Source of the DNA: Paracidovorax avenae ATCC 19860 | GTDB lineage: Bacteria; Pseudomonadota; Gammaproteobacteria; Burkholderiales; Burkholderiaceae_C | Direction of reading: 5' to 3' | Assembly (NCBI RefSeq): GCF_000176855.2 | Contig: NC_015138.1 | Location: forward strand, 868,001 to 932,000 | Length of the DNA: 64,000 nt | In this document: positions 1-64,000 of the stretch, piece by piece | How the letters are laid out: the number at the start of each line of letters is the position of its first letter | Numbering within the stretch: the first letter of the stretch is position 1 | Position numbers and translations under genes: made by a program | The notes under the pieces: model-generated | What the model was told of the DNA's origin: nothing | The model's input: only the letters and a program-made list of their open reading frames with translations | The model's database searches: none

Positions 1-1
1 C

Positions 2-388
2 CGGGTGCTGGACTACGGCTGCGGCTCGGGCATCCTCGCGATCGGGGCCGCCAAATTCGGTGCCACCGACATCGACGCCGTGGACATCGATCCTGCCGCC
101 GTGGAATCGACGCGGCTCAATGCCGAAGCCAACGGCGTGGCCCTGAAGGCCGGCCTGCCCGAGGCCGCGCAGGGCCGCTACGGCACGGTGCTGGCGAACA
201 TCCTCGCGACGCCGCTCAAGGTGCTGGCGCCGCTGCTGTGCGCCCATGTCGATGCGGGAGGGCACCTGGTGCTCGCGGGCATCCTGGAGCGCCAGGCCGA
301 GGAGTTGCGCGAGGCCTATGCCCCCTGGCTCCCGCTGCAGGTGAGCGATGCCGAGGACGGCTGGATCCTGATGACCGCCGCACGCTGA
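2..388 (+). CDS. prmA: Ribosomal protein L11 methyltransferase, C-terminal part (truncated by window edge)
   Basis: The reading frame is open from the window edge and ends in TGA, leaving 128 residues of the catalytic half of a class I SAM methyltransferase. The SAM-binding motif LDYGCGSGILAIGAAK is at the very start, followed by the acidic motif VDIDPAAVEST and the NILATPLKVLAP segment, which is the NxxxxPL-type substrate motif of PrmA. PrmA trimethylates ribosomal protein L11 in the cytoplasm. The following zinc-ribbon/DUF3426 gene starts 52 bp downstream in the same direction, so the two are probably cotranscribed. The N-terminal L11-recognition domain lies outside the window. Confidence 0.9.
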   Translation, partial: RVLDYGCGSGILAIGAAKFGATDIDAVDIDPAAVESTRLNAEANGVALKAGLPEAAQGRYGTVLANILATPLKVLAPLLCAHVDAGGHLVLAGILERQAEELREAYAPWLPLQVSDAEDGWILMTAAR

Positions 389-440
389 GGCGACGGCCCC
401 CGGCAGGGCGGCGCAGGGCGCCCCCTACAATTCCGAGTCG

Positions 441-1988
441 ATGAGCCAGATCACCCGCTGCCCCGCCTGTGGCACGACCTTCAAGGTCGTCGCGGACCAG
501 TTGCGCATTTCCGAAGGCTGGGTCCGGTGCGGGCAGTGCAAGGAGGTGTTCGACGCCTCCGCGAATCTGCTGCCGGGACCGGCGCGGCCTGCGGAGCTGT
601 TGCCGCCCATGGCGTTGCCGGGGAGCGCGCCCGTGCCTGTTCCGGCGCCTGCCGCAGCCGCACCCGCCGTGTCGGTGGCCGCTCCGGTGTCCGGCCCGGC
701 CGCCCCAGCCGTCCCGAGCGTCCCGGTGGCCCAGGTGCAGCAGGCCCCGGCCCCGCGTCCTGTGGGGCAGGATGCCGTACCCGGATCGGCGCCGGCCGCC
801 GTGCCGGCCTTCCTGTCGGCACGAACCGCCTCTCCGGAGGCGCATGGCGTGGATCCCGGCTGGAGCCTCGAGCCGCTGTCGCCCATGGCATGGCGCGTGC
901 GCGCACCTGCCGCAGCACCGCGGCCGGATCCCGTGCCTGCCCAGGTGCCGGCACCTTCCGCGCCGAGCGCCACTGGCGAGGAGGCCGCCGGGAAAGCCGG
1001 TCCTGCCGGTGCCGTCCCGACCCATCTTTCGGGCGCCTCGTCCGCGCCGCAGGAGTCCGACTCGGGCGGCTACGAACTGCCTTTCGCGGAGCTGCGCGAG
1101 TCCGGATGGCCCGACGATGAGGAGCCGGACGCGCAAGACTCGCTATCGCCGCACGGTGGCATGCCCCTGCCCGGGCGCATGGAGGCCGCCTCCGAGCCTG
1201 CCCCCGTTGCACAGGACGAAGATGAACCCCTGCTGGACGATGCAGCGGAGCAGGCCGTCGCCCGGGAGCTGGCGCACGAGGGCATCGATACGGACACCGA
1301 CCCGGTGGACATCGCCACCCAGGCGATGCCGCTGCCCGAGCCCGCCATGCCGGCCGTGGCGCCACTGTCCCCGCCCTCGGTATGGCGCTCCGCGCGTGCG
1401 CCGGCGTCCGGCCGGGGCGCGGAAGGCGACGACGATGACGATCCGGACGAGGAGGGCGCGCAGGCCTCCGGCGAGCCGGGCTTCATGCGTGCGGCGCGGC
1501 GCAGGGCGTGGTGGCGCAGGCCCGCCGTGCGCATCGCGCTGGGACTGGCCGGCGTGCTGCTGCTGGGAATGCTGCTGCTGCAGGTCGGCCTGCAGGAGCG
1601 GGACCGGCTGGCTGCGCAGCATCCCGCGCTGCGCCCCCTGCTGCAGGTGCTGTGCGCTCCGCTGCAGTGCCGCATCGCCCCGCCCCGGCGCATCGCCGAC
1701 GTGGTCATCGACAGCTCCTCCTTCAACAAGGCGCGCGGGGACGGTTTCCTGCTCGCGCTCACCATCCGCAGCCGCGCGGATTTCCCCGTGGCCATGCCTG
1801 CGCTGGAGCTGACGCTCACCGACGCGCAGGAGCAGCCCGTCCTGCGGCGCGTGCTGCTGCCGCAGGATCTCTCGGCCCCCGCGGAACTGCCCGCCCACGG
1901 CGAGTGGGGCGGCGCATGGCCGGTGAACGTGGGCGCGGCCGGCAACGCCCGCGTGGCGGGTTACCGGCTGCTCGCCTTCTACCCATGA
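441..1988 (+). CDS. Zinc-ribbon and DUF3426 domain membrane protein
   Basis: A 515-residue protein starting with an MJ0042-type zinc finger, with CPAC at residues 8-11 and CGQC at about 31-34. A very long Pro/Ala-rich, then acidic, low-complexity linker runs from about 50 to 350. A single transmembrane helix lies near residues 363-384, preceded by an Arg-rich stretch (RRRAWWRR) expected to stay in the cytoplasm. The last ~130 residues look like a DUF3426 domain, predicted periplasmic. This architecture is common after prmA in Burkholderiales. The molecular function is not known to me. The linker is the part most likely to vary between strains. Confidence 0.8.
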   Translation: MSQITRCPACGTTFKVVADQLRISEGWVRCGQCKEVFDASANLLPGPARPAELLPPMALPGSAPVPVPAPAAAAPAVSVAAPVSGPAAPAVPSVPVAQVQQAPAPRPVGQDAVPGSAPAAVPAFLSARTASPEAHGVDPGWSLEPLSPMAWRVRAPAAAPRPDPVPAQVPAPSAPSATGEEAAGKAGPAGAVPTHLSGASSAPQESDSGGYELPFAELRESGWPDDEEPDAQDSLSPHGGMPLPGRMEAASEPAPVAQDEDEPLLDDAAEQAVARELAHEGIDTDTDPVDIATQAMPLPEPAMPAVAPLSPPSVWRSARAPASGRGAEGDDDDDPDEEGAQASGEPGFMRAARRRAWWRRPAVRIALGLAGVLLLGMLLLQVGLQERDRLAAQHPALRPLLQVLCAPLQCRIAPPRRIADVVIDSSSFNKARGDGFLLALTIRSRADFPVAMPALELTLTDAQEQPVLRRVLLPQDLSAPAELPAHGEWGGAWPVNVGAAGNARVAGYRLLAFYP

Positions 1989-2090
1989 GGACTGCACCCT
2001 GCGTCCGTCCGCATGGCTGCGCAGTATTCGCGCTGCCTTGCGTTTCCGTTTCCGTTTCCTTGACCTTCCATCCCTATCGACAGGATTTCC

Positions 2091-2987
2091 ATGGCTGCCC
2101 TGATTTGCGGTTCCCTGGCCTTTGACACCATCATGACCTTCGAGGGTCGCTTCGCCGAGCAGATCCTGCCGGACCAGTTGCACATCCTCAACGTGTCGTT
2201 CCTCGTGCCGTCGCTGCGGCGGGATTTCGGCGGCTGCGCGGGCAACATCGCCTACAGCCTCCAGCTGCTGGGCGGCCGCCCCGTGCCCATGGCGATGCTG
2301 GGCAGCGACGGCGGCGACTACCTGCAGCGCCTGCAGGACCTCGGCATCGATACGCGCCATGTAGGCCGGGTGGACGAGACCTATACCGCGCAGGCGCTCA
2401 TCATGACCGACCGCGACAACAACCAGATCACGGCCTTCCACCCGGGCGCGATGATGCTCGCGCACCGCTCGCGCATCACCGCCGAGCCCGACCTGCGCCT
2501 GGGCATCATCGCCCCGGACGGCCGCGATGCCATGATCGAACATGCGGCGCAGTTCGAGGCCGCGGGCATCCCGTTCGTGTTCGACCCGGGCCAGGGCCTG
2601 CCGATGTTCGGCGGAGAGGAGCTTGCGCGCTTCATCGGCCAGGCGAGCTGGGTGACCGTGAACGACTACGAAGGCCGCATGCTGTGCGAGCGCACGGGCT
2701 GGAGCTTCGCGGAGATTTCGCGCAAGGTGCGCGGCCTCGTGGTCACCCTGGGCGCGGACGGCTGCGACGTCTGGGAAGACGGAGTGGCCACGCGCGTGCC
2801 GCCCGTGCAGCCGGCCAGCGTGGTGGACCCCACGGGCTGCGGCGACGCATGGCGTGGCGCGTTGCTCTTCGGCCTGGAGCAGGGCTGGCCGCTCGCACGC
2901 TGCGCGGCGCTGGGCAACCGCCTGGGGGCGCTGAAGATCGCGCAGCGCGGCCCGCAGAACTACCAGCTCGATTTCGTGCCGGCCTGA
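2091..2987 (+). CDS. PfkB-family carbohydrate (possibly adenosine) kinase
   Basis: A 298-residue ribokinase-fold kinase. The N-terminal sugar-binding glycine motif is visible as FGGCAGNIAYSLQLLGG (about 46-62). The C-terminal PfkB signature is VDPTGCGDAWRGALL, where GCGD is the anion hole and the Asp is the predicted catalytic base. VVTLGADGCDVW supplies the ATP-site strand. Length and motifs fit the adenosine kinase/ribokinase group, but the substrate cannot be fixed from sequence. An AGGA lies close before the ATG. Transcription from the left meets the palindrome at 3008-3027 right after the stop. Confidence 0.8.
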   Translation: MAALICGSLAFDTIMTFEGRFAEQILPDQLHILNVSFLVPSLRRDFGGCAGNIAYSLQLLGGRPVPMAMLGSDGGDYLQRLQDLGIDTRHVGRVDETYTAQALIMTDRDNNQITAFHPGAMMLAHRSRITAEPDLRLGIIAPDGRDAMIEHAAQFEAAGIPFVFDPGQGLPMFGGEELARFIGQASWVTVNDYEGRMLCERTGWSFAEISRKVRGLVVTLGADGCDVWEDGVATRVPPVQPASVVDPTGCGDAWRGALLFGLEQGWPLARCAALGNRLGALKIAQRGPQNYQLDFVPA

Positions 2988-3001
2988 GGCCGGGCGGGCA
3001 T

Positions 3002-3027
3002 AAAAAAACCCGGTGCATGCACCGGGT
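3002..3027 (-). terminator. Rho-independent terminator of the histone H1-like gene
   Basis: A perfect 20-bp palindrome (acccggtgcatgcaccgggt, 3008-3027) is followed, on the minus strand, by seven T. It sits 43 bp beyond the stop of the minus-strand histone-like gene and just after the stop of the plus-strand kinase. It therefore separates two convergent genes, with the U-tract on the minus-strand transcript. Confidence 0.85.
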
Positions 3028-3069
3028 GGGACCAGCCCCGCGGGCGGGGCGGCTGGCTGCTGTCGTCGC

Positions 3070-3717
3070 TCAGGGCTTGGTGCCCGTCGGGAAGGGCCAT
3101 GCGGCCTGCGGGTTCAGCGTGGTCTGTGCTGCGGGTGCAGGCGCAGGGGCAGAGGCCTTGGAGGCCGCCTTTTTCGGGGCAGCCTTCTTCGGTGCAGCGG
3201 CCTTGGTCGTGCCGGTGGCCTTCTTCGCCGGTGCAGCTGCCTTCTTGGTGGAGGCTGCGGCCTTCTTTGCCGGTGCAGCTGCCTTCTTGGCGGGGGCTGC
3301 GGCCTTCTTCGCCGGTGCAGCTGCCTTCTTGGCGGGGGCTGCGGCCTTCTTTGCCGGTGCAGCTGCCTTCTTGGCAGGAGCTGCGGCCTTCTTTGCCGGT
3401 GCAGCTGCCTTCTTGGCGGGGGCTGCGGCCTTCTTTGCCGGTGCAGCTGCCTTCTTGGCAGGAGCTGCGGCCTTCTTTGCCGGTGCAGCTGCCTTCTTGG
3501 CAGGAGCTGCGGCCTTCTTTGCCGGTGCAGCTGCCTTCTTGGCGGGGGCTGCAGCCTTCTTCGCCGGAGCGGCCTTCTTCGTCGTGGCGGCGGCCTTCTT
3601 GGCCGATGCCGGTGCGGCGGCGGCCTTCTTCACGGTCGTCGCTGCCTTGGTGGAAGCCGCTTTCTTCGCGGCGGGTGCTGCCTTCTTGGCGGCGGTCGTC
3701 TTCTTCGCAGTTGCCAT
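3070..3717 (-). CDS. Histone H1-like AAKK-repeat DNA-binding protein
   Basis: A 215-residue, extremely basic protein built almost entirely of Lys-Lys pairs in Ala/Pro (units of AAAPAKK), ending in a short non-repetitive tail (PWPFPTGTKP-like). This matches bacterial H1-like proteins such as AlgP, Bordetella BpH1 and chlamydial HctB, which bind DNA through the lysine-rich tail and compact the nucleoid or affect transcription. There are two adjacent ATG codons. The second (3717) is 6 nt from AGGAG and is preferred over 3720. The middle is a tandem DNA repeat with a 42-bp period, so length should vary between strains. It has its own terminator and lies 188 bp beyond nrdB. Confidence 0.85.
   Translation of the reverse strand: MATAKKTTAAKKAAPAAKKAASTKAATTVKKAAAAPASAKKAAATTKKAAPAKKAAAPAKKAAAPAKKAAAPAKKAAAPAKKAAAPAKKAAAPAKKAAAPAKKAAAPAKKAAAPAKKAAAPAKKAAAPAKKAAAPAKKAAAPAKKAAAPAKKAAASTKKAAAPAKKATGTTKAAAPKKAAPKKAASKASAPAPAPAAQTTLNPQAAWPFPTGTKP
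3232..3567. repeat. Tandem repeat, 8 units of 42 bp, inside the H1-like gene
   Basis: Eight consecutive 42-bp units start at 3232, 3274, 3316, 3358, 3400, 3442, 3484 and 3526. They differ mainly at two places (ggcggggg / ggcaggag / ggtggagg, and tttgcc / ttcgcc). Each codes on the minus strand for 14 residues, two AAAPAKK heptads. All other frames are also open, which creates spurious long ORFs here. Confidence 0.95.
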
Positions 3718-3824
3718 CATTTTCTCCTTGGGTCGATTTGCAAAGAGCGCTCCATGCCTGCATTGGACAGGGAGCGATCCATGGCGATGGGGGCTCTCGG
3801 GCACCCACCGCCATGAACGCGGGA

Positions 3825-3869
3825 ACGCCCCGCGCGGCAGGGCCCTTGCGGGCTGCCGGTGCGGGGCGT
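3825..3869. other. Strong GC hairpin downstream of nrdB
   Basis: acgccccgc (3825-3833) and gcggggcgt (3861-3869) form a perfect 9-bp stem enclosing a second inverted repeat (cggcag / ctgccg). It lies between the nrdB stop and the H1-like gene. No T-tract follows on either strand, so it may be a transcript-stabilising or factor-dependent termination structure rather than an intrinsic terminator. Confidence 0.5.
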
Positions 3870-3905
3870 GGAATGAAAATACATGGCCTGGAATGACGGG
3901 ATCGA

Positions 3906-5069
3906 CTAATCCCAGGACAGTGCGCCGCCGGACTGGTACTCGATGACGCGCGTCTCGAAGAAGTTGCGTTCCTTCTTCAGGTCGATCATCTCGCTCATCC
4001 AGGGGAAGGGATTCTCTTCGTTGGGGAAGAGCGCCTCCAGGCCGATCTGCGTGGCGCGCCGGTTGGCGATGTAGCGCAGGTAGCCTTTGAACATGGAGGC
4101 GTTCATGCCCAGCACGCCGCGGGGCATGGTGTCTTCCGCGTACTGGTACTCCAGCTCGACGGCCTTCATGAACAGGCCCTTGATCTCTTCCTTGAACTCC
4201 GCGGTCCAGAGGTGCGGGTTCTCGAGCTTGAGCTGGTTGATCAGGTCGATGCCGAAGTTGCAGTGCATCGACTCGTCGCGCAGGATGTACTGGTACTGCT
4301 CGGCGGCGCCGGTCATCTTGTTCTGGCGGCCCAGCGCGAGGATCTGCGTGAAGCCGACGTAGAAGAACAGGCCTTCCATCAGGCAGGCGAACACGATGAG
4401 CGACTTCAGCAGGGTCTGGTCGGTCTCGGGCGTGCCGGTCTTGAAGTCGGGGTCCATGATCGCCTCGATGAAGGGGATCAGGAACTCGTCCTTGTTGCGG
4501 ATCGAATCGACCTCGTTGTAGGCGTTGAAGATCTCGCTCTCGTCGAGGCCGAGCGACTCGACGATGTACTGGTAGGCGTGCGTGTGGATCGCTTCCTCGA
4601 AGGCCTGGCGCAGCAGGAACTGGCGGCACTCGGGCGCGGTGATGTGGCGGTACGTGCCCAGCACGATGTTGTTGGCGGCCAGCGAATCGGCGGTCACGAA
4701 GAAGCCGAGGTTGCGCTTGACGATGCGGCGCTCGTCCTCGGTCAGGCCGTTCGGGTCCTTCCACAGCGCGATGTCGCGGGTCATGTTGACCTCCTGCGGC
4801 ATCCAGTGGTTGGCACAGGTGGCGAGGTACTTTTCCCAGGCCCACTTGTACTTGAAGGGAACGAGCTGGTTGACGTCGGTCTGGCCGTTGATGATGCGCT
4901 TGTCGGCGGCATTCACGCGGCGGTGCTGGGCCGGCGCGGAGGTGGCAGCGGGTTGCGCCACGGGGCTCTGGAAGGACGCGGAGGGCAGCACGTCCTGACG
5001 GTGGCCTTGCAGACCGCCGTCCAGAGGTTTCTGCGATGAGGGCTTGACTTCTTCGTCCCAGTTCAGCAT
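3906..5069 (-). CDS. nrdB: Ribonucleoside-diphosphate reductase class Ia, beta subunit
   Basis: A 387-residue R2 subunit that houses the diiron-tyrosyl radical cofactor driving deoxyribonucleotide synthesis by NrdA. Iron-ligand and radical motifs are visible: EEAIHTHAY supplies a Glu, a His and, four residues on, the radical Tyr (the ExxHxxxY arrangement of E. coli Y122). DESMHCNFG supplies the later Glu and His ligands. The C-terminal tail that docks on NrdA is present. The start MLNWDEEV is chosen over an upstream in-frame extension because the extension is not R2-like and would run through the likely terminator region. The gene follows nrdA with a 138-bp gap that holds a terminator-like structure. 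Confidence 0.95.
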
Positions 5070-5105
5070 AGGTCTTCCAATGGTCGGATTATGAAAGCAG
5101 CGCTG

Positions 5106-5135
5106 CAAAAATAAAAGCGCCGCAGCGTGGCGCAG
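5106..5135 (-). terminator. Possible intrinsic terminator/attenuator between nrdA and nrdB
   Basis: On the minus strand a short GC stem (gcgcc / ggcgc, 5117-5121 with 5129-5133) is followed by a T-rich run with one interruption (complement of 5107-5116). It lies downstream of nrdA and about 37 bp upstream of the nrdB start. It could lower nrdB expression relative to nrdA, or be read through. Confidence 0.5.
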
Positions 5136-5161
5136 CGATGTTTTTGTTGCTTCAGAGCACA

Positions 5162-5196
5162 TGCGAGGAAGGTCCCGCGCAGGGACCTTCCTCGCA
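5162..5196. other. Perfect 15-bp inverted repeat downstream of nrdA
   Basis: tgcgaggaaggtccc (5162-5176) pairs perfectly with 5182-5196 around a 5-nt loop, 11 bp after the nrdA stop. There is no adjoining T-tract. It is probably a 3'-end or processing hairpin of the nrdA message. Confidence 0.6.
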
Positions 5197-5207
5197 GCGC
5201 ATTCACA

Positions 5208-8159
5208 TCACTGGCAGGCTTCGCAAGTGGGGTCGTCGATGGCGCAGAACTTCACGTCGGTCGCAGGCAGCGCGGCGGCCTGCGATTGCGCTGCGGCGGC
5301 GGCCGCATCGAGCGCGCCGGGGCGTGCGGTGCCGCTGCCGGCGGCCTGCATCGCGCCGTCGCTGCCCGACGAAACGGCGTTGAGCTGGCGCGTGTTCACG
5401 GTGCTCATCTCGACGTGCGTCGCGCTCTGCGTGCGCAGGTAGTACGTGGTCTTGAGGCCGCGCACCCAGGCGAGCTTGTAGGTCTCGTCGAGCTTCTTGC
5501 CGGAGGCGCCGGCCATGTAGATGTTCAGGCTCTGCGCCTGGTCGATCCACTTCTGGCGGCGCGATGCGGCTTCCACCAGCCACGTGGGCGCCACTTCGAA
5601 GGCCGTGGAATACAGCGCCTTGACGTCCTGCGGCACGCGGTCGATCGGGTGCAGCGAGCCCTTGAAGTGCTTGAGGTCCATGACCATCACGTCGTCCCAC
5701 AGGCCCAGGCGCTTCAGGTCGCGCACGAGGTAGCCGTTGATGACGGTGAACTCGCCCGACAGGTTCGACTTGACCGACAGGTTGCCGAAGGACGGCTCGA
5801 TCGACGCATCCACGCCGACGATGTTGGAGATGGTGGCCGTGGGGGCGATGGCCACGCAGTTGGAGTTGCGCATGCCGTCGCGGGCGATCTTCTGGCGCAG
5901 CGCGTCCCAGTCGAGGCTGGTGGCGCGGTCCACTTCCACGTAGCCGCCGCGGGCCTTCTCCAGCAGGTCGAGCGTGTCGATCGGCAGGATGCCGCGGTCC
6001 CACAGCGAGCCGGGGTAGCTGGAGTACTTGCCGCGCTCCTGCGCGAGCTCGGTGGAGGCCCAGTAGGCGTAGTAGCAGATCGCTTCCATCGAGCGGTCGG
6101 CGAATTCCACCGCGGCCTGCGAGGCGTAGGGAATGCGCAGCTCGTACAGGCTGTCCTGGAAGGCCATCAGGCCCAGGCCCACGGGGCGGTGGCGCATGTT
6201 GGAGTTGCGCGCCTTCTCGACCGCGTAGTAGTTGATGTCGATCACGTTGTCGAGCATGCGCATGGCCGTGGAGATGGTCTTGCGCAGCTTGGCGTGGTCG
6301 AGCTCCTTGCCGTTCGGGCCGTCCTTCAGGTGGCGCACGAGGTTGACCGAGCCGAGGTTGCACACGGCAGTTTCGGCGTCGCTGGTGTTGAGCGTGATCT
6401 CGGTGCAGAGGTTGGACGAGTGCACCACGCCGGCGTGCTGCTGGGGCGAGCGCACGTTGCAGGCGTCCTTGAACGTGATCCAGGGATGGCCGGTCTCGAA
6501 CAGCATCGTGAGGATCTTGCGCCACAGGTCGGTGGCCTGCAGGGTGCGCGAAGGCTTGATCTCGCCGCGCGCGGCCTTCTCTTCGTAGGCGACGTAGGCC
6601 TTCTCGAAGTCGGCGCCGAACAGGTCGTGCAGGTCCGGCACGGAGGAGGGCGAGAACAGCGTCCAGGTGCCCTTTTCCATCACGCGGCGCATGAACAGGT
6701 CGGGGATCCAGTTGGCCGTGTTCATGTCGTGTGTGCGGCGGCGGTCGTCGCCGGTGTTCTTGCGCAGCTCCAGGAACTCCTCGATGTCGAGGTGCCAGGT
6801 TTCCAGGTAGGTGCAGACGGCGCCCTTGCGCTTGCCGCCCTGGTTCACGGCCACGGCCGTGTCGTTCACCACCTTGAGGAACGGCACCACGCCCTGCGAT
6901 TCGCCGTTCGTGCCCTTGATGTGCGAGCCGAGCGCACGCACGCGGGTCCAGTCGTTGCCCAGGCCGCCCGCGAACTTGGAGAGCAGGGCGTTTTCCTTGA
7001 TGGATTCGTAGATGCCGTCGAGGTCGTCGGGCACCGTGGTCAGGTAGCAGGACGAGAGTTGCGAGCGCAGCGTGCCGCTGTTGAAGAGCGTGGGCGTGCT
7101 CGACATGAAGTCGAACGACGACAGCACTTCGTAGAACTCGATGGCACGGGCCTCGCGGTCGGGCTCGTTCAGCGCCAGGCCCATGGCCACGCGCATGAAG
7201 AAGCACTGGGGCAGCTCGATGCGGGTCTTGCGCACGTGCAGGAAGTAGCGGTCGTACAGGGTCTGCAGGCCCAGGTAGTCGAACTGCTGGTCGCGGCCGG
7301 CATCGAGCGCGGCGCCCAGGCGGGCCAGGTCGTACTGCAGCAGGCGGGGATCGAGCAGTTCGTTGTCCACGCCCTTCTGGATGAACTGCGGGAAATAGGC
7401 GGCATAGGCCGGGCCCATGTCGGCGGGCACCACGTCCTGGCCCAGCACCTCGCGCACGATGGTGTGCAGCAGCAGGCGGGCGGTGGCGTAGGTGTAGTCG
7501 GGGTCCTTCTCGATCAGCGTGCGCGCGGCCAGGATGGAGGCCTTGTACACCTCGTCCATCGGGACGCCGTCATACAGGTTGCGCAGCGTCTCGGCCACGA
7601 TGGGCGCGGCGTGCACGTCCTGGCCCAGGTTGGCGCAGGCGGAGTCGATCAGGCCGCGCAGGCGGGCTTCGTCCAGCGGCACGCGCTGGCCGTTGTCGAT
7701 CACGTGCAGCACCGGCGTGGAGGGCACGGGCTGGCGGTCGTGCTGCTGGTGCGCGCGCTCCTGGGTGCGGCGCTCGCGGTAGAGCACATAGGCGCGGGCG
7801 ACTTCATGGTGGCCGCCGCGCATGAGGCTCAGCTCCACGTTGTCCTGCACGTCCTCGATGTGGAACGTGCCGCCGCCCGGACGCGAGCGCATGAGCGCAC
7901 GCACCACGGACTGGGTCAGGGTGTCCACCGTCTCGCGCACGCTGGCCGAGGCCGCGCCCTGGGTGCCGTGCACCGCGAGGAAGGCCTTCATCATGGCCAC
8001 GGCGATCTTCTGCGGCTCGAACGGCACGACCGCGCCGTTGCGGCGGATGATCTGGTAATGCGAGAGCGGGTGGCCGCCGGCCGCGGGCTCGGTGCCTTGC
8101 GCCGTGGGCGTCTGGTCGGGTGCGGTCGTGGCGGATGAAGGGCTCAGCGCAGGCTGCAT
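5208..8159 (-). CDS. nrdA: Ribonucleoside-diphosphate reductase class Ia, alpha subunit with two ATP-cones
   Basis: A 983-residue catalytic subunit, about 220 residues longer than E. coli NrdA because it carries two ATP-cone regulatory domains in tandem (about 34-135, starting HYQIIRRNGAVVPFEPQKIA, and about 155-250, starting VIDNGQRVPLDEARL). Catalytic residues are visible: SSCYLTTVPDD (first active-site Cys), NLCTEI (Asn-x-Cys-x-Glu radical site) and CNLGSVNL (second Cys). The C-terminus CAIDDPTCEAC carries the swinging-arm cysteines that re-reduce the active site. The start MQPALS is used because a GAGG is 8 nt upstream. The extra N-terminal cone matches the Pseudomonas-type NrdA, where the outer cone senses ATP/dATP. 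Upstream NrdR boxes point to NrdR repression. Confidence 0.95.
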   Translation of the reverse strand: MQPALSPSSATTAPDQTPTAQGTEPAAGGHPLSHYQIIRRNGAVVPFEPQKIAVAMMKAFLAVHGTQGAASASVRETVDTLTQSVVRALMRSRPGGGTFHIEDVQDNVELSLMRGGHHEVARAYVLYRERRTQERAHQQHDRQPVPSTPVLHVIDNGQRVPLDEARLRGLIDSACANLGQDVHAAPIVAETLRNLYDGVPMDEVYKASILAARTLIEKDPDYTYATARLLLHTIVREVLGQDVVPADMGPAYAAYFPQFIQKGVDNELLDPRLLQYDLARLGAALDAGRDQQFDYLGLQTLYDRYFLHVRKTRIELPQCFFMRVAMGLALNEPDREARAIEFYEVLSSFDFMSSTPTLFNSGTLRSQLSSCYLTTVPDDLDGIYESIKENALLSKFAGGLGNDWTRVRALGSHIKGTNGESQGVVPFLKVVNDTAVAVNQGGKRKGAVCTYLETWHLDIEEFLELRKNTGDDRRRTHDMNTANWIPDLFMRRVMEKGTWTLFSPSSVPDLHDLFGADFEKAYVAYEEKAARGEIKPSRTLQATDLWRKILTMLFETGHPWITFKDACNVRSPQQHAGVVHSSNLCTEITLNTSDAETAVCNLGSVNLVRHLKDGPNGKELDHAKLRKTISTAMRMLDNVIDINYYAVEKARNSNMRHRPVGLGLMAFQDSLYELRIPYASQAAVEFADRSMEAICYYAYWASTELAQERGKYSSYPGSLWDRGILPIDTLDLLEKARGGYVEVDRATSLDWDALRQKIARDGMRNSNCVAIAPTATISNIVGVDASIEPSFGNLSVKSNLSGEFTVINGYLVRDLKRLGLWDDVMVMDLKHFKGSLHPIDRVPQDVKALYSTAFEVAPTWLVEAASRRQKWIDQAQSLNIYMAGASGKKLDETYKLAWVRGLKTTYYLRTQSATHVEMSTVNTRQLNAVSSGSDGAMQAAGSGTARPGALDAAAAAAQSQAAALPATDVKFCAIDDPTCEACQ

Positions 8160-8239
8160 ACAGGAAACCTCGGTGGATGGGGTGGCAGAAAAAGGACGGT
8201 GGTGTAGGCGCACACCGCCAGTTGATTGCGTAATGCGAA

Positions 8240-8255
8240 ACGCTATAGGTAGTGG
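8240..8255. promoter_or_regulatory. NrdR box 1
   Basis: The 16-bp site acgctataggtagtgg matches the NrdR-box pattern acaCwAtATaTwGtgt at about 12 positions. Its centre is exactly 32 bp from that of the stronger second box. Tandem boxes 31-32 bp apart are the known arrangement of NrdR operators. Confidence 0.7.
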
Positions 8256-8271
8256 TCACATGACTACCTGG

Positions 8272-8287
8272 GCACTACATGTAGTGT
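8272..8287. promoter_or_regulatory. NrdR box 2
   Basis: gcactacatgtagtgt contains a perfect 14-bp palindrome (cactacatgtagtg) and matches the NrdR-box pattern at 13 of 16 positions. It lies 113 bp before the nrdA start. Together with the box at 8240 it should let NrdR repress nrdA (and probably nrdB) when dATP is high. Confidence 0.75.
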
Positions 8288-8527
8288 ATCTCTTGAAATT
8301 CGATGCGTGTAGCCACGCGATGTTTCCATGCGTTGGCACGCGGGTGGGGAGGCGGTCCTGCAGGCCGCGCCGGATGGTGGTTCCGGCGTGCGGCGCAAGG
8401 CCTGGCGCGTGTTGCGGGACCGGAGCGCGGTGCGGGCCGGCGCCAGTGCTGGTGGGGCGCAAGGGGAGCGAGTGTCGCGATTTGCCTTCGTCCGCGCCAG
8501 CGCTTCGGGAAAACCCTTGCTCGCCGG
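8288..8527. other. Gene-poor stretch between nrdA promoter region and ampD
   Basis: The nrdA-ampD interval (8160-8527) holds the nrdA leader and the two NrdR boxes in its left part. The rest shows no convincing gene, terminator or repeat; short open frames here have no start signals and only reflect high GC. Confidence 0.5.
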
Positions 8528-9163
8528 TCAGAAGGGCTTGACTTGCGGCGGGAAGGCGATGCGCGGGTTGCCGAACCGGGACTGCAGTTCGTGCCAGTCG
8601 AACCCCGGCCCGGGGTCCCGCTTGCGTCCGGGCGCGACGTGCTCGTGGCCCGCGACGTGGGCCACGGGGTAGCGTTGCGCGATGTCCCGGCACAGCGTGC
8701 CGAGCGCCTCGTACTGGGCGGGCTCGAAGGTGTCGCCTTCCAGGCCTTCCAGTTCGATGCCGATCGAGTCGTCGTTGCAGTTGTCCCGGCCCCGGTAGGC
8801 GGACGGGCCCGCATGCCAGGCGCGGTCGCCGCAGTCCACGAACTGCCACAGCCGCCCGCTGCGCTCGATGAAGAAGTGGGCCGATACCTGTAGGCCGCGG
8901 ATGCCGGCGTAGTAGGGATGCGCATCCCAGTCCAGCGCATTGGTGAAGAGGCGCTGGACTTCGCCGGTGCCGTACTCGCCCGGGGGCAGGCTGATGGAAT
9001 GCACCACGATGAGATCGATGGCGGCCCGGGCGGGGCGGGGCCCGAAGTTCGGCGAGGGCAGGGCCGTGGCGGGCAGGTACCAGCCGCCGTTCCAGCGCGG
9101 GCCGGCCTCGCCCGGGCCGCTGCCGGGCCCCGGGGCATCGTTCATCAGGTCAGGAGGCTGCAT
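8528..9163 (-). CDS. ampD: 1,6-anhydro-N-acetylmuramyl-L-alanine amidase
   Basis: A 211-residue cytoplasmic zinc amidase that removes the peptide from anhydromuropeptides during cell-wall recycling. Its loss typically induces AmpC beta-lactamase where AmpR is present. The Amidase_2 fold is clear: IDLIVVHSISLP (first Zn His), SAHFFIERSG, then AWHAGPSAYRGRDNCNDDSIGIELEG (second His and conserved core) and VAGHEHVAPGRKRDPGPGFDW (third His and the KxDPG motif). The first ATG (9163) overlaps the pilR stop by 14 bp. An alternative ATG at 9145 would give 205 residues. Neither has a good ribosome-binding site, so translation may be coupled to pilR. Confidence 0.92.
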   Translation of the reverse strand: MQPPDLMNDAPGPGSGPGEAGPRWNGGWYLPATALPSPNFGPRPARAAIDLIVVHSISLPPGEYGTGEVQRLFTNALDWDAHPYYAGIRGLQVSAHFFIERSGRLWQFVDCGDRAWHAGPSAYRGRDNCNDDSIGIELEGLEGDTFEPAQYEALGTLCRDIAQRYPVAHVAGHEHVAPGRKRDPGPGFDWHELQSRFGNPRIAFPPQVKPF

Positions 9164-10631
9164 GGTCGTCCGGCGCGTCGTCGTCCTGCGGCGTGGCGAT
9201 GGCCAGGCGGTCGATGCGGTAGCGGATCTGCCGCAGGCTGATGCCCAGGCGCGCGGCGGTGGCCGTGCGATTGAACCCGTGCTCGCGCAGGGCGCGCACC
9301 AGGATCTCGCGCTCCTGCTGGTCGAGCCAGCCCTGCAGGTCGCTGGGCAGCGGCACGTGGGCCGCGGGGAGCGGATCCGCGGTGCCGGCAGGCGCTTCGG
9401 AAGTCTCGGACGCCGGGGCTGCGTGCCGCGGCGCGTGCGGCGTGCCGGCAGCGGCATCCGCCGGGCATTCGATGTGCAGTTCGCCGCCGTCGCTCAGCGC
9501 CACGGCGCGGTGCAGCAGGTTTTCCAGTTCGCGTACGTTGCCGGTGAGCGGGTGCCGGGCGATGTCCGCCAGGGCCTCGCCGGTCAGCGGGGGCGCGGGC
9601 AGGCCGGTCTCCGCGGCGATGCGGTCGAGCAGCGCGGCGCACAGGGCGGGAAGGTCCTCGCGGCGCTCGCGCAGCGGCGGGATCACGACCTCGATCACGT
9701 TGAGGCGGTAGTAGAGGTCCTGCCGGAAGCGCCCCGCCTGCACGTCGGCGGCGAGGTCGCGATGGGTGGCGCTGACGATCCGCACGTCCACGGTGTCTTC
9801 CTGGGTGGACCCCAGCGGGCGCACGCTGCGCTCCTGGATGGCGCGCAGCAGCTTGGCCTGCATGGACAGGGGCAGGTCGCCGATCTCGTCGAGGAAGAGC
9901 GTGCCTCCGCGGGCGGCCTGGAAGTAGCCGTCCCGGTCCTGGCTGGCGCCGGTGTAGGAGCCCTTGCGCGCGCCGAAGAACTCCGCCTCCAGCAGGTTCT
10001 CGGGGATGGCGCCGCAGTTCACGGCCACCAGCGGGCCGTCGGCGCGCTGGCTGCAGCCATGCAGTGCGCGGGCGACGAGTTCCTTGCCGGTACCCGATTC
10101 GCCCCGGATCAGCACCGGGGCCATGCTGCGCGCGACCTTGGCGATGCGCTGCTTGACGTTGCGCATGGCCTCCGAGTCGCCCACGAGCGGATCGAGACCG
10201 GACAGGCTGGCGGCCCCCGGCGGGCCGGGCCGCGCGGAGCGGGGCGGCGGCACGCCGCCCGTGCCCTGCACGGCCGAGGCGACCACGGAGCGGAACTGCT
10301 TGAGGTCCACCGGCTTGGTGAGGTAGTCGAACGCACCGGAGCGCAGCGCCTCGACGGCGTTCTCCGCAGAGCCGTAGGCGGTCATCACGACGCAGCGCTC
10401 GCGCCGTTTCTGCTGGCGGATCTCCTGCAGCAGCTCCATGCCGAAGCCGTCCGGCAGGCGCATGTCGGTGATGACGGCGTCGAACCGCCGGGTCTGGAGC
10501 TGCCGGCGCGCCTCCTCGACGGTCGCCGCCGTTTCCACGCGATAGCCCTCGCGCAGCAGCGTGAGCTCGTAGAGCGTGCGCAGGTCGGGCTCGTCATCGA
10601 CGACCAGGATGGTGGCGGCGGGGGCGTTCAT
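9150..10631 (-). CDS. pilR: Sigma54-dependent response regulator, PilR type
   Basis: A 493-residue NtrC-family regulator. The receiver is at about 8-120 (ILVVDDEPDL acidic pair, phospho-acceptor Asp in ITDMRLP, Lys in YLTKPVD). The AAA+ domain is at about 150-385, with Walker A GESGTGKE and Walker [14 protein letters not shown]. The Fis-type helix-turn-helix is at the C-terminus (FNRTATAARLGISLRQIRYR). The sigma54-contact loop reads GSYTGA instead of GAFTGA. PilR with PilS activates the sigma54 promoter of the type IV pilin gene. The gene starts 20 bp after pilS and overlaps ampD. The assignment to PilR rests on the partner kinase having the PilS layout; pilA itself is not in the window. Confidence 0.88.
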   Translation of the reverse strand: MNAPAATILVVDDEPDLRTLYELTLLREGYRVETAATVEEARRQLQTRRFDAVITDMRLPDGFGMELLQEIRQQKRRERCVVMTAYGSAENAVEALRSGAFDYLTKPVDLKQFRSVVASAVQGTGGVPPPRSARPGPPGAASLSGLDPLVGDSEAMRNVKQRIAKVARSMAPVLIRGESGTGKELVARALHGCSQRADGPLVAVNCGAIPENLLEAEFFGARKGSYTGASQDRDGYFQAARGGTLFLDEIGDLPLSMQAKLLRAIQERSVRPLGSTQEDTVDVRIVSATHRDLAADVQAGRFRQDLYYRLNVIEVVIPPLRERREDLPALCAALLDRIAAETGLPAPPLTGEALADIARHPLTGNVRELENLLHRAVALSDGGELHIECPADAAAGTPHAPRHAAPASETSEAPAGTADPLPAAHVPLPSDLQGWLDQQEREILVRALREHGFNRTATAARLGISLRQIRYRIDRLAIATPQDDDAPDDHAAS

Positions 10632-10651
10632 GGCGGAGCGGGCAGGCAGTG

Positions 10652-12361
10652 TCAGACGACGATTGTGTCAAACAGCGTGGACGACGGCCCGCCCGGCCTG
10701 GCGGCGCGGCGGAAGGCCACCGTGAATGCGTTGCCGCCGATGGCGCCGCGCTCCAGCACCCGCGTGAGCCGCTGGTAGCCGACGGAGGCGCCATGGCGCT
10801 GGCAGAGTTCGCGGCAGATGTAGAGGCCCAGGCCGCTGGAGCGGCTCTCGGACGAGAAGAACGGCTCGAACAGGTGGCGCTCCACGGTCTTGTCCAGCGG
10901 CGCGCCATCGCTCCAGACCTGCAGGTGCGCCTGGCCTCCGGCATTGGTATAGGTGGAGATGCACAGCGAGTCCGGCTCGGCGCCCATGTAGCGCAGGGCG
11001 TTGTCCAGCAGGTTCACCAGCACGCGCCGCAGGTGGTCGGCATCGAATTCCACCTGCATGCCCGCCGCATGCAGCGACAGCTGGGCGCGGCGGCTGTGCG
11101 GGTGGTGCGACTGCCAGTCCCGGCAGACCTGGGCCACCGAGTCGTCCAGCGGCAGCGTGCCGGCGGGGGCATGGTCGATCTGGTGCTGCACGCGTGCGAT
11201 GTCCAGCACCTCTTCCGCGATGCGGGCGAGCCGGTCGGCGTTCTGCTGCACCATGTGGGCGAGGCGCCGGTGCGCCGGGTCGGACAGGTCTTCTTCCAGC
11301 AGCGCGTTGGCTTGCACGATGGCGGCCAGGGGATTGCGGATCTCGTGGGCCACGGCGGCGGACATGCGGCCCATGGCGGCCAGCTTCTCGGTGCGCAGGC
11401 GCGCCTCCATCTCGCGCAGGTCGTGCAGGAACATGACGCACATCTGCGCACCCCCGGTGTCGAGCGCGATCAGGGGCGAGGCCGTGAGCCAGGTCCGCAC
11501 GTGCAGCGCGAGCGGGCTCTGGCCCGGCTGCAGGATGTCCACGTCGGCGCCCTGCGGCTGCGCCAGGCGGAAGGTCTGCCGGGCCATGTCGAGCAGGGGG
11601 GCCCACGACGGCGAGCTCGTGAGCGGGAACGGCGGGGCGGGCTGGGGCGATTCGCCGAGCAGCAGCAGCGCGGCCGGGTTGGCGAGGCGGACGGTGTCGC
11701 GGCCGTCCACCACGATCACGCCGTCGGAGAGGTGGTCGATCACGAGCGCGCTCACCTGCTCCTGCAGCTTCGCGGCGAGCTGGCCTTCCAGCGCCAGTTG
11801 CTGCTCGCGGTGCAGGCGCGTGGCCAGCTGGTGGACGAGGTACGCGACGATGAAGTAGCCGGTGCCCGTCAGCGCGGCCTGGAAGTAGCGCTGCGTCGAT
11901 TCGGCCGTGCCCGCGCCGCCCAGCCACCAGGTCCAGGCCAGCAGCAGCAGGGTGGCGGCCGCGGTCGTGCCCAGGGCCAGGGTGAGGGTGCCCAGCACGC
12001 CCGCCATCAGGATGGGCAGGCCGAACAGGGGCGTGTAGTTCATCGCGCCCGACTGCAGCATCTGGAGGCTGGCGATCAGCGCCAGGTCCACCCCGATGGT
12101 GGGCAGCCAGCGGATGCCGGCTTGCGGCGGGGGCGGCTTCTCGCCCGAGATGGCCAGCGTCATCACCGCCGCCAGCAGGTAGAGCGTGCACAGCCCGGTC
12201 AGGGCCGGGCCGGCGCCCTGGTTGAAGGCGAAACCCAGGGCCTGCAGCAGCAGCAGGGCCACGGCCACTACCACGCGGCCGGCGAGGAAGCTGGTCCACA
12301 GGCGTGCGAACGGCGGATCCGCCACGGGCACCTGCAGGGTGGAGTGGGACCACTGGGACAC
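10652..12361 (-). CDS. pilS: Sensor histidine kinase, PilS type
   Basis: A 569-residue inner-membrane kinase. Six hydrophobic helices lie in the first ~200 residues (for example VVVAVALLLLQALGFAF, LYLLAAVMTLAI, ATLLLLAWTWWL, YFIVAYLVHQLA). A PAS-like region follows, then the phospho-acceptor box VAHEIRNPLAAIVQANALL and an ATPase domain with NLLDNALRY and GLGLYICREL. PilS phosphorylates PilR and senses pilin in the membrane. The start is read as GTG (VSQWSHS) 8 bp after the stop of the upstream small gene. Upstream in-frame sequence is non-homologous. Last of four tightly packed minus-strand genes before pilR. Confidence 0.88.
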   Translation of the reverse strand: MSQWSHSTLQVPVADPPFARLWTSFLAGRVVVAVALLLLQALGFAFNQGAGPALTGLCTLYLLAAVMTLAISGEKPPPPQAGIRWLPTIGVDLALIASLQMLQSGAMNYTPLFGLPILMAGVLGTLTLALGTTAAATLLLLAWTWWLGGAGTAESTQRYFQAALTGTGYFIVAYLVHQLATRLHREQQLALEGQLAAKLQEQVSALVIDHLSDGVIVVDGRDTVRLANPAALLLLGESPQPAPPFPLTSSPSWAPLLDMARQTFRLAQPQGADVDILQPGQSPLALHVRTWLTASPLIALDTGGAQMCVMFLHDLREMEARLRTEKLAAMGRMSAAVAHEIRNPLAAIVQANALLEEDLSDPAHRRLAHMVQQNADRLARIAEEVLDIARVQHQIDHAPAGTLPLDDSVAQVCRDWQSHHPHSRRAQLSLHAAGMQVEFDADHLRRVLVNLLDNALRYMGAEPDSLCISTYTNAGGQAHLQVWSDGAPLDKTVERHLFEPFFSSESRSSGLGLYICRELCQRHGASVGYQRLTRVLERGAIGGNAFTVAFRRAARPGGPSSTLFDTIVV

Positions 12362-12369
12362 GCGGCGGC

Positions 12370-12597
12370 CTAGCGGGGGCCCAGGCGCTGGTGCTCCGGG
12401 CCGCAATAGGTGTGCCCGCCGTGCGCGAGCGCCTGCGAGGTCGGCACGTGCACGCCGCAGTGGGCACAGGGCACCATGTCCTGCGGCTTCGCCAGGCGGG
12501 CGCGGGCCTCGGTGCCGGCCACCTGGCCGCGCCGCGCGCCGCCGCGCCACAGCCAGAAGGCGACGGCCAGCACGAGCAGCAGCACGAGGTATTTCAC
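12370..12597 (-). CDS. Small PP0621-family protein with one membrane helix and Cys/His pairs
   Basis: A 75-residue protein: an N-terminal hydrophobic helix (KYLVLLLVLAVAFWLW), a short basic stretch, then CAHCGVHVP and a later HTYCGPEH, which look like a zinc-binding site. This matches the PP0621 family found beside pilS in betaproteobacteria; the function is unknown to me. The GTG start overlaps the stop of the upstream CcsA-like gene (GTGA), so translation is probably coupled, and pilS follows 8 bp after its stop. Confidence 0.7.
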   Translation of the reverse strand: MKYLVLLLVLAVAFWLWRGGARRGQVAGTEARARLAKPQDMVPCAHCGVHVPTSQALAHGGHTYCGPEHQRLGPR

Positions 12598-13391
12598 AGC
12601 GAGCGCCCCAGCACCACTTCGAGCACGAAGCGCGATCCCACGTAGGCCAGCAGCAGCAGGCCGGCCCCGGCATAGAGCACGCGCACCGCGATGCGGCCGC
12701 GCCAGCCGAACCGGGAGCGCCCGATGAGCAGCACGGCGAAGGTGAGCCACGAGAGCACGGAGAACACGGCCTTGTGGTCCCAGTTCCATGCGCGGCCGTA
12801 GAGCGTTTCGCCGAACAGCAGGCCCGCCGCGAGCGTGGCGGTGAGCAGCACGAAACCGGCCACGACGAAGCGGAAGGTGAGCCGCTCCAGGGTGAGCAGG
12901 GGTACCCCGCTGCGCGGATCCGCCGCCTGGCGGATGCGCCGCTCGGCGCGGGTCATGAGCCAGGCGTGCACGACGGCCGCGGCGAAGAGGCCATAGGAGG
13001 CGATGCCCAGGGCGAGGTGCAGCGGCAGCCAGGCCGAGGCGTTGACGTGCAGCGGCTGCCCGGGGAACACCAGGGCCAGCAGCACCGCCGCGGCGCCCAG
13101 GGCGGCGAGCATCCAGCGCGTGCGCATCTGCGGGAAGACCTGGTGCTCGATCGCATAGACGGTGAGCACGAGCCAGGCCGTCATCGAGAGCGCGGGCGCG
13201 AAGCCGAAGCGGGGCGTGTCGCCCAGCAGGCTCCAGGCCAGCACCGCGGCGTGCAGCACCCAGGCCACCCACAGCGCTGCGCGGCCGCGTTCCGCGCCGA
13301 TGCGGGCGGCCGCAATGGCCGGTACCGCGTAGGCCAGCGCCGCGCCCAGGGAGAGCAGCCAGTGGGCGGGGGAGACGCTGGGTAAAATCAT
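12594..13391 (-). CDS. CcsA/ResC-like (YpjD-type) cytochrome c assembly membrane protein
   Basis: A 265-residue polytopic protein with about eight hydrophobic helices. The conserved WD-type motif WNWDHKAVFSVLSW is characteristic of the haem-handling CcmC/CcmF/CcsA family, and there are histidines near helix ends (PLHVNASAW, LPLHLALG). It resembles the short YpjD/CcsA-like protein commonly encoded next to ffh, oriented away from it. Whether it takes part in cytochrome c maturation in this organism is not shown; the tryptophan-rich haem motif of true CcsA is shortened. The start ATG is divergent from ffh across an 80-bp gap. Confidence 0.75.
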   Translation of the reverse strand: MILPSVSPAHWLLSLGAALAYAVPAIAAARIGAERGRAALWVAWVLHAAVLAWSLLGDTPRFGFAPALSMTAWLVLTVYAIEHQVFPQMRTRWMLAALGAAAVLLALVFPGQPLHVNASAWLPLHLALGIASYGLFAAAVVHAWLMTRAERRIRQAADPRSGVPLLTLERLTFRFVVAGFVLLTATLAAGLLFGETLYGRAWNWDHKAVFSVLSWLTFAVLLIGRSRFGWRGRIAVRVLYAGAGLLLLAYVGSRFVLEVVLGRSL

Positions 13392-13471
13392 GGGCCCACA
13401 GTTTAGCCCGCCGCTGCCCCGGCGGCCCGGCCCGGATGCAGCGTCCGGCCCGCCCAACCGGAATACGTCCC

Positions 13472-14851
13472 ATGGCATCCGCCCTCACCGAAAAACTCTC
13501 CCGGCTCGTCAAGGAGATGCGCGGCCAGGCCCGCATCACCGAATCCAACGTGCAGGACATGCTGCGCGAGGTGCGCATGGCGCTGCTGGAGGCCGACGTG
13601 GCCCTGCCGGTGGTGCGCGACTTCATCGCGCGCGTGAAGGAAAAGGCCCTGGGCCAGGAAGTGCTGGGCTCGCTCAAGCCGGGGCAGACGCTGGTCTCCA
13701 TCGTGAACCGCGAGCTGGCCGCGACCATGGGCGAGGGCGTGTCGGACATCAACCTCGCCGCCCAGCCCCCGGCCGTGATCCTGATGGCGGGCCTGCAGGG
13801 CGCCGGCAAGACGACGACCACCGCCAAGCTCGCCAAGCACCTGATCGAGAAGCGCAAGAAGAAGGTGCTCACCGTCTCCGGCGACGTGTACCGCCCGGCG
13901 GCCATCGAGCAGCTCAAGACGGTGACGAAGCAGGCGGGTGCCGAATGGTTCCCCAGCACGCCCGACCAGAAGCCCCTGGACATCGCGCGCGCCGCGATCG
14001 ACCACGCCCGCCGCCACTATTTCGACGTGCTGCTGGTCGATACGGCCGGCCGCCTCGCGATCGACGAGGCGCTCATGAACGAGATCAAGGAACTGCACGC
14101 GGCCCTGAACCCGGTCGAGACGCTGTTCGTGGTCGATGCGATGCAGGGCCAGGATGCGGTGAACACCGCCAAGGCCTTCAAGGAGGCGCTGCCGCTCACC
14201 GGCATCGTGCTGACCAAGCTCGACGGCGATTCCCGCGGCGGCGCGGCCCTGTCGGTGCGGCAGGTGACGGGTGCGCCCATCAAGTTCGCTGGCGTCTCCG
14301 AGAAGATCGACGGCCTGGAAGTGTTCGATGCCGAGCGCCATGCCGGCCGCGTGCTGGGCATGGGCGATATCGTGGCCCTGGTGGAGCAGGTGAGCGCGGG
14401 CGTCGACCTGGAGGCCGCGCAGAAGCTGGCCGCCAAGGTGAAGAGCGGCGACGGCTTCGACCTGAACGACTTCCTCGGCCAGTTGCAGCAGATGAAGCAG
14501 ATGGGCGGCATCTCCAGCCTGATGGACAAGCTGCCCTCGGAGCTGATGGCCAAGGCCGGCCAGGTGGACATGAACAAGGCCGAGAAGGACATCCGCCGCA
14601 AGGAAGGCATCATCCAGAGCATGACCGCCCAGGAGCGCCGCAAGCCCGAGATCATCAAGGCCACGCGCAAGAAGCGCATCGCGGCCGGCGCGGGCGTTCA
14701 GGTGCAGGAGGTGAACCGCCTGCTCAACGAGTTCGACCAGATGCAGGGCATGATGAAGAAGATGAAGGGCGGCGGCCTCATGAAGATGATGAAGAAGATG
14801 GGCGGCATGAAGGGCTTCGGCGGAGGCGGCATGCCCAAGCTGCCGTTCTGA
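13472..14851 (+). CDS. ffh: Signal recognition particle protein Ffh
   Basis: A 459-residue SRP54 GTPase that binds signal sequences together with 4.5S RNA and docks on FtsY. The N domain is at about 1-85. The G domain has the P-loop GLQGAGKTTT, GDVYRPAAIEQL, DTAGR, TKLDGDSRGGAA and the closing loop. The methionine-rich M domain ends in a run of Met/Lys/Gly (MMKKMKGGGLMKMMKKMGG). The start at 13472 (MASALTEKL) is the family start. The 4.5S RNA gene was not found in this window. A classical terminator follows 24 bp after the stop. Confidence 0.97.
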   Translation: MASALTEKLSRLVKEMRGQARITESNVQDMLREVRMALLEADVALPVVRDFIARVKEKALGQEVLGSLKPGQTLVSIVNRELAATMGEGVSDINLAAQPPAVILMAGLQGAGKTTTTAKLAKHLIEKRKKKVLTVSGDVYRPAAIEQLKTVTKQAGAEWFPSTPDQKPLDIARAAIDHARRHYFDVLLVDTAGRLAIDEALMNEIKELHAALNPVETLFVVDAMQGQDAVNTAKAFKEALPLTGIVLTKLDGDSRGGAALSVRQVTGAPIKFAGVSEKIDGLEVFDAERHAGRVLGMGDIVALVEQVSAGVDLEAAQKLAAKVKSGDGFDLNDFLGQLQQMKQMGGISSLMDKLPSELMAKAGQVDMNKAEKDIRRKEGIIQSMTAQERRKPEIIKATRKKRIAAGAGVQVQEVNRLLNEFDQMQGMMKKMKGGGLMKMMKKMGGMKGFGGGGMPKLPF

Positions 14852-14875
14852 TCCTCTTTTGCCTGCTCCATGCCG

Positions 14876-14900
14876 AAGCCCCGCCACCGCGGGGCTTTTT
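14876..14900 (+). terminator. Rho-independent terminator of ffh
   Basis: aagcccc-gccaccgc-ggggctt with a 7-bp stem is followed by five T, 25 bp past the ffh stop on the plus strand. Confidence 0.85.
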
Positions 14901-14929
14901 GCTGGGCCGCGCACGGGCGCCCGCCCATG

Positions 14930-14956
14930 AAAAAAGCCGGCCCAGAGGGCCGGCTT
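14930..14956 (-). terminator. Rho-independent terminator of opgH
   Basis: A perfect 10-bp stem, aagccggccc (14934-14943) / gggccggctt (14947-14956), with a 3-nt loop. On the minus strand it is followed by a run of T (complement of 14930-14935), 40 bp past the opgH stop. Confidence 0.88.
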
Positions 14957-14996
14957 GAAAGTGCGCGCCGTGCGCGCACGAGGGGCAATCGGTGCC

Positions 14997-17081
14997 TCAG
15001 GCCGCCTTGAGCAGCGGCGCGGGCTGGCGCAGCGGGCCGCCGTTCTTCAGCTGGGTGGCGTGCATCCAGGCGCGGCGCAGCACCGGCGGCGACCAGGCCT
15101 CTTCGGGGATGAGCAGCAGGCGCTGGGCGCGCAGGGTGCGACCGAGGGCGATCTGGCTGGACAGCACGACCAGGGGAATGGCCATCACCAGCGGCAGGCC
15201 CACGGGCATCAGCCAGACGAGCGCGGTGGGATCGATCAGCGCCACGCCCACGCCCAGCAGGGCGATCACGAGGCTCATCGGGGCCAGCTGGCGCAGGGCG
15301 TCCTTCCAGGGCACGGCATTGGCTTCGCGGGGAGGCGACTTCCAGTCGAGCTTGAGGCCGGTCAGGGCGACGATCACGAACAGCGAGTGGCCGAGCATGC
15401 GGATGGGCGCCTGCAGGATGGCCATGGCGCTTTCCAGGGCGGCGCTCTTGAACACGCTGGCCGTGCCGCCGTATTGCTTCTGCTCGCCCTTCATGAGGAT
15501 GGCGGCCACGCCCAGCACGCGGGGCAGGAACAGCATGCACAGCGTCCACGCCCACAGCGCCATCAATTCGCCGGGCAGCACGTTCCAGTCGGCCACCAGA
15601 CGGGCGCCGGACAGCCACAGCACGGTGCCGAAGGTGATGAAGGCCAGCCACAGGGGGGCCGAGAGATAGGCCATGGCGCCGGTCACGAACATGGCGCGGT
15701 GCACGGGGTGGATGCCGGGCTCGGCCATCAGGCGGGCGTTCTGCAGGTTGCCCTGGCACCAGCGGCGGTCGCGCTGCAGTTCGGACAGCAGGTCCGGCGG
15801 TTGCTGTTCATAGCTGCCCACCAGGTCGGACACCAGCCACACGTGGTAGCCGGCACGGCGCATCAGCGCGGCCTCGACGAAGTCGTGGCTCATGATGCCG
15901 CCGCTCATGCCGCCCGTGCCCTTGATGGGGGCCAGGGCGCAGTGGTCCATGAAAGGCTTCACGCGGATGATGGCGTTGTGGCCCCAGTAGTGGGATTCGC
16001 CGAGCTGCCAGAACTGCATGCCCAGCGTGAACAGCCGGCCGGTGACGCGCGAGGCGAACTGCTGGGCACGGGCGTGCAGCGTGACGTGGCCGATGGCCTG
16101 GGTGGCGGTCTGGATGATGCCGGCACGCGGATGGGCTTCCATGAGCTTGGCCATGGAGACGATGCAGTCGCCGCTCATCACGCTGTCGGCGTCGAGGACC
16201 ACCATGTACTTGTAGTCCTTGCCCCAGCGGCGGCAGAAATCGGCCACGTTGCCGGCCTTGCGGTGGCTGCGGCGGGTGCGCAGGCGGTAGTACACCTCGA
16301 CCTGCGGCTGGTTGGCGTTGGCGGCCAGCACGGCGCGCAGTTCTTCCCAGGCGGCGCGCTCGGCGGCGGCGATTTCGGGGTCGTAGCTGTCGGAGAGCAC
16401 GAAGACGTCGAAGGTCTTCGCATGGCCCGTGGCGGCCACCGATTCGCAGGTGGCGCGCAGGCCGGCGAACACCGTGGCCACGTCCTCGTTGCAGATCGGC
16501 ATGATGATCGCGGTGCGGGCGTCGGGGCTCAATACGTCGTTGCGGACGCTTTTCGCCGACAGGGCGTGGCGGTCGCCGCGCAGCATCACCCAGAAGCCCA
16601 TCATGGCCGTGAGGAAGCCGGTCACCACCCAGGTGGAGAGCAGGGCGAAGAGGGCGAGCTGGCCGTATTCGAGCCAGGCGCTGTCATAGCTGGGCTGCAC
16701 GCCGGCGAAGAGCGTCGTGGCCAGGGCGCTGGTGGCGAGGGCCAGCAGCAGGAAGATGTTGCGGCGCTGGCGGGCGGCGCGCTCCCAGGGCTCCTGCGGC
16801 GCGGCGGGTGCCGTGGCGGGGGAGGCCTTGCGGCCATTGAGGCGCATCAGCACGGCGGTGCCGATGCTGTTCCAGAAGCCGCGCCAGGGCAGAGGCGCCA
16901 TGGAGCCGCGATGCACGGGCGGTGCGGTGAGCGAATTGGGATGGCGGTCTTCGCGCAGGGTGCTGCGCGACGATTCCACCGGTCGGGGGTAGCGTGCGCC
17001 ACGGCGCGCCACCACGGCGGGAGCGGGCGTGCCCGCGGTGTTGCGGGGCGCGGCTGCCGGTCGGGAGGATAGGGATTCCAT
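14997..17081 (-). CDS. opgH: Glucans biosynthesis glucosyltransferase H
   Basis: A 694-residue inner-membrane GT2 enzyme that elongates the beta-1,2-glucan backbone of osmoregulated periplasmic glucans using UDP-glucose. Two helices come first (NIFLLLALATSALATTLFAG, LALFALLSTWVVTGFL). The catalytic domain follows, with MPICNEDV, the DxD-like VLDADSVMSG, GTGGMSGGIMSHDF and the RDRRW motif (QRDRRWCQGN). C-terminal helices complete the pore. No opgG neighbours it, unlike the enterobacterial opgGH operon. The start MESLSS is preferred. An in-frame GTG four codons upstream is possible. Upstream lie a near-perfect sigma54 promoter and IHF-like sites. Confidence 0.92.
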   Translation of the reverse strand: MESLSSRPAAAPRNTAGTPAPAVVARRGARYPRPVESSRSTLREDRHPNSLTAPPVHRGSMAPLPWRGFWNSIGTAVLMRLNGRKASPATAPAAPQEPWERAARQRRNIFLLLALATSALATTLFAGVQPSYDSAWLEYGQLALFALLSTWVVTGFLTAMMGFWVMLRGDRHALSAKSVRNDVLSPDARTAIIMPICNEDVATVFAGLRATCESVAATGHAKTFDVFVLSDSYDPEIAAAERAAWEELRAVLAANANQPQVEVYYRLRTRRSHRKAGNVADFCRRWGKDYKYMVVLDADSVMSGDCIVSMAKLMEAHPRAGIIQTATQAIGHVTLHARAQQFASRVTGRLFTLGMQFWQLGESHYWGHNAIIRVKPFMDHCALAPIKGTGGMSGGIMSHDFVEAALMRRAGYHVWLVSDLVGSYEQQPPDLLSELQRDRRWCQGNLQNARLMAEPGIHPVHRAMFVTGAMAYLSAPLWLAFITFGTVLWLSGARLVADWNVLPGELMALWAWTLCMLFLPRVLGVAAILMKGEQKQYGGTASVFKSAALESAMAILQAPIRMLGHSLFVIVALTGLKLDWKSPPREANAVPWKDALRQLAPMSLVIALLGVGVALIDPTALVWLMPVGLPLVMAIPLVVLSSQIALGRTLRAQRLLLIPEEAWSPPVLRRAWMHATQLKNGGPLRQPAPLLKAA

Positions 17082-17203
17082 GGTTGTGCTCACTCGGTTG
17101 TGGTGTTCCAGGAAGACAGGTGCGTAACCCTCTCGCGAACGCGTTGCGGCCGGTGTCGGCGCAGCGCTGGAGGGGGAGTAGGCCTGTGGCATGCGAGCAA
17201 TAG

Positions 17204-17219
17204 GGCAAACCCTGTGCCA
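17204..17219 (-). promoter_or_regulatory. Sigma54 (-24/-12) promoter of opgH
   Basis: On the minus strand the sequence is TGGCAC-AGGGT-TTGCC, which matches TGGCAC-N5-TTGCW at every position except the last W. GG and GC are separated by exactly 10 nt. It would give a leader of about 110 nt before the opgH ATG at 17081. The IHF-like element at 17224-17252 lies 4 bp upstream. Confidence 0.7.
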
Positions 17220-17223
17220 GCCT

Positions 17224-17252
17224 GGAAAAATCCTTTTGCATCAAGGACTTAT
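17224..17252. promoter_or_regulatory. IHF-like element, copy A of a 29-bp direct repeat
   Basis: The 29-bp sequence is identical at 26 positions to 17349-17377 in the same orientation. It contains ATCAAggacTTA, the core of the IHF consensus WATCAANNNNTTR (only the W position is off), flanked by an A/T tract as is typical for IHF. Its place just upstream of a sigma54 promoter fits DNA bending by IHF. Confidence 0.6.
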
Positions 17253-17317
17253 GAGCGAGAAGCCATGTAAGTAGTTGTGCGGAGGGCCTGGAGGGCCCCG
17301 AAACCCCGGTTTTTGTC

Positions 17318-17332
17318 GCAAACCAGCGACCA
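17318..17332 (-). promoter_or_regulatory. Weak second sigma54-like promoter downstream of copy B
   Basis: The minus strand reads TGGTCG-CTGGT-TTGC. It keeps the invariant GG-N10-GC spacing and a perfect TTGC, but matches TGGCAC at only three of six positions. It lies 16 bp from element copy B, an arrangement like that of the stronger promoter 113 bp nearer opgH. Confidence 0.35.
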
Positions 17333-17348
17333 CCGAGACCGGTGAAAA

Positions 17349-17373
17349 GGAAAATTCCTTTTGAATCAATGAC

Positions 17374-17377
<4 letters not shown>
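17349..17377. promoter_or_regulatory. IHF-like element, copy B of a 29-bp direct repeat
   Basis: Second copy of the repeat. AATCAAtgacTTA matches the IHF consensus WATCAANNNNTTR at every position. Its right end overlaps the last codon and stop of glrR (17374). It is 125 bp from copy A. Confidence 0.6.
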
Positions 17378-18789
<1,412 letters not shown>

Positions 18790-18802
18790 GCTCGGGGCCG
18801 GT

Positions 18803-19570
18803 TCAGCGGGGGGATTCGGTCGGTGCGGGGTGCGCGGCCCGGCCGTTGCCGGGGGCGCCCGGGCGGGCATTGAGGCTGCGCTCGATGGCGCGCATCGCCT
18901 CCAGGCGCTCGTTCAGCTGGTCGATGCGGCGCTGCCCGTCCTTGAGCTGCTGCGACTGGCGGTCCAGCTGGTCTTCCAGCCGGCGCTGCTGGAGCAGGCG
19001 GTTCTCGAGCAGCCGTGCCAGCGGCTGCAGCGATGTTGCGGCCGGCCGGTTGTCGGACAGCAGCTTCTGCACCAGGCCCAGCGAGCGCGCGGTGTCGGCC
19101 GGCTGCCGCGTCTGCAGCAGCACCAGGGCCAGCTGGAACGATTTTTCCGGGGGGCTGCCGGCATTGGCCTGGGCGTCCGACAGGCGGGCGATCTCGGCCA
19201 TGAGTTCGGGCGGCGGCAGGCTGCGGATGCGGTCGGCGTACAGCAGCATCTGGCGCGGCAGCGAAGCGGGTGGACGGGCGGACTCGGCATTTGCCGGGGC
19301 GCTGCCCTCCGCGGACGGCATGCCTGCGGCGTCCGCGTCGGGTTTGTCCGGCTCCTCCGCGGGCGCGGGAGAGGGTTCCGGCACGGCAGCGGGGACTGCC
19401 GGCACCGGTTCGGCCGGCGCGGGCTCGGGCGCGGCAGCGCAGCCGGCCAGCAGGGCCAATGCGGTCGCTATTGCCAGATGCGTCAGGTGCGCCAGGTGCG
19501 CCCCTGCGGGGCGCGCGGCACCGGCGCGGGGGCGTGCGCCATGGCGCGGCAGCGGATGATCAGGAGGCAT
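18803..19570 (-). CDS. QseG-position outer-membrane lipoprotein
   Basis: A 255-residue protein. An N-terminal hydrophobic segment ends in the lipobox LLAGC, then a Pro/Ala/Glu-rich linker, then a helical domain rich in Leu/Gln/Arg with a probable coiled coil (LLQQRRLEDQLDRQ..QQLKDGQRRIDQLNERL). It lies between glrK and glrR as qseG (yfhG) does in enterobacteria, where QseG associates with the GlrK/QseE kinase. Sequence similarity beyond the lipobox and coiled coil is weak, so the name is by position. Its ATG overlaps the glrK stop by 11 bp, and glrR starts 13 bp after its end. The N-terminus before the lipobox is unusually long and Arg/His-rich, so the true start is uncertain. Confidence 0.65.
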   Translation of the reverse strand: MPPDHPLPRHGARPRAGAARPAGAHLAHLTHLAIATALALLAGCAAAPEPAPAEPVPAVPAAVPEPSPAPAEEPDKPDADAAGMPSAEGSAPANAESARPPASLPRQMLLYADRIRSLPPPELMAEIARLSDAQANAGSPPEKSFQLALVLLQTRQPADTARSLGLVQKLLSDNRPAATSLQPLARLLENRLLQQRRLEDQLDRQSQQLKDGQRRIDQLNERLEAMRAIERSLNARPGAPGNGRAAHPAPTESPR

Positions 19571-21020
19571 GGGGCAGTTCGATGCGGAAGGGTGTACGTT
19601 CGCCGGCTTCGACGAGGCTCACGCGTCCGCCATGGGCGGCGACGTACTCCTGGACGATGGACAGGCCGATGCCGGTGCCGCGCGCGGCGTCTTCCGGCTG
19701 CCGCACCCCCCGGTAGAAAGGCTCGAAGATGCGGGCACGGTCATTTTCATGCACGCCGGGGCCTTCGTCGGTCACATCGATGCGGATGCGGTCTTCGAAA
19801 CGTATGAGTTGAATCAGAATCCTGCCACCCTGGGGCGAGAAACGGATCGCGTTGGAGAGCAGGTTGCCCACGGCCGAGGCGATCTTCTCGGCGTCCACCG
19901 GCAGCGTGACGGGCCTTCCTTCGACCACCACGTCGAGCTTGCGGGCCTGCCACTGCAGGCGCTGGGTCTCGACCTGGGCCTCGATCAGCGCCAGCAGGTC
20001 GGTGGGCGCGCGGTGCAGCTGGCGGGCCTCGAAGGCCGCGGCGTTGAAACGCAGCAGGGCCTCGATCTCGCCCTGCAGCACCAGGGTATTCTGGTGCAGG
20101 ATGTCCACCACCTCGCGCTGGCCCGCGCCCAGTTCGCCGGTCACGCCGTCCTGCAGCAGGGCGACGCCCTCGCGCATGGAGGCCAGGGGGGTCTTGAGTT
20201 CGTGGGAGATGTGCCGCAGGAACCGGGCCTTGTCGGCGTCCAGCTCCAGCAGCCGCACGCGCAGCCATTCGAGCTGCTGGCCCACGCGGCGGATGTCCAC
20301 CGGACCGGGGATCTCCACGGACTGGGCCAGTTCGTTCTCCCCCAGCAGGCGGATGGCGTGCTCCAGGCGCTTGAATGGCCGGGCGAGCCAGATGCCCAGG
20401 GCCAGGGCAAGCACGAGGGCCAGTACGATCACCCCGACCACCTGGTGGGTCACCTCGCGGCGGCTGGCTTCGATCTTTTCCTGCAGTTCGGCGCTGCGGC
20501 GGGTGTTGATGTCCTGTACGGACTGGGCAATGGCACCGTTCACGCCGTCGAGTTCCAGGAAGAGCCCGGCCACGGCGCGCTCGTTGTCCAGCGAGAGGGC
20601 CGGAGGACCGTCCAGCAGCGCGGTGACCTGGGCGAGGTGGGCGCGCCATTGCGCGGCGAGTTCGGGTGGCAGGCCCTTGGTTTCCAGGCGCTGCAGGATC
20701 TCGTGCGCCTCGCGCGAGATGTCGTCGAAGCGGCGGCGCAGCGAGCGGTCGGCCAGCACCAGCGATTGCCGGGCGGCGCGCTCCAGCGTCTGGCCGCGGG
20801 CGTTCAGGCTCTGGGCCGCGGCGTTGAGCTGGATGGCCTCCGCCGCGCCGTTGCGGCTCTGGACCATGAGCTGCTCCAGCGTGAAGATGGCGCGCAGCGA
20901 ACTGGCGCCCTGCAGCCCGGCGATGAGCAGGAAGGCCAGCAGCAGCATCTGCTGGAACGACAGTCCCCCGAGGGCGGCGACGCCCTGCTGGCGGCGGAAG
21001 AGGCGCGCGGCGAAGCCCAT
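19560..21020 (-). CDS. glrK: Sensor histidine kinase, GlrK (QseE) type
   Basis: A 486-residue membrane kinase. The first helix (QQMLLLAFLLIAGLQ) is followed by a ~150-residue mostly helical periplasmic domain. The second helix (VVGVIVLALVLALALGIWLA) leads into a HAMP segment (RPFKRLEHAIRLLGENELAQ). The phospho-acceptor box is HISHELKTPLASM, and the ATPase domain carries NLLSNAIRFS, DEGPGV and GTGIGLSIVQEY. It should phosphorylate GlrR. It heads the glrK-lipoprotein-glrR operon and follows miaB by 13 bp, so it may be transcribed with it. The start MGFAARLF is used; sequence further upstream lies within miaB. Confidence 0.9.
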   Translation of the reverse strand: MGFAARLFRRQQGVAALGGLSFQQMLLLAFLLIAGLQGASSLRAIFTLEQLMVQSRNGAAEAIQLNAAAQSLNARGQTLERAARQSLVLADRSLRRRFDDISREAHEILQRLETKGLPPELAAQWRAHLAQVTALLDGPPALSLDNERAVAGLFLELDGVNGAIAQSVQDINTRRSAELQEKIEASRREVTHQVVGVIVLALVLALALGIWLARPFKRLEHAIRLLGENELAQSVEIPGPVDIRRVGQQLEWLRVRLLELDADKARFLRHISHELKTPLASMREGVALLQDGVTGELGAGQREVVDILHQNTLVLQGEIEALLRFNAAAFEARQLHRAPTDLLALIEAQVETQRLQWQARKLDVVVEGRPVTLPVDAEKIASAVGNLLSNAIRFSPQGGRILIQLIRFEDRIRIDVTDEGPGVHENDRARIFEPFYRGVRQPEDAARGTGIGLSIVQEYVAAHGGRVSLVEAGERTPFRIELPHAS

Positions 21021-21033
21021 GCGGCCCTCTGCC

Positions 21034-22383
21034 TCAGTGCGCGGCCAGCGCGCCGTGGTCCGCCGTGACCACCTCGCCGCGCAGCGTGTAGGCCTTGGCT
21101 TCGGTGATGGTGACATCGACCATCTGCCCGACGAGCCGCGGGTGGCCCGCGAAGTTGACCACGCGGTTGCATTCGGTGCGGCCCATGAGCTCGCTGCCGT
21201 CGCGTTTGGACGCGCCTTCCACCAGGATGCGCTGCACGGTGCCCACGCGGCTTTCGCTGATCGACTTGATGTTGGCGTTGATGACGGCCTGCAGCTCCTG
21301 CAGGCGGCGCAGCTTGACCTCGTGCGGCGTGTCGTCGTGCAGGCTGGCGGCGGGCGTGCCGGGGCGGGGGCTGAAGATGAAGCTGAAGCTGTTGTCGAAG
21401 TGGATGTCGTCGATGAGCTTCATCATCTTGCCGAAGTCGTCCTCGGTCTCGCCGGGGAAGCCCACGATGAAATCGCTGCTCATGGCCAGGTCGGGCCGGA
21501 TGGCGCGCAGCTTGCGGATGGTGCTCTTGTATTCCATGGCCGTGTAGCCGCGCTTCATGGCCATCAGGATGCGGTCCGACCCGTGCTGCACGGGCAGGTG
21601 CAGGTGGCTGACCAGCTTCGGGATGCGCGCGTAGGCGTCGATCAGGCGCGGCGTGAACTCGTTGGGGTGGCTGGTGGTGAAGCGGATGCGCTCGATGCCC
21701 GGGATGTCGGCCACGTATTCCAGCAGCAGGGCGAAATCCGCCACCTCGGCCGTGCCGCCCATTTTGCCGAGGTAGGCGTTCACGTTCTGGCCGAGCAGGG
21801 TGACCTCCTTCACGCCCTGGTCGGCCAGGCCCGCGACCTCCACCAGCACGTCGTCGAACGGGCGGCTGACTTCCTCCCCGCGGGTGTAGGGCACCACGCA
21901 GTAGCTGCAGTACTTGCTGCAGCCTTCCATGATGGAGACGAAGGCGCTCGCGCCCTCGACGCGCGCGGGCGGCAGGTGGTCGAACTTCTCGATCTCGGGA
22001 AAGCTGATGTCCACCTGCGGGCGGGCCAGGGCCTCGCGCTGCGCCAGCAGCTCGGGCAGGCGGTGCAGGGTCTGGGGGCCGAAGACCACATCGACGTAGG
22101 GTGCGCGCTTGATGATCTCGTCGCCCTCCTGGCTGGCCACGCAGCCGCCCACGCCGATCTTCACGCCGCGCGCCTTCAGGTGCTTGAAGCGGCCCAGGTC
22201 GCTGAAGACCTTTTCCTGCGCCTTCTCGCGCACGGAGCAGGTGTTGAACAGGATCAGGTCGGCCTCTTCGGCGTTCTGCGTGGGCTCGTAGCCCTGGGCG
22301 GCATGCAGCACGTCCACCATCTTGTCGGAGTCGTACTCGTTCATCTGGCAGCCGAAGGTTTTGACGAAGACTTTTTTGGCCAT
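21034..22383 (-). CDS. miaB: tRNA-2-methylthio-N6-dimethylallyladenosine synthase
   Basis: A 449-residue radical-SAM methylthiotransferase that converts i6A37 to ms2i6A37 in tRNAs reading UNN codons. The N-terminal UPF0004 domain holds the three auxiliary-cluster cysteines ([33 protein letters not shown]). The radical-SAM CxxxCxxC motif is [15 protein letters not shown], and the C-terminal TRAM domain ends near [16 protein letters not shown]. Length and motifs are typical. It starts 123 bp downstream of a small exported-protein gene and runs directly into glrK. Confidence 0.96.
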
Positions 22384-22506
22384 GGCGGGAAATTCCGGAA
22401 AAGGGAGGGGCGGCGCCGTGCGGGCGCCGGATCCGGGCCGCGCGGGAGCGGCCGGGACATGGGGAGGGGGTGGGAACGGCGATGGCCGCCGGAGCGGCCA
22501 GTGCGT

Positions 22507-22962
22507 TCAGCTGCCGGAGCCGAACAGCGAATCGAAGAAGGAGCCGCCGCCGCTGCCCTTGCGGGGCACGGCGGCCTCCGCCTTGGTGAGGATCCACACG
22601 GTGTGCAGCAGGCCGGTGGCGGGCTCGATCGTGTAGTTGACGGTGAACGACTGGCCGATCACCGAGTGGGCCATCACCAGCGTGTTCTGCGGGCTGAAGA
22701 TGCGCAGGCCGGGCGCCATGCGGACGGTGCTGCCATTGAGCTGGGCCTCGGCCGTGCTGAGGACCACCAGGGTGCCGCGCTGGGCGGCCTCGGGAAAGTT
22801 GCGCACGCCGCCCATGCCGGGCTGCACCTGCTGCGCGGCGGCCGGAAAGGCCATGAAGACCGGGGCGGCCGCGCCGAGGGCCAGGAGCAGGGCGGCCGCG
22901 CGGGGCATGGAGGGGAAGGGAATGCGGTTCGTGGGGGGCTTGCAGCGGGTCATGGTGTTCAT
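22507..22962 (-). CDS. Small exported hypothetical protein
   Basis: A 151-residue protein with a signal peptide (AAALLLALGAAAPVFMAFPAAAQ, cleavage probably after AAA/Q). The mature part includes NFPEAAQRGTLVVLSTAEAQLNG, MAPGLRIFSPQNTLVMAH and YTIEPATGLLHTVWILT, and ends in a Gly/Ser/Phe-rich tail (GGGSFFDSLFGSGS). I do not recognise a domain of known function. The pattern suggests a periplasmic protein of a family seen next to miaB in Comamonadaceae. It is transcribed toward miaB with a 123-bp gap and away from the tRNA. Confidence 0.65.
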   Translation of the reverse strand: MNTMTRCKPPTNRIPFPSMPRAAALLLALGAAAPVFMAFPAAAQQVQPGMGGVRNFPEAAQRGTLVVLSTAEAQLNGSTVRMAPGLRIFSPQNTLVMAHSVIGQSFTVNYTIEPATGLLHTVWILTKAEAAVPRKGSGGGSFFDSLFGSGS

Positions 22963-23079
22963 CCAGGGGCTGAAGCGTGGAATTCTACGGCCCGGCCTGC
23001 TGGAGACGCCTGCCGGCCTGGCCCGCGGCTGCAGGAAGTTGTTGTGCGCTCTGAAAAAAGCGCTATACTTGAGGGCTCA

Positions 23080-23156
23080 GGCGCTTTAGCTCAGTCGGTT
23101 AGAGCGATGGAATCATAATCCACAGGTCCGCGGTTCGAATCCGTGAAGCGCCACCA
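23080..23156 (+). tRNA. tRNA with CAU anticodon (Met elongator, or Ile2 if modified to lysidine)
   Basis: A 77-nt cloverleaf including encoded CCA. The acceptor stem ggcgctt pairs with aagcgcc. The D arm is gctc...gagc, the anticodon loop atcataa has anticodon CAT (positions 34-36), and the T arm is cgcgg-ttcgaat-ccgtg. The top pair of the anticodon stem (27-43) is an A.C mismatch. CAU tRNAs are elongator Met, initiator Met, or Ile2 with lysidine. The paired first base of the acceptor stem excludes the initiator. Met is the likelier reading, but Ile2 cannot be excluded by eye. A terminator follows immediately. Confidence 0.9.
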
Positions 23157-23161
23157 GACAC

Positions 23162-23199
23162 AAAAAGCCTTGCAGGTCCAAAGCCTGCAAGGCTTTTTT
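23162..23199 (+). terminator. Rho-independent terminator after the tRNA
   Basis: A perfect 15-bp stem (23162-23176 with 23184-23198; core gccttgcagg / cctgcaaggc), a 7-nt loop and a terminal T run, starting 6 nt after the tRNA CCA end. A-run and T-run on opposite sides make it potentially bidirectional. Confidence 0.9.
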
Positions 23200-23212
23200 C
23201 CTGGAGCCCTGC

Positions 23213-23638
23213 ATGACGATCTCCATCCGGCCTGCCACCGTTTCCGACTTCGATGCCATCGCCGAAGTGTGGGAAGCCTCCGTCCGGGCCACGCACCATT
23301 TCCTGCCCGTGTCCGAGATCGAGGCGCTGCGCCCCGTGCTGCGCGAGCAATATCTGCCGGCGGTCGATCTGCAGGTCGCGGTCGGCGCCGATGGCGGGAT
23401 TGCCGGGTTCATCGGCACGGCGGCCGGAAAGATCGAAATGCTGTTCATCGCCCCGGCCGCGCGGGGCTCCGGGATCGGCTCCGCGCTGATGGAGCGCACC
23501 GACGCGCCGGAGGTGGACGTGAACGAGCAGAACACCCAGGCCCTGGACTTCTACCGGCGCCGGGGCTTTCAGGTCGTGGGCCGCTCGCCGCTGGACGGGC
23601 AGGGCCGTCCGTATCCGCTGCTGCATCTCCGGCGCTAG
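23213..23638 (+). CDS. GNAT-family N-acetyltransferase
   Basis: A 141-residue single-domain GNAT protein: MTISIRPATVSDFDAIAEVW at the start, the strand IEMLFIAPAARGSGIGSALM containing the acetyl-CoA pyrophosphate loop RGSGIG, then EVDVNEQNTQALDFYRRRGF, the typical N-x-x-A-x-x-F-Y motif. It resembles small E. coli YjaB-like enzymes. The acceptor substrate is unknown. A GGAG lies 6 nt before the ATG. Its stop overlaps the convergent DUF3325 gene stop by 4 bp. Confidence 0.85.
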   Translation: MTISIRPATVSDFDAIAEVWEASVRATHHFLPVSEIEALRPVLREQYLPAVDLQVAVGADGGIAGFIGTAAGKIEMLFIAPAARGSGIGSALMERTDAPEVDVNEQNTQALDFYRRRGFQVVGRSPLDGQGRPYPLLHLRR

Positions 23639-23970
23639 GGAGAGCCCTGGCAACGCAGATGGCCGAAGGTTGCCAGTGCCAGGCGCCCCATCCGTCGAGG
23701 CGCCCAGACCAGCAAGGCCATGAGGCCGAAGCCGCTGGAACTCCACAAAGTGGCCCAGAGCAATGTTCCCATGGCGATGCCGTCGGCAGCGGCGCACGCA
23801 AGCCATGCCAGCGCCCCCAGTCCTGCCGAAACGATTCGCAGGCCCGCAACCGATCTGCTGGATATGGGTGTGGGCAAAGTGTCCTGCACCCGCCGGGTCG
23901 CCAGGTACAGCAGCCACCATGCGGCGCCCAGGCAGGCCGCTGCGCAGGCTGTCAGCGCGCCCCCGCTCAT
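23635..23970 (-). CDS. DUF3325-like small membrane protein of the iron-uptake cassette
   Basis: A 111-residue protein with about three to four hydrophobic segments (LTACAAACLGAAWWLLYLA, ALAWLACAAADGIAMGTLLW, GFGLMALLVWAP). It is the last gene of a cassette whose order (TonB receptor, DUF3649, PepSY, DUF3325) is common for siderophore uptake loci in Comamonadaceae and Pseudomonas. The start overlaps the PepSY stop as ATGA, so it is translationally coupled. The role is unknown, probably accessory to iron release or reduction at the inner membrane. Confidence 0.65.
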   Translation of the reverse strand: MSGGALTACAAACLGAAWWLLYLATRRVQDTLPTPISSRSVAGLRIVSAGLGALAWLACAAADGIAMGTLLWATLWSSSGFGLMALLVWAPRRMGRLALATFGHLRCQGSP

Positions 23971-25508
23971 GCGGCGGCACTTCCGCGTGCCATGCGCTGC
24001 GCAGACCATGCTGCCACGGTGGCCAGCAGCAGCAACATGATGTCCACCCCGACCACCGCTGCCGGCGTGCGCGACCACGACGCGCCGTAGGCGCCCGTCG
24101 TCAGCGCATTCAGCACCACGCAGACCAACGCGAGGCCGGAGATGGCCATGGCCTGATCGCGCCAGGCCTTGGGACCACGCACCAGCGCAAGCGCCAGGCA
24201 GGCCAGCCAGGTGCCGTAGAACGTTGCGGCCTCCAGTTCCGCACGCGCCAAGCCCATGGCATGCGCTGCATCAGGGAGCAGGCGATTGGCAGCGAGGAAG
24301 GCCAGCGTGGCCACCACGGTGCCGGTCGTGCCGGCGACGCAGAGCGACTCGACCAGGCGCCAGCGCAGGCCCGGTGGCGTGCGCGCGCGCCGTGCTGCCA
24401 GCCAGTGCACCAGGCCGCTCGCGATGAGCACGCAGCCCGAAAGTCCCAATCCGAAGTACAGCCAGCGCAGCAGCGGATGCTCGAACTGGATGAAATGCAG
24501 GCCCGAGATGAAGCGCTGCACGCCCATGGCCGGCGCCGCCTCGAAGCGGTGCAGGGGGCGGCCGGTGGCGGCGTCGAAGAAAAGCTGGTCCAGGTTCATC
24601 GATACTTCGCGCGCATAGGAGCGGCGCAGCTCCACCGTGGCATGCCGGTCGCCCGGGTTCCACACGCGCAGGAAGTACGGCTCCGCTCCCGCGCCCCAGG
24701 TGCGGCGTGCCGCGTCGGCCATGGCGTCCAGCGATGCCATGGGGGCTGTCGCCGGACCTGCGCGCGGGCGCTGGTAGCGGCCATAGCCGTCGGCCTGCAA
24801 GGCGGCGCGGGCCTGGGGGCCGTCGCCGTAGACGCCTACGTGCGCCTGCGGAAAGTACAGCGACCAGAAGATCACCAGCCCCGACATCGTGATCGCCACA
24901 TGGAAGGGCAGGCCCATCACGCCCGTGACGTTGTGCAGGTCCAGGCTGCTGCGAGGCAGCCGGCTGCGCGGCCGGAAGGTGAAGAAGTCCGCCAGCAGGC
25001 GGCGGTGGATCACCACGCCTCCCACGAGCAGCACCAGCATGCCCATGCCGGCCAGGCCCACCAGCCACTTGCCCAGGTCCTTCCAGTCCCAATGCAGGCC
25101 ATAGTGGAACGGGAAAATGAAGCCGCTGGCGCCCCAGGTCTCCGGTGCGGGCAGCACGGCCAGCGTGGCCGCATCCAGGTAGCGCTGGCCACGCACGCCG
25201 TCCGGGCCTTGCCAGGACAGGCGCAGCACGGGCGTGCGTGGCGTGGCCCAGTCGATGCGCCATTGGCGCGCGCCGGCCGGCACCAGCGCCTGGACGACGG
25301 GCTGCAGCGCGTCCAGCGGCGGCGGGCGGTGCGGCGCCGGCAACCGGGTGGCGGGCATCATCCAGCGGTCCAGTTCCCGGTCGAACACGCTGAGCGTGCC
25401 CATCCAGAAGACGACCAGCAGCAACACTCCCAGCACGATGCCGCACCAGGTGTGCACACCGGCCATGCGCTTGCGCCAGCTGGCAGTGGTAGCCGGGGCC
25501 GCGTTCAT
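23967..25508 (-). CDS. PepSY-domain inner-membrane protein (iron-siderophore reductase-like)
   Basis: A 513-residue protein of the PepSY-associated TM (PiuB/FoxB-like) family. The N-terminal helix is preceded by RMAGVHTWCGIVLGVLLLVVFW, with the conserved His, and a large extracytoplasmic region follows. Later helices include WLVGLAGMGMLVLLVGGVVIHRR, LDLHNVTGVMGLPFHVAITMSGLVIFWSL, with several conserved histidines, and GLGLSGCVLIASGLVHWLA. Such proteins are thought to reduce ferric siderophores at the inner membrane using haem ligated by these histidines; that is family knowledge, not shown here. Start and stop overlap both neighbours by 4 bp (ATGA). Confidence 0.85.
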   Translation of the reverse strand: MNAAPATTASWRKRMAGVHTWCGIVLGVLLLVVFWMGTLSVFDRELDRWMMPATRLPAPHRPPPLDALQPVVQALVPAGARQWRIDWATPRTPVLRLSWQGPDGVRGQRYLDAATLAVLPAPETWGASGFIFPFHYGLHWDWKDLGKWLVGLAGMGMLVLLVGGVVIHRRLLADFFTFRPRSRLPRSSLDLHNVTGVMGLPFHVAITMSGLVIFWSLYFPQAHVGVYGDGPQARAALQADGYGRYQRPRAGPATAPMASLDAMADAARRTWGAGAEPYFLRVWNPGDRHATVELRRSYAREVSMNLDQLFFDAATGRPLHRFEAAPAMGVQRFISGLHFIQFEHPLLRWLYFGLGLSGCVLIASGLVHWLAARRARTPPGLRWRLVESLCVAGTTGTVVATLAFLAANRLLPDAAHAMGLARAELEAATFYGTWLACLALALVRGPKAWRDQAMAISGLALVCVVLNALTTGAYGASWSRTPAAVVGVDIMLLLLATVAAWSAQRMARGSAAA

Positions 25509-25804
25509 GCAGGCATGCCCGGTTGCAGCCACCAGCCCGCCGCGGCACAGCCCGCGGCGGCCAGGCCCAGCACGCCGGCCAGGCGCAGCAGCCGGGGGCA
25601 TGCCAGCGCCCAGAGCAACACGCCCAGGTAGGCCGGAAAACCCAGCATGGCGGCCGCCACGACGGCATCGGACGGCGCCAGCCCGCCGCGGGCCAGCGCG
25701 CTGGCGGTGGCCACGATCGCCAGATGCACCACGCCATAGCCGCCAGCCACGGCCACCACTGTACGTGCCGCGGTGCATGCCACCGTCACTGCGCTGTAAG
25801 CCAT
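25505..25804 (-). CDS. DUF3649-like small membrane protein
   Basis: A 99-residue protein with about three helices (VVAVAGGYGVVHLAIVATASALA, DAVVAAAMLGFPAYLGVLLWALA, LAGVLGLAAAGCAAAGWWL). This is the DUF3649 type that sits between a TonB siderophore receptor and a PepSY protein in iron loci. The ATG shares one base with the receptor stop (TGATG), and its stop overlaps the PepSY start (ATGA), so the whole cassette is translationally coupled. No function is established. Confidence 0.65.
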   Translation of the reverse strand: MAYSAVTVACTAARTVVAVAGGYGVVHLAIVATASALARGGLAPSDAVVAAAMLGFPAYLGVLLWALACPRLLRLAGVLGLAAAGCAAAGWWLQPGMPA

Positions 25805-28314
25805 CAGAAGTCCAGCGAATAGCCCAGCGTCAGCGTGCGGCCGCGGCCCGCGAAGTAACGCAGCGGCTCCACCAGCGCGCTTTGCGAGTAGTAGGTGATG
25901 TAGTCGCGGTTGAACAGGTTGGCCACGGCCAGCCGCAGCCGGCCCTTGGGCAGCCGGTACTGCACGCTGGCGTCCACCAGCGTGTAGCCGCTGAAATTCA
26001 TGGCCGGGTTGTCGAAGGTGCGGCTGAAGGCACGCTGCACCTGCACGAAGGACGAGAGCTGTTCATTCCATTGCGCCGTCCAGCTGGCCACCAGCCGGTC
26101 GGGCGCGATATTCAGGCCGTCGAGCCGCGCGTCCAGGTGGCCATCGCCGTTGCTGTCGTAGCGGCCCTTGGTGCGCGAATAGGCCAGCCTGGCCTTGTGG
26201 GCGCGGTTGACCTGCCAGCCCAGGCTGGCCTCCAGCCCGTCGATGCGGTTCTTCTCGCGTGCGAGCATGAAGGCCTCGTTCACCCGCAGCACCCGCGTGC
26301 CGTAGTCGGAGGACGACCGGAACCAGCTGGCCTCGGCGTCCCAGGCACCGCGTTTCACGCGCGTGCCCAGTTCGACGCTCTGGGTGACGATGGGGCTCAG
26401 GCTCTTCATGTCGTCCACGCTCTGGCCCGGCGTGTTGATGGACCGCAGCACGCGACCCACGTCCGGCATGCCGAAGCCTTCGGAATAGCTGGCATAGACG
26501 TTCCAGTCCTTGGCGGGCTCGAAGACGATGCCGGCGTTGTAGAGCGTCTCGTCGAAGTCGAGCGTGCCGCCCTGCACCGCCACGCGGTTGTAGGCCGCCA
26601 GCGTGCGGTAGCTGTCGATCTTCAGGTCCGCGGATTCCCTGCGCACGCCGCCGTGCAGCGTGACCTGGTCGAGCAGCCGGTACTCACCCTGCAGGAAGAG
26701 CGACAGGTTGCGGTATTCCGATTCGGGCACGTAGGTACGGCCGGTACCGAACAGGTCCTGCTTGCCCTTGTCCACCAGCGTGTCGAAGCCGCCGGTGAGC
26801 TTGAGCCGGCTGTCCAGAAGGTCGGCCTTGGTCAGCGTGACCTTGGTGCCCAGCTTGGATGATTTGGCGCGGGACTGGTCCACCAGCGTGCCGCGCGGCG
26901 CGATCAGCGGGTCCTGGAAGGTGGCCGAGCGGTCGCCGCCGAACAGCGCCTCGAACTCCTGGCTGAACGCCAGGGCCGACAGCTCCATGCCCGCCAGGTT
27001 GTAGTGGTTGTAGGTGATGGCCGAGGTCTGGACCTCGTTGAAGGGCGGCGCACCCGCTGGCGTGCCTTCGATGGAGGTGGTGGGAATGCCGCGCGTGCGG
27101 TCGCCCGCCACGCCGATGTAGTGGGCCTGCGACTTGATGCGGTAGCGGTTGATCGACAGTTGCAGCCGCTGGTCGTCGTCGAGCCAGTAGCCCAGCTTGC
27201 CCAGCACGTCATAGCTGCGCGCATCCATCAGGTCGCCCTGGGTGTTGTCCGCGCCGATGCCGCGGCCCTGCGCGTCGCGCCACAGGCCCTGGTCCTCGGC
27301 GGCGATGGAGAACAGGTAGTCCAGCCTGTCCTGCCGGCCATTGGCGCTGTAGGCCATCTTGGTGGACAGGCTGTCGCTGCCGCCGTGCCCGGCGGGCATG
27401 GTGGCCTGCATGTCCACGTGCTGGTTGAGCGCACCGTTCTCGGGGCGCTTGGTGATGAGGTTGATGGTGCCGCCCGTGGCGCCCAGGCCGTTGATGGCGT
27501 TGGCGCCCTGCACCACCTCCACCCGGTCGATCATGGCGAAGTCGATGGTGTGCGCCTCGCGCCCGGTGGGCCGGATGGGGTTGGACTGCGGCACGCCGTC
27601 CACCAGGATCAGCGGCGTGCGGCCCCGCAGCGTCTCGCCGCTGCCGTTCATCTTGCCGCGGCTGGGCGTGTACGACGGGATCAGGTTGCTCAGCACGTCC
27701 GACGAATTGGTGGACAGCGACAGCTGCTGCTCGATCTGCGCGCGCGTGATGACCTGCACCGTCTGCGGCGCCTTCTCGGCCTCCATGTTGGAACGCGAGG
27801 CCGACACGGTCACCGTTTCCAGCGTGTCGCGGCCCTCTGCCGTGCGGACTGCCGGGGCGGCCTCCGCCGCGGCACTGGCAGGGGCGGCCGCGCCGGCGGT
27901 CACGGTCTGCGCCGGGGCCGCCTGGGCGCCCGTGCGGTCCCGCCCACCGGCCGCGGGCGCCGCGGCAGGCAGTGCAGGCGCGAGCCCATAGCCGGCACCG
28001 ACCTTCCGGATGGCGTAACCGCTGCCCTGGAGCAGTTGCGCGAAGCCTTCTTCCACGCCATAGCGGCCCTGCAGGCCGGCGGTGGTGGCTCCGGCCACCC
28101 GGCTGGCATCCACGGCCAGCGATACGCCCGCCTCTTGCGCGAAGCGGTTGAGCGCCGGGCCCAGCGCGCCGGGCGGGATGTCATAAGACTGAACCACGGC
28201 GGAGGCGTCGGACTGGGCGTGGACCGCAGGAGACAGCGCCGCCAGGGCCAGGGTCAGCGACAGTGCCAGGGGCGGGAGGCCGCCGCGCGGGCTGGAACGC
28301 ATTGAGTCGCGCAT
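25804..28314 (-). CDS. TonB-dependent siderophore receptor with N-terminal signalling (STN) domain
   Basis: An 836-residue outer-membrane receptor. The signal peptide (LPPLALSLTLALAALSPAVHAQ) is followed by an STN domain (about 35-110: SYDIPPGALGPALNRFAQEAG, LQGRYGVEEGFAQLL). A Pro/Ala linker leads to the plug (ETVTVSASRSN TonB-box region, VVQGANAINGLGATGGTINL) and the 22-strand barrel ending YFAGRGRTLTLGYSLDF with the terminal Phe. The STN domain signals to FecR, so this is a transducer of the FpvA/FecA type, not only a transporter. The start at 28314 has AGGA 9 nt upstream; an ATG at 28335 is an alternative. The ferric ligand is unknown. Confidence 0.93.
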   Translation of the reverse strand: MRDSMRSSPRGGLPPLALSLTLALAALSPAVHAQSDASAVVQSYDIPPGALGPALNRFAQEAGVSLAVDASRVAGATTAGLQGRYGVEEGFAQLLQGSGYAIRKVGAGYGLAPALPAAAPAAGGRDRTGAQAAPAQTVTAGAAAPASAAAEAAPAVRTAEGRDTLETVTVSASRSNMEAEKAPQTVQVITRAQIEQQLSLSTNSSDVLSNLIPSYTPSRGKMNGSGETLRGRTPLILVDGVPQSNPIRPTGREAHTIDFAMIDRVEVVQGANAINGLGATGGTINLITKRPENGALNQHVDMQATMPAGHGGSDSLSTKMAYSANGRQDRLDYLFSIAAEDQGLWRDAQGRGIGADNTQGDLMDARSYDVLGKLGYWLDDDQRLQLSINRYRIKSQAHYIGVAGDRTRGIPTTSIEGTPAGAPPFNEVQTSAITYNHYNLAGMELSALAFSQEFEALFGGDRSATFQDPLIAPRGTLVDQSRAKSSKLGTKVTLTKADLLDSRLKLTGGFDTLVDKGKQDLFGTGRTYVPESEYRNLSLFLQGEYRLLDQVTLHGGVRRESADLKIDSYRTLAAYNRVAVQGGTLDFDETLYNAGIVFEPAKDWNVYASYSEGFGMPDVGRVLRSINTPGQSVDDMKSLSPIVTQSVELGTRVKRGAWDAEASWFRSSSDYGTRVLRVNEAFMLAREKNRIDGLEASLGWQVNRAHKARLAYSRTKGRYDSNGDGHLDARLDGLNIAPDRLVASWTAQWNEQLSSFVQVQRAFSRTFDNPAMNFSGYTLVDASVQYRLPKGRLRLAVANLFNRDYITYYSQSALVEPLRYFAGRGRTLTLGYSLDF

Positions 28315-28402
28315 GTTGGGAGATCCTTTGTTCATTGGGTTCACAGCCCTTGACGGGCCAGAACGCAAAACCGGAACCTCTTCACGCAAAAAAATGTGCT
28401 GC

Positions 28403-29434
28403 TCAGGACGCCGCCGCCAGGCCCACCCATACCCAGCGCGAGGCGAGCGACCGTACCCGCAACTGCGGGAAGGTCTGCTGCAGCAATTGCAACGCCTGCC
28501 CAGTGTCATCGAGCGGCAGCACGCCCGTCATGCGCACCGTTGACAGTGCAGCCCGGTCGAAGTGCAGGCTGCCCGTGTGGTGGCGGGCCAGTTCGTCCAG
28601 TACCTCGGACAGCGGCCGGTCATCCACCACCAGTTGATGGCGGCGCCAGCCTTGCTCCACGCCTTGCGGGTCCAGCCGCTCGACGCGGCCCACGCCGGCA
28701 TCGCCCAAGGTCACGCGCTGGCCCGCGCTGACTTCCACGGCCTCGTGGCTGCCGGACTGCCACTGTTGCGGCGTCTGGACCGCCACGCGCGATTCGAGCA
28801 TTTCCACCCGTACGCCGGCCGCGTCGTAGGTCACGGTGAAACGGGTGCCCAGCGCACGCACCCGGCCCAGCGGCGTCTGCACGTAGAAGGGCCGCGACGC
28901 GTCGTGCGCCACCTGCACCAGGACGCTGCCGCGCAGCAGTTCCACCACGCGCTGCTGCGCATCGAGGCGCCAGCGCAACGCGCCCGCGCCGCTCAGCGTG
29001 AGTTGCGAGCCATCGTCGAGCACCTGGTGGCGCCACTGTCCTTCGGTGCTGCGCAGGTCGGCCAGTTCTTGTGCCCAGGGGCTGGCGGGGTGGTCGCGCA
29101 GCAGCCACCACGCGGGCAGGGCCAGCACCGCGGCCAGCGCCAGCGCACTGCCCCACCGTGCGGCGCGCTGGCGGCGGCGCAGTTGCGATGCCGCCAGCAT
29201 CGCCGCGTGCGCGGCCTGGCCGCCCCCGGGAGCCTGCCCGCGTACCGCCTGCATCTGGTCGATGAAGGCTTCCATGCGCGCTGCCGCCTGCGCGTGGCGG
29301 CGATCCTGCGCCTTCCAGGCCGCAAAGCCGGCCTGGGCCCGGGCGCGCTCTTCCGCGTCGTCGCTGCCCAGGCGCACCATCCATTCGGCGGCCTGTTCAG
29401 TGATGGCGGCAATCTCGTGTGGCAAGGTGCTCAC
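28403..29434 (-). CDS. FecR-family anti-sigma/signal transducer
   Basis: A 343-residue protein: a cytoplasmic DUF4880 segment (ITEQAAEWMVRLGSDDAEERARAQAGFAAWKAQD) that binds the sigma factor, one membrane helix (WGSALALAAVLALPAWWLL), and a periplasmic FecR domain (VQTPLGRVRALGTRFTVTYD) that contacts the receptor STN domain. The C-terminus also has a secretin/TonB-like short domain. The GTG start overlaps the sigma-factor stop (GTGA). It lies 88 bp before the receptor gene. Expected role: relay occupancy of the receptor to the ECF sigma factor. Confidence 0.9.
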   Translation of the reverse strand: MSTLPHEIAAITEQAAEWMVRLGSDDAEERARAQAGFAAWKAQDRRHAQAAARMEAFIDQMQAVRGQAPGGGQAAHAAMLAASQLRRRQRAARWGSALALAAVLALPAWWLLRDHPASPWAQELADLRSTEGQWRHQVLDDGSQLTLSGAGALRWRLDAQQRVVELLRGSVLVQVAHDASRPFYVQTPLGRVRALGTRFTVTYDAAGVRVEMLESRVAVQTPQQWQSGSHEAVEVSAGQRVTLGDAGVGRVERLDPQGVEQGWRRHQLVVDDRPLSEVLDELARHHTGSLHFDRAALSTVRMTGVLPLDDTGQALQLLQQTFPQLRVRSLASRWVWVGLAAAS

Positions 29435-29946
29435 CCGTCCACTGCCTGGTGGCAGCACACCAGCGCCTGGACCAGGTACTTCTGCACCATGCGGGTGGAC
29501 ACGCCCAGCGCGGCCGCCACCTCCGCATGCGGCAGCCCTTCCAGGTAATGCAGCAGAAAAGCCTGCTGCGCCCTGGCCGACAGGTCCTGCAACGCGGCCT
29601 CGATGCGCACCAGCGCCTGTATCGTCTCCACCACCTGCTCGGTCGAAGGTCCGCCATCGGTGCCAGCCACCACGGCCAGCGCGTCCAGGTAGGCCTGCTC
29701 GATCACGCGGCGCCGCGCCTCGTCGATCAGCAGGCGCCTGGCGGTGGTGACCAGGTAGGCGCGGGGCTCGCGCAGCGTCGGCAGCACCGTGGGCGTGCCC
29801 AGGATGCGCAGAAACGTGTCATGGGCCACATCGGCCGCCTGGTGTCCGCAACCGAGCTTGCGGCGCAGCCACGCCAGCAACCATCCATGATGTTCGCAAT
29901 ACAGCGCACTGACATGCTGCTGCAGCGCCGTTTCCACGGCTGCCAT
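29431..29946 (-). CDS. ECF sigma factor, FecI/FpvI type
   Basis: A 171-residue sigma70-family ECF factor. Region 2 is QQHVSALYCEHHGWLLAWLRRKLG, DVAHDTFLRIL and PRAYLVTTARRLLIDEARRR. Region 4 is LSARAQQAFLLHYLEGLPHAEVAAALGVSTRMVQKYL. It should transcribe the receptor cassette when the ferric ligand is bound outside. The start at 29946 (MAAVET) is preferred because AAGGG lies 7 nt upstream; the ATG at 29961 has its purine-rich site too close. A Fur-box-like palindrome lies about 40-55 bp upstream. Confidence 0.9.
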   Translation of the reverse strand: MAAVETALQQHVSALYCEHHGWLLAWLRRKLGCGHQAADVAHDTFLRILGTPTVLPTLREPRAYLVTTARRLLIDEARRRVIEQAYLDALAVVAGTDGGPSTEQVVETIQALVRIEAALQDLSARAQQAFLLHYLEGLPHAEVAAALGVSTRMVQKYLVQALVCCHQAVDG

Positions 29947-29985
29947 ACCCCGACCCTTCATAACCTCGGCAGGGCGCCGAGTAAG

Positions 29986-30000
29986 TGAGAACGGTTCTCA
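29986..30000. promoter_or_regulatory. Fur-box-like palindrome upstream of the ECF sigma gene
   Basis: tgagaac-g-gttctca is a perfect 7-1-7 inverted repeat matching the 7-1-7 Fur architecture (TGATAAT-N-ATTATCA-like, GC-shifted). It is placed where a Fur repressor would block the sigma-FecR promoter. It is the only such palindrome seen in the 250-bp divergent interval to the two-component system. Confidence 0.7.
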
Positions 30001-30253
30001 GTCTAACTGAGTCGAGGTGGGCTGTCAGGACGCACCTGCGATGCACGCTCCTGATGGTGGCGCCTCTGCCTGAGACGATGGCATGCCCAGGCTGCAGGGC
30101 TTTTTTCTCCGGGTGGCCGTGCAGTGCGCGAGGCCGCGGCCAATAATCCCGGCCATGTCCGAAACGTCCGGCCCGGTGCTCCCGTGATCCACCTCCCGAT
30201 TCTTCCGCTTTCCGTTCGCCGCAGCCGGCCGTGCCGCGGGGGGCGGAACTGAC

Positions 30254-30925
30254 ATGCGCATCCTCGTCGTCGAAGACGACCCCGCGCTCAGGCTCGGCAT
30301 CCGCCGGATGCTGCAGTCCGAGGGCTGGCAGGTGGATGTCGCCAATGATGGCGAGCTGGCCCTGACGGCGGTGGCCACGGCCGAATACGAGGCGGCGGTG
30401 CTGGACCTGGGCCTGCCGCGGCGCGACGGCTTCGAGGTGCTGCGCCGCTGGCGGGAGCAGCGGCGCGACCTGGCGGTGCTGATCCTCACGGCCCGCGACG
30501 AGCTGGACCAGCGCGTGCGCGGCCTGAACGAAGGGGCGGACGACTTCCTGGCCAAGCCGTTCGAGGCGCAGGAATTGGTCGCCCGCCTGCGGGCGATCAC
30601 GCGGCGGCGCAGCAAGGGGCTCATGACCAATGTGCTGCGCATCGGCGACCTGAGTTTCGATACCGAGAGCCGGGAGCTGCGCCTGCGGGAGGAGCGGCTG
30701 CCGCTGAGCCCGCGCGAGGCCGCGCTGGTGGAGCTGCTGATGGCGTCGCCCGGCAAGGCGGTGGCCAAGAGCCGGATCGTTTCCGCCATGTCCACCTGGG
30801 AGACGGATTTCAGCGCGAACGCGGTGGAGATCTACATCCTGAAGCTGCGCCGCAAGCTCGCCGGCAGCGGCGTGGCCATCGTCACGGTGCGCGGCGTCGG
30901 CTATGCCATGGAGGCCGAGCCGTGA
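30254..30925 (+). CDS. OmpR-family response regulator
   Basis: A 223-residue regulator. The receiver is at 1-120 (MRILVVEDDPALR acidic pair, phospho-acceptor Asp in AVLDLGLPRRDG, DDFLAKPFEAQEL). The winged-helix DNA-binding domain is at about 130-220 (ELRLREERLPLSPREAALVELLM, NAVEIYILKLRRKL, VRGVGYAME). Closest in style to TctD/QseB/PmrA. Its stop overlaps the GTG start of the kinase gene (GTGA). The RND efflux genes follow on the same strand, so regulation of that pump is a reasonable inference. Confidence 0.9.
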   Translation: MRILVVEDDPALRLGIRRMLQSEGWQVDVANDGELALTAVATAEYEAAVLDLGLPRRDGFEVLRRWREQRRDLAVLILTARDELDQRVRGLNEGADDFLAKPFEAQELVARLRAITRRRSKGLMTNVLRIGDLSFDTESRELRLREERLPLSPREAALVELLMASPGKAVAKSRIVSAMSTWETDFSANAVEIYILKLRRKLAGSGVAIVTVRGVGYAMEAEP

Positions 30926-32355
30926 CGCGGCCGCTGCCGTGGCCGCTGCACGGCGCCAACAGCCTGCGGCGCAAGCTGGTGGCGCCGCTGCTGTGGACCT
31001 GGATCGCCTCGGCCGTGGCGGCGTCGCTGGCGGCGTTCTGGCTGACCGGCCGGGCGACCCAGCTGGTGCTGGACCGCGTGCTGCGCGACGATGCCGTGGC
31101 GCTGGCGTCGCAGATCCAGTGGAACCCGGACGGGCCCGTGCTGGCCATCGATGCCCGCACGGCGTCGTCCATGGTCTATGACTCTTTCGCGCCGTCGCAC
31201 TTCACGCTGCGCACCGACGACGGGGCCGTGCTGGCCGGCAATGCCGAGCTCGCCCTGCCGCCGCAGCGGGGCGACCGGCAGGGCGATGCCGACGGATCGT
31301 TCTTCTTCGAGCACGACACGCCCTGGGGGCGGCTGCGGCAGGTGGCGGTGCATGCACGCCATGCCGGCTCGCCGGGGGTGTGGGTGATCGTGGGCGAGTC
31401 GGTGGCCAAGCGGCAGATGCTGACCCGGGAGCTGGCGCAGTCGATCTTCCTGCCGGTCGCGGTGCTGGGGTTCGTGATCGTGCCGCTGGTGCTGTTCGGC
31501 GTGCGCCGCGGCCTGCAGCCGGCCCGTGCCGTGGGCGACGCGATGGGGCGGCGCGGCATCGACGACCTGTCCCCCCTGCCGCTGGAGGACGTGCCCGACG
31601 AACTCCGCAGCATGGTGCAGCACACCAACGACCTGCTGCGGCGCCTGGGGGAATCGGTCGATTCGGAGCGCCGCTTCATCTCGGATGCCGCGCACCAGCT
31701 GCGCACGCCCGTGGCCGGCATCCATCTGCTGGTGGAAGACCTGCGCCGGGTGTACCAGGCCGACCCGGCGCAGCCGCCCGATGCGGAGGTGCTGTTCGAA
31801 CTCCATTCGGCCGCAGACCGGGCCACGCGGCTGGTGCGCCAGCTGCTGTCCCTGGCCCACGGCGGGGTGGATGCCGGCGCGGCGGTGGAGCCCGTGGCCC
31901 TGGCGCCGTTGGCGCTGCGTGCCATGGAACGCTACGCGGCGGCAGCGGCCGAAGCGGGCAAGTCGGTCGAGGCCGGCGACGGCCTGCGGGAGGACGGGTA
32001 CCGCGCGCAGGCCCTGGCGCTGCCGCTGCTGCTGGAAGAGGCGCTGGCGAATGTGCTGGACAACGCCATCCGCTATGGCGGCCGGCGCATCCGCGTGGAC
32101 CTGGTGCCCGAGCCCGGGCTGCCCGGTGGTGGATGGTGCCTGCAGGTGGACGACGACGGGCCGCCGCTGCCGCAGGCGCACCGCGAGGCCATGCTGGCGC
32201 CGTTCTGGCGCGCAGGCGAATCCGGCTCGGAAGGCTCCGGCCTGGGCCTGCCCATCGCCCTCAAGGCCCTGCGCCGCATGGGGGGCGACCTGCCCGTGCC
32301 CGAGGTGCCGCCCGGCGGGGGCACCCGGGTGCGGCTGCTGCTGCGCGCCACCTGA
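30922..32355 (+). CDS. Sensor histidine kinase (TctE-like)
   Basis: A 477-residue kinase starting at GTG (MTRPLPWPLHG). The first helix (VAPLLWTWIASAVAASLAAFWL) is followed by a ~130-residue sensor region of the 2CSK type and a second helix (SIFLPVAVLGFVIVPLVLFG). The phospho-acceptor box DAAHQLRTPVAG and an ATPase domain (NVLDNAIRYGG, VDDDGPPLP, GSGLGLPIALKAL) complete it. It is translationally coupled to the response regulator. The signal is unknown; metal or organic-acid sensing are both known for relatives. The membrane-fusion gene starts 110 bp later. Confidence 0.9.
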   Translation: MTRPLPWPLHGANSLRRKLVAPLLWTWIASAVAASLAAFWLTGRATQLVLDRVLRDDAVALASQIQWNPDGPVLAIDARTASSMVYDSFAPSHFTLRTDDGAVLAGNAELALPPQRGDRQGDADGSFFFEHDTPWGRLRQVAVHARHAGSPGVWVIVGESVAKRQMLTRELAQSIFLPVAVLGFVIVPLVLFGVRRGLQPARAVGDAMGRRGIDDLSPLPLEDVPDELRSMVQHTNDLLRRLGESVDSERRFISDAAHQLRTPVAGIHLLVEDLRRVYQADPAQPPDAEVLFELHSAADRATRLVRQLLSLAHGGVDAGAAVEPVALAPLALRAMERYAAAAAEAGKSVEAGDGLREDGYRAQALALPLLLEEALANVLDNAIRYGGRRIRVDLVPEPGLPGGGWCLQVDDDGPPLPQAHREAMLAPFWRAGESGSEGSGLGLPIALKALRRMGGDLPVPEVPPGGGTRVRLLLRAT

Positions 32356-32464
32356 GCGCGGCATGCCGCAGGCCTGCGGGCATTAAGCCAACGATAAGGG
32401 TTTCCCCCGAAGAATCGCTCCGCCCGCAGGCCTCGCGGTGAGGCCTCGCCACAGGAAGCGATCC

Positions 32465-33706
32465 ATGAAGTCCACGTTCCCGAACCTGCGCAAGCGCCTG
32501 GCCTGGTGTGGCGGCGCGGCCCTGCTGACCGCCGTCGCCGCAGCGGCGGTGCTGGTGCTGCTGCCTTCCAGGGAGTCGGCCGCCGCCGATGCGCCTGCGC
32601 CGTCGCTACCGGAGCTGTCGCGGTCCGGCAAGGTGGCCGACGGCGTGGTGCGCGTCTCCTCCAGCCAGGCGGCCACGCTGGACCTGGGGCCGGCGGAGCG
32701 GCGCGCCTTCGAGGACGTGCAGCAGGCCATCGGCAACATCGACTTCAACCAGGACCGCACGGTGCCCGTCTCCACCGCCTATGCGGGCCGCATCGCGCGG
32801 GTGCTGGTCAAGGCCGGCGACACCGTGCGCGCGGGGCAGACGCTCTACACGGTGAACGTGCCCGACATCGCGCAGGCCGCATCGGCGCTGGTATCGACCG
32901 CCGGCACGCTGCGCTCGGCCACCGAGACCCTGCGCCGCGCGCAGGCGCTGGTGGGCGACAACAGCATCGCGCAGAAGGAATACCAGCAGAACCTGTCGGA
33001 CCAGCAGGCGGCCGATGCGGCGTACCGCGCAGCGCGCAAGACGCTGCAGCTGTTCGGCCTGGCCGAGGCCGACATCCAGCGCATCGAGCGCGACCACGCC
33101 ATCGATGTCGAGATGCCGGTCAAGAGCCCGATTGACGGCCGCGTCGTCGCGCGGTCCGCCCAGCCGGGGCTGCTGACCCAGCCCGGCGCGTCGCCCGCGC
33201 CGGTCACGGTGTCGGACGTGCGCACGCTCTGGATGGTGGCCAGCGTGCCCGAGTCGGATTTCTCGCACTACCAGGTGGGCCAGCCGGTGAGCGTGCATGT
33301 GCAGGCGTGGCCGGGCCGGGCCTTCACCGGCCGCATCAGCTACGTGGGCGATACGGTGGATGCCAGCACTCACCGTTTCGTGGTGCGCGCCGACGTGGCC
33401 GACCCCGATCGTGCGCTGCGCCCGCAGATGCTGGCGGACTTCCGCATCACGCTCGCGCCGCCGCAGGAGGCCGCCGCGGTTCCGGCGACGGCCGTGGTGC
33501 GCGAAACCTCGGGCGACAACGTGGTCTGGGTAGCCGAGGGCGCCAAGGACCCACTGGGCGTGCGGCTGCAGCGCCGCGCCGTCGCCGTGGGGCGCAGCGA
33601 TGGGGGCCAGGTGCAGGTCACGGCCGGCCTGCAGCCGGGCGACCGCATAGCGCGCCGCAATGCGCTGCTGCTGAGCAACCTGTACGAGACCGGCGCCGCC
33701 GAGTAG
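32465..33706 (+). CDS. RND efflux periplasmic adaptor (CusB/CzcB-like membrane fusion protein)
   Basis: A 413-residue adaptor. The N-terminal helix (LLTAVAAAAVLVLLP) anchors or exports it. The barrel-sandwich halves are DRTVPVSTAYAGRIARVLVKAGDTVRAGQTLYTV and VKSPIDGRVVARSAQPG, separated by an alpha-hairpin (AASALVSTAGTLRSATETLRRA). The beta-barrel and membrane-proximal domains follow (GQPVSVHVQAWPGRAFTGRISYVG, VPATAVVRETSGDNVVWV). First gene of a complete tripartite pump; the permease begins 85 bp downstream. Confidence 0.9.
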   Translation: MKSTFPNLRKRLAWCGGAALLTAVAAAAVLVLLPSRESAAADAPAPSLPELSRSGKVADGVVRVSSSQAATLDLGPAERRAFEDVQQAIGNIDFNQDRTVPVSTAYAGRIARVLVKAGDTVRAGQTLYTVNVPDIAQAASALVSTAGTLRSATETLRRAQALVGDNSIAQKEYQQNLSDQQAADAAYRAARKTLQLFGLAEADIQRIERDHAIDVEMPVKSPIDGRVVARSAQPGLLTQPGASPAPVTVSDVRTLWMVASVPESDFSHYQVGQPVSVHVQAWPGRAFTGRISYVGDTVDASTHRFVVRADVADPDRALRPQMLADFRITLAPPQEAAAVPATAVVRETSGDNVVWVAEGAKDPLGVRLQRRAVAVGRSDGGQVQVTAGLQPGDRIARRNALLLSNLYETGAAE

Positions 33707-33791
33707 CCCTTTCACTCCAGGCCGCCGGCCACCCGCTGCGTTCCCCGCACGCCAACTCTCCGCCCACCGATCCTCCGCAGGAGCCCGTCCC

Positions 33792-36700
33792 GTGTTTCGC
33801 CCCCTTCTGGCCTTCGTGCTCTCGCGCCGGCCCATCGTGCTGCTGGGCCTGCTGGCCTTCATGGCCGCCGGCATCCTCGCCTTCCTCCACCTCAACGTGG
33901 AGGCCTATCCCAACCCGGCGCCGGTGATCCTGGAGATCACGGCGCAGGCGCCCGGCCAGTCGGCCGAGGAAATGGAGCGCTACTACACCCGGCCGATGGA
34001 AGTGGGCCTGGCCACCACGCCGGGCGTGGACAACATCCGCTCGACCTCGTTCTACGGCCTGTCGTTCGTGCGCGTCACCTTCAAGTACGGCACCGACTAT
34101 TACTTCGCGCTCACCCAGGTGGCCAACAACCTGCAGGCCAACGTCAGCCTGCCGAACAGCGTGCAGCCGCAGATCCAGGCGTCCAGCCTGGTGGGCGAGA
34201 TCCTGCGCTACCAGGTCAAGGGGCCACCGGGCATGGGCCTGACGCAGCTGCGCACGCTGCAGGACTGGGTGATCCAGCGCCGGCTGCTCACGGTGCCCGG
34301 CGTGGCGCAGGTGGTGACCTGGGGTGGCACCACGAAGGAATACCACGTGGAGCCGGACGCGAAGCTGCTGGAGTCGCGCGGCGTGACGCTGCAGCAGCTG
34401 ATATCCGCCATCGGCAATGCCAACCTCAACGTGGGCGGCCGTGCGATCAGCGTGGGCGACCAGTCGGTCAACATCCGCGGCCTGGGTGCAGTCGAGAGCC
34501 TGGCCGACATCGGCAACGTGGTCATCACCCAGCAGAACGGGCTGCCCATCCAGGTCAAGGACGTGGCGCATATCTCCGAGGGCACGGTGCCGCGCCTGGG
34601 CGAGGCCGGACGCGACGACCAGAACGACGTGGTGACCGGCGTGGTGATCATGAACCGCACGCTGCACACCAAGGACGTGATGGAGCGCGTGCAGCAGGCA
34701 GTGGAGAAGATCAACGGCGACCACAGCCTGCCGCCCGGCGTGCACCTGGCGCCGTACTACGACCGCTCGGCGCTGGTGAACGTGACCACGCACACGGTGC
34801 TGCACAACCTGGTGTTCGGCTGCCTGCTGGTGTTCCTCATCCAGTGGATCTTCCTGGGCGACCTGCGCAGCGCGGTGATCGTGAGCGTGAACATTCCGTT
34901 CGCGCTGTTCTTCAGCATCATGATCCTGGTGCTGACCAACGAATCGGCCAACCTGCTGTCGCTCGGGGCGGTGGACTTCGGGATCATCGTGGATTCGGCG
35001 GTGATCCTGGTGGAGAACGTGTTCCGCAACTTCCAGCGCAGCCGCGGCGACCGTGCGACGTCGCTGCGTGCGCTGGCGCGCGAGCCCGACGGGGCAGCAC
35101 TGACACCCGCCACGGGCTGGACGGCGCGCCTGCGCACCATCTACCTGAGCGCCCGGCAGGTGGACAGCTCGGTGCTGTTCTCCACCTGCATCACCATCGC
35201 CGCGTTCACGCCGCTCTTCACCATGCAGGGGGTGGAAGGGCAGATCTTCGGGCCCATGGCGCGCACCTACGGCTACGCCCTGGCGGGCGCGCTGCTGGCC
35301 ACCTTCACCATCACGCCGGTGCTGGCGAGCTACCTGCTGCCGCGCAAGGTGGAAGAGAAGGAGACGCTCATCGTGCGCGCCATCCACCATGCCTACCGCC
35401 CGGCGCTGCACTGGGTGCTGGCCCATGCGCGCACCACGGTGGCGATCGGCTGCGTGGCGCTGCTGGCCGGGGGGCTGCTGGCGACGCGGCTGGGCAGCGA
35501 GTTCCTGCCGGCGCTGGAAGAAGGCAACCTGTGGATACGCGCCTCCATGCCGCCCACCATCTCGCTGGAGGCCGGCACCGAGCAGGTCAACCGCATGCGG
35601 GCGCTGATCAAGGCCTATCCGGAGGTCGTCACCGTGGTCTCGCAGCACGGCCGGCCGGACGACGGCAGCGATGCCTCGGGCTTCAATAACGTGGAGCTGT
35701 TCGCGCCGCTGAAGCCCTTCGGCGATTGGCGGCCCGGCATGACCAAGGAGCGCCTGGTCACCGAGCTGCAGTCGAAGTTCGAGAGCGCCTTTCCGGGCGT
35801 AGGCTTCAATTTCTCGCAGTACATCCAGGACAACGTGGAAGAGGGCCTGTCGGGCGTGAAGGGTGCCAACTCGGTCAAGATCATCGGGCCCGACCTGCCC
35901 ACGCTGGAGAGGCTGGCCGACGAGGTGATGGGCGTGATGCGGCAGGTCGATGGCGTGGCCGACCTGGGCACCTTCCACACGCTGGGCCAGCCGAACATGA
36001 ACATCCACATCGACCGGGCCCGCGCCGCCCGCTACGGCCTGAACACGGGCGACGTGAACGCCACCATCCAGGCCGCGCTGGCCGGCACCAATGCCACCAC
36101 GGTGCTGGAGGGCGACCGGCAGTTCGGCCTGACGGTGCGCTTCCCGAAGGAGCAGCGCGGCAGCATTGACGCGGTGCGGGCGCTGCGCATCGGCTACACC
36201 ACGAGCGGCGGCGGCACGGCCTTCATCCCGCTGACCGACGTGGCCACGATCTCGGTGGATACGGGCGCGACCTACATCTACCACGAGAGCAACGAGCGCT
36301 ACATCCCGATCAAGTTCAGCGCGCGCGGGCGCGACCTGGGCAGCACGGTGTCGGAGGTGCAGCGCAAGGTGGCCGAGCAGGTACAGCTGCCCGAGGGCTA
36401 CCGCATCACCTATGCCGGCGAGTTCGAGGAACTGCAGCAGGCCAAGGCGCGCATGATGGTCGCCATCCCGCTGGCCGTGGCGCTGATCGTGGTGCTGCTC
36501 TACGCGCTCTTCAGCAACTTCGCGTACAGCCTGCTCACGCTGGCGGCGGTGCCCTTCACCGTGCTGGGCGGGGTGCTGGCGCTCTGGATCTCGGGGCAGG
36601 TGCTGAGCGTGTCGGCCATCATCGGCTTCATCTCGCTGCTGGGCGTGTCGGTGATGGACGGCATCCTGATCCTGACCTGCTTCAAGGAACTGCGCGCAGC

Positions 36701-36974
36701 GGGCCGCAATGCCCTGGACGCGATCACCGAAGCGTACGAGAGCCGCATGCGGCCGCTGCTGATGACGGCGCTTTCGGCCTGCATCGGGCTGTTCCCGGCC
36801 GCCCTGTCGCACAGCATCGGCAGCGAGGTGCAGCGGCCGCTGGCTACCGTGGTGGTGGGCGGCATGCTGATCGGGCCGCTGTTCCTGCTGCTGGTCGTGC
36901 CGGCGCTGCGCCTGTTGGTGCTGCGGCGCATGAAGTCGTCGAACCGCCGGCAAGGCCTGGGAGGCAAGAGATGA
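33792..36974 (+). CDS. RND efflux permease, heavy-metal (HME/CzcA-like) type
   Basis: A 1060-residue, 12-helix inner-membrane antiporter. The fourth helix carries the HME proton-relay signature VDFGIIVDSAVILVEN (two Asp and one Glu as in CzcA). The large loops include VEAYPNPAPVILEI near the start and GVDNIRSTSFYGLSF. The GTG start has AGGAG 8 nt upstream. Metal-export and other CzcA-clade substrates (for example organic compounds in some betaproteobacteria) cannot be told apart by eye; the typical CusA/CzcA metal-binding Met or acidic cluster was not confirmed. The stop runs into an intergenic repeat before the outer-membrane gene. Confidence 0.9.
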   Translation: MFRPLLAFVLSRRPIVLLGLLAFMAAGILAFLHLNVEAYPNPAPVILEITAQAPGQSAEEMERYYTRPMEVGLATTPGVDNIRSTSFYGLSFVRVTFKYGTDYYFALTQVANNLQANVSLPNSVQPQIQASSLVGEILRYQVKGPPGMGLTQLRTLQDWVIQRRLLTVPGVAQVVTWGGTTKEYHVEPDAKLLESRGVTLQQLISAIGNANLNVGGRAISVGDQSVNIRGLGAVESLADIGNVVITQQNGLPIQVKDVAHISEGTVPRLGEAGRDDQNDVVTGVVIMNRTLHTKDVMERVQQAVEKINGDHSLPPGVHLAPYYDRSALVNVTTHTVLHNLVFGCLLVFLIQWIFLGDLRSAVIVSVNIPFALFFSIMILVLTNESANLLSLGAVDFGIIVDSAVILVENVFRNFQRSRGDRATSLRALAREPDGAALTPATGWTARLRTIYLSARQVDSSVLFSTCITIAAFTPLFTMQGVEGQIFGPMARTYGYALAGALLATFTITPVLASYLLPRKVEEKETLIVRAIHHAYRPALHWVLAHARTTVAIGCVALLAGGLLATRLGSEFLPALEEGNLWIRASMPPTISLEAGTEQVNRMRALIKAYPEVVTVVSQHGRPDDGSDASGFNNVELFAPLKPFGDWRPGMTKERLVTELQSKFESAFPGVGFNFSQYIQDNVEEGLSGVKGANSVKIIGPDLPTLERLADEVMGVMRQVDGVADLGTFHTLGQPNMNIHIDRARAARYGLNTGDVNATIQAALAGTNATTVLEGDRQFGLTVRFPKEQRGSIDAVRALRIGYTTSGGGTAFIPLTDVATISVDTGATYIYHESNERYIPIKFSARGRDLGSTVSEVQRKVAEQVQLPEGYRITYAGEFEELQQAKARMMVAIPLAVALIVVLLYALFSNFAYSLLTLAAVPFTVLGGVLALWISGQVLSVSAIIGFISLLGVSVMDGILILTCFKELRAAGRNALDAITEAYESRMRPLLMTALSACIGLFPAALSHSIGSEVQRPLATVVVGGMLIGPLFLLLVVPALRLLVLRRMKSSNRRQGLGGKR

Positions 36975-36975
36975 G

Positions 36976-37115
36976 GTACATCCCCCTGAGCGGCTTTGCC
37001 GCTTCCCCCTTCTCTCCGTGCGCTGCGCGCCCGGGGAAGGGGGACGACGCCAGCGCGGCGGGGCGGCCCTTGCGCGGCGTCTGCTGGACTGGGGCCGCGC
37101 AGACTTTCAGGCAGT
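36976..37115. repeat. Hairpin-rich intergenic element (dispersed-repeat-like)
   Basis: Between the permease and outer-membrane genes lies a non-coding block with agcggc-ttt-gccgct (36989-37003, perfect 6-bp stem) and tccccctt / aaggggga (37004-37011 with 37037-37044), followed by a GC-rich stretch ending in cccttgcgcggcgtctg. From memory, closely similar blocks are scattered between genes in Acidovorax and relatives. Only one copy is evident in this window. Confidence 0.5.
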
Positions 37116-37134
37116 GCGCCATGGGGGGGCGGAT

Positions 37135-38541
37135 ATGACCACGATCTTTGAACGGACGTTCTGCGCGGCTTGCGTGTCGCTGGCCCTGGCCGGGTGCGCG
37201 GTGGAGCCCGACTACACCGCGCCGGCCACGCCGGCCCCGGCGTCGCTCACCCGCGATGCGCTGGCACTGCCGCTGCAGCCCGGGCCCGTGGCGCAGGACT
37301 GGTGGACGGTGTTCGGCAGCGCGCCGCTCGATGCCCTGGTGGCCGAGGCGCTGGCGCACAGCCCCACGGTCGATGCCGCGCGCGCCACGCTGCGTGCGGC
37401 GCAGGAGAACGTTGCCGCCCAGCGCGGGCTGTTCTATCCGCAGGTGCAGGCCAGCCAGAACAACACGCGGCAGAACACGGGGAAAACCCAGTCGTCGCCG
37501 CTGAATTCGGGCGACACGGTGTTCAACTACCACACCGCGCAGCTCAGCGTGGCCTACACGCCCGACCTGTTCGGTGGCAACCGGCGGCAGGTCGAATCGC
37601 TGCAGGCGTCGGCCGAGCAGCAGCGCTGGCAGCTGGAAGGCGCGCGCCTGACGCTGGCGAGCAACCTGGTCGGCGCCGTGCTGCAGGGGGCGATGCTGGC
37701 CGAGCAGGTGGAACTGACCGACAAGGCCGTGGCCGCGATGCAGGAGCAGTTGCGCGTGATGCGCAACCTGCAGCGCGCCGGCTATGCCAGCGGCCTGGAC
37801 GTGGCGACGCAGGAGAACCTGCTGGGCCAGGCGCAGCAGGCGCTGCCGCCGCTGCAGAAGCAGCTGGAGCAGACCCGCAACCTCGTGGCGGTGCTGGCGG
37901 GCCGCACGCCCGACGCCGTGCTGCCACTGCCGCGGCTGGCGGAGCTGGCCCCGCCGCCTCTGCCCCAGGCCGTGCCGTCGCAGCTGGTGGCACAGCGGCC
38001 CGATGTGCGCGCGGCCGAGAGCGCGCTGCATGCGGCCAGCGCGTCGATCGGTGTGGCGGAGGCGGCGCGCTTTCCCCAACTGTCGCTGACGGCGGCGCTG
38101 GGTGGCGGGGCCACGGATTTCGGCCGCATGTTCTCCGCGGGCAACGCGGTCTGGTCGCTGGGTGCGGGGCTGCTGATGCCAATCTTCGACGGCGGGACGC
38201 TCGCGGCGCGCCAGCGCGCGGCCGAAGCGCAGTTCGATGCGGCGGCGGCGCAGTACCGCGGCGCGGTGCTGACCGCGTTCCAGAACGTCGCGGACACGCT
38301 GTATGCGCTGTCGATCGACCAGCGGGCCCTGCAGGTGGCGAATGCCAGCGTGGAGGCCACCCGGTCCGGCTACGAACTCACGCGCTCGCAGCTCGCGCAG
38401 GGCTATGCCTCGCGGCCGTCGCTGCTGGCCGCCGAGCAGGCCTGGCGGCAGGCGCAGGCCGCGCGGGCCGCTGCCTACGGCACGCTGCTGGGCGACAGCG
38501 TGGCGCTGTACCAGGCGGTGGGCGGCGGCGTCCAGCCGTGA
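37135..38541 (+). CDS. RND efflux outer-membrane lipoprotein, NodT/OprM family
   Basis: A 468-residue TolC-like protein. The signal peptide ends in the lipobox LALAGC, followed by AVEPDYTAPATPAPASL as in NodT-family proteins. Two homologous OEP halves follow: SPTVDAARATLRAAQENVAAQRGLFYPQVQAS, AYTPDLFGGNRRQVESLQA, then LVAQRPDVRAAESALHAASASIGVAEAARFP and the second hairpin. It completes the adaptor-permease-channel set. The start is at 37135, just after a G-rich site. It is separated from the permease by 160 bp of repeat-like DNA, which may lower its expression relative to the pump. Confidence 0.9.
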   Translation: MTTIFERTFCAACVSLALAGCAVEPDYTAPATPAPASLTRDALALPLQPGPVAQDWWTVFGSAPLDALVAEALAHSPTVDAARATLRAAQENVAAQRGLFYPQVQASQNNTRQNTGKTQSSPLNSGDTVFNYHTAQLSVAYTPDLFGGNRRQVESLQASAEQQRWQLEGARLTLASNLVGAVLQGAMLAEQVELTDKAVAAMQEQLRVMRNLQRAGYASGLDVATQENLLGQAQQALPPLQKQLEQTRNLVAVLAGRTPDAVLPLPRLAELAPPPLPQAVPSQLVAQRPDVRAAESALHAASASIGVAEAARFPQLSLTAALGGGATDFGRMFSAGNAVWSLGAGLLMPIFDGGTLAARQRAAEAQFDAAAAQYRGAVLTAFQNVADTLYALSIDQRALQVANASVEATRSGYELTRSQLAQGYASRPSLLAAEQAWRQAQAARAAAYGTLLGDSVALYQAVGGGVQP

Positions 38542-38560
38542 AGCCGGCGCCCGTGTGCTG

Positions 38561-39802
38561 TCAGGGCCGGAACACGCCGTCGTCGTAGGCGGCGTTGTAG
38601 TCGGCCGCGTCGCGCAGCGTCTTCTCGGCCATTTCCGCTGCAGCGGCCTGCAGCTTGGCCTGCCACTTGCCGCGGCGCGCGTAGTCGATCAGCTCGTCCG
38701 CGATGGCCGAGCCCTGGCGGCCCGCGCTGCGCAACTGGCCCCAGGCGACCAGCCTGCCCATGGTGGCGACGACACCGCGGATGTCGGCGAGCTTCTGGCT
38801 GGCGCCGGCGATCGTCACGCGGTCCTCCAGGGGCTGCAGGCCGCGCAGCACATAGGGCCGCCCACCCATCTCCACCGGCTGCAGGAACGCCATGGAAACG
38901 GCCTGCACGCGCCGCTGCACGGCCACCACCCGCTCGGCCTGCGAGCCCCAGCGGGGCTGCTTCGTCTTCAGGTGCGGGACCAGCGAGGATGGCAGGGCCT
39001 GCTTGAGGTCCAGCAGGTAGTTGCCATCGGGCGAGCCCTTGCCTTCCACGAGGATGGCGTAGCGGTCCACGCCCAGGCTGCCGGTGCCGGCGATGCGGCG
39101 GGCCACGTCGAGCACGCGGAAGAAGTGCGGGAAATGCGGATCGTGCGGCTGCGTCCTGGCGAAGTCTTCCATGAAGCCCATCACCTCGGCGCGCTGGGCG
39201 TCGGAGGCAGGCAGGGCCTTGCGGCCGTCGGTGCGCAGCGTGCGCTTGCGGCCTTTTTTCACCGTGCGGCCATCGAGGAAGGTGGCGCGCTGCCGGTCCC
39301 GCAACCCGTCCAGCAGGGTGCGGACCAGTCCCTGCGCGGTCTGCGGCTCCACCCAGTAGGCCTTGCCGTCGCCCAGCGCATGCACATAGGCGGACAGGAA
39401 GGCCGTGCAGAGCGCTTCCACCGCAAGGGGCTCGAGCTGCAGGCTGCCGGCGCCCACCCGCAGGCTGGCCAGCAGCCGCACGAGGTCCCAGGTGGCGGGG
39501 GCGAGCGCGGCTTCGTCGAAGTCGTTCAGGTCGAAATACGCGATGCGGTGCTGGCCCTTGTAGCTGCCGAAGTTCTCCAGGTGCAGGTCGCCGCAGCACC
39601 AGGCGGGCGGGGCCGACTTGAAGATGCCGCCCCGCGGCAGGCGGGCGTAGAACAGGTGGCAGGTGCCGCGCAGGAAGACGAAGGGATCGCTGCGCATGCG
39701 CTCGTACTTGAGCGCCAGTCGTTCCGGGTCGCGGCCCGCGTTGTAGTGGAGGATTTCCTGTACGGCGTCCATGGAGAGGAACTCGGCTGTAGGGAACCCC
39801 AT
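38561..39802 (-). CDS. DUF2252 family protein
   Basis: A 413-residue protein matching DUF2252: FVFLRGTCHLFYARL, APPAWCCGDLHLENFGSYKG, IAYFDLNDFDEAALAPATWDLVRLLAS and GVDRYAILVEGKG. The GDLHLENF and FDxNDFD motifs resemble the catalytic HGDLHxxN and DxD motifs of aminoglycoside phosphotransferase/protein-kinase-like folds, so a kinase-like activity is possible, but none is established. It is convergent with the efflux operon (19-bp gap) and faces away from the sulfur cluster. The start at 39802 is tentative; MDAVQEI at 39772 is an alternative. No strong ribosome-binding site precedes either. Confidence 0.8.
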   Translation of the reverse strand: MGFPTAEFLSMDAVQEILHYNAGRDPERLALKYERMRSDPFVFLRGTCHLFYARLPRGGIFKSAPPAWCCGDLHLENFGSYKGQHRIAYFDLNDFDEAALAPATWDLVRLLASLRVGAGSLQLEPLAVEALCTAFLSAYVHALGDGKAYWVEPQTAQGLVRTLLDGLRDRQRATFLDGRTVKKGRKRTLRTDGRKALPASDAQRAEVMGFMEDFARTQPHDPHFPHFFRVLDVARRIAGTGSLGVDRYAILVEGKGSPDGNYLLDLKQALPSSLVPHLKTKQPRWGSQAERVVAVQRRVQAVSMAFLQPVEMGGRPYVLRGLQPLEDRVTIAGASQKLADIRGVVATMGRLVAWGQLRSAGRQGSAIADELIDYARRGKWQAKLQAAAAEMAEKTLRDAADYNAAYDDGVFRP

Positions 39803-39888
39803 TGTGCGCCCGCTGGCGGCCGTGCGGGCCCTGGAAGCCCCCTCGTGCCCGTTGTGCCTTCCCGCCGCGCCGCTGCACCGCCGCGGCC

Positions 39889-40677
39889 TCAGGCCGCCTG
39901 CGCCCATTCCTGCGCCGGCATGCCTTCGCCGAAGTACAGCGCCCGGATGTCGGCGCGCCCGCGCAGGTCCGCGGCGCTGCCGCACAGGGCGCTGCGGCCG
40001 GTCTCGAGCACGGTGGCCCGGTGGGCGTGGCGCAGCGCCACGGTGGAGTTCTGCTCGGCGATGAGCAGCGTCAGGCCTTCCTCGCGGTTGAGGCGCGCCA
40101 GCTCGCGGAAGATGTCCTCCACGGTGCGGGGCGCGAGACCCATGCTGGGTTCGTCCAGCACCAGCAGGCGGGGCCGCGCCATCAGCGCGCGGCCGATGGC
40201 GGCCATCTGCTGTTCGCCGCCGGAGGCGAGCCCGGCGGGCGTGCGGCGCAGGGCGTGCAGGCGTGGAAAGGCGGCATAGACGCGTTCCAGGTCCTGCGCG
40301 AACCGCGAGCGCGGCGCGCCGCCGCCCAGGCCGCCGGCGACGAGGTTTTCCTCGATCGTGAGCGACGGGAAGCAGTGCCGGCCCTCCAGCACGGGCACGA
40401 GGCCGCTGCGCACCAGCATATCCGGCGTGGCGCGCAGCACGTCGGCGCCCGCGAAGGCGATGCTTCCGCGCGCGACCTGGCCGCGCAGGGCCGGCAGCAG
40501 TTGGGAGACGGCGCGCAGCACCGTGGATTTGCCCGCGCCGTTGGCGCCCAGCAGGGCGTGGATCTCGCCGGCCCGCACGTCCAGGCTCACGCCCTGCAGC
40601 GCGGCGATGGCGCCGCGGTAGTGCACATGCACGTCCTGCAGGCGCAGCAGGGGTGCGCCGTCGTCCTGTGCGGCCAT
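39889..40677 (-). CDS. Branched-chain-type ABC transporter ATPase (LivF-like)
   Basis: A 262-residue ATPase: Walker A GANGAGKST, Q-loop region, a degenerate signature LASGGEQQMAAIGRAL in place of LSGGxQQ, Walker B RLLVLDEPSMGLAP and the H-region LTLLIAEQN. The SMGLAP motif after Walker B is typical of LivF. Last gene of the organosulfur operon, 5 bp after the SfnB-like gene. Together with the LivG-like ATPase, two permeases and binding protein upstream it forms a complete importer. The DUF2252 gene lies beyond it in the same direction, 86 bp away. Confidence 0.9.
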   Translation of the reverse strand: MAAQDDGAPLLRLQDVHVHYRGAIAALQGVSLDVRAGEIHALLGANGAGKSTVLRAVSQLLPALRGQVARGSIAFAGADVLRATPDMLVRSGLVPVLEGRHCFPSLTIEENLVAGGLGGGAPRSRFAQDLERVYAAFPRLHALRRTPAGLASGGEQQMAAIGRALMARPRLLVLDEPSMGLAPRTVEDIFRELARLNREEGLTLLIAEQNSTVALRHAHRATVLETGRSALCGSAADLRGRADIRALYFGEGMPAQEWAQAA

Positions 40678-40682
40678 GGCGC

Positions 40683-41972
40683 TCAGCTCCAGGCGTGGAA
40701 GGGCGGCTTCACGCCGTTCAGGTGGTAGTTGCCCACGATGGCGTACTTCCACCGCACCGGGTCGTGCAGCGTGTGGGTGCGCGCGTTGCGCCAGTGGCGG
40801 TCCAGGTGGTACTGGCCCAGCGTGGAGCGCGTGCCGGCGAGCTCGAAGAGCTTGTTGGCGGCCTGCAGGGCGATCTCGGTGGAGAGCACCTTGGCCTCGG
40901 CCACCGCGATCTGCGCGGCGGCCACGGTGTCCGCATCGGGCGTGGCCAGCGCGCGGTCGATGGCGCGGCCCGCGCGCTCCAGCAGCGCCTCGCTCGCGTG
41001 CAGGCGGATCTGCAGGTCGCCGACCGCGTGGATGGTGTAGGGATCTTCGGCGGCGGTATCGCGCTGGCTGTCCACCCAGGGGCGGGTCTTGGTGCGCACG
41101 AAGTCCTGGGTGTCCTCGATCGCGTTGCGGGCAATGCCCACGTCCACCGCGGCCTGGATGATCTGGAAGATCGCGCCGTCCGCGGAGGGCCGGTCGTAGC
41201 CCTTCCAGGCCGGCACGAGGTGGGTGCGGGGCACGCGCACCCGGTCGATGAGCACGGTGCCGCTCAGCGTGGTGCGCTGCCCGAAGCTGCTCCAGTCGTC
41301 GATGACCGACAGGCCGGGTGCGTCGCGCTCGGCGATGGCATACCAGGCGCGGCCCTGCGGATCGTTGGCCACGATGGGCACGTAGTGCGCCAGCAGCGCG
41401 CCGCTGGAGTAGAACTTGCGACCGCTTACCACGACGTGGTCGCCGTCCTCCACGAAGCGGGTCTCGAAGTCCGCGGCGCGGCGCGAGCCCGATTCGGAGA
41501 AGGCGTTGCCGAAGCGCGCGCCCGCGAGGATCTCGCCGAACAGCAGGCGCTGCTGCGCCTCGTCCGACACGGTGCGGATGGCGGCCACGATGCCCAGGTG
41601 GTTCTGGGTGATCTGTCCGATGGACGGGTCGGCCGCGGAGATGATCGCGATGACCTCCGCCAGCGTGGCGTACGACACCTCCGCGCCGCCATGGGCGCGG
41701 GGCACGTTGATGGCCCAGAGCCCGCTCTGGGAATAGGCATCGATCTCCTCCACCGGCCAGAGGCGGTCGCGGTCGCGCAGCGCGGCGCCCTCGCGGAAGC
41801 GCTCGGCCAGGCCGTGGGCGATGGCGATGGCCTCGGCGTCATCGCGGATCACGTGGGCCGGGGCCTTGGGGCGCGGCAGCCCCGGCACGGGCTGGCCGGG
41901 CTGCAGGGCCGCCTGCAGGGCATGCGGGCGGACGGGCTGTTCGGTGGCGGGGCTCTGGAGCACGGCGGACAT
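40683..41972 (-). CDS. SfnB-family acyl-CoA dehydrogenase-like flavoenzyme (sulfur acquisition)
   Basis: A 429-residue acyl-CoA-dehydrogenase-fold protein: IGQITQNHLGIVAAIRTV, GNAFSESGSRRAADFETRF, VVSGRKFYSSGALLAHYVP, SFGQRTTLSGTVLIDRVRVP, and a C-terminus ending [27 protein letters not shown]. This is the SfnB/DszC group, in which the CoA-oxidation fold is used as an FMNH2-dependent monooxygenase of reduced organosulfur compounds. The conserved C-terminal HTLHDP motif supports this. AGGAGG lies 7 nt before the ATG. Its place inside the sfnG-ABC operon supports a role in sulfone or sulfoxide use; the substrate is unknown. Confidence 0.85.
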   Translation of the reverse strand: MSAVLQSPATEQPVRPHALQAALQPGQPVPGLPRPKAPAHVIRDDAEAIAIAHGLAERFREGAALRDRDRLWPVEEIDAYSQSGLWAINVPRAHGGAEVSYATLAEVIAIISAADPSIGQITQNHLGIVAAIRTVSDEAQQRLLFGEILAGARFGNAFSESGSRRAADFETRFVEDGDHVVVSGRKFYSSGALLAHYVPIVANDPQGRAWYAIAERDAPGLSVIDDWSSFGQRTTLSGTVLIDRVRVPRTHLVPAWKGYDRPSADGAIFQIIQAAVDVGIARNAIEDTQDFVRTKTRPWVDSQRDTAAEDPYTIHAVGDLQIRLHASEALLERAGRAIDRALATPDADTVAAAQIAVAEAKVLSTEIALQAANKLFELAGTRSTLGQYHLDRHWRNARTHTLHDPVRWKYAIVGNYHLNGVKPPFHAWS

Positions 41973-42012
41973 GGTGGTTCCTCCTGGTGGCGTGGGTTGG
42001 GCGAGGGCGAAA

Positions 42013-43332
42013 TCAGTCGTCGATGCTGCGGCGCAGCGGGATCTTCCGGTCGCGGGCATAGGCTTCGGAGGACGCCTCGATCAGCGGCCGCAGCAGCTTC
42101 CAGTCCGGCGCGATCCAGTCGGAGACCACCTTCCACTGCCTGCCGTCCCATTGCTGGAAGGCCACGCGGCCGTCGCCTTCGTGGTTGTCCCAGGTCACGT
42201 GGATGGAGTGGAAGAGGCCCTTGGCGCCGAGCGCCGCGGCGCGCGCCTCGTCGATGCGCAGGTTCTCGAAGCCCCAGCGCACTTCGTCGCCGGTGAGGGT
42301 GCGCCGGCCGAATTTCGCCTGCGCGATGCGCACGGCCTCGACGTTGAGGATGCCGTTGAGCACCCCGAGGTTGTGATAGACGCTGCCGATGCGGCGCTGG
42401 TCCTCGAGGTTGCCCTTGCCCGCGGCGTACACGGTCTTGCGGATCTCCTGCAGCACGGGGTACTGGTCGCCCGCCGCCACCGTGGTGATGGCGGTGTAGC
42501 CCTTGGCGGCGTCGCCCGCTGGCAGCACGTCTTCCTCGGAGTTGGACCAGACGTTGCCGATGATGCGCGTGGCGGGGAAGCCCGTCTTCTGCGCGGTGCG
42601 CAGGGCCACGGGGTTCATCACGCCCCAGCCGCGCAGCACCACGTAGTCGGGCCTGGCGCGGCGGATGGCCAGCCACTGCGACTGCTGCTCGTTGCCGGGG
42701 TGCGGCACCTCGATCTGCTGCAGCGTGAAGCCGTACTGCTTCGCCAGCAGTTCGTAGATGGGGATCGTCTCCTTGCCGTAGGGCGAGCCGTGGTAGAGCA
42801 CCACGATCTTCCTGCCCTTGAGCTTGTCCGCGCCGCCTTCCTTGGCGGCGATGTAGTTCACGATGCCCGAGGTCTCGCTGTAGGGGTTGAGCAGGAGCGG
42901 GAAGGCGTACTTGAACACGCGGCCGTCGGTGGTGTCGGTGCGGCCGTGGTTGATGGTGACGAGCGGCACCTTGTCGGCGGTGACGCGGTCCAGCATGGCG
43001 TAGGCGATGCCCACGGAGAGCGGGTTCCAGGCGGCGATGCCGGGGCGGGTCTTGAAGCGCTCGTACACCTCCACGCCGCGCTCCACCTCGTACTGCGTCT
43101 CCCCTTCCGCCCAGGTCAGCTTCACGCCGCCCACGCCGCCGTCGCGCAGGTTCACCAGGTTCAGGTAGTCGATGAATCCGCCGAAGAAGCCCGTGCCCCC
43201 GGCGGCGTACGGGCCGACGCGGTAGCTCTGCAGCGGGAAGAACTGCTCGTCGGCCCGGACGGGCTGCACGGCGAGGGTGGCGGTGGCGGCCAGCGCGAGG
43301 GCAGCGGCGCGCAGGTGCGGAAGAAGGCGCAT
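42013..43332 (-). CDS. ABC transporter periplasmic binding protein (branched-chain/urea family)
   Basis: A 439-residue protein: the signal peptide is LRAAALALAATATLAVQPVRA followed by DEQFF; the mature protein is a two-lobe Peripla_BP_6-type fold (YAAGGTGFFGGFIDYLNLVN, YGKETIPIYELLAKQYG, PDYVVLRGWGVMNPVAL). The start ATG is 9 nt from AGGAG. A TTG three codons upstream overlaps that AGGAG site and is rejected. Family members bind amino acids, urea, amides or aromatic acids. Here the operon context (FMN reductase, SfnG, SfnB) points to an organosulfur ligand, which is inference. Confidence 0.88.
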   Translation of the reverse strand: MRLLPHLRAAALALAATATLAVQPVRADEQFFPLQSYRVGPYAAGGTGFFGGFIDYLNLVNLRDGGVGGVKLTWAEGETQYEVERGVEVYERFKTRPGIAAWNPLSVGIAYAMLDRVTADKVPLVTINHGRTDTTDGRVFKYAFPLLLNPYSETSGIVNYIAAKEGGADKLKGRKIVVLYHGSPYGKETIPIYELLAKQYGFTLQQIEVPHPGNEQQSQWLAIRRARPDYVVLRGWGVMNPVALRTAQKTGFPATRIIGNVWSNSEEDVLPAGDAAKGYTAITTVAAGDQYPVLQEIRKTVYAAGKGNLEDQRRIGSVYHNLGVLNGILNVEAVRIAQAKFGRRTLTGDEVRWGFENLRIDEARAAALGAKGLFHSIHVTWDNHEGDGRVAFQQWDGRQWKVVSDWIAPDWKLLRPLIEASSEAYARDRKIPLRRSIDD

Positions 43333-43386
43333 GGAAGACAACTCCTGGAGGACGGTGGTGAAGCGATGGAAAGGGAGGGGAGGGGG

Positions 43387-44505
43387 TCAGCGCGGGGACT
43401 GCGGGAAGAGCGCGGCGATGCGGCGCGTGCAGGCCTGCCGCAGGCGTGTGCTGAGTGCCGCCAGGCCTTCGGGCTCTGCGATGAGGAAGCCGATGATCAG
43501 CACGCCCAGCACGATGCGCTGGACCATCTCCAGCACGCCGGAATCGAACACCCCGCCGAGCGCCCAGCCGCCCAGGCGCGAGAGCAGCAGGGGCAATGCG
43601 ACCATGAGCGCCGCGCCGAGGAAGGCGCCGCGGAGGGTGCCGAGCCCGCCCAGGATGACGATGAAGAGGATCTGGAAGGAGCGGTCGAGGTTGAAGCCCG
43701 CGGGCTCCACGGTGCGCAGGTACACGAAGGCCCAGAGCACCCCGGCCACGCCGACGATGAAGGACGAGACGGCGAAGGCCAGCAGCTTGGTGCGCAGCAC
43801 CGGGATGCCGATCACGCGGGCGGCCAGTTCGTTGTCGCGCACGGCGATGAAGTGCTGGCCGGTGCGCGTGGACACCAGCCGCCATGCAGCCGCCGTGAGC
43901 AGCGCCACCACGGTGAGCGCGAACAGGTAGCGCGCGGCGGGTGTATCGAAGACCCAGGGCCCCACGCGCAGCGCGGGCGCGTCCACCACGCCGGAGCGGC
44001 TATCGAGGGTGAACCAGCCGAAGCGGGTGAGTGCCCACTGCACGAAGAACTGCGCGGCCAGTGTGGCGACGGCGAGGTAGAAGCCCCGCAGCCGCAGGCT
44101 GGGCAGGCCGAATACGAGCCCCACCGCCGTGGCGCACAGGCCACCCAGCAGCATGCCGGCGGGCAGCGGCAACCCGGGCACCCGCAGCTGCAGGTTCAGG
44201 GCCGCGAACGCGCCCACCGCCATGAAAGCCGCCGTGCCCAGCGAGAGCTGGCCGGCATATCCCGTGAGCAGGTTCAGGCCCACCCCGGCGAGCGACAGCA
44301 CCAGGAAGGGCAGCAGGATGGCGTCGAACCAGTAGGGCGTGGCCAGCGCGGGCACGAGCCCGTAGGCCAGCGCCAGCAGCGCGGCGGCGGGCAGCCAGCG
44401 CGGCGCCACGCGGCCGGCGGGGGCCGCCAGTGTGTCCGCCGGGGAGGCCGCGGCCGGAGCCTGGTGGGCTGCAGCGGCGGGAGGCAGGATGGCGCTCATG
44501 GTCAT
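43387..44505 (-). CDS. Branched-chain-type ABC transporter permease (LivM-like)
   Basis: A 372-residue permease with about ten hydrophobic helices: WLPAAALLALAYGLVPALA, AILLPFLVLSLAGVGLNLLTGYAGQLSLGTAAFMAVGA (the LivM YAGQLSLG signature), and near the end FNLDRSFQILFIVILGGLGTLRGAFLGA, the conserved cytoplasmic EAA-like loop for ATPase contact. The long Ala/Pro N-terminus is atypical. ATG 44505 overlaps the LivH-like stop (ATGA). A second ATG at 44499 has AAGGG 7 nt upstream and could be the actual start. Confidence 0.9.
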   Translation of the reverse strand: MTMSAILPPAAAAHQAPAAASPADTLAAPAGRVAPRWLPAAALLALAYGLVPALATPYWFDAILLPFLVLSLAGVGLNLLTGYAGQLSLGTAAFMAVGAFAALNLQLRVPGLPLPAGMLLGGLCATAVGLVFGLPSLRLRGFYLAVATLAAQFFVQWALTRFGWFTLDSRSGVVDAPALRVGPWVFDTPAARYLFALTVVALLTAAAWRLVSTRTGQHFIAVRDNELAARVIGIPVLRTKLLAFAVSSFIVGVAGVLWAFVYLRTVEPAGFNLDRSFQILFIVILGGLGTLRGAFLGAALMVALPLLLSRLGGWALGGVFDSGVLEMVQRIVLGVLIIGFLIAEPEGLAALSTRLRQACTRRIAALFPQSPR

Positions 44506-45395
44506 GCCCTTTCCACGAGGCGCTGGCCGAACAGCCCCTGCGGGCGCACCAGCAGGAAGACGAGGGCGACGGCATAGGCGAACCAGCCTTCGATGCCGCT
44601 GCCGACGATCGGGCCCAGGTACACCTCGGCCAGCTTCTCGAACGCGCCCACCAGCAGCCCGCCTACGATGGCCCCTGCGACCGAATCGAATCCGCCCAGC
44701 ACCAGCACGGGCAGGGCCTTGAGCACCACGAGCGACAGCGAGAACTGCACTCCCAGGCGCGCGCCCCACAGCAGCCCGGCGGCCAGCGCGATCACGCCGG
44801 CCGCGGCCCACACGGCGGCCCACACCCGGGGCAGGCGCAGGCCCACGGCGAGCGCGGCGAAGGTGTCGTCCGCCACGGCCCGGAAGGCGAGGCCCGTGCG
44901 GGTGAAGCGGAAGAAGGCCGACAACAGGGCCACCAGCGTGCCCGCGCACGCGGCGGCCACGAGGTCGAAGCGCGAGACCAGCATGCCGGCGATGTCCAGC
45001 GGCGTGTCTTCGATGCCCAGGTCCAGCGCGTGGACCTGCGTGCCCCACGCGAGCTGCGCCACGCCCTCGATCACGTAGGACAGGCCCAGCGTCGCCACGA
45101 ACAGCGCCATCGGGGAGCGGCCGGCCAGCGGCCGCAGCACGGTGCGCTCGATGGCCAGCCCGAGCAGCACCATGAATGCCAGGGTGGCCGCGAGCGCCAG
45201 CGCGAACGGCATGCCGCGCTCGACGAGGCTCACGAAGGTGAGCGCCGCGAGCAGCAGTTGCGCGCCCTGCGCGAAGTTCAGCACGCCCGAGGTCTTGTAG
45301 ATGAGCACGAAGCCGATGGCCACGAGCGCATACATCACGCCCGAGAGCAGGCCGCCCACGAGCACTTCGGCGAAGAAGGTGAAATCCGCATCCAT
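44502..45395 (-). CDS. Branched-chain-type ABC transporter permease (LivH-like)
   Basis: A 297-residue permease with about eight helices, starting GLLSGVMYALVAIGFVLIYKTSGVLNFAQGAQLLLAA (the LivH signature LNFAQG). The conserved loop VLKALPVLVLGGFDSVAGAIVGGLLVGAFEKLAE is near the end. The ATG shares one base with the LivG-like stop (TGATG) and the stop overlaps the LivM-like start, so the three are translationally coupled. It forms the membrane channel with the LivM-like permease. Confidence 0.92.
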   Translation of the reverse strand: MDADFTFFAEVLVGGLLSGVMYALVAIGFVLIYKTSGVLNFAQGAQLLLAALTFVSLVERGMPFALALAATLAFMVLLGLAIERTVLRPLAGRSPMALFVATLGLSYVIEGVAQLAWGTQVHALDLGIEDTPLDIAGMLVSRFDLVAAACAGTLVALLSAFFRFTRTGLAFRAVADDTFAALAVGLRLPRVWAAVWAAAGVIALAAGLLWGARLGVQFSLSLVVLKALPVLVLGGFDSVAGAIVGGLLVGAFEKLAEVYLGPIVGSGIEGWFAYAVALVFLLVRPQGLFGQRLVERA

Positions 45396-46204
45396 CACGC
45401 GCCCTCCGCTTCGGTGCCGGCATGCTCCACGCCCAGGTAGGCATCGATCACGGCGGGGTCGTTGCGCACCTCCGCGGGCGTGCCGTCGGCGATCTTGCGG
45501 CCGTGGTCCAGCACCGCCACCCGGTCGGAGAGGCCCAGCACCACGCCGATGTCGTGCTCGATGAGCAGGATGGCGGTGCCGAACCGGTCGCGCGCCGCGC
45601 GCACCAGTCCGGCCATGTCGCGCTTTTCCGAAAGCGTCATGCCGGCCATGGGTTCGTCCAGCAGCAGCAGGCGCGGCGCGGCGGCCAGCGCGCGGGCCAG
45701 TTCGACGCGCTTCTGCAGCCCGTAGGGCAGGGTGGAGGCAGGCCGTTCGCGCACGGCCTGCAGCCCCAGGAAGTCCAGCACCGCATCCGCCTGCGCGGCC
45801 GTGTCGCGGCGGGCTGCGCGGGCACGGGGCGCATCCGCCCATTGCTCGACCCAGCTGCCCTGCGGGCCGGTGCAGCCCAGCGCCACGTTGTCACGCACCG
45901 AGAGGCCCCGGAACAGCGCGAGGTTCTGGAAGGTGCGCGCCACGCCCAGCCGCGCCAGGCGCTGCGTGGGCACGTGCGCGAATTCCTCCGCGCCCAGCCG
46001 CACGCGGCCGCTGTCCGGGCGGTACAGGCCGCACACCACGTTGACCAGCGAGCTCTTGCCGGCCCCGTTGGGGCCGATGACGGCGCGGATCTCGGCGGGG
46101 GCGATGTCGAGGTCGATGTCCGACAGCGCCTGCACGCCGCCGAAGGAGAGGGCGACATGCCGCAACTGCAGCACGGTAGCCGGGGTGGGCGGGAACATGG
46201 CCAT
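45395..46204 (-). CDS. Branched-chain-type ABC transporter ATPase (LivG-like)
   Basis: A 269-residue ATPase with Walker A GPNGAGKSS, the LivG insertion RLGVARTFQNLALFRGLSVRDNV, signature-like LPYGLQKRVELARAL, and Walker B RLLLLDEPMAGMTLSEK (the PMAGM motif is typical of LivG), then ILLIEHDI. It starts 40 bp after sfnG and overlaps the LivH-like gene. Pairs with the LivF-like ATPase at 39889. Confidence 0.92.
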   Translation of the reverse strand: MAMFPPTPATVLQLRHVALSFGGVQALSDIDLDIAPAEIRAVIGPNGAGKSSLVNVVCGLYRPDSGRVRLGAEEFAHVPTQRLARLGVARTFQNLALFRGLSVRDNVALGCTGPQGSWVEQWADAPRARAARRDTAAQADAVLDFLGLQAVRERPASTLPYGLQKRVELARALAAAPRLLLLDEPMAGMTLSEKRDMAGLVRAARDRFGTAILLIEHDIGVVLGLSDRVAVLDHGRKIADGTPAEVRNDPAVIDAYLGVEHAGTEAEGA

Positions 46205-46244
46205 GGCGGTGGGCGATGTGCTGGGGGCGGGATGTGCCGGGGCG

Positions 46245-47375
46245 TCAGGCTTCCGCGGTCTCCAGGGCGGGCTGCGTCCGCGGCTGCGCGGCGGCCTGGC
46301 GGGCCTCCAGCTCGCGCACCAGCGGCAGCACCTTGCGTCCGAAGTACTCCACCTCTTCGATGAAGTGCAGGAAGCCGGTCAGCACCAGGTCCACGCCGAT
46401 GGCCTTGAGCGCGACGATGCGTTCGGCGATCTGCTGCGGCGTGCCGATCAGGTTGGTGCGGAAGCCGTCGTTGTATTGCACGAGGTCTTCGAAGGTGGAG
46501 GTCGCCCAGTTGCCTTCCCCTTCCGGCGAGGAACGGCCGGCCTGCTTCGCGGCGTCGCCGAAAGCCTGCACCGCTTCCACGTGGGCGTGGCGGATGATGT
46601 CCTGCAGCACGGCCTGGGCCTCTTCCTCGGTATCGCGGGCGATCACGAAGGCGTTCACCCCGATGCGCACCGTGTGGCCGTTGGCCCGGGCCTTGGCCTG
46701 GATGTCGTCGATCTGGGCCTGGAGTCCCTCGGGCGTGTTGCCGTTGGTGAAGTACCAGTCGGACACGCTGGCCGCGTTGTCGCGCGCGGCGCGGGAGCTG
46801 CCGCCCTGGAAGATCTCCGGATGGGGCTTCTGCAGCGGCTTGGGGCTGAGCGTGTAGTCGTTGAAGCGGTAGAAGTCGCCCTTGAAGGTGAAGTGGTCCT
46901 GCGTCCAGATGCCCTTGAGCGCGCGGATGAATTCGTTGGAGCGGCGGTAGCGCTCGTCGTGCTCCAGCCAGGGCTCGCCGATGGCCTGGAACTCGCCCTT
47001 GAACCAGCCGCTTACCACGTTGATGCCGATGCGGCCGCCCGAGATGTGGTCGATGGTGGCGATCTGCTTGGCCACCACGGCCGGGTTCCACGGGCCCGGC
47101 AGGATGGCCGCCAGCACCTTCAGCCGCGTGGTGGCGTGCAGCAGGGCCTGGCTGAACGACACGGACTCGTGCTGGTGCTCCGCGCCGTAGCCCGCCGTGA
47201 AGCGGATCTGGCTCAGGGCGTATTCGAAGCCGGCTTGTTCCGCCGCCACCGCCAGCCGCTGGTTGTATTCCAGGCTCCAGTCGGTGCGCTGCTCGATGGT
47301 GCTCACGACCAGGCCGCCGCTGACGTTCGGCACCCAGTAGGCGAATTTGACGGGCTCGTTGCGGGATGTGCTCAT
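46245..47375 (-). CDS. sfnG: FMNH2-dependent dimethylsulfone monooxygenase
   Basis: A 376-residue luciferase-family flavin monooxygenase: KFAYWVPNVSGGLVVSTIEQRTDW at the start, ISGGRIGINVVSGWFKGEF, ERYRRSNEFIRALKGIWT, IFQGGSSRAARDNAA. These match SfnG, which oxidises dimethylsulfone to methanesulfinate using reduced FMN from a partner reductase. The start has AAGGAG 8 nt upstream. The FMN reductase gene lies 75 bp upstream in the same operon and should supply FMNH2. The importer genes follow 40 bp later. Confidence 0.9.
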   Translation of the reverse strand: MSTSRNEPVKFAYWVPNVSGGLVVSTIEQRTDWSLEYNQRLAVAAEQAGFEYALSQIRFTAGYGAEHQHESVSFSQALLHATTRLKVLAAILPGPWNPAVVAKQIATIDHISGGRIGINVVSGWFKGEFQAIGEPWLEHDERYRRSNEFIRALKGIWTQDHFTFKGDFYRFNDYTLSPKPLQKPHPEIFQGGSSRAARDNAASVSDWYFTNGNTPEGLQAQIDDIQAKARANGHTVRIGVNAFVIARDTEEEAQAVLQDIIRHAHVEAVQAFGDAAKQAGRSSPEGEGNWATSTFEDLVQYNDGFRTNLIGTPQQIAERIVALKAIGVDLVLTGFLHFIEEVEYFGRKVLPLVRELEARQAAAQPRTQPALETAEA

Positions 47376-47450
47376 GGTGAAGGCTCCTTGGATGGGATGG
47401 AGGGCAGGGGCGTGCAAAGTGGGGTGCTGGTGGGCGGTGCGGTCCGGTCC

Positions 47451-48035
47451 TCAGGCCACGGCAGCCAGCGCGGGGCGCGCCGGTGCGGAGCCTTCCCGCC
47501 CCGCACGCAGCAGCGGCAGCGCGCGTTCCACCGCCAGGGCGGCGCGGTCCAGCAGGGCCGCGTCGGTGATGCGGTAGTCGGTGAAATCCTTGTCGGTGCC
47601 GTACACGCCCAGGGGCAGGGTGCGTGCCTGGAAGAAGCTGAAGAGCGGGCGCAGCTGGTGGTCGATCACCAGCGCGTGGCGCTCGCTGCCACCCGTGGCG
47701 GCCAGCAGCACCGGCAAGTCCACCAGGGCTTCGTGGTGCACGAAGTCGAAGAAATGCTTGAACAGGCCCGAGTACGTGGCCCGGTACACCGGGCTGCCCA
47801 CCACGAGCACGTCGGCCTGTTCGACGGCGGCGATGTCGGCCTCCACCTCCGGCGGCAGCTGGTTGCGGTAGAGGGCGCCCGCCAGGCGCGGGCCGACCGT
47901 GCCGAGTTCGATGGTGCGCACGCGGATGGGAACGGCGTCACCGATCCTTTCGACGAGGTGCTCGACGAGCGCGAGGGTGCGCGACGGGCGCTGGAGACTG
48001 CCGGAGACGGCGACGAGATTCAGGGTGCGGGCCAT
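47451..48035 (-). CDS. msuE: NAD(P)H-dependent FMN reductase, MsuE/SsuE type
   Basis: A 194-residue flavodoxin-like reductase: LNLVAVSGSLQRPSRTLALVEHL contains the phosphate-binding loop GSLQRPSRT, then DVLVVGSPVYRATYSGLFKHFFDFV and LLAATGGSERHALVIDHQLRPLF. It supplies reduced FMN to two-component monooxygenases such as SfnG and the SfnB-like enzyme. It is the promoter-proximal gene of the organosulfur operon: a near-consensus sigma54 promoter ends about 60 bp upstream of its ATG, with an IHF-like site beyond. Confidence 0.9.
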   Translation of the reverse strand: MARTLNLVAVSGSLQRPSRTLALVEHLVERIGDAVPIRVRTIELGTVGPRLAGALYRNQLPPEVEADIAAVEQADVLVVGSPVYRATYSGLFKHFFDFVHHEALVDLPVLLAATGGSERHALVIDHQLRPLFSFFQARTLPLGVYGTDKDFTDYRITDAALLDRAALAVERALPLLRAGREGSAPARPALAAVA

Positions 48036-48095
48036 GGTGATCCATTCGTTGCGGTGAAGGGGGCGGCACCGCGGCGCGGTGTCCGTCCTGCCTTC

Positions 48096-48111
48096 AGCAG
48101 CTTGCGTGCCA
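48096..48111 (-). promoter_or_regulatory. Sigma54 (-24/-12) promoter of the organosulfur operon
   Basis: The minus strand reads TGGCAC-GCAAG-CTGCT. Compared with TGGCAC-N5-TTGCW only the first T of TTGC is changed, and GG-N10-GC spacing is exact. The expected leader to msuE (48035) is roughly 50 nt. The sigma54 activator gene sfnR is 3 kb away in the same cluster. Confidence 0.75.
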
Positions 48112-48119
48112 GAGATTTT

Positions 48120-48140
48120 TTCCTTTGAAATCAATGGCTT
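48120..48140. promoter_or_regulatory. IHF-like element upstream of the organosulfur sigma54 promoter
   Basis: AATCAAtggcTTG matches IHF consensus WATCAANNNNTTR at every position. The surrounding 21 bp agree at 18 positions with the elements upstream of opgH (core ttccttt...aatcaatg.ctt), in the same orientation relative to the gene. It begins 8 bp from the -24 element. Confidence 0.6.
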
Positions 48141-48256
48141 GCGCATTCGCTATCACGCAACGGGTGTGTGCTGCACAGCACGCTGCTGTCGCGTTGCTGC
48201 AGGATCAGCAGCCCGCCGGGAAACGTGCATGCATATGCGTTTCCCGCAGCAGCGGA

Positions 48257-49441
48257 TCAGGAATAGAAGGAAGGCTCGGGCCGCTGCCCGTGCAGCGCCC
48301 ACCGGCCCAGTTCGCGGCGCTTGTAGTCCTCCGGATCGTGCAGCGTGTGCACCCGCAGGTTGCGCCAGAAGCGGTCCAGGCGCAGTGCGGCCGTGGTGGC
48401 GCGCGGGCCGGTCACCTCGAAGAGCCGGTGCGCCACGTCGAGCGCGGCGCGGCCCGCGGCCACCTTGGCGGCCGCCACGGCCACGGCCACGTCGCCGCGC
48501 GCCCCGGGCGATAGCGCGAGCCCTTCGGACCATGCCGCGTCGAGCATCGCGGCCGCACGGTCCGCCAGCAGGCGCGCACCTTCGAGGGCCAGCCAGAAGT
48601 CGCCGTAATGGCCCAGCAGGTACGGGTCTTCGCCCGCCTGGTCCACGCCGGATGCATGCCACGGGCGCGCATGCTGCAGCGTGAAGCCGCGTGCTTCGGC
48701 CAGCGCGCCTTCGCCCAGCCCCAGGTACACGTGCGCCAGCACCAGCTGCGCCAGCAGCGGGCGCAGCGCCGCGAACGGGGAGGACAGGGGGCCCGGATCG
48801 GTGAGCAGCTCATGCGCCTGCACGCGCACCTGGTCGAAGACCACGCTGCCGCTGTCCGTCTGGCGCTGGCCGATGTTGTCCCAGTCGCCCTGCACCCCGA
48901 TGCCCTGGCGGTCGGTCGGCACCACGGCGATCAGCAGCCTGCCCGAGGCATCGAACGCGGAAGCGAGCAGCCTGTCGGAATCGCCCGCGCCCGAGCAGAA
49001 ACTCTTGCGGCCGTAGAACGACCACGAGCCGTCCGTCTGCTGCGTGGCCGCGGTGCCCCGGTCCAGCGGGTTGAGCGCGTTGCCCCAGAACCATTGCCGC
49101 GCCACGGTGGCCTCGAGCCAGGGCTGCCACTGCGCCGGCCGGCCGAAGAGCTGCGCCGTGGCCAGCAGCAGGTGGTGGAAGCCGAACACGTGGGCGACCG
49201 CGCTGTCCACGCGCGCGAAGTGGCGCACCACGCCCAGCACCTCGCTCCACGAGGCCCCCAGCCCGCCCAGGGATGCGGGAACGGACAGGGCCAGCAGGCC
49301 GCTTTCGCGCAGCAGGCGGCGCTCGTGCAGGGGCACGCCGCCGGCCTGGTCGCGCGCGACGGCCGTGGCTGCGAGGGATTCGACCATCCGGTCGCGGGCA
49401 CCGTGCCAGTCCCGGTGCGCTTCGGCGGCGAAGTGCTTCAT
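48257..49441 (-). CDS. Acyl-CoA dehydrogenase-like flavoenzyme A (DszC/SfnB superfamily)
   Basis: A 394-residue protein: [86 protein letters not shown], and a C-terminus FWRNLRVHTLHDPEDYKRRELGRWAL. It is clearly paralogous to the divergent gene at 49868 and more distantly to the SfnB-like protein. The HTLHDP tail and lack of a clear CoA-specific catalytic Glu motif fit an FMNH2-dependent monooxygenase rather than a beta-oxidation enzyme. AAGGAG is 8 nt upstream of the ATG. It is 221 bp from msuE, but transcribed toward the same end from its own side; substrate unknown. Confidence 0.85.
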   Translation of the reverse strand: MKHFAAEAHRDWHGARDRMVESLAATAVARDQAGGVPLHERRLLRESGLLALSVPASLGGLGASWSEVLGVVRHFARVDSAVAHVFGFHHLLLATAQLFGRPAQWQPWLEATVARQWFWGNALNPLDRGTAATQQTDGSWSFYGRKSFCSGAGDSDRLLASAFDASGRLLIAVVPTDRQGIGVQGDWDNIGQRQTDSGSVVFDQVRVQAHELLTDPGPLSSPFAALRPLLAQLVLAHVYLGLGEGALAEARGFTLQHARPWHASGVDQAGEDPYLLGHYGDFWLALEGARLLADRAAAMLDAAWSEGLALSPGARGDVAVAVAAAKVAAGRAALDVAHRLFEVTGPRATTAALRLDRFWRNLRVHTLHDPEDYKRRELGRWALHGQRPEPSFYS

Positions 49442-49867
49442 GGTCGCACTCCTTGCGCATGGGAGGCGGAGAGGTGCGGCGACCGGATTCGCACGGTGCC
49501 GCGGTGCCGGGGGCTGTGCAGAGGAGGGCCGCCGGGTGCGGCAGAAGGTATTGCGTGCATGGAGGAGTGGGTGCGTGGTGGATGGGAACAGCAGGCGTCG
49601 CAGGGTCCGTGCCATGGGCCCCCATGGGAAACGGCGTGGGAGCCTGCTGCGTGATCAGCAACTGCGGCGCCGGGCTGCTGCGGCAGTGTCTGCCAGGGTG
49701 CAGTTGCTGCTGCAGCCGCAAAACGTCTATCGATGCTTGGAATCCTTATTTGCCGCGGGGCATGCGGATTCCCAGAATTGCTGTTCAGGCAGCAGTTCCG
49801 TCATTCCGCCCGCGCCGCAGCCTTTCCCCGTGCCGCGGCGGAACCCTTATCGAGGAGAGAGCCCGAC
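49442..49867. other. Divergent intergenic region between the two flavoenzyme genes
   Basis: These 426 bp must hold both promoters. No exact sigma54 site was found. TTGGAATCCTTATTTGC at 49737-49753 resembles one, but GG-to-GC spacing is 11 rather than 10. No terminators, RNA genes or long ORF with a ribosome-binding site are evident. A GAGGAG precedes the plus-strand flavoenzyme start. Confidence 0.5.
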
Positions 49868-51124
49868 ATGAGCCTTGCGACGATGCCAGCGCACGATCCC
49901 GCCGCCGACGGCGGGGACGCGGCCACCGCGGTGGCGGGTGATGGGCCGGACCGGCCCATCGTTCCCCCGGCGCCCGAGGCGGTCGCGCAGCGGCTGGCGG
50001 AGCAGTTCGCCCGGACGGCGGCCGAGCGCGACGAGCGCGGCGGCACCCCCAAGGCAGAGCGCGACGCCCTGCGCGACAGCGGCCTGCTGGCGATGAGCAT
50101 TCCGGCCGCGCAGGGCGGCGGCGGGGCCGGCTGGCGCGAGACGCTGGAGGTGATCCGCATCCTGGCGCGCGCCGATTCGTCGCTGGCCCACCTGCTGGGC
50201 TTCCACCATTTGATGCTGGCCACCGCGCGCCTCTTTTCCCAGCCGCGCCAGTGGGAGCCCTGGTTCACGCAGACGGCGCGCCTGCGGTGGTTCTGGGGCA
50301 ATGCCCTGAACCCGCTGGACGACCGCACGCAGCGCACGCTCCAGGGCGGCTGGAGCGAGTTCTCGGGCCGCAAGAGCTTCTGCTCGGGCGCGCTCGATTC
50401 CGAGATGCTCATCGCCTCCGCGCGCGATGCGGAGTCCGGCGAGCTGATCGTGGCGGCGCTGCCCACGGGGCGCACGGGCATCGCCGTGGCGCCGGACTGG
50501 AACAGCATCGGCCAGCGCCAGACGGACAGCGGCAGCGTCACCTTCGAGCGCGTGCGGGTGGAGCCGCACGAGATCCTGGCCGACCCGGGGCCGCTGGCGA
50601 CGCCCTTCGCCTGCCTGCGGCCCCTGCTGGCGCAGCTCGTGCTCGCCAGCATCTACCTGGGCATCGCCGAGGGCGCCTTCCAGGACGCGCGCCACTACAC
50701 GCTCCATGAGGCGCGGCCCTGGCGCAGCTCGGGCGTGGCGCGGGCGATGGACGATCCCTACGTGCTGGGCCACTACGGCGATTTCTGGGTGGGCCTGGAG
50801 AGCGTGCGCGTGCTGCTGGACCGCGCCGCCGGCCGTTTCGACGACGCCTGGGCGCGGGGGGCGGGCCTTACGGCCGCCGAGCGCGGCGACGTGGCCGTGG
50901 CCGTGGCGACCGCCAAGGTGGCCGCCACGCGCACCGGCCTGGACCTCTGCACCCGCATGTTCGACGTGGCCGGCGCACGCGCCACGCACGGCGGGCTGCG
51001 CCTGGACCGCCACTGGCGCAACCTGCGCACCCACACGCTGCACGACCCGCTGGCCTACAAGCTGCGCGAACTCGGGGAGTGGGCCCTGCAGCAGCGCCAT
51101 CCCGATCCCAGCTTCTACTCCTGA
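49868..51124 (+). CDS. Acyl-CoA dehydrogenase-like flavoenzyme B (DszC/SfnB superfamily)
   Basis: A 418-residue paralogue of the protein at 48257: [111 protein letters not shown]. The shared blocks show recent duplication followed by divergent orientation. Probably an FMNH2-dependent monooxygenase of an organosulfur compound. The ATG is preceded by GAGGAG. The sfnR gene starts 5 bp after its stop, so the two are cotranscribed. Confidence 0.85.
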
Positions 51125-51129
51125 ACGCC

Positions 51130-52251
51130 ATGTCCTCCCTGCACTTCCATACCGCCTTGCCCGAAGACGGCGACGCACCGGCCCGGCACCGGGAGGCGGC
51201 GCCGCTGCTCACGCTGCCCGGTGCCCGGGCCATGCCCACGTCGATCCGCGCCACCGCGCAGGTGTTCGAGGACCCGCGCTCCCTGGCGCTGCTCGAGCGC
51301 ATCCGCCTCGTCGCGCCCAGCGAAGCCAACGTGCTCATCCTGGGCGAGACGGGCACGGGCAAGGAGCTGATCGCGCGCCACGTGCATGCGCTGAGCGCGC
51401 GGCGCGAAGGGCCGTTCGTGGCCGTGAACTGCGGTGCGCTGTCCGAAACGCTGGTGGAAAGCGAACTGTTCGGCCACGAGAAGGGGGCCTTCACCGGCGC
51501 CTTCACCGCCAAGGCCGGATGGTTCGAGGCCGCCAACGGCGGCACGCTGTTCCTCGACGAGGTGGGCGACCTGCCGCTGTCCATTCAGGTCAAGCTGCTG
51601 CGGGTGCTGCAGGAGCGCGAGGTGGTGCGGCTGGGCGCGCGCAGGAGCCTGCCGGTGGACGTGCGCGTGGTGGCCGCCACCAACGTGCGCCTGCAGGACG
51701 CCGTGGCCGCGGGGAATTTCCGCGAGGACCTGTTCTACCGGCTGCACGTGGTGGGCCTGGCGCTGCCCACGCTGCGCGAGCGGCCGGGCGACATCCTGCC
51801 GCTCGCGCGCCATTTCATCGACGAGTACCGGCACCGCCTGGGCTACGGCCCGGTGCGGCTCGACGGGGGCGCGGAGCGCAAGCTGCTCGCCCACGACTGG
51901 CCCGGCAACATCCGCGAACTGGAGAACGTGATCCACCACGGCCTGCTGATCTGCCGCCGCGGCGTGCTCCTGGCGGAGGACCTGCAGCTGTCGTCGCTGG
52001 GCCTGCAGCGCCGCCCCGCGGGCGAAGCGCAGGCGGAAGCGACGCCGCTGCAGGCGCTGGAGACGGCGTTGTCGGATTTGTTCCAGCAGCAGGGCGAGCA
52101 GCTGTACGAACGCATCGAGGAAACCGTGGTGCGCGCCGCCTTCGAGTTCTGCCACCGCAACCAGGTGCAGGCCGCGCGCCTGCTGGGCATCAGCCGCAAC
52201 GTGCTGCGCGCGCGCCTGATCCGGCATGGGGACATCACTGCGGTGAGGTGA
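51130..52251 (+). CDS. sfnR: Sigma54-dependent activator SfnR
   Basis: A 373-residue enhancer-binding protein without a receiver or other sensor domain: the N-terminus (~45 residues) is short, then AAA+ with Walker A GETGTGKE, an intact GAFTGA loop ([13 protein letters not shown]), Walker [14 protein letters not shown] and RELENV, then a Fis-type HTH ([20 protein letters not shown]). This matches SfnR, which activates sulfone-use genes under sulfur limitation and is itself controlled by the CysB regulon in Pseudomonas. It should act on the sigma54 promoter at 48096. Cotranscribed with flavoenzyme B (5-bp gap). Confidence 0.88.
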
Positions 52252-52299
52252 CGGCCCCTCTAGCGGCTGCGCTGCTTCACCGATCTCGCCGCGCTGGAC

Positions 52300-53079
52300 T
52301 CAGCGGTGCGTGAAGGCCGCCGGGCGCTTCTCCAGGAAGGCGGCCATGCCTTCCTTCTGGTCCTGCGTGGCGAACAGCGCGTGGAACAGGCGGCGCTCGT
52401 ACATGAGGCCGTCGGAGAGCGAGCCTTCGAAGGCGCGGTTGACGGTTTCCTTGGCCGCCATGACGGCCACCTGCGAGAAGCCGGCGATCACCAGGGCAGC
52501 GCCCAGGGCTTCGTCCATGAGCTTGTCGTAGGGCACGACGCGGCTCACCAGGCCGGCGCGCTCGGCCTCCTGGGCATCCATCATGCGGGCGGTGAGGGCC
52601 ATGTCCATGGCCTTGGACTTGCCCACGGCGCGCGGCAGGCGCTGCGTGCCGCCCGCGCCGGGAATCACGCCGAGCTTGATCTCGGGCTGGCCGAACTTCG
52701 CGTTGTCAGCCGCGATGATGAAGTCGCACATCATCGCCAGCTCGCAGCCGCCGCCCAGCGCGAAGCCGCTCACGGCCGCGATCACGGGCTTGCGGATGGA
52801 GCGGATGCGCTCCCAGTTGCGCGTGATGTAGTCGCCCTTGTAGGCGTCGGCGAAGCCGTACTTGGCCATCGCGCCGATGTCCGCGCCCGCCGCGAAGGCC
52901 TTCTCGCTGCCCGTGAGGATGATGCAGCCGATGCGTTCGTCGGCATCGAAGGCGGCCAGTGCGTCGCCCAGCTCGTCCATGAGCTGGTCGTTGAGCGCGT
53001 TGAGCTGCTTGGGGCGGTTCAGCGTGATGACGCCGACCTTGTCCGCCTCGGTGCGGACCTCGATGACTTCGTAGGCCAA
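52300..53079 (-). CDS. Enoyl-CoA hydratase, crotonase family (TTG start)
   Basis: A 259-residue crotonase: the oxyanion-hole strand [12 protein letters not shown], then [53 protein letters not shown] (two catalytic Glu positions, GGGCELA and QPEIKLG), ending [12 protein letters not shown]. Hydrates trans-2-enoyl-CoA in beta-oxidation. There is no ATG at the family start. TTG at 53079 gives [11 protein letters not shown] and has AGGAG 8 nt upstream. A longer ORF reading through to the left of DsbC is a frame artefact. It is convergent with sfnR, 48 bp apart. Confidence 0.93.
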
Positions 53080-53141
53080 GGGGTATCTCCTGGGTGTCGT
53101 TGTGGTGCGGACGACTATACCCAAGGGCCGCCTTCCGCGCC

Positions 53142-54935
53142 CTAGCCCGCGGCCATGCCCGTGTCCGGCTGGCCGTCCAGCCAGCGCCGTGCCAGGGGCG
53201 CCTCCGCCAGCGAGAGCGCGACGGTGTCGTCCGGCGCGCCGCCCTCGCGCTCCAGCGCCAGCGGCAGCCGCAGCACGCGGCGGTCGCGCGACACCAGCGC
53301 CGTGACGCGCTTTTCGCGGCCGGCATAGAGCGCGACATCGTCCAGCCGCTGCATGCGCCAGGTCTCTCCGTGCGCCTCCACGGCCAGCCACTCGTCGCCC
53401 GCGGAAAAACCGGCTTCCTCGGCCAGGCCGCCGCGCAGCACCACCTTCACCTGCAGGCCCTGGCCCTCGGACACCCGCAGGCCCAGCCGCTGCGCGGGCT
53501 GCGCCGCTTCCGCGCGCAGGGCCACGCCGTGCGCGGCCAGCATCTCGGCCAGGGGCAGGTCGCCGGTGCCGTGCACCCATTCGGCGATCTCGCGCGCGAA
53601 GGAGCGGCCCGAGAGGGCTTCGAGCACCGCCAGCAGGTCGTCTTCCGTCATGGGGCCGGCGTCGCAGCGGTCCCAGAGTGCCCGCATCACGTCGTCGAGC
53701 GTGGTGCGGCCCTCGCGGCGCAGCGCCAGGTCCAGGCACAGGCCGACGAGCGCGCCCTTGGTGTAGTAGCTCACCGTGGCGTTCGGCGTGTTCTCGTCCT
53801 GGCGGTAGTACTTCACCCAGGCGTCGAAGCTGGCGTCCGCCACGCTCTGCACCCGGCGCCCCGGCGTCTGCAGCACCTGGTTGATGTTCTTGGCGAGCAG
53901 GCGCAGGTAGGTGGCATCGTCGATCAGCCCGGCGCGGCGCAGCAGCAGGTCGTCGTAGTAGCTGGTGAAGCCCTCGAAGAACCACAGCAGGCGGGTGTAG
54001 TTCTCCTGGGTGTAGTCGTAGCCCGCCAGTTCGGCCGGGCGCAGGCGCTTGACGTTCCAGGTGTGGAAATGCTCGTGGCTGATGAGCCCGAGCAGCGTGG
54101 TGTAGCCCTCGGGCGTCCTGGCCTCGCCCAGGCGGGGCAGGTCGCGGCGGCTGCAGGCCAGGGCCGTCGAGTTGCGGTGCTCCAGCCCGCCGTAGCCGTC
54201 GTCCATCACGTTGAGCATGAACAGGTACTGCGTGTAGGGCGGCTTGCCGGCCCCGTGCCAGAAGCGGATGCCCGTCTCGCAGATGCGGCGCGTGTCGGCC
54301 ACCAGGCGCTCGCCGTCGAACGAGGGCGCCGCGCCGGCCACGACCAGGCGGTGCGGCACGCCGCAGGCGGTGAAGCGGGCGCTCCAGAAGGGCCCCATCT
54401 CCACCGGGCAGTCCACCAGCTCGTCGTACGAGGCCGCGCGGTAGGTGCCGAAGCCCGCGCGCGTGGTCTTCTCCGCCGTGAGGCCCGTGGCCACCGACCA
54501 GTGCGACACCTCCGGCGTGGCGACGATCTCCAGGTCGTGGCGGGCATCCTCCTGGCCATGCACGCGCAGGCACAGGCTCGTGCCGTTGAAGAAGCCGCGC
54601 GACGAGTCCAGCCACGCCGTGCGCACCGAGCTGTCGTAGGCCCCGACCTCGTAGGTCAGCACCAGCGGCGCACCCTCGCGGCAGGCGGCCTGCCAGAGGC
54701 TCTTGCTGCGCTGCGCGAGCGCCACTTCCTGCCCGTCCTGGCGGGCGCGCAGGTTCTGCAGGTTCTTCGCGAACTCGCGCACCAGGTAGCTGCCGGGAAT
54801 CCACACCGGCAGCGACAGCTCCTGCTGCGCGGCGGGGTTCTCCACCGTGAGGGTGACGTGGTAGATGCGCGCGTGCAGCTGCGCGGCTTCCACGCGGTAG
54901 TGGACGGCGGGGGCGTGCGATCGGTGGGCGGCCAT
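53142..54935 (-). CDS. M61 family metallopeptidase (glycyl aminopeptidase-like) with PDZ domain
   Basis: A 597-residue peptidase. The N-terminal beta-sandwich holds [22 protein letters not shown], a signature of M61. The zinc site is HEHFHTWN (HExxH) with the downstream Glu in [22 protein letters not shown]. The C-terminal PDZ-like domain is [35 protein letters not shown]. No signal peptide is seen, so it is probably cytoplasmic. Family members release N-terminal glycine or alanine. It lies 27 bp downstream of dsbC and upstream of the crotonase gene. Confidence 0.92.
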
Positions 54936-54962
54936 GCGGTATCCGGAAGGGGCGGGGACAGG

Positions 54963-55703
54963 TCAGTTCGTGGCGGGGGCCGGGCCGGCGCCCGATCCTG
55001 CGTCGGCGAGGCGCTTTTCCACCTCGCGCGCGTCGATCGCGCCCGGCACGCGGGAGCCGTCGGTGAAGATCAGCGTCGGCGTGCCGGTGATCTTGTGCTT
55101 CTTGCCGAAGGCCAGGTTGCGCTGTACGGCGGCGGTGTCGCAGCTCGCGGCCGGCGTGGTCTTGTCGCGCACCATGTGGTCCTGCCACGCGGCCGCGCGG
55201 TCCTTGGAGCACCAGATGTTGCGCGACTTCTCGGCCGAATCGGGGCTCAGGATGGGATAGAGGAAGAGATAGACCGTCACGTTGTCCACGTTCTGCAGGT
55301 CCTTCTCGAAGCGCTTGCAGTAGCCGCAGTTCGGGTCCTCGAACACCGCGAGCTTGCGCTGGCCGTTGCCGCGCACGATGGTGAACGCGTCCTGGAAGGG
55401 CAGGGAGGCGAAATCCACCGCCGTGAGCTTGTTGATGCGGTCCTCGGTGAGGTTGCGGCGCGCCTTGGTGTCGATCAGTTCGCCCTGGATGAGGTAGTTG
55501 CCCTTGGCGTCGGTGTAGAACACATCGGTGCCGATGCGCACCTCGTACAGGCCCTGCATGGGCGTGGCGCGCACCTCGTCGATGTTCTGCAGCTGCGGAA
55601 TGCGGCTGCCCAGCGTCTTGCGGATCGCCGATTCCTGGGCGTGGGCGCCGAAGCCGATGGTGAGCGCGGCGGCGCCGGCGAGCAGGGCGGGGATCAGTTT
55701 CAT
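54963..55703 (-). CDS. dsbC: Thiol:disulfide interchange protein DsbC
   Basis: A 246-residue periplasmic disulfide isomerase: signal peptide [24 protein letters not shown]-terminal dimerisation domain ([26 protein letters not shown]), and thioredoxin-like domain with active site CGYC in [17 protein letters not shown] and cis-Pro loop [12 protein letters not shown] second Cys pair ([15 protein letters not shown]) matches the structural disulfide. It would be kept reduced by DsbD (not in window). It lies 79 bp after the UbiH-family gene. Confidence 0.93.
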
Positions 55704-55782
55704 GGTGCTCCTTCGTGATGCGTGAATCTCTGGGGATGGGCGGCACGGCGGCCTCCCCATCCCGTCATTGGGGGGCGGGCCG

Positions 55783-56940
55783 TCAGCCCAGGCCCATGGC
55801 CTGGCGCGTCACCCAGTCCTTCAGGGGGCCGCTGCGCTCGAATCCGCGCATGCCCCAGTTGCGCAGCCAGGGCACGGGCCCCTCGTGGCGCGAGAAGAGT
55901 TGCTGCAGGCTGTCCATGGCCCAGCCCATCGGCAGCAGCGCGGCCTTGCGCTCGCGCTCGTAGCGGCGCAGCAGGCGCTGGTCCGCCACGCCGCGCCAGT
56001 AGTCGCGCTCGCGCAGCACGCGGGCCAGGGCCTGGGCATCGGCCAGGCCCAGGTTCAGCCCCTGCCCGGCCAGCGGATGCACGGTGTGCGCGGCATCGCC
56101 CGCCAGCGCCCAGCTGCGGGCCGGCGCCTTCGCGGACATGGGGGCGTTGCCTGCGGCGGCCGGCATCGGTCCGCACCAGCGGTCGGCCCGGGCCTGCTGC
56201 AGCGGCCACGCGGCCCGGGAAGCGTCCAGCGTGAGGGCGCCCAGCGTGTCCAGGCTGGCGGAGCGGATGCGTTGTTCGAAATCGGAGGGTTCCATGGCCA
56301 GGAGGCGCTGCGCCTCGTCCTGCCGTACGGACCACACCACGGCCACGGAGTTCCCTTCCGGCCCCCCCAGGGGCAGGAAGGCCAGGATGCCGTCGGGCAG
56401 GAACCACTGGCGCGCCACCTGGCCGTGGGGCCGCTCGCAGCGCAGCCGCGTGGCCACCGCATGCTGGCCGTAGGGCACCTCGGCGTAGTGCACGCCGAAT
56501 TCCTCGCGCGTGCGGCTCGCGCGGCCTTCGCAGACCACGGTGAGCGCGGCCTGCACGGGCGCATCGACCACCTCCACCTGCGGCTGGAAGCGCACGGCAT
56601 CGGCCAGCCGGGATTCCAGCGCGGGCACGTCGACGATCCAGGCCAGCGCCTCGGTAGAGGGATGGCGCCCGGCGTCGAAGCTGACCTCGCCGCCCATGTC
56701 GCCGTGCACGTCCATGCGCAGCACCGGCGTGGCGTGTTCCGCCCCGGGCCAGCTGCGCACGGATTCCAGCAGCGCGCGCGAGGCGGCGTTGAGCGCGTAG
56801 GCCCGCACGTCGGTGCCCTCGGCCGCAGGGGCCGGCCCCGGGACCAGGGCCACGCGCAGGCGCTCGCGCGCGAGAAGCAGGGACAGCGCGCGGCCCACCA
56901 CGCCAGCGCCGCGAATACAGACATCGAAGGTTTGCGCCAT
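55783..56940 (-). CDS. UbiH/UbiF/VisC-family FAD monooxygenase (ubiquinone biosynthesis)
   Basis: A 385-residue flavoprotein hydroxylase: N-terminal Rossmann motif IRGAGVVGRALSLLLARE (GxGxxG), the middle substrate region, and the second FAD motif GDAAHTVHPLAGQGLNLGLADAQALA. This DG/GD motif is typical of the UbiH/UbiF/UbiI/Coq6 group, which hydroxylates the ubiquinone ring. Which ring position it attacks is not clear; at 385 residues it is a standard family length. Divergent from the MOSC gene (91-bp gap). Confidence 0.88.
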   Translation of the reverse strand: MAQTFDVCIRGAGVVGRALSLLLARERLRVALVPGPAPAAEGTDVRAYALNAASRALLESVRSWPGAEHATPVLRMDVHGDMGGEVSFDAGRHPSTEALAWIVDVPALESRLADAVRFQPQVEVVDAPVQAALTVVCEGRASRTREEFGVHYAEVPYGQHAVATRLRCERPHGQVARQWFLPDGILAFLPLGGPEGNSVAVVWSVRQDEAQRLLAMEPSDFEQRIRSASLDTLGALTLDASRAAWPLQQARADRWCGPMPAAAGNAPMSAKAPARSWALAGDAAHTVHPLAGQGLNLGLADAQALARVLRERDYWRGVADQRLLRRYERERKAALLPMGWAMDSLQQLFSRHEGPVPWLRNWGMRGFERSGPLKDWVTRQAMGLG

Positions 56941-57031
56941 GCGGCCATTGTAGGAGCCGGCCCGTGCTCTGCCGTGCGAAGGCACAATCGCCGCTTCCCC
57001 TTTCCCCACCGCGCTACCCGGAGACCTCCGC

Positions 57032-57901
57032 GTGACCTTCCGCACCGACCGCGACCTGGGCGGCACCATCTCCCGCCTGTTCATCCACCCCGTCAAGTCC
57101 TGCGCGGCCATCGCCGTGCCCGAGGCCCTGCTCACGCCCACCGGGCTGGAGTGGGACCGGTCCTGGATGGTGGTCGATCCGGCGGGCGAATTCCTCACCC
57201 AGCGCACCGTGCCGCGCATGGCCCTGGTGCGGCCGCAGCTGGATGCGCAGGCGCTGTCGCTGCACGCGCCCGGCATGCCGGTGCTGCGCGTGGCCCTGCA
57301 GGCCGGCGGGCCGGTGGCGCAGGTGCGCGTCTGGGACGATGCCGTGCCCGCCCGGGACGCGGGCGACGAGGCCGCGCGGTGGTTCTCGGAATGCCTGGGC
57401 CGGCCCTGCCGCCTGGTCCGATTCGACCCGGCACACCGCCGGCTATCCAGCCTGCGCTGGACGGACGGGGTGGAGGCGCCCAACCAGTTCGCCGACGCCT
57501 ACCCCGTGCTGCTGGCCAGCGAGGCCTCGCTGCAGGAGCTCAACGTGCGGCTGCAGACGGCGGGCGCGCCGGCCGCCGCGATGGAGCGTTTCCGGGCCAA
57601 CATCGTCATCGACGGCGTGGAGGCGCACGACGAGGACCGCATCGACGGCCTGCACATCGACGCGGAGGGCGGCCCTGCCTGCCTGCGGCCGGTCAAGCCC
57701 TGCACGCGCTGCCCGATCCCCGACATCGACCCGGCCACGGCCGAGAGCACCCCGGACGTGGGCGACACCCTGCGCGCCTACCGGCAGGACCGCCGCGTGA
57801 ACGGCGCCATCACCTTCGGCATGAACGCCATCGTGCTTGAAGGGGCCGGCCGCGTGCTGCGCGTGGGCCAGCGCATCGCGGCCGACTGGCGCTTCGACTG
57901 A
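57032..57901 (+). CDS. MOSC-domain protein (YcbX/mARC-like)
   Basis: A 289-residue protein with an N-terminal MOSC_N beta-barrel (GGTISRLFIHPVKSCAAIAVPEALLTPTGLEWDRSWMVVD) and a C-terminal MOSC domain with the catalytic/cofactor Cys in PVKPCTRCPIPDID. YcbX-type proteins bind molybdenum cofactor and reduce N-hydroxylated bases; here that is family inference. GTG start with GGAG 8 nt upstream. ychF begins 81 bp downstream in the same direction. Confidence 0.88.
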   Translation: MTFRTDRDLGGTISRLFIHPVKSCAAIAVPEALLTPTGLEWDRSWMVVDPAGEFLTQRTVPRMALVRPQLDAQALSLHAPGMPVLRVALQAGGPVAQVRVWDDAVPARDAGDEAARWFSECLGRPCRLVRFDPAHRRLSSLRWTDGVEAPNQFADAYPVLLASEASLQELNVRLQTAGAPAAAMERFRANIVIDGVEAHDEDRIDGLHIDAEGGPACLRPVKPCTRCPIPDIDPATAESTPDVGDTLRAYRQDRRVNGAITFGMNAIVLEGAGRVLRVGQRIAADWRFD

Positions 57902-57982
57902 CCCTCCGCGCCGGGCGGGCCGGCAGGGACATGGCTGCCCGGTAAAATCGCCGGTTTTCCCCCGAACCCTGAAAGCCCCGCC

Positions 57983-59077
57983 ATGAGCCTGAAATGCGGC
58001 ATCGTGGGCCTGCCCAACGTCGGCAAGTCCACCCTCTTCAACGCCCTGACCAAGGCCGGCATCGCGGCCGAGAACTACCCTTTTTGCACCATCGAGCCCA
58101 ACACCGGCGTGGTGGAAGTGCCCGATCCCCGCCTGCAGCAGCTGGCCGGGATCATCACGCCCGAGCGCATCGTGCCGGCCATCGTCGAGTTCGTGGACAT
58201 CGCCGGCCTGGTGGCGGGTGCCTCCAAGGGCGAAGGCCTGGGCAACCAGTTCCTGGCCCACATCCGCGAGACCGACGCCATCGTCAACGTGGTGCGCTGC
58301 TTCGAAGACCCGAACGTGATCCACGTGGCCGGCCGCGTGGACCCGATCGCCGACATCGAGGTCATCCAGACCGAGCTGTGCCTGGCCGACCTGGCCACGG
58401 TGGAAAAGGCCCTCAACCGCTACAGCAAGGCCGCCAAGAGCGGCAACGACAAGGAAGCCGCCAAGCTGGTCTCGCTGCTCACGCCCATCCAGGCCGCGCT
58501 CGACCAGGGCAAGCCCGCGCGCACAGTGCCCGTCAGCAAGGAAGACGCACCCCTGCTCAAGCAGTTCTGCCTGATCACCGCCAAGCCGGCGATGTTCGTG
58601 GGCAACGTAGCCGAGGACGGCTTCGAGAACAACCCGCTGCTCGACCGCCTGAAGGAATACGCCGCCGCGCAGAACGCGCCCGTGGTGGCCATCTGCGCCA
58701 AGATCGAATCCGAGATGAGCGAGATGAGCGACGAGGACCGCGACCTGTTCCTGGCCGAGATGGGCCAGGACGAGCCCGGCCTGAACCGCCTGATCCGCGC
58801 CGGCTTCAAGCTGCTGGGCCTGCAGACCTACTTCACCGCCGGCGTGAAGGAAGTGCGCGCCTGGACCGTGCCCGTGGGCGCCACCGCGCCCCAGGCCGCC
58901 GGCGTGATCCACGGCGACTTCGAGCGCGGCTTCATCCGCGCCCAGACCATCGCCTTCGACGATTTCATCGCCTTCAAGGGCGAGCAGGGCGCGAAGGACG
59001 CGGGCAAGATGCGGGCGGAAGGCAAGGAATACGTCGTCAAGGACGGGGACGTGATGAACTTTTTGTTCAACGTCTGA
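57983..59077 (+). CDS. ychF: YchF/OLA1-family nucleotidase (redox-regulated ATPase)
   Basis: A 364-residue Obg-related P-loop protein that prefers ATP. G1 is GLPNVGKST, then [20 protein letters not shown] (G3), and an NVAED-type G4 variant in place of NKxD, which explains ATP preference in the family. The C-terminal TGS domain ends [18 protein letters not shown], exactly the family end. It binds ribosomes and is linked to stress and translation control. A 12-bp stem hairpin follows 21 bp after the stop. Confidence 0.96.
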
Positions 59078-59098
59078 TTCGGGCAAGCCATTTCAGGT

Positions 59099-59126
59099 CA
59101 CTGCATCCGCTTGTGCGGGTGCAGTG
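59099..59126 (+). other. Stem-loop downstream of ychF
   Basis: cactgcatccgc (59099-59110) pairs with gcgggtgcagtg (59115-59126) around a 4-nt loop; 11 canonical pairs and one G.U. No T-tract follows, so it may be a non-intrinsic terminator or a 3'-stabilising hairpin. Between it and the AlbA_2 gene lies only a short 22-codon open frame (59152-59220, MDVDELPDLYRPSI...), which may be a remnant. Confidence 0.5.
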
Positions 59127-59225
59127 GTCGATAGAAGTCCTTGATTCAACGATGGATGTCGACGAATTGCCCGACTTGTATCGCCCATCTATCGACGATA
59201 AGGAGCTATTTGTCCGATAGACCGT

Positions 59226-60863
59226 TCATGCCACTGCCCAGTACCGTCGCCAGCGGTTGTTGCCCTCAAAGCGGACTTCCCCGCGCCCGATCAACTCCTC
59301 CAGGGCTCGCTTGACCTGCTTCGCGTGGATTTCACCACCGACGCGTCGGTGGATGTCGCTGATGGCCGATCGGGGATAGCGCTGCAGGTCTTCCATGACC
59401 AGCGCGGCCAAGCGGTGCGGCTCGATGCGCTTGAGGGTGGTCTCGCCGGTGAACTGCAGGCTGCGTAGCAGATCCGGATCGACAAAGTAGCGCGTTGCCT
59501 GGGTGCGTCCAGCGCTCTGCACCAGTTGCCAGTCCAGCAGGCGCTTGAGCCAGGGCTGAAGTGCCTCCACCGATGGCAGATCCAGGGCGTTGATCAGTTC
59601 GCGGGCAGTCAGTGCATCGTCTTGCGCCAACAGGCCCAGTGCGATCCGCTCGCGCTGCGTGAGTTGATAGGTCTGATCCGCCTTGGCAATGAAGTCGATG
59701 ACCTCGGGCTTGAGAATGCGGCGACGCACAGTCACTTGCACACGGTCGTGGGTCTCTGCCAACTCGGGAGCCGGGCGACCCTGTGAGAGCAATACCTCGA
59801 AGATTTTGTCGAAGCCACTGCCTTCCCGTTCCATCAGTTTCAAGTCATGGAAGAGGCGAGCCAGGTGCTCGTTGCGGCGCACCGTGGTGTGCAGAATATT
59901 CCTCGGCGAGACCCCCAGGGGCAGCGGTCCGGGGTTGATCACTTCCAGCCGGTCTGGATGCAGGTTCAGGAAGATGTCGCCGCGCTGGGTGTAAGGGCGA
60001 TGGACCAGCGCGTTGACCAGCAGTTCGCGCACCACGATCTCATCGAAGGCGGGCACGTTCTGGCGATACAGGCCATCCGGCAGTTCGTAGCGCTCGCGAA
60101 AGTCGGGCACCTCGTGCCACACCGCTTCGATCAGCTCCATCGGGCTTTGTGTATGGTCATCCCAGACCAGCTTGTTCACCTTCTGCCCATGTTCGTCGTA
60201 CTTGATGAACTGAATGACTGGTGCCGTGGTCAGTCGGGCGCGATGATGCTGGCGGCCAAGGCTGAGCACACCCAGGTTGGTGAGTTCCGCCCCTCGGGTG
60301 AGTTGATAGTGATCGAGAAGTTCGTCGTCAGACTTCTCCTTGACGGAGGGCTTGACGCGATCCGATGCGCGCAGGGCGGCCAGCAACCTGTCGCGCTTCG
60401 CGATATCCATCTCCGCGCTTGGAACATGTAGGGTGGTTTGCGTTTCCCATGGCAATGCGGAACGCTCACTGGCCAGGCGCATCACGTCATCGCCCGTCAC
60501 GGGCCTGCTCTGGTCGGCCACCCGCAGGAAGTAGCGACCGTCCGTGGTGGATGCGACGGCCATGGAGCGAGGGACGCGCAATTCGATGTACTGACCACCA
60601 TTGGGCGAGGTGGTGACATCCGGCAATACAGTCACGTTGACCGTACGCTCTGCCAGCTTGCGGCGAAGTGTGTCAGGCAGGTCTGAAGGGATACGCTGGT
60701 CGGCAGGAGGCTCGCTCTGGCCATCCTCTATTCCCAGCAGTAGGCGACCACCCGTTGCATTGGCAAAGGCGATGCAATCCTTGGCAATTTCGCTCCAGTC
60801 CGCGGTCTTGCCGGTGACCGCTCGCAAGGATTTATGGTCGAGAAGTTGTCCTTCCAGGCTCAC
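59226..60863 (-). CDS. AlbA_2 domain and ATP-binding (COG2865-type) protein; possible defence or regulatory protein
   Basis: A 545-residue protein with an N-terminal Schlafen/AlbA_2 domain (KDCIAFANATGGRLLLGIEDG, then VNVTVLPDVTT and FLRVADQSRPVT), a HATPase_c_4-type domain (DEIVVRELLVNALVHRPYTQRGDIFLNLHPDRLEVINPGPLPLG, LMEREGSGFDKIFE), and a C-terminal winged helix (YPRSAISDIHRRVGGEIHAKQVKRALEELIGRGEV). Members of this group are annotated as transcriptional regulators and are frequent in genomic and defence islands. Base composition is visibly less GC-rich than the neighbours, suggesting transfer. The GTG start has an AGGAAGG site and overlaps the stop of a 9-codon leader frame. No signal or partner is known. 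Confidence 0.85.
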   Translation of the reverse strand: MSLEGQLLDHKSLRAVTGKTADWSEIAKDCIAFANATGGRLLLGIEDGQSEPPADQRIPSDLPDTLRRKLAERTVNVTVLPDVTTSPNGGQYIELRVPRSMAVASTTDGRYFLRVADQSRPVTGDDVMRLASERSALPWETQTTLHVPSAEMDIAKRDRLLAALRASDRVKPSVKEKSDDELLDHYQLTRGAELTNLGVLSLGRQHHRARLTTAPVIQFIKYDEHGQKVNKLVWDDHTQSPMELIEAVWHEVPDFRERYELPDGLYRQNVPAFDEIVVRELLVNALVHRPYTQRGDIFLNLHPDRLEVINPGPLPLGVSPRNILHTTVRRNEHLARLFHDLKLMEREGSGFDKIFEVLLSQGRPAPELAETHDRVQVTVRRRILKPEVIDFIAKADQTYQLTQRERIALGLLAQDDALTARELINALDLPSVEALQPWLKRLLDWQLVQSAGRTQATRYFVDPDLLRSLQFTGETTLKRIEPHRLAALVMEDLQRYPRSAISDIHRRVGGEIHAKQVKRALEELIGRGEVRFEGNNRWRRYWAVA

Positions 60864-60889
60864 GAGCCACCTTCCTCTGCTGGATTCAT
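60860..60889 (-). CDS. Possible leader peptide MNPAEEGGS upstream of the AlbA_2 gene
   Basis: ATG at 60889 follows AAGGAAAA and opens a 9-residue frame (MNPAEEGGS) whose TGA overlaps the GTG of the large gene (GTGA). The overlap is like coupled genes, and ribosomes terminating here could re-initiate. It may be chance. Confidence 0.3.
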   Translation of the reverse strand: MNPAEEGGS

Positions 60890-61203
60890 TTTTCCTTGTA
60901 TGGAGGTCGTTTGGGATCGTTTCGAGTCTACTCGTTTGATTGTCTGGAGACCCTGGAACGATAAGACCCAGCGTATTCGGCCGGTCGGCCGGTCGGGCAG
61001 GCGAGATGACCCTTGCCATTTCCTCTCTTGGGTATGCTTGCGGCATCGTGCGGAGCAGGCGACGTGTACTGGGCGACGCTGCGCTGCACTCATACAAATA
61101 CGAGAATTTTGCACTTGCTTTTCGACCCGACGTTTGAGAGTTGCGTCACGCTATCCCCGTGCCAAACAACGCGCCGGATTCCGGCGCACGTCCCCGCCAT
61201 CCA
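60890..61203. other. Divergent intergenic region between the AlbA_2 gene and the HPP/CBS gene
   Basis: About 310 bp with mixed composition. A short direct repeat ggccggtcggccggtcgg lies around 60980. Short open frames on either strand lack ribosome-binding sites. Presumably holds both promoters; no operator palindrome was recognised. Confidence 0.4.
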
Positions 61204-62355
61204 ATGTCCCTCCCCGTGACCGAGCGCCTGCGCCGCGCGGCGCTCGCCCTCTGGCCGGCGCCCATGCGGGTGGATGGGCGCGAGCGCCTGCGGATGGTCC
61301 TGGGCGCGCTGCTCGGCGTGCTGCTGGCCGGCCTGCTCAGCCGCTGGGTGGGCGGCCACTGGGGCATTTCGCCCTGGCTGGTCGCGCCGATCGGCGCGAG
61401 CGCGGTGCTGGTCTTCGGTGTTCCGGCGAGCCCGCTGGCGCAGCCCTGGTCCGTGGTGGGCGGCAACACCCTGTCCGCCCTGGTGGGCGTGGCCTGCGCG
61501 GCGCTGGTGCAGGATCCGGCCGTGGCGGGGGCGCTGGCCGTGGCGCTGGCGATCGCGATCATGGTGCCGCTGCGCTGCCTGCATCCGCCCGGCGGGGCGG
61601 CCGCGCTGTTCGTGGTGATGGCGCACGGCGCATCGCCGCAGTTCGCATTCTTTCCCGTGATGACCAATTCCCTGCTGCTGGTGGCGGCGGGCATGGCGTG
61701 GCATGCGGCCACGGGCAAGCGCTACCCGCACGCGCAGCAGGCCCGTCCTGCCCCCGCGGGTGCCACGGAGGCGCGCGCCGCGGGGCGCTTCACGCCCGAA
61801 GACCTGGATGCCGCGCTGGCCCACTACAACCAGGTGCTGGACGTCAGCCGCGATGATCTGGAGGCGCTTCTGCACCATGCCGAGGCCGAGGCGTACCGCC
61901 GCAATTTCGGGCAGCTGCGCTGCGGCGACATCATGTCGCGCGAGCCGGTCACGGCCGCGTTCGGCACGGGGCTGCAGGAAGCCTGGGCGCTGATGCGCCG
62001 CCGCCGCATCAAGGCGCTGCCGGTGGTGGACCGCGCGCGCCGCATCGTGGGCATCGTCACCACGGCCGACTTCATGCGCCAGATCGACCTCGACGTGCAC
62101 CAGGGCATCGGCGAGCAGCTGCGAGCACTGGTTCGCCGCGTGGGCGCGGTGCATTCCACCAAGCCGGAGGTGGTGGGCCAGATCATGACCCGGCAGGTGC
62201 GTGTGGTGAGCGAGCAGCGCCCGGCGCTGGAACTGGTGCCGCTGTTCACGGAAGACGGCCACCACCACATCCCCGTGATCGACGCGGAGCGGCGGCTGGT
62301 CGGCATCATCACCCAGTCTGACCTGGTGCGCGCGCTGCACCGGGCCGTGCGCTAG
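61204..62355 (+). CDS. HPP-family membrane protein with two CBS domains
   Basis: A 383-residue protein. The N-terminal HPP domain has four or so helices (LGALLGVLLAGLLSRWVGG, WLVAPIGASAVLVFGVPASPLAQPWSVVGGN, LAVALAIAIMVPLRCLHPPGGAAALFVV; the HPPGGA motif names the family). Two CBS domains follow (about 265-325: CGDIMSREPVTAAFGTGLQEAWALM; about 330-383: VGQIMTRQVRVVSEQRPALELVPLF). CBS pairs bind adenine nucleotides and gate transporters or enzymes. HPP proteins have been linked to nitrite transport in chloroplasts; the substrate here is not known. The ATG at 61204 is chosen as the first in-frame Met in a family-like start. Confidence 0.85.
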   Translation: MSLPVTERLRRAALALWPAPMRVDGRERLRMVLGALLGVLLAGLLSRWVGGHWGISPWLVAPIGASAVLVFGVPASPLAQPWSVVGGNTLSALVGVACAALVQDPAVAGALAVALAIAIMVPLRCLHPPGGAAALFVVMAHGASPQFAFFPVMTNSLLLVAAGMAWHAATGKRYPHAQQARPAPAGATEARAAGRFTPEDLDAALAHYNQVLDVSRDDLEALLHHAEAEAYRRNFGQLRCGDIMSREPVTAAFGTGLQEAWALMRRRRIKALPVVDRARRIVGIVTTADFMRQIDLDVHQGIGEQLRALVRRVGAVHSTKPEVVGQIMTRQVRVVSEQRPALELVPLFTEDGHHHIPVIDAERRLVGIITQSDLVRALHRAVR

Positions 62356-62364
62356 CATCGGCCC

Positions 62365-63243
62365 ATGCAGACCGGCATCCTCTACGCCACGCTCGCCTAT
62401 GTGGCGTGGGGCATCTTCCCCGTGTACTTCCACCAGGTGGCCTCGGTGCCGGCGCTGGAGGTGGTGCTGCACCGCACGCTCTGGTCGATGGTGCTGCTGG
62501 CCGTGGTGCTGGCGGCGCGGCGGCAGCTCGCCTGGGTGGCCGCGCTGCGCCGCCAGCCCCGGGTGGTGGCGGCCTTCCTGCTCTCGGCGCTGCTGCTATC
62601 GGCCAACTGGCTGATCTATGTCTGGGCGGTGCACAACCAGCACGTGGTGGATGCGAGCCTGGGCTACTTCATCCTGCCGCTGGTGAACGTGGCCATGGGC
62701 TATGCCTTCCTGCACGAGCGCCCGCGCCCGGGCCAGTGGCTGGCGCTGGCCGTGGCCGCGGCCGGCGTGCTGTGGCTCACCGTGCAGGCCGGCCGCCTGC
62801 CCTGGATCGCGCTGGTGCTGGCCCTCACCTTCGGCTTCTACGGCCTGCTGCGCAAGACGGCGGTGCTGGGCGCCATGGAGGGCCTGGCCCTGGAGACGGC
62901 CCTGCTCGCGCCGCTGGCCGTGGGCGGCCTCGCCTGGCTGGGCTGGACAGGGCAGGCCGCCTGGTTGAATGCCGATGCGGCCACGCTGGGCTGGCTGGTC
63001 GCTGCCGGGCCGATCACCGCCATCCCGCTGCTGCTGTTCGCGGCAGGGGCGCGCCGCATCCCGCTGGCGACGATGGGCGTGCTGCAATACATCTCGCCCA
63101 GCCTGCAGTTCGCGCTGGGCGTGTGGCTGTTCGGCGAGCAGGTGCAGCCGGCCCGGCTGGCGGGCTTCGTGCTGATCTGGGCAGCGCTGGTGCTCTACAC
63201 CCTGGAAGGCACCGTGCTGCGCCGGCGGGCGTCGGCGTCCTGA
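62365..63243 (+). CDS. rarD: EamA-family transporter RarD
   Basis: A 292-residue membrane protein with ten predicted helices in two EamA halves: GILYATLAYVAWGIFPVYFHQVASV, ANWLIYVWAVHNQHVVDASLGYFILPLVNVAMGYAFLHERPRPGQWLALAVAAAGVLWLTV, and GVLQYISPSLQFALGVWLFGEQVQPARLAGFVLIWAALVLY. These match RarD, whose substrate is not established (named from chloramphenicol sensitivity in E. coli). It starts 9 bp after the HPP/CBS gene, so the two are cotranscribed. Confidence 0.92.
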   Translation: MQTGILYATLAYVAWGIFPVYFHQVASVPALEVVLHRTLWSMVLLAVVLAARRQLAWVAALRRQPRVVAAFLLSALLLSANWLIYVWAVHNQHVVDASLGYFILPLVNVAMGYAFLHERPRPGQWLALAVAAAGVLWLTVQAGRLPWIALVLALTFGFYGLLRKTAVLGAMEGLALETALLAPLAVGGLAWLGWTGQAAWLNADAATLGWLVAAGPITAIPLLLFAAGARRIPLATMGVLQYISPSLQFALGVWLFGEQVQPARLAGFVLIWAALVLYTLEGTVLRRRASAS

Positions 63244-63269
63244 GTGCTCTGGCCGCTGGCAGCCGGGCC

Positions 63270-63752
63270 TCAGTGCACCATGACCTTGGGCCAGAGATAC
63301 AGCAGGCCGCCGGTCATGGCCAGGTAGCGCATGAACTTGCCCACCGCCATGTAGGCCACGCAGGGCCAGAACGGCAGTTTCAGCCAGCCCGCCACGGCGC
63401 AGAGCGGGTCGCCCACCACGGGCAGCCAGCTCAGCAGGCAGGCCTTGGGGCCGAAGCGCTTGAGCCAGGCGAGGGCGCGCACATTGGTGTGTTCACCGCG
63501 GGCCTTGTCCACCGCCTTGTGGGCGCCCAGGCCCATCCACCAGCTGACGGCGCCACCCAGGGTGTTGCCCGCGGTCGCCACGAGGATGGTGGGCCAGAAC
63601 AGCTGCGGGTTGAGCTGGATGAGGCCGAACACCGCCGGCTCCGAGCCCAGGGGCAGCAGCGTCGCGGAGATGAACGACACCACGAAGACCGTGCTGAGAC
63701 CGTACTGGGGCAGCGCCAGCAGGTCCATGAGGTGTTGCATCCAGAGTTCCAT
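63270..63752 (-). CDS. YqaA-family (DedA-related) inner-membrane protein
   Basis: A 160-residue membrane protein with about four helices: LSTVFVVSFISATLLPLGSEPAVFGLI (the conserved SxxLPxxSE signature of YqaA), PTILVATAGNTLGGAVSWWMG, GPKACLLSWLPVVGDPLCAVAGWLKLPFWPCVAYMAVGKFMRYLAM. Related to DedA/SNARE-associated proteins involved in lipid scrambling or envelope homeostasis. The start MELWMQHL is preferred over an upstream in-frame ATG that adds a non-conserved Arg/Pro tail. Convergent with rarD (26 bp). Confidence 0.88.
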   Translation of the reverse strand: MELWMQHLMDLLALPQYGLSTVFVVSFISATLLPLGSEPAVFGLIQLNPQLFWPTILVATAGNTLGGAVSWWMGLGAHKAVDKARGEHTNVRALAWLKRFGPKACLLSWLPVVGDPLCAVAGWLKLPFWPCVAYMAVGKFMRYLAMTGGLLYLWPKVMVH

Positions 63753-64000
63753 AGCTGGCGCAAGTTTAGGGGGCCGCGGCGGGCCGGCCCTGTAGCCCGG
63801 CACGCCGTCGCGCTGTGGCAGGCAGCCCCGCGCCATAGCCTGCGTGGGGGCAGCCGGACAGTCCGGTTGGAAGATTTGATAAGCTGCGCCCCCACATGGA
63901 GCGCACCTGCTCTACCTGCACGGCCCATCACCATGTAACATTCGGTAAGGCGATGTGCGCCGCCGTAACGTCTTTCAAGCAGTTCAAGCGCCAGGGCGGT
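63753..64000. other. Right window edge; no complete gene
   Basis: The last 248 bp hold no complete gene. A plus-strand frame opens at ATG 63896 (MERTCSTCTAHHHVTFG...) and stays open to the edge (35 codons). Without downstream sequence or a ribosome-binding site it cannot be called. ttggaagatttgataa near 63867 could belong to a promoter but was not matched to a consensus. Confidence 0.4.

Follow-up and report, generated by a model that had tools for sequence, protein, structure and literature searches.

Results

Organization of the locus

The stretch of Paracidovorax avenae ATCC 19860 DNA analyzed here (the window, 64,000 nucleotides) contains eight genes that follow one another without interruption on the minus strand, in the order msuE-sfnG-livG-livH-livM-binding protein-sfnB-livF and with gaps of -4 to 75 bp (Table 1). 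A divergent msuC/msuC-sfnR block adjoins this run. The first-pass annotation of the window had described the eight genes, two adjoining paralogous flavoenzymes, and sfnR, and all were found at the places claimed. The arrangement goes beyond chance, because the pairing of SfnG with the transporter recurs in most related loci (see below).

Table 1. Genes and regulatory features of the cluster (window positions).
Feature	Position	Strand	Evidence
LivF-like ATPase subunit	39889..40677	-	PF00005; Walker motifs by eye
SfnB, acyl-CoA-dehydrogenase-type flavoenzyme	40683..41972	-	TIGR04022 620.6 bits (cut-off 430.9)
Periplasmic binding protein, organosulfur clade of HAAT family	42013..43332	-	PF13458 132 bits
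LivM-like permease	43387..44505	-	PF02653 134 bits
LivH-like permease	44502..45395	-	PF02653 85.7 bits
LivG-like ATPase subunit	45395..46204	-	PF00005 and PF12399
SfnG, predicted dimethylsulfone monooxygenase	46245..47375	-	TIGR04021 637 bits (cut-off 383); PDB 8T0U 638 bits
MsuE, predicted FMN reductase	47451..48035	-	TIGR03566 255.6 bits (cut-off 212.5)
Sigma54 -24/-12 element TGGCACGCAAGCTGCT before msuE	48096..48111	-	10/11 consensus positions
Dyad TGCTG-N-CAGCA, candidate SfnR enhancer site	48169..48180		
Dyad TGCTG-N-CAGCA, candidate SfnR enhancer site	48195..48210		
MsuC paralogue A, methanesulfinate monooxygenase type	48257..49441	-	PDB 6U76 513 bits (best DszC-type chain 304)
Dyad TGCTG-N-CAGCA, candidate SfnR enhancer site	49645..49660		
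Dyad TGCTG-N-CAGCA, candidate SfnR enhancer site	49779..49794		
MsuC paralogue B, methanesulfinate monooxygenase type	49868..51124	+	PDB 6U76 598 bits (best DszC-type chain 322)
SfnR-like sigma54-dependent activator	51130..52251	+	PF00158 234 bits, residues 48-210

SfnG, SfnB, and MsuE each pass the cut-off of a curated NCBIfam model. SfnB falls within its family, and its function as a sulfur acquisition oxidoreductase is predicted from that match. MsuC (PDB 6U76) is the nearest solved protein for both paralogous flavoenzymes, with the best DszC-type chain scoring lower, and the two are classed on this basis as MsuC-type enzymes of predicted activity. The proposal that they desulfurize organosulfur compounds did not hold up, in that the published activity of MsuC-type enzymes is instead the oxidation of methanesulfinate, with no desulfurization. 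The C-S-cleaving enzyme SsuD is encoded elsewhere in the genome, outside the cluster, as is the sulfonate-importer component SsuA. The reactions of SfnG, MsuC, and MsuD/SsuD used here are taken from published work, in which SfnG, MsuC, and MsuD are described as drawing reduced FMN from a reductase (PMC8234197).

Family assignment of the transporter

The transporter components match the Pfam families Peripla_BP_6 (once), BPD_transp_2 (twice), and ABC_tran (twice), and by these domain matches have the architecture of a HAAT (Liv-type) ABC importer. The curated NCBIfam cut-offs for LivFGHM were all missed (LivF, 194 bits against 441; LivG, 234 against 362; LivH, 73 against 379; LivM, 92 against 366), as were those for the Urt subunits (UrtE, 175 bits against 286; UrtD, 200 against 304; UrtB, 72 against 250; UrtC, 76 against 296), and these cut-offs rule out a branched-chain amino acid or urea importer as the family assignment. 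An SsuABC/TauABC-type sulfonate importer was also rejected, the binding protein matching no NCBIfam family at E<=0.001 and so giving no match to SsuA_fam. Judged by sequence, the transporter belongs to a branch of its own within the HAAT (Liv-type) importers. The binding protein is 50% identical to the solved structure 4RU0, a binding protein of the Pseudomonas fluorescens group that lies within a DmoA/NtaA-linked subgroup; among the matches listed for this code, the literature consisted of materials papers only. Several related binding proteins bear a branched-chain amino acid label in databases.

Linkage to sulfur enzymes

Linkage was determined in the best 80 named loci by closeness to the binding protein. 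In 72 of the 80, a same-strand SfnG gene lies no more than 6 kb away, a DmoA/NtaA-type monooxygenase occupies the SfnG slot in 5, and the remaining 3 end at contig ends. Co-occurrence of the transporter with sfnG, for which the first-pass annotation had proposed a genome survey, was borne out in both surveys performed at the level of bacterial orders. In survey 1 (300 genomes), SfnG is encoded in 10/10 genomes carrying the transporter branch, and all 12 of 12 branch copies lie less than 5 kb from an SfnG (Fisher test for co-occurrence, 2e-16). In survey 2 (249 genomes), SfnG is found in 9/9 branch-carrying genomes and within 7 kb in 7 of these 9 (Fisher test, 3e-12). Among the carriers of the branch are bacteria of soils and plants such as rhizobia, Variovorax, and Ralstonia.

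SfnG genomes having no branch member beside SfnG numbered 3 of 13 in survey 1 and 10 of 17 in survey 2. With many SfnG genomes doing without the importer, sulfone use is therefore not strictly importer-dependent, and dimethylsulfone (DMSO2) may enter by diffusion. Two SfnG loci with MsuE, SsuD, and MsuC-type neighbors (L136 and L137) contain no Liv-type importer within the stretch examined, and a Pfam search of ten neighbors at the Liv-less SfnG loci L136, L138, L139, L140, and L141 revealed no ABC importer part. The ten included an MFS transporter at L141 and a TauE-type exporter at L138. An outer-membrane receptor, taken as a sign of a large ligand, was not apparent among neighbors of 935-970 aa at L057, L059, and L089, judged by length and first residues.

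Phylogenetic analysis placed 36/36 sulfur-linked binding proteins in one clade (support 100/100), which is nested within a set of acyl-CoA-ligase-linked importers. A sulfur monooxygenase is encoded within 7.5 kb in none of 35 rows outside this clade. The first-pass annotation had considered that frequent occurrence of the transporter without sulfur genes would count against an organosulfur role; such occurrence is infrequent inside the clade, where 3 of 43 rows lack a sulfur monooxygenase within 7.5 kb, but members of the wider family (40-58% identity) are found apart from sulfur genes, in the form of a CoA-ligase-linked sister group. A sister subgroup pairs with DmoA/NtaA-type enzymes and DszC-like proteins. 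Two branch members (genomes G028 and G651) have no sulfur genes nearby, and the G651 copy has an ordinary Cys/Met content of 3.39%.

Depletion of cysteine and methionine

The median Cys+Met content of the binding protein is 0.48% in the sulfur-linked group (n=109) versus 3.38% in the ligase-linked sisters (n=31), and content is lower in the sulfur-linked group for all five transporter subunits. The binding protein of the cluster contains no Cys and 2 Met after the start; SfnB, SfnG, and MsuE each contain no Cys and no Met after the start. Within its own genome, the binding protein had the lowest Cys+Met content of 20 such domains examined (20 of 21 were used, a partial match at 3699128 being excluded). 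SsuA of the same genome served as a positive control and has no Cys or Met across the matched 277 residues.

Residues of the binding cleft

Arg322, in the cleft region, is present in 31/31 ligase-linked proteins and in 0/105 sulfur-linked proteins; Thr107 and Tyr150 are likewise found in 31/31 of the ligase-linked group. Arg322 is predicted to lie near the start of a long hinge helix, cleft positions having been assigned from the secondary structure of a predicted model rather than from a ligand-bound structure. Arg131, a possible anion contact, is retained in 102/105 sulfur-linked and 26/31 ligase-linked proteins. The cleft zones, with 20% of residues, hold only 11 of the 36 group-distinguishing positions (p 0.08); the sharpest positions carry the case for a change in the cleft.

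Promoter elements and SfnR

The sigma54 element begins 76 bp upstream of msuE, and the pattern TGGCACGNNNNNTGCW matches once in the window, at this element, where 0.18 matches are expected. SfnR-type dyads likewise lie ahead of msuE (Table 1). An element is present in 14 of 57 loci without an SfnR-like gene, being mostly missing there, and in 0/14 cases before DmoA-type genes. By Pfam, the sfnR-like product is a sigma54 activator that lacks a sensor domain. It matched no SfnR model in NCBIfam, the best match being NorR (336 bits against a cut-off of 476), and the name SfnR-like is based on domain layout and gene context. An alternative GTG start for this gene is possible at 51079.

Discussion

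Proposed function

The first-pass annotation had proposed an importer with two permeases and two ATPases that serves organosulfur acquisition; co-occurrence, phylogeny, Cys/Met depletion, and promoter elements together lend this proposal good support. We consider sulfone import a strong candidate function of the cluster transporter. Under the control of SfnR, it probably supplies SfnG, MsuC, and SsuD with a neutral organosulfur compound, dimethylsulfone or DMSO being the likeliest. Under low sulfate, SfnR and sigma54 would turn on the msuE-led operon. The periplasmic binding protein would capture the small neutral ligand, most likely dimethylsulfone or DMSO, for passage inward through LivH and LivM, driven by LivF and LivG. 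SfnB may convert a less oxidized form to the sulfone, from which SfnG together with MsuE would produce methanesulfinate. The MsuC pair would oxidize this to methanesulfonate, and SsuD would free sulfite. This importer of the Liv (HAAT) type would have evolved from one coupled to acyl-CoA ligases.

The ligand may instead be a larger or charged organosulfur compound (an aryl or long-chain sulfone, sulfonate, sulfinate, or thioether acid), imported under sulfur starvation and processed by SfnG/DmoA-type enzymes and SfnB. The DmoA/NtaA-type enzyme in the SfnG slot of 5/80 loci, the sister subgroup's pairing with such enzymes and DszC-like proteins, and the retention of Arg131 are consistent with a ligand of this kind. 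The CoA-ligase-linked sister importers also presumably carry acids, and the nearest folds include 4N03, whose title names a fatty acid ABC transporter binding protein. We nevertheless regard a larger or charged ligand as rather unlikely: both Arg322 and catalytic CoA ligases have been lost, which speaks against a carboxylate, and with SsuA and SsuD encoded elsewhere in the genome a further importer for sulfonates would be redundant.

The transporter has the fold and the subunits of the HAAT family, as would a common importer of branched-chain amino acids, amides, or urea that stands in the sulfur operon by accident or to balance carbon and nitrogen. Such a function is highly improbable, given that all four Liv-type subunits score well under the LivF/G/H/M and Urt cut-offs, that the link to sulfone enzymes is seen repeatedly in two orders, and that Cys/Met depletion is a feature of the sulfur-linked branch which its sisters do not share. 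There is a small chance that the transporter takes up or recycles a side product of the pathway, or that it imports flavin; the requirement of SfnG, MsuC, and MsuD for reduced FMN (PMC8234197) would fit the latter. Against these functions, the sister group adjoins CoA ligases rather than flavoenzymes, and the SfnG loci L136 and L137 lack such a transporter in the stretch examined. Import of a neutral organosulfur compound remains our preferred interpretation.

Relationship to known systems

The cluster transporter resembles LivFGHMK/LivFGHMJ in its five-part architecture and fold, but differs in its sub-cut-off Liv scores, its sulfur-enzyme partners, and its low Cys/Met content. The urea importer UrtABCDE and the amide receptor AmiC belong to the same fold family and show a precedent for ligands that are small, neutral, and polar, although the cluster transporter falls under the Urt cut-offs and has other gene partners than UrtABCDE. 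SsuABC/TauABC share the sulfur-starvation role, and the SsuA domain of this genome is also free of Cys and Met, but they represent another importer class, to whose SsuA_fam the cluster binding protein has no match. SsuABC/TauABC importers have one permease and one ATPase. The nearest relatives are the CoA-ligase-linked importers (FadD-like, LivG, LivH, LivM, binding protein, LivF, PaaK-like), which have the gene order LivG-LivH-LivM-binding protein-LivF in common with the cluster and are distinguished by their CoA ligase partners, by Arg322, Thr107, and Tyr150, and by ordinary Cys/Met content. The Pseudomonas sfn/msu system (SfnG, MsuE, MsuC, SfnR) has the enzymes predicted for the cluster and a regulator of the type that the SfnR-like product resembles; the loci L136 and L137, similar to that system in layout, have no Liv-type importer, unlike the cluster.

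DMSO2 transporters are described in the literature as yet uncharacterized, and the same source places predicted ABC transporters between sfnA and sfnB of P. putida (PMC8234197). The view that no importer of this class had been characterized for sulfones agrees with our search of the open-licence literature, in which no Liv-type importer with SfnG was described among the matches listed.

Significance

The published literature points to the sulfone importer as a missing component, for which the cluster provides a specific candidate. It is conceivable, though we put this forward tentatively, that the transporter is the first active importer dedicated to neutral sulfones or sulfoxides, arisen once from a CoA-ligase-coupled carboxylic-acid importer through loss of a carboxylate-holding cleft arginine, and that in one lineage the old CoA ligase persists in the sulfur-starvation response as a protein that is ATP-dead and free of Cys and Met. 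The analysis places the orphan solved structure 4RU0 in the sulfur-linked clade and supplies binding-protein residues open to testing, and binding proteins of this kind, several of them labelled branched-chain amino acid in databases, deserve re-examination. The family would offer a clean case of ligand switching among binding proteins, with a fossil partner enzyme.

Gene content of the cluster

All genes that the first-pass annotation had assigned to the cluster were found in the window sequence with intact reading frames. SfnG, SfnB and MsuE of the window exceed curated NCBIfam cut-offs, and the transporter carries the complete HAAT (Liv-type) domain set. The two paralogous flavoenzymes are of the MsuC type, scoring 598 and 513 bits to the solved methanesulfinate monooxygenase 6U76, above the best DszC-type chain (322 and 304 bits). 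At 98% identity, the binding protein matches one from Paracidovorax avenae as well as those of P. oryzae and P. cattleyae loci. PMC8234197 gives the route from dimethylsulfone (DMSO2) to methanesulfinate (SfnG), methanesulfonate (MsuC) and sulfite (MsuD). SsuD and SsuA genes lie 1.6 Mb from the cluster, so that the genome has genes for every enzyme step between sulfone and sulfite. For Acinetobacter baylyi, PMC13352529 describes oxidation of DMS and DMSO to DMSO2 by group D enzymes, and questions the role of MsuC itself, its turnover being low. SfnB shares acyl-CoA-dehydrogenase-type domains with the group D enzymes and may be one of them.

Several Variovorax loci, P. anthurii and P. konjaci have SsuD between the two msuC genes; it is absent there in the window, P. 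oryzae and P. cattleyae. An amidohydrolase repeatedly adjoins ssuD in these clusters (PF04909 in L057, the one tested), and an FAD-NAD(P)-binding protein repeatedly adjoins ssuD, sfnG or the importer (PF13454 in L135 and L114).

Features of the window genome (G000) and of fetched loci (L numbers)
Feature	Location
Space between msuC genes compared for SsuD	window 49442-49867; L036, L037, L047-L050, L052
Amidohydrolase beside ssuD	L057:18354-19193, L060:1276-2151, L148:11724-12566, L155:15910-16758
FAD-NAD(P)-binding protein	L135:3951-5384, L155:13276-14712, L114:655-2082
DmoA/NtaA-paired organosulfur subgroup	L116, L158, L159, L180, L060:14752-20292
Degenerate CoA-ligase-like protein	L143:5027-6172, L144:10266, L146:12675-13820, L147:12541-13689, L148:7490-8665, L149:5307-6482, L150:12239, L159:13799-14773
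Other Cys/Met-poor binding-protein domains	G000:C1:740087-741076 (0.91%), 69392-70255 (0.35%)

Linkage of the importer to SfnG

Among 564 named genomes encoding a relative of the binding protein, the best 80 loci (78–98% identity) were scored by tblastn with the window proteins and tallied. SfnG lay on the same strand within 6 kb in 72 of these 80 loci; a DmoA/NtaA-type monooxygenase took its slot in five (the one representative tested scored above the TIGR03860 cut-off), and a contig end cuts the remaining three. LivG, LivH, LivM and LivF were all retained in 78 of the 80, the other two being truncated. This set was picked by similarity, so evenly drawn genomes were surveyed as well, the first 5–8 candidates being scored per genome, with misses possible. 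In 200 genomes of the phylum, the sulfur-linked branch of the importer occurred at 77% identity or more in three genomes besides the window's own, with no matches from 51% to 77%. Across 300 genomes of the window's order, the branch (at least 66% identity) was found in 10 genomes as 12 copies, each less than 5 kb from an SfnG gene and one with an in-frame stop; SfnG was present in 13 genomes, and in 1 of the 93 holding only lower-identity relatives. The order of genome G107, taken as Rhizobiales from a match to Rhizobium loci, had the branch (at least 63% identity) in nine of 249 genomes and SfnG in 17; in seven of the nine SfnG lay within 7 kb, once on the opposite strand. The co-occurrence survey proposed in the first-pass annotation placed SfnG in 10 of 10 and 9 of 9 branch genomes (Fisher on hand-entered counts, 2e-16 and 3e-12, respectively). 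The importer would not be strictly needed, because 3 of the 13 and 10 of the 17 SfnG genomes have none beside SfnG. One more genome from the window's genus was in the sample (G396), and it has neither the branch nor SfnG.

Ancestry of the importer

Stretches of up to 20 kb were fetched around members and relatives, genes were called by codon usage, and representatives were annotated. Relatives at 40–58% identity sit mostly in another conserved cluster, ordered FadD-like CoA ligase, LivG, LivH, LivM, binding protein, LivF and PaaK-like ligase; others form a DmoA-linked subgroup. A quickly built tree covered 78 binding proteins and placed all sulfur-linked ones inside one clade of 43 rows, of which 31 have SfnG and 9 a different sulfur monooxygenase; the other 35 rows had no sulfur monooxygenase within 7.5 kb. 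The expectation that the transporter would seldom occur without sulfur genes held inside the clade, where 3 of 43 rows have no sulfur monooxygenase in that range, but not for the 40–58% relatives, most of which accompany CoA ligases. A careful tree of 59 rows, with 20 of the 78 dropped and the solved Pseudomonas fluorescens group protein 4RU0 added, recovered the sulfur-linked clade with 100/100 support and 40 rows. SfnG accompanies 27 of these and a different sulfur monooxygenase 9; the remaining 4 have neither, among them 4RU0, for which there is no locus. Because these clades group all sulfur-linked binding proteins, the sulfur role would most simply have arisen once, out of a ligase-linked importer.

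In a second organosulfur subgroup, which includes 4RU0, the importer's partners are monooxygenases of the DmoA/NtaA type and, in most cases, SfnB/DszC-like proteins. L156 (genome G651) is a branch member with no sulfur genes nearby, an acyl-CoA dehydrogenase in its stretch and ordinary Cys/Met content, possibly an exit from the sulfur role.

In seven of the eight loci of the 66–72% subgroup (not L145), a 381–391 aa protein lies between SfnG and LivG, the ligase position of the sister group; three tested gave a partial AMP-binding match. L159, of the DmoA subgroup, has a 324 aa counterpart before livG whose AMP-binding match is below the Pfam cut-off. None of the eight has the TSGTTGxPK or the YGxTE motif; these ATP-binding motifs occur in 27 of 31 (the exceptions being one contig-cut protein and three with a varied motif) and 31 of 31 ligase-group proteins, respectively. 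The Cys+Met content of the degenerate proteins is 0–0.26%, versus 2.2–4.7% in full ligases. They are perhaps pseudoenzymes retained in the sulfur-starvation response.

Cys and Met content

Proteins produced when sulfur is scarce tend to contain few Cys and Met residues. Median Cys+Met was 0.48% in sulfur-linked versus 3.38% in ligase-linked binding proteins, 0.90% versus 3.68% in LivM, 1.69% versus 2.85% in LivH, 1.66% versus 4.92% in LivG and 1.56% versus 3.31% in LivF (n = 100–109 versus 25–31), excluding rows L123, L132, L174 and L175 and subunits below 45% identity, and taking L041, L114, L133 and L156 into the sulfur side by clade. The difference persisted with genome-survey loci alone on the sulfur side (1.15% for the binding protein; p between 4e-4 and 1e-9, values inflated by relatedness). 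Of the 20 Peripla_BP_6 domains examined in its genome, that of the window binding protein has the least Cys+Met (0.56%, the next 0.91%); same-genome controls gave 0% for SsuA, 1.4% for SsuD and 4.8% for another SsuA-family protein. SfnG, SfnB and MsuE of the window have no Cys or Met beyond the start. Binding proteins of members without nearby sulfur genes ranged from poor (G028, 0.89%) through intermediate (G130, 2.02%) to not poor (G651, 3.39%). Two other Cys/Met-poor binding-protein domains in the window's genome (table) are possible further sulfur-starvation importers.

Regulation

A sigma54 element that starts 76 bp upstream of the window msuE agrees with the consensus at 10 of 11 positions. 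Among 79 msuE upstream regions, 31 scored at least 9 for this element, versus 3% of shuffles. Sigma54 control would hold mainly in loci with SfnR, and not in most rhizobial loci, because the element precedes msuE in 17 of 22 loci with an SfnR-like gene versus 14 of 57 without, and DmoA-type genes had it upstream in 0 of 14 cases. SfnR is CysB-regulated and sigma54-dependent according to the title of a work cited in PMC8234197, and PMC12581299 lists sfnG among the genes most induced by sulfur starvation in Pseudomonas aeruginosa. The dyad TGCTG-N(2-8)-CAGCA, first spotted in relatives and also in the window locus in which it was then counted, occurs five times in 64 kb versus 1.6 expected (at least five in 3 of 100 shuffles), four of the five in the two intergenic regions of the cluster.

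Ligand and role of the importer

Among the fold neighbours of the binding protein are HAAT proteins that bind urea or small amides, so that a small neutral ligand has precedent. We tentatively name DMSO2 or DMSO as the ligand. The core of the first-pass interpretation, an importer of organosulfur compounds, is sound and now sharpened: the transporter very probably serves organosulfur import in the sulfur-starvation response, and it belongs to a known importer class (HAAT), as a new form within that class.
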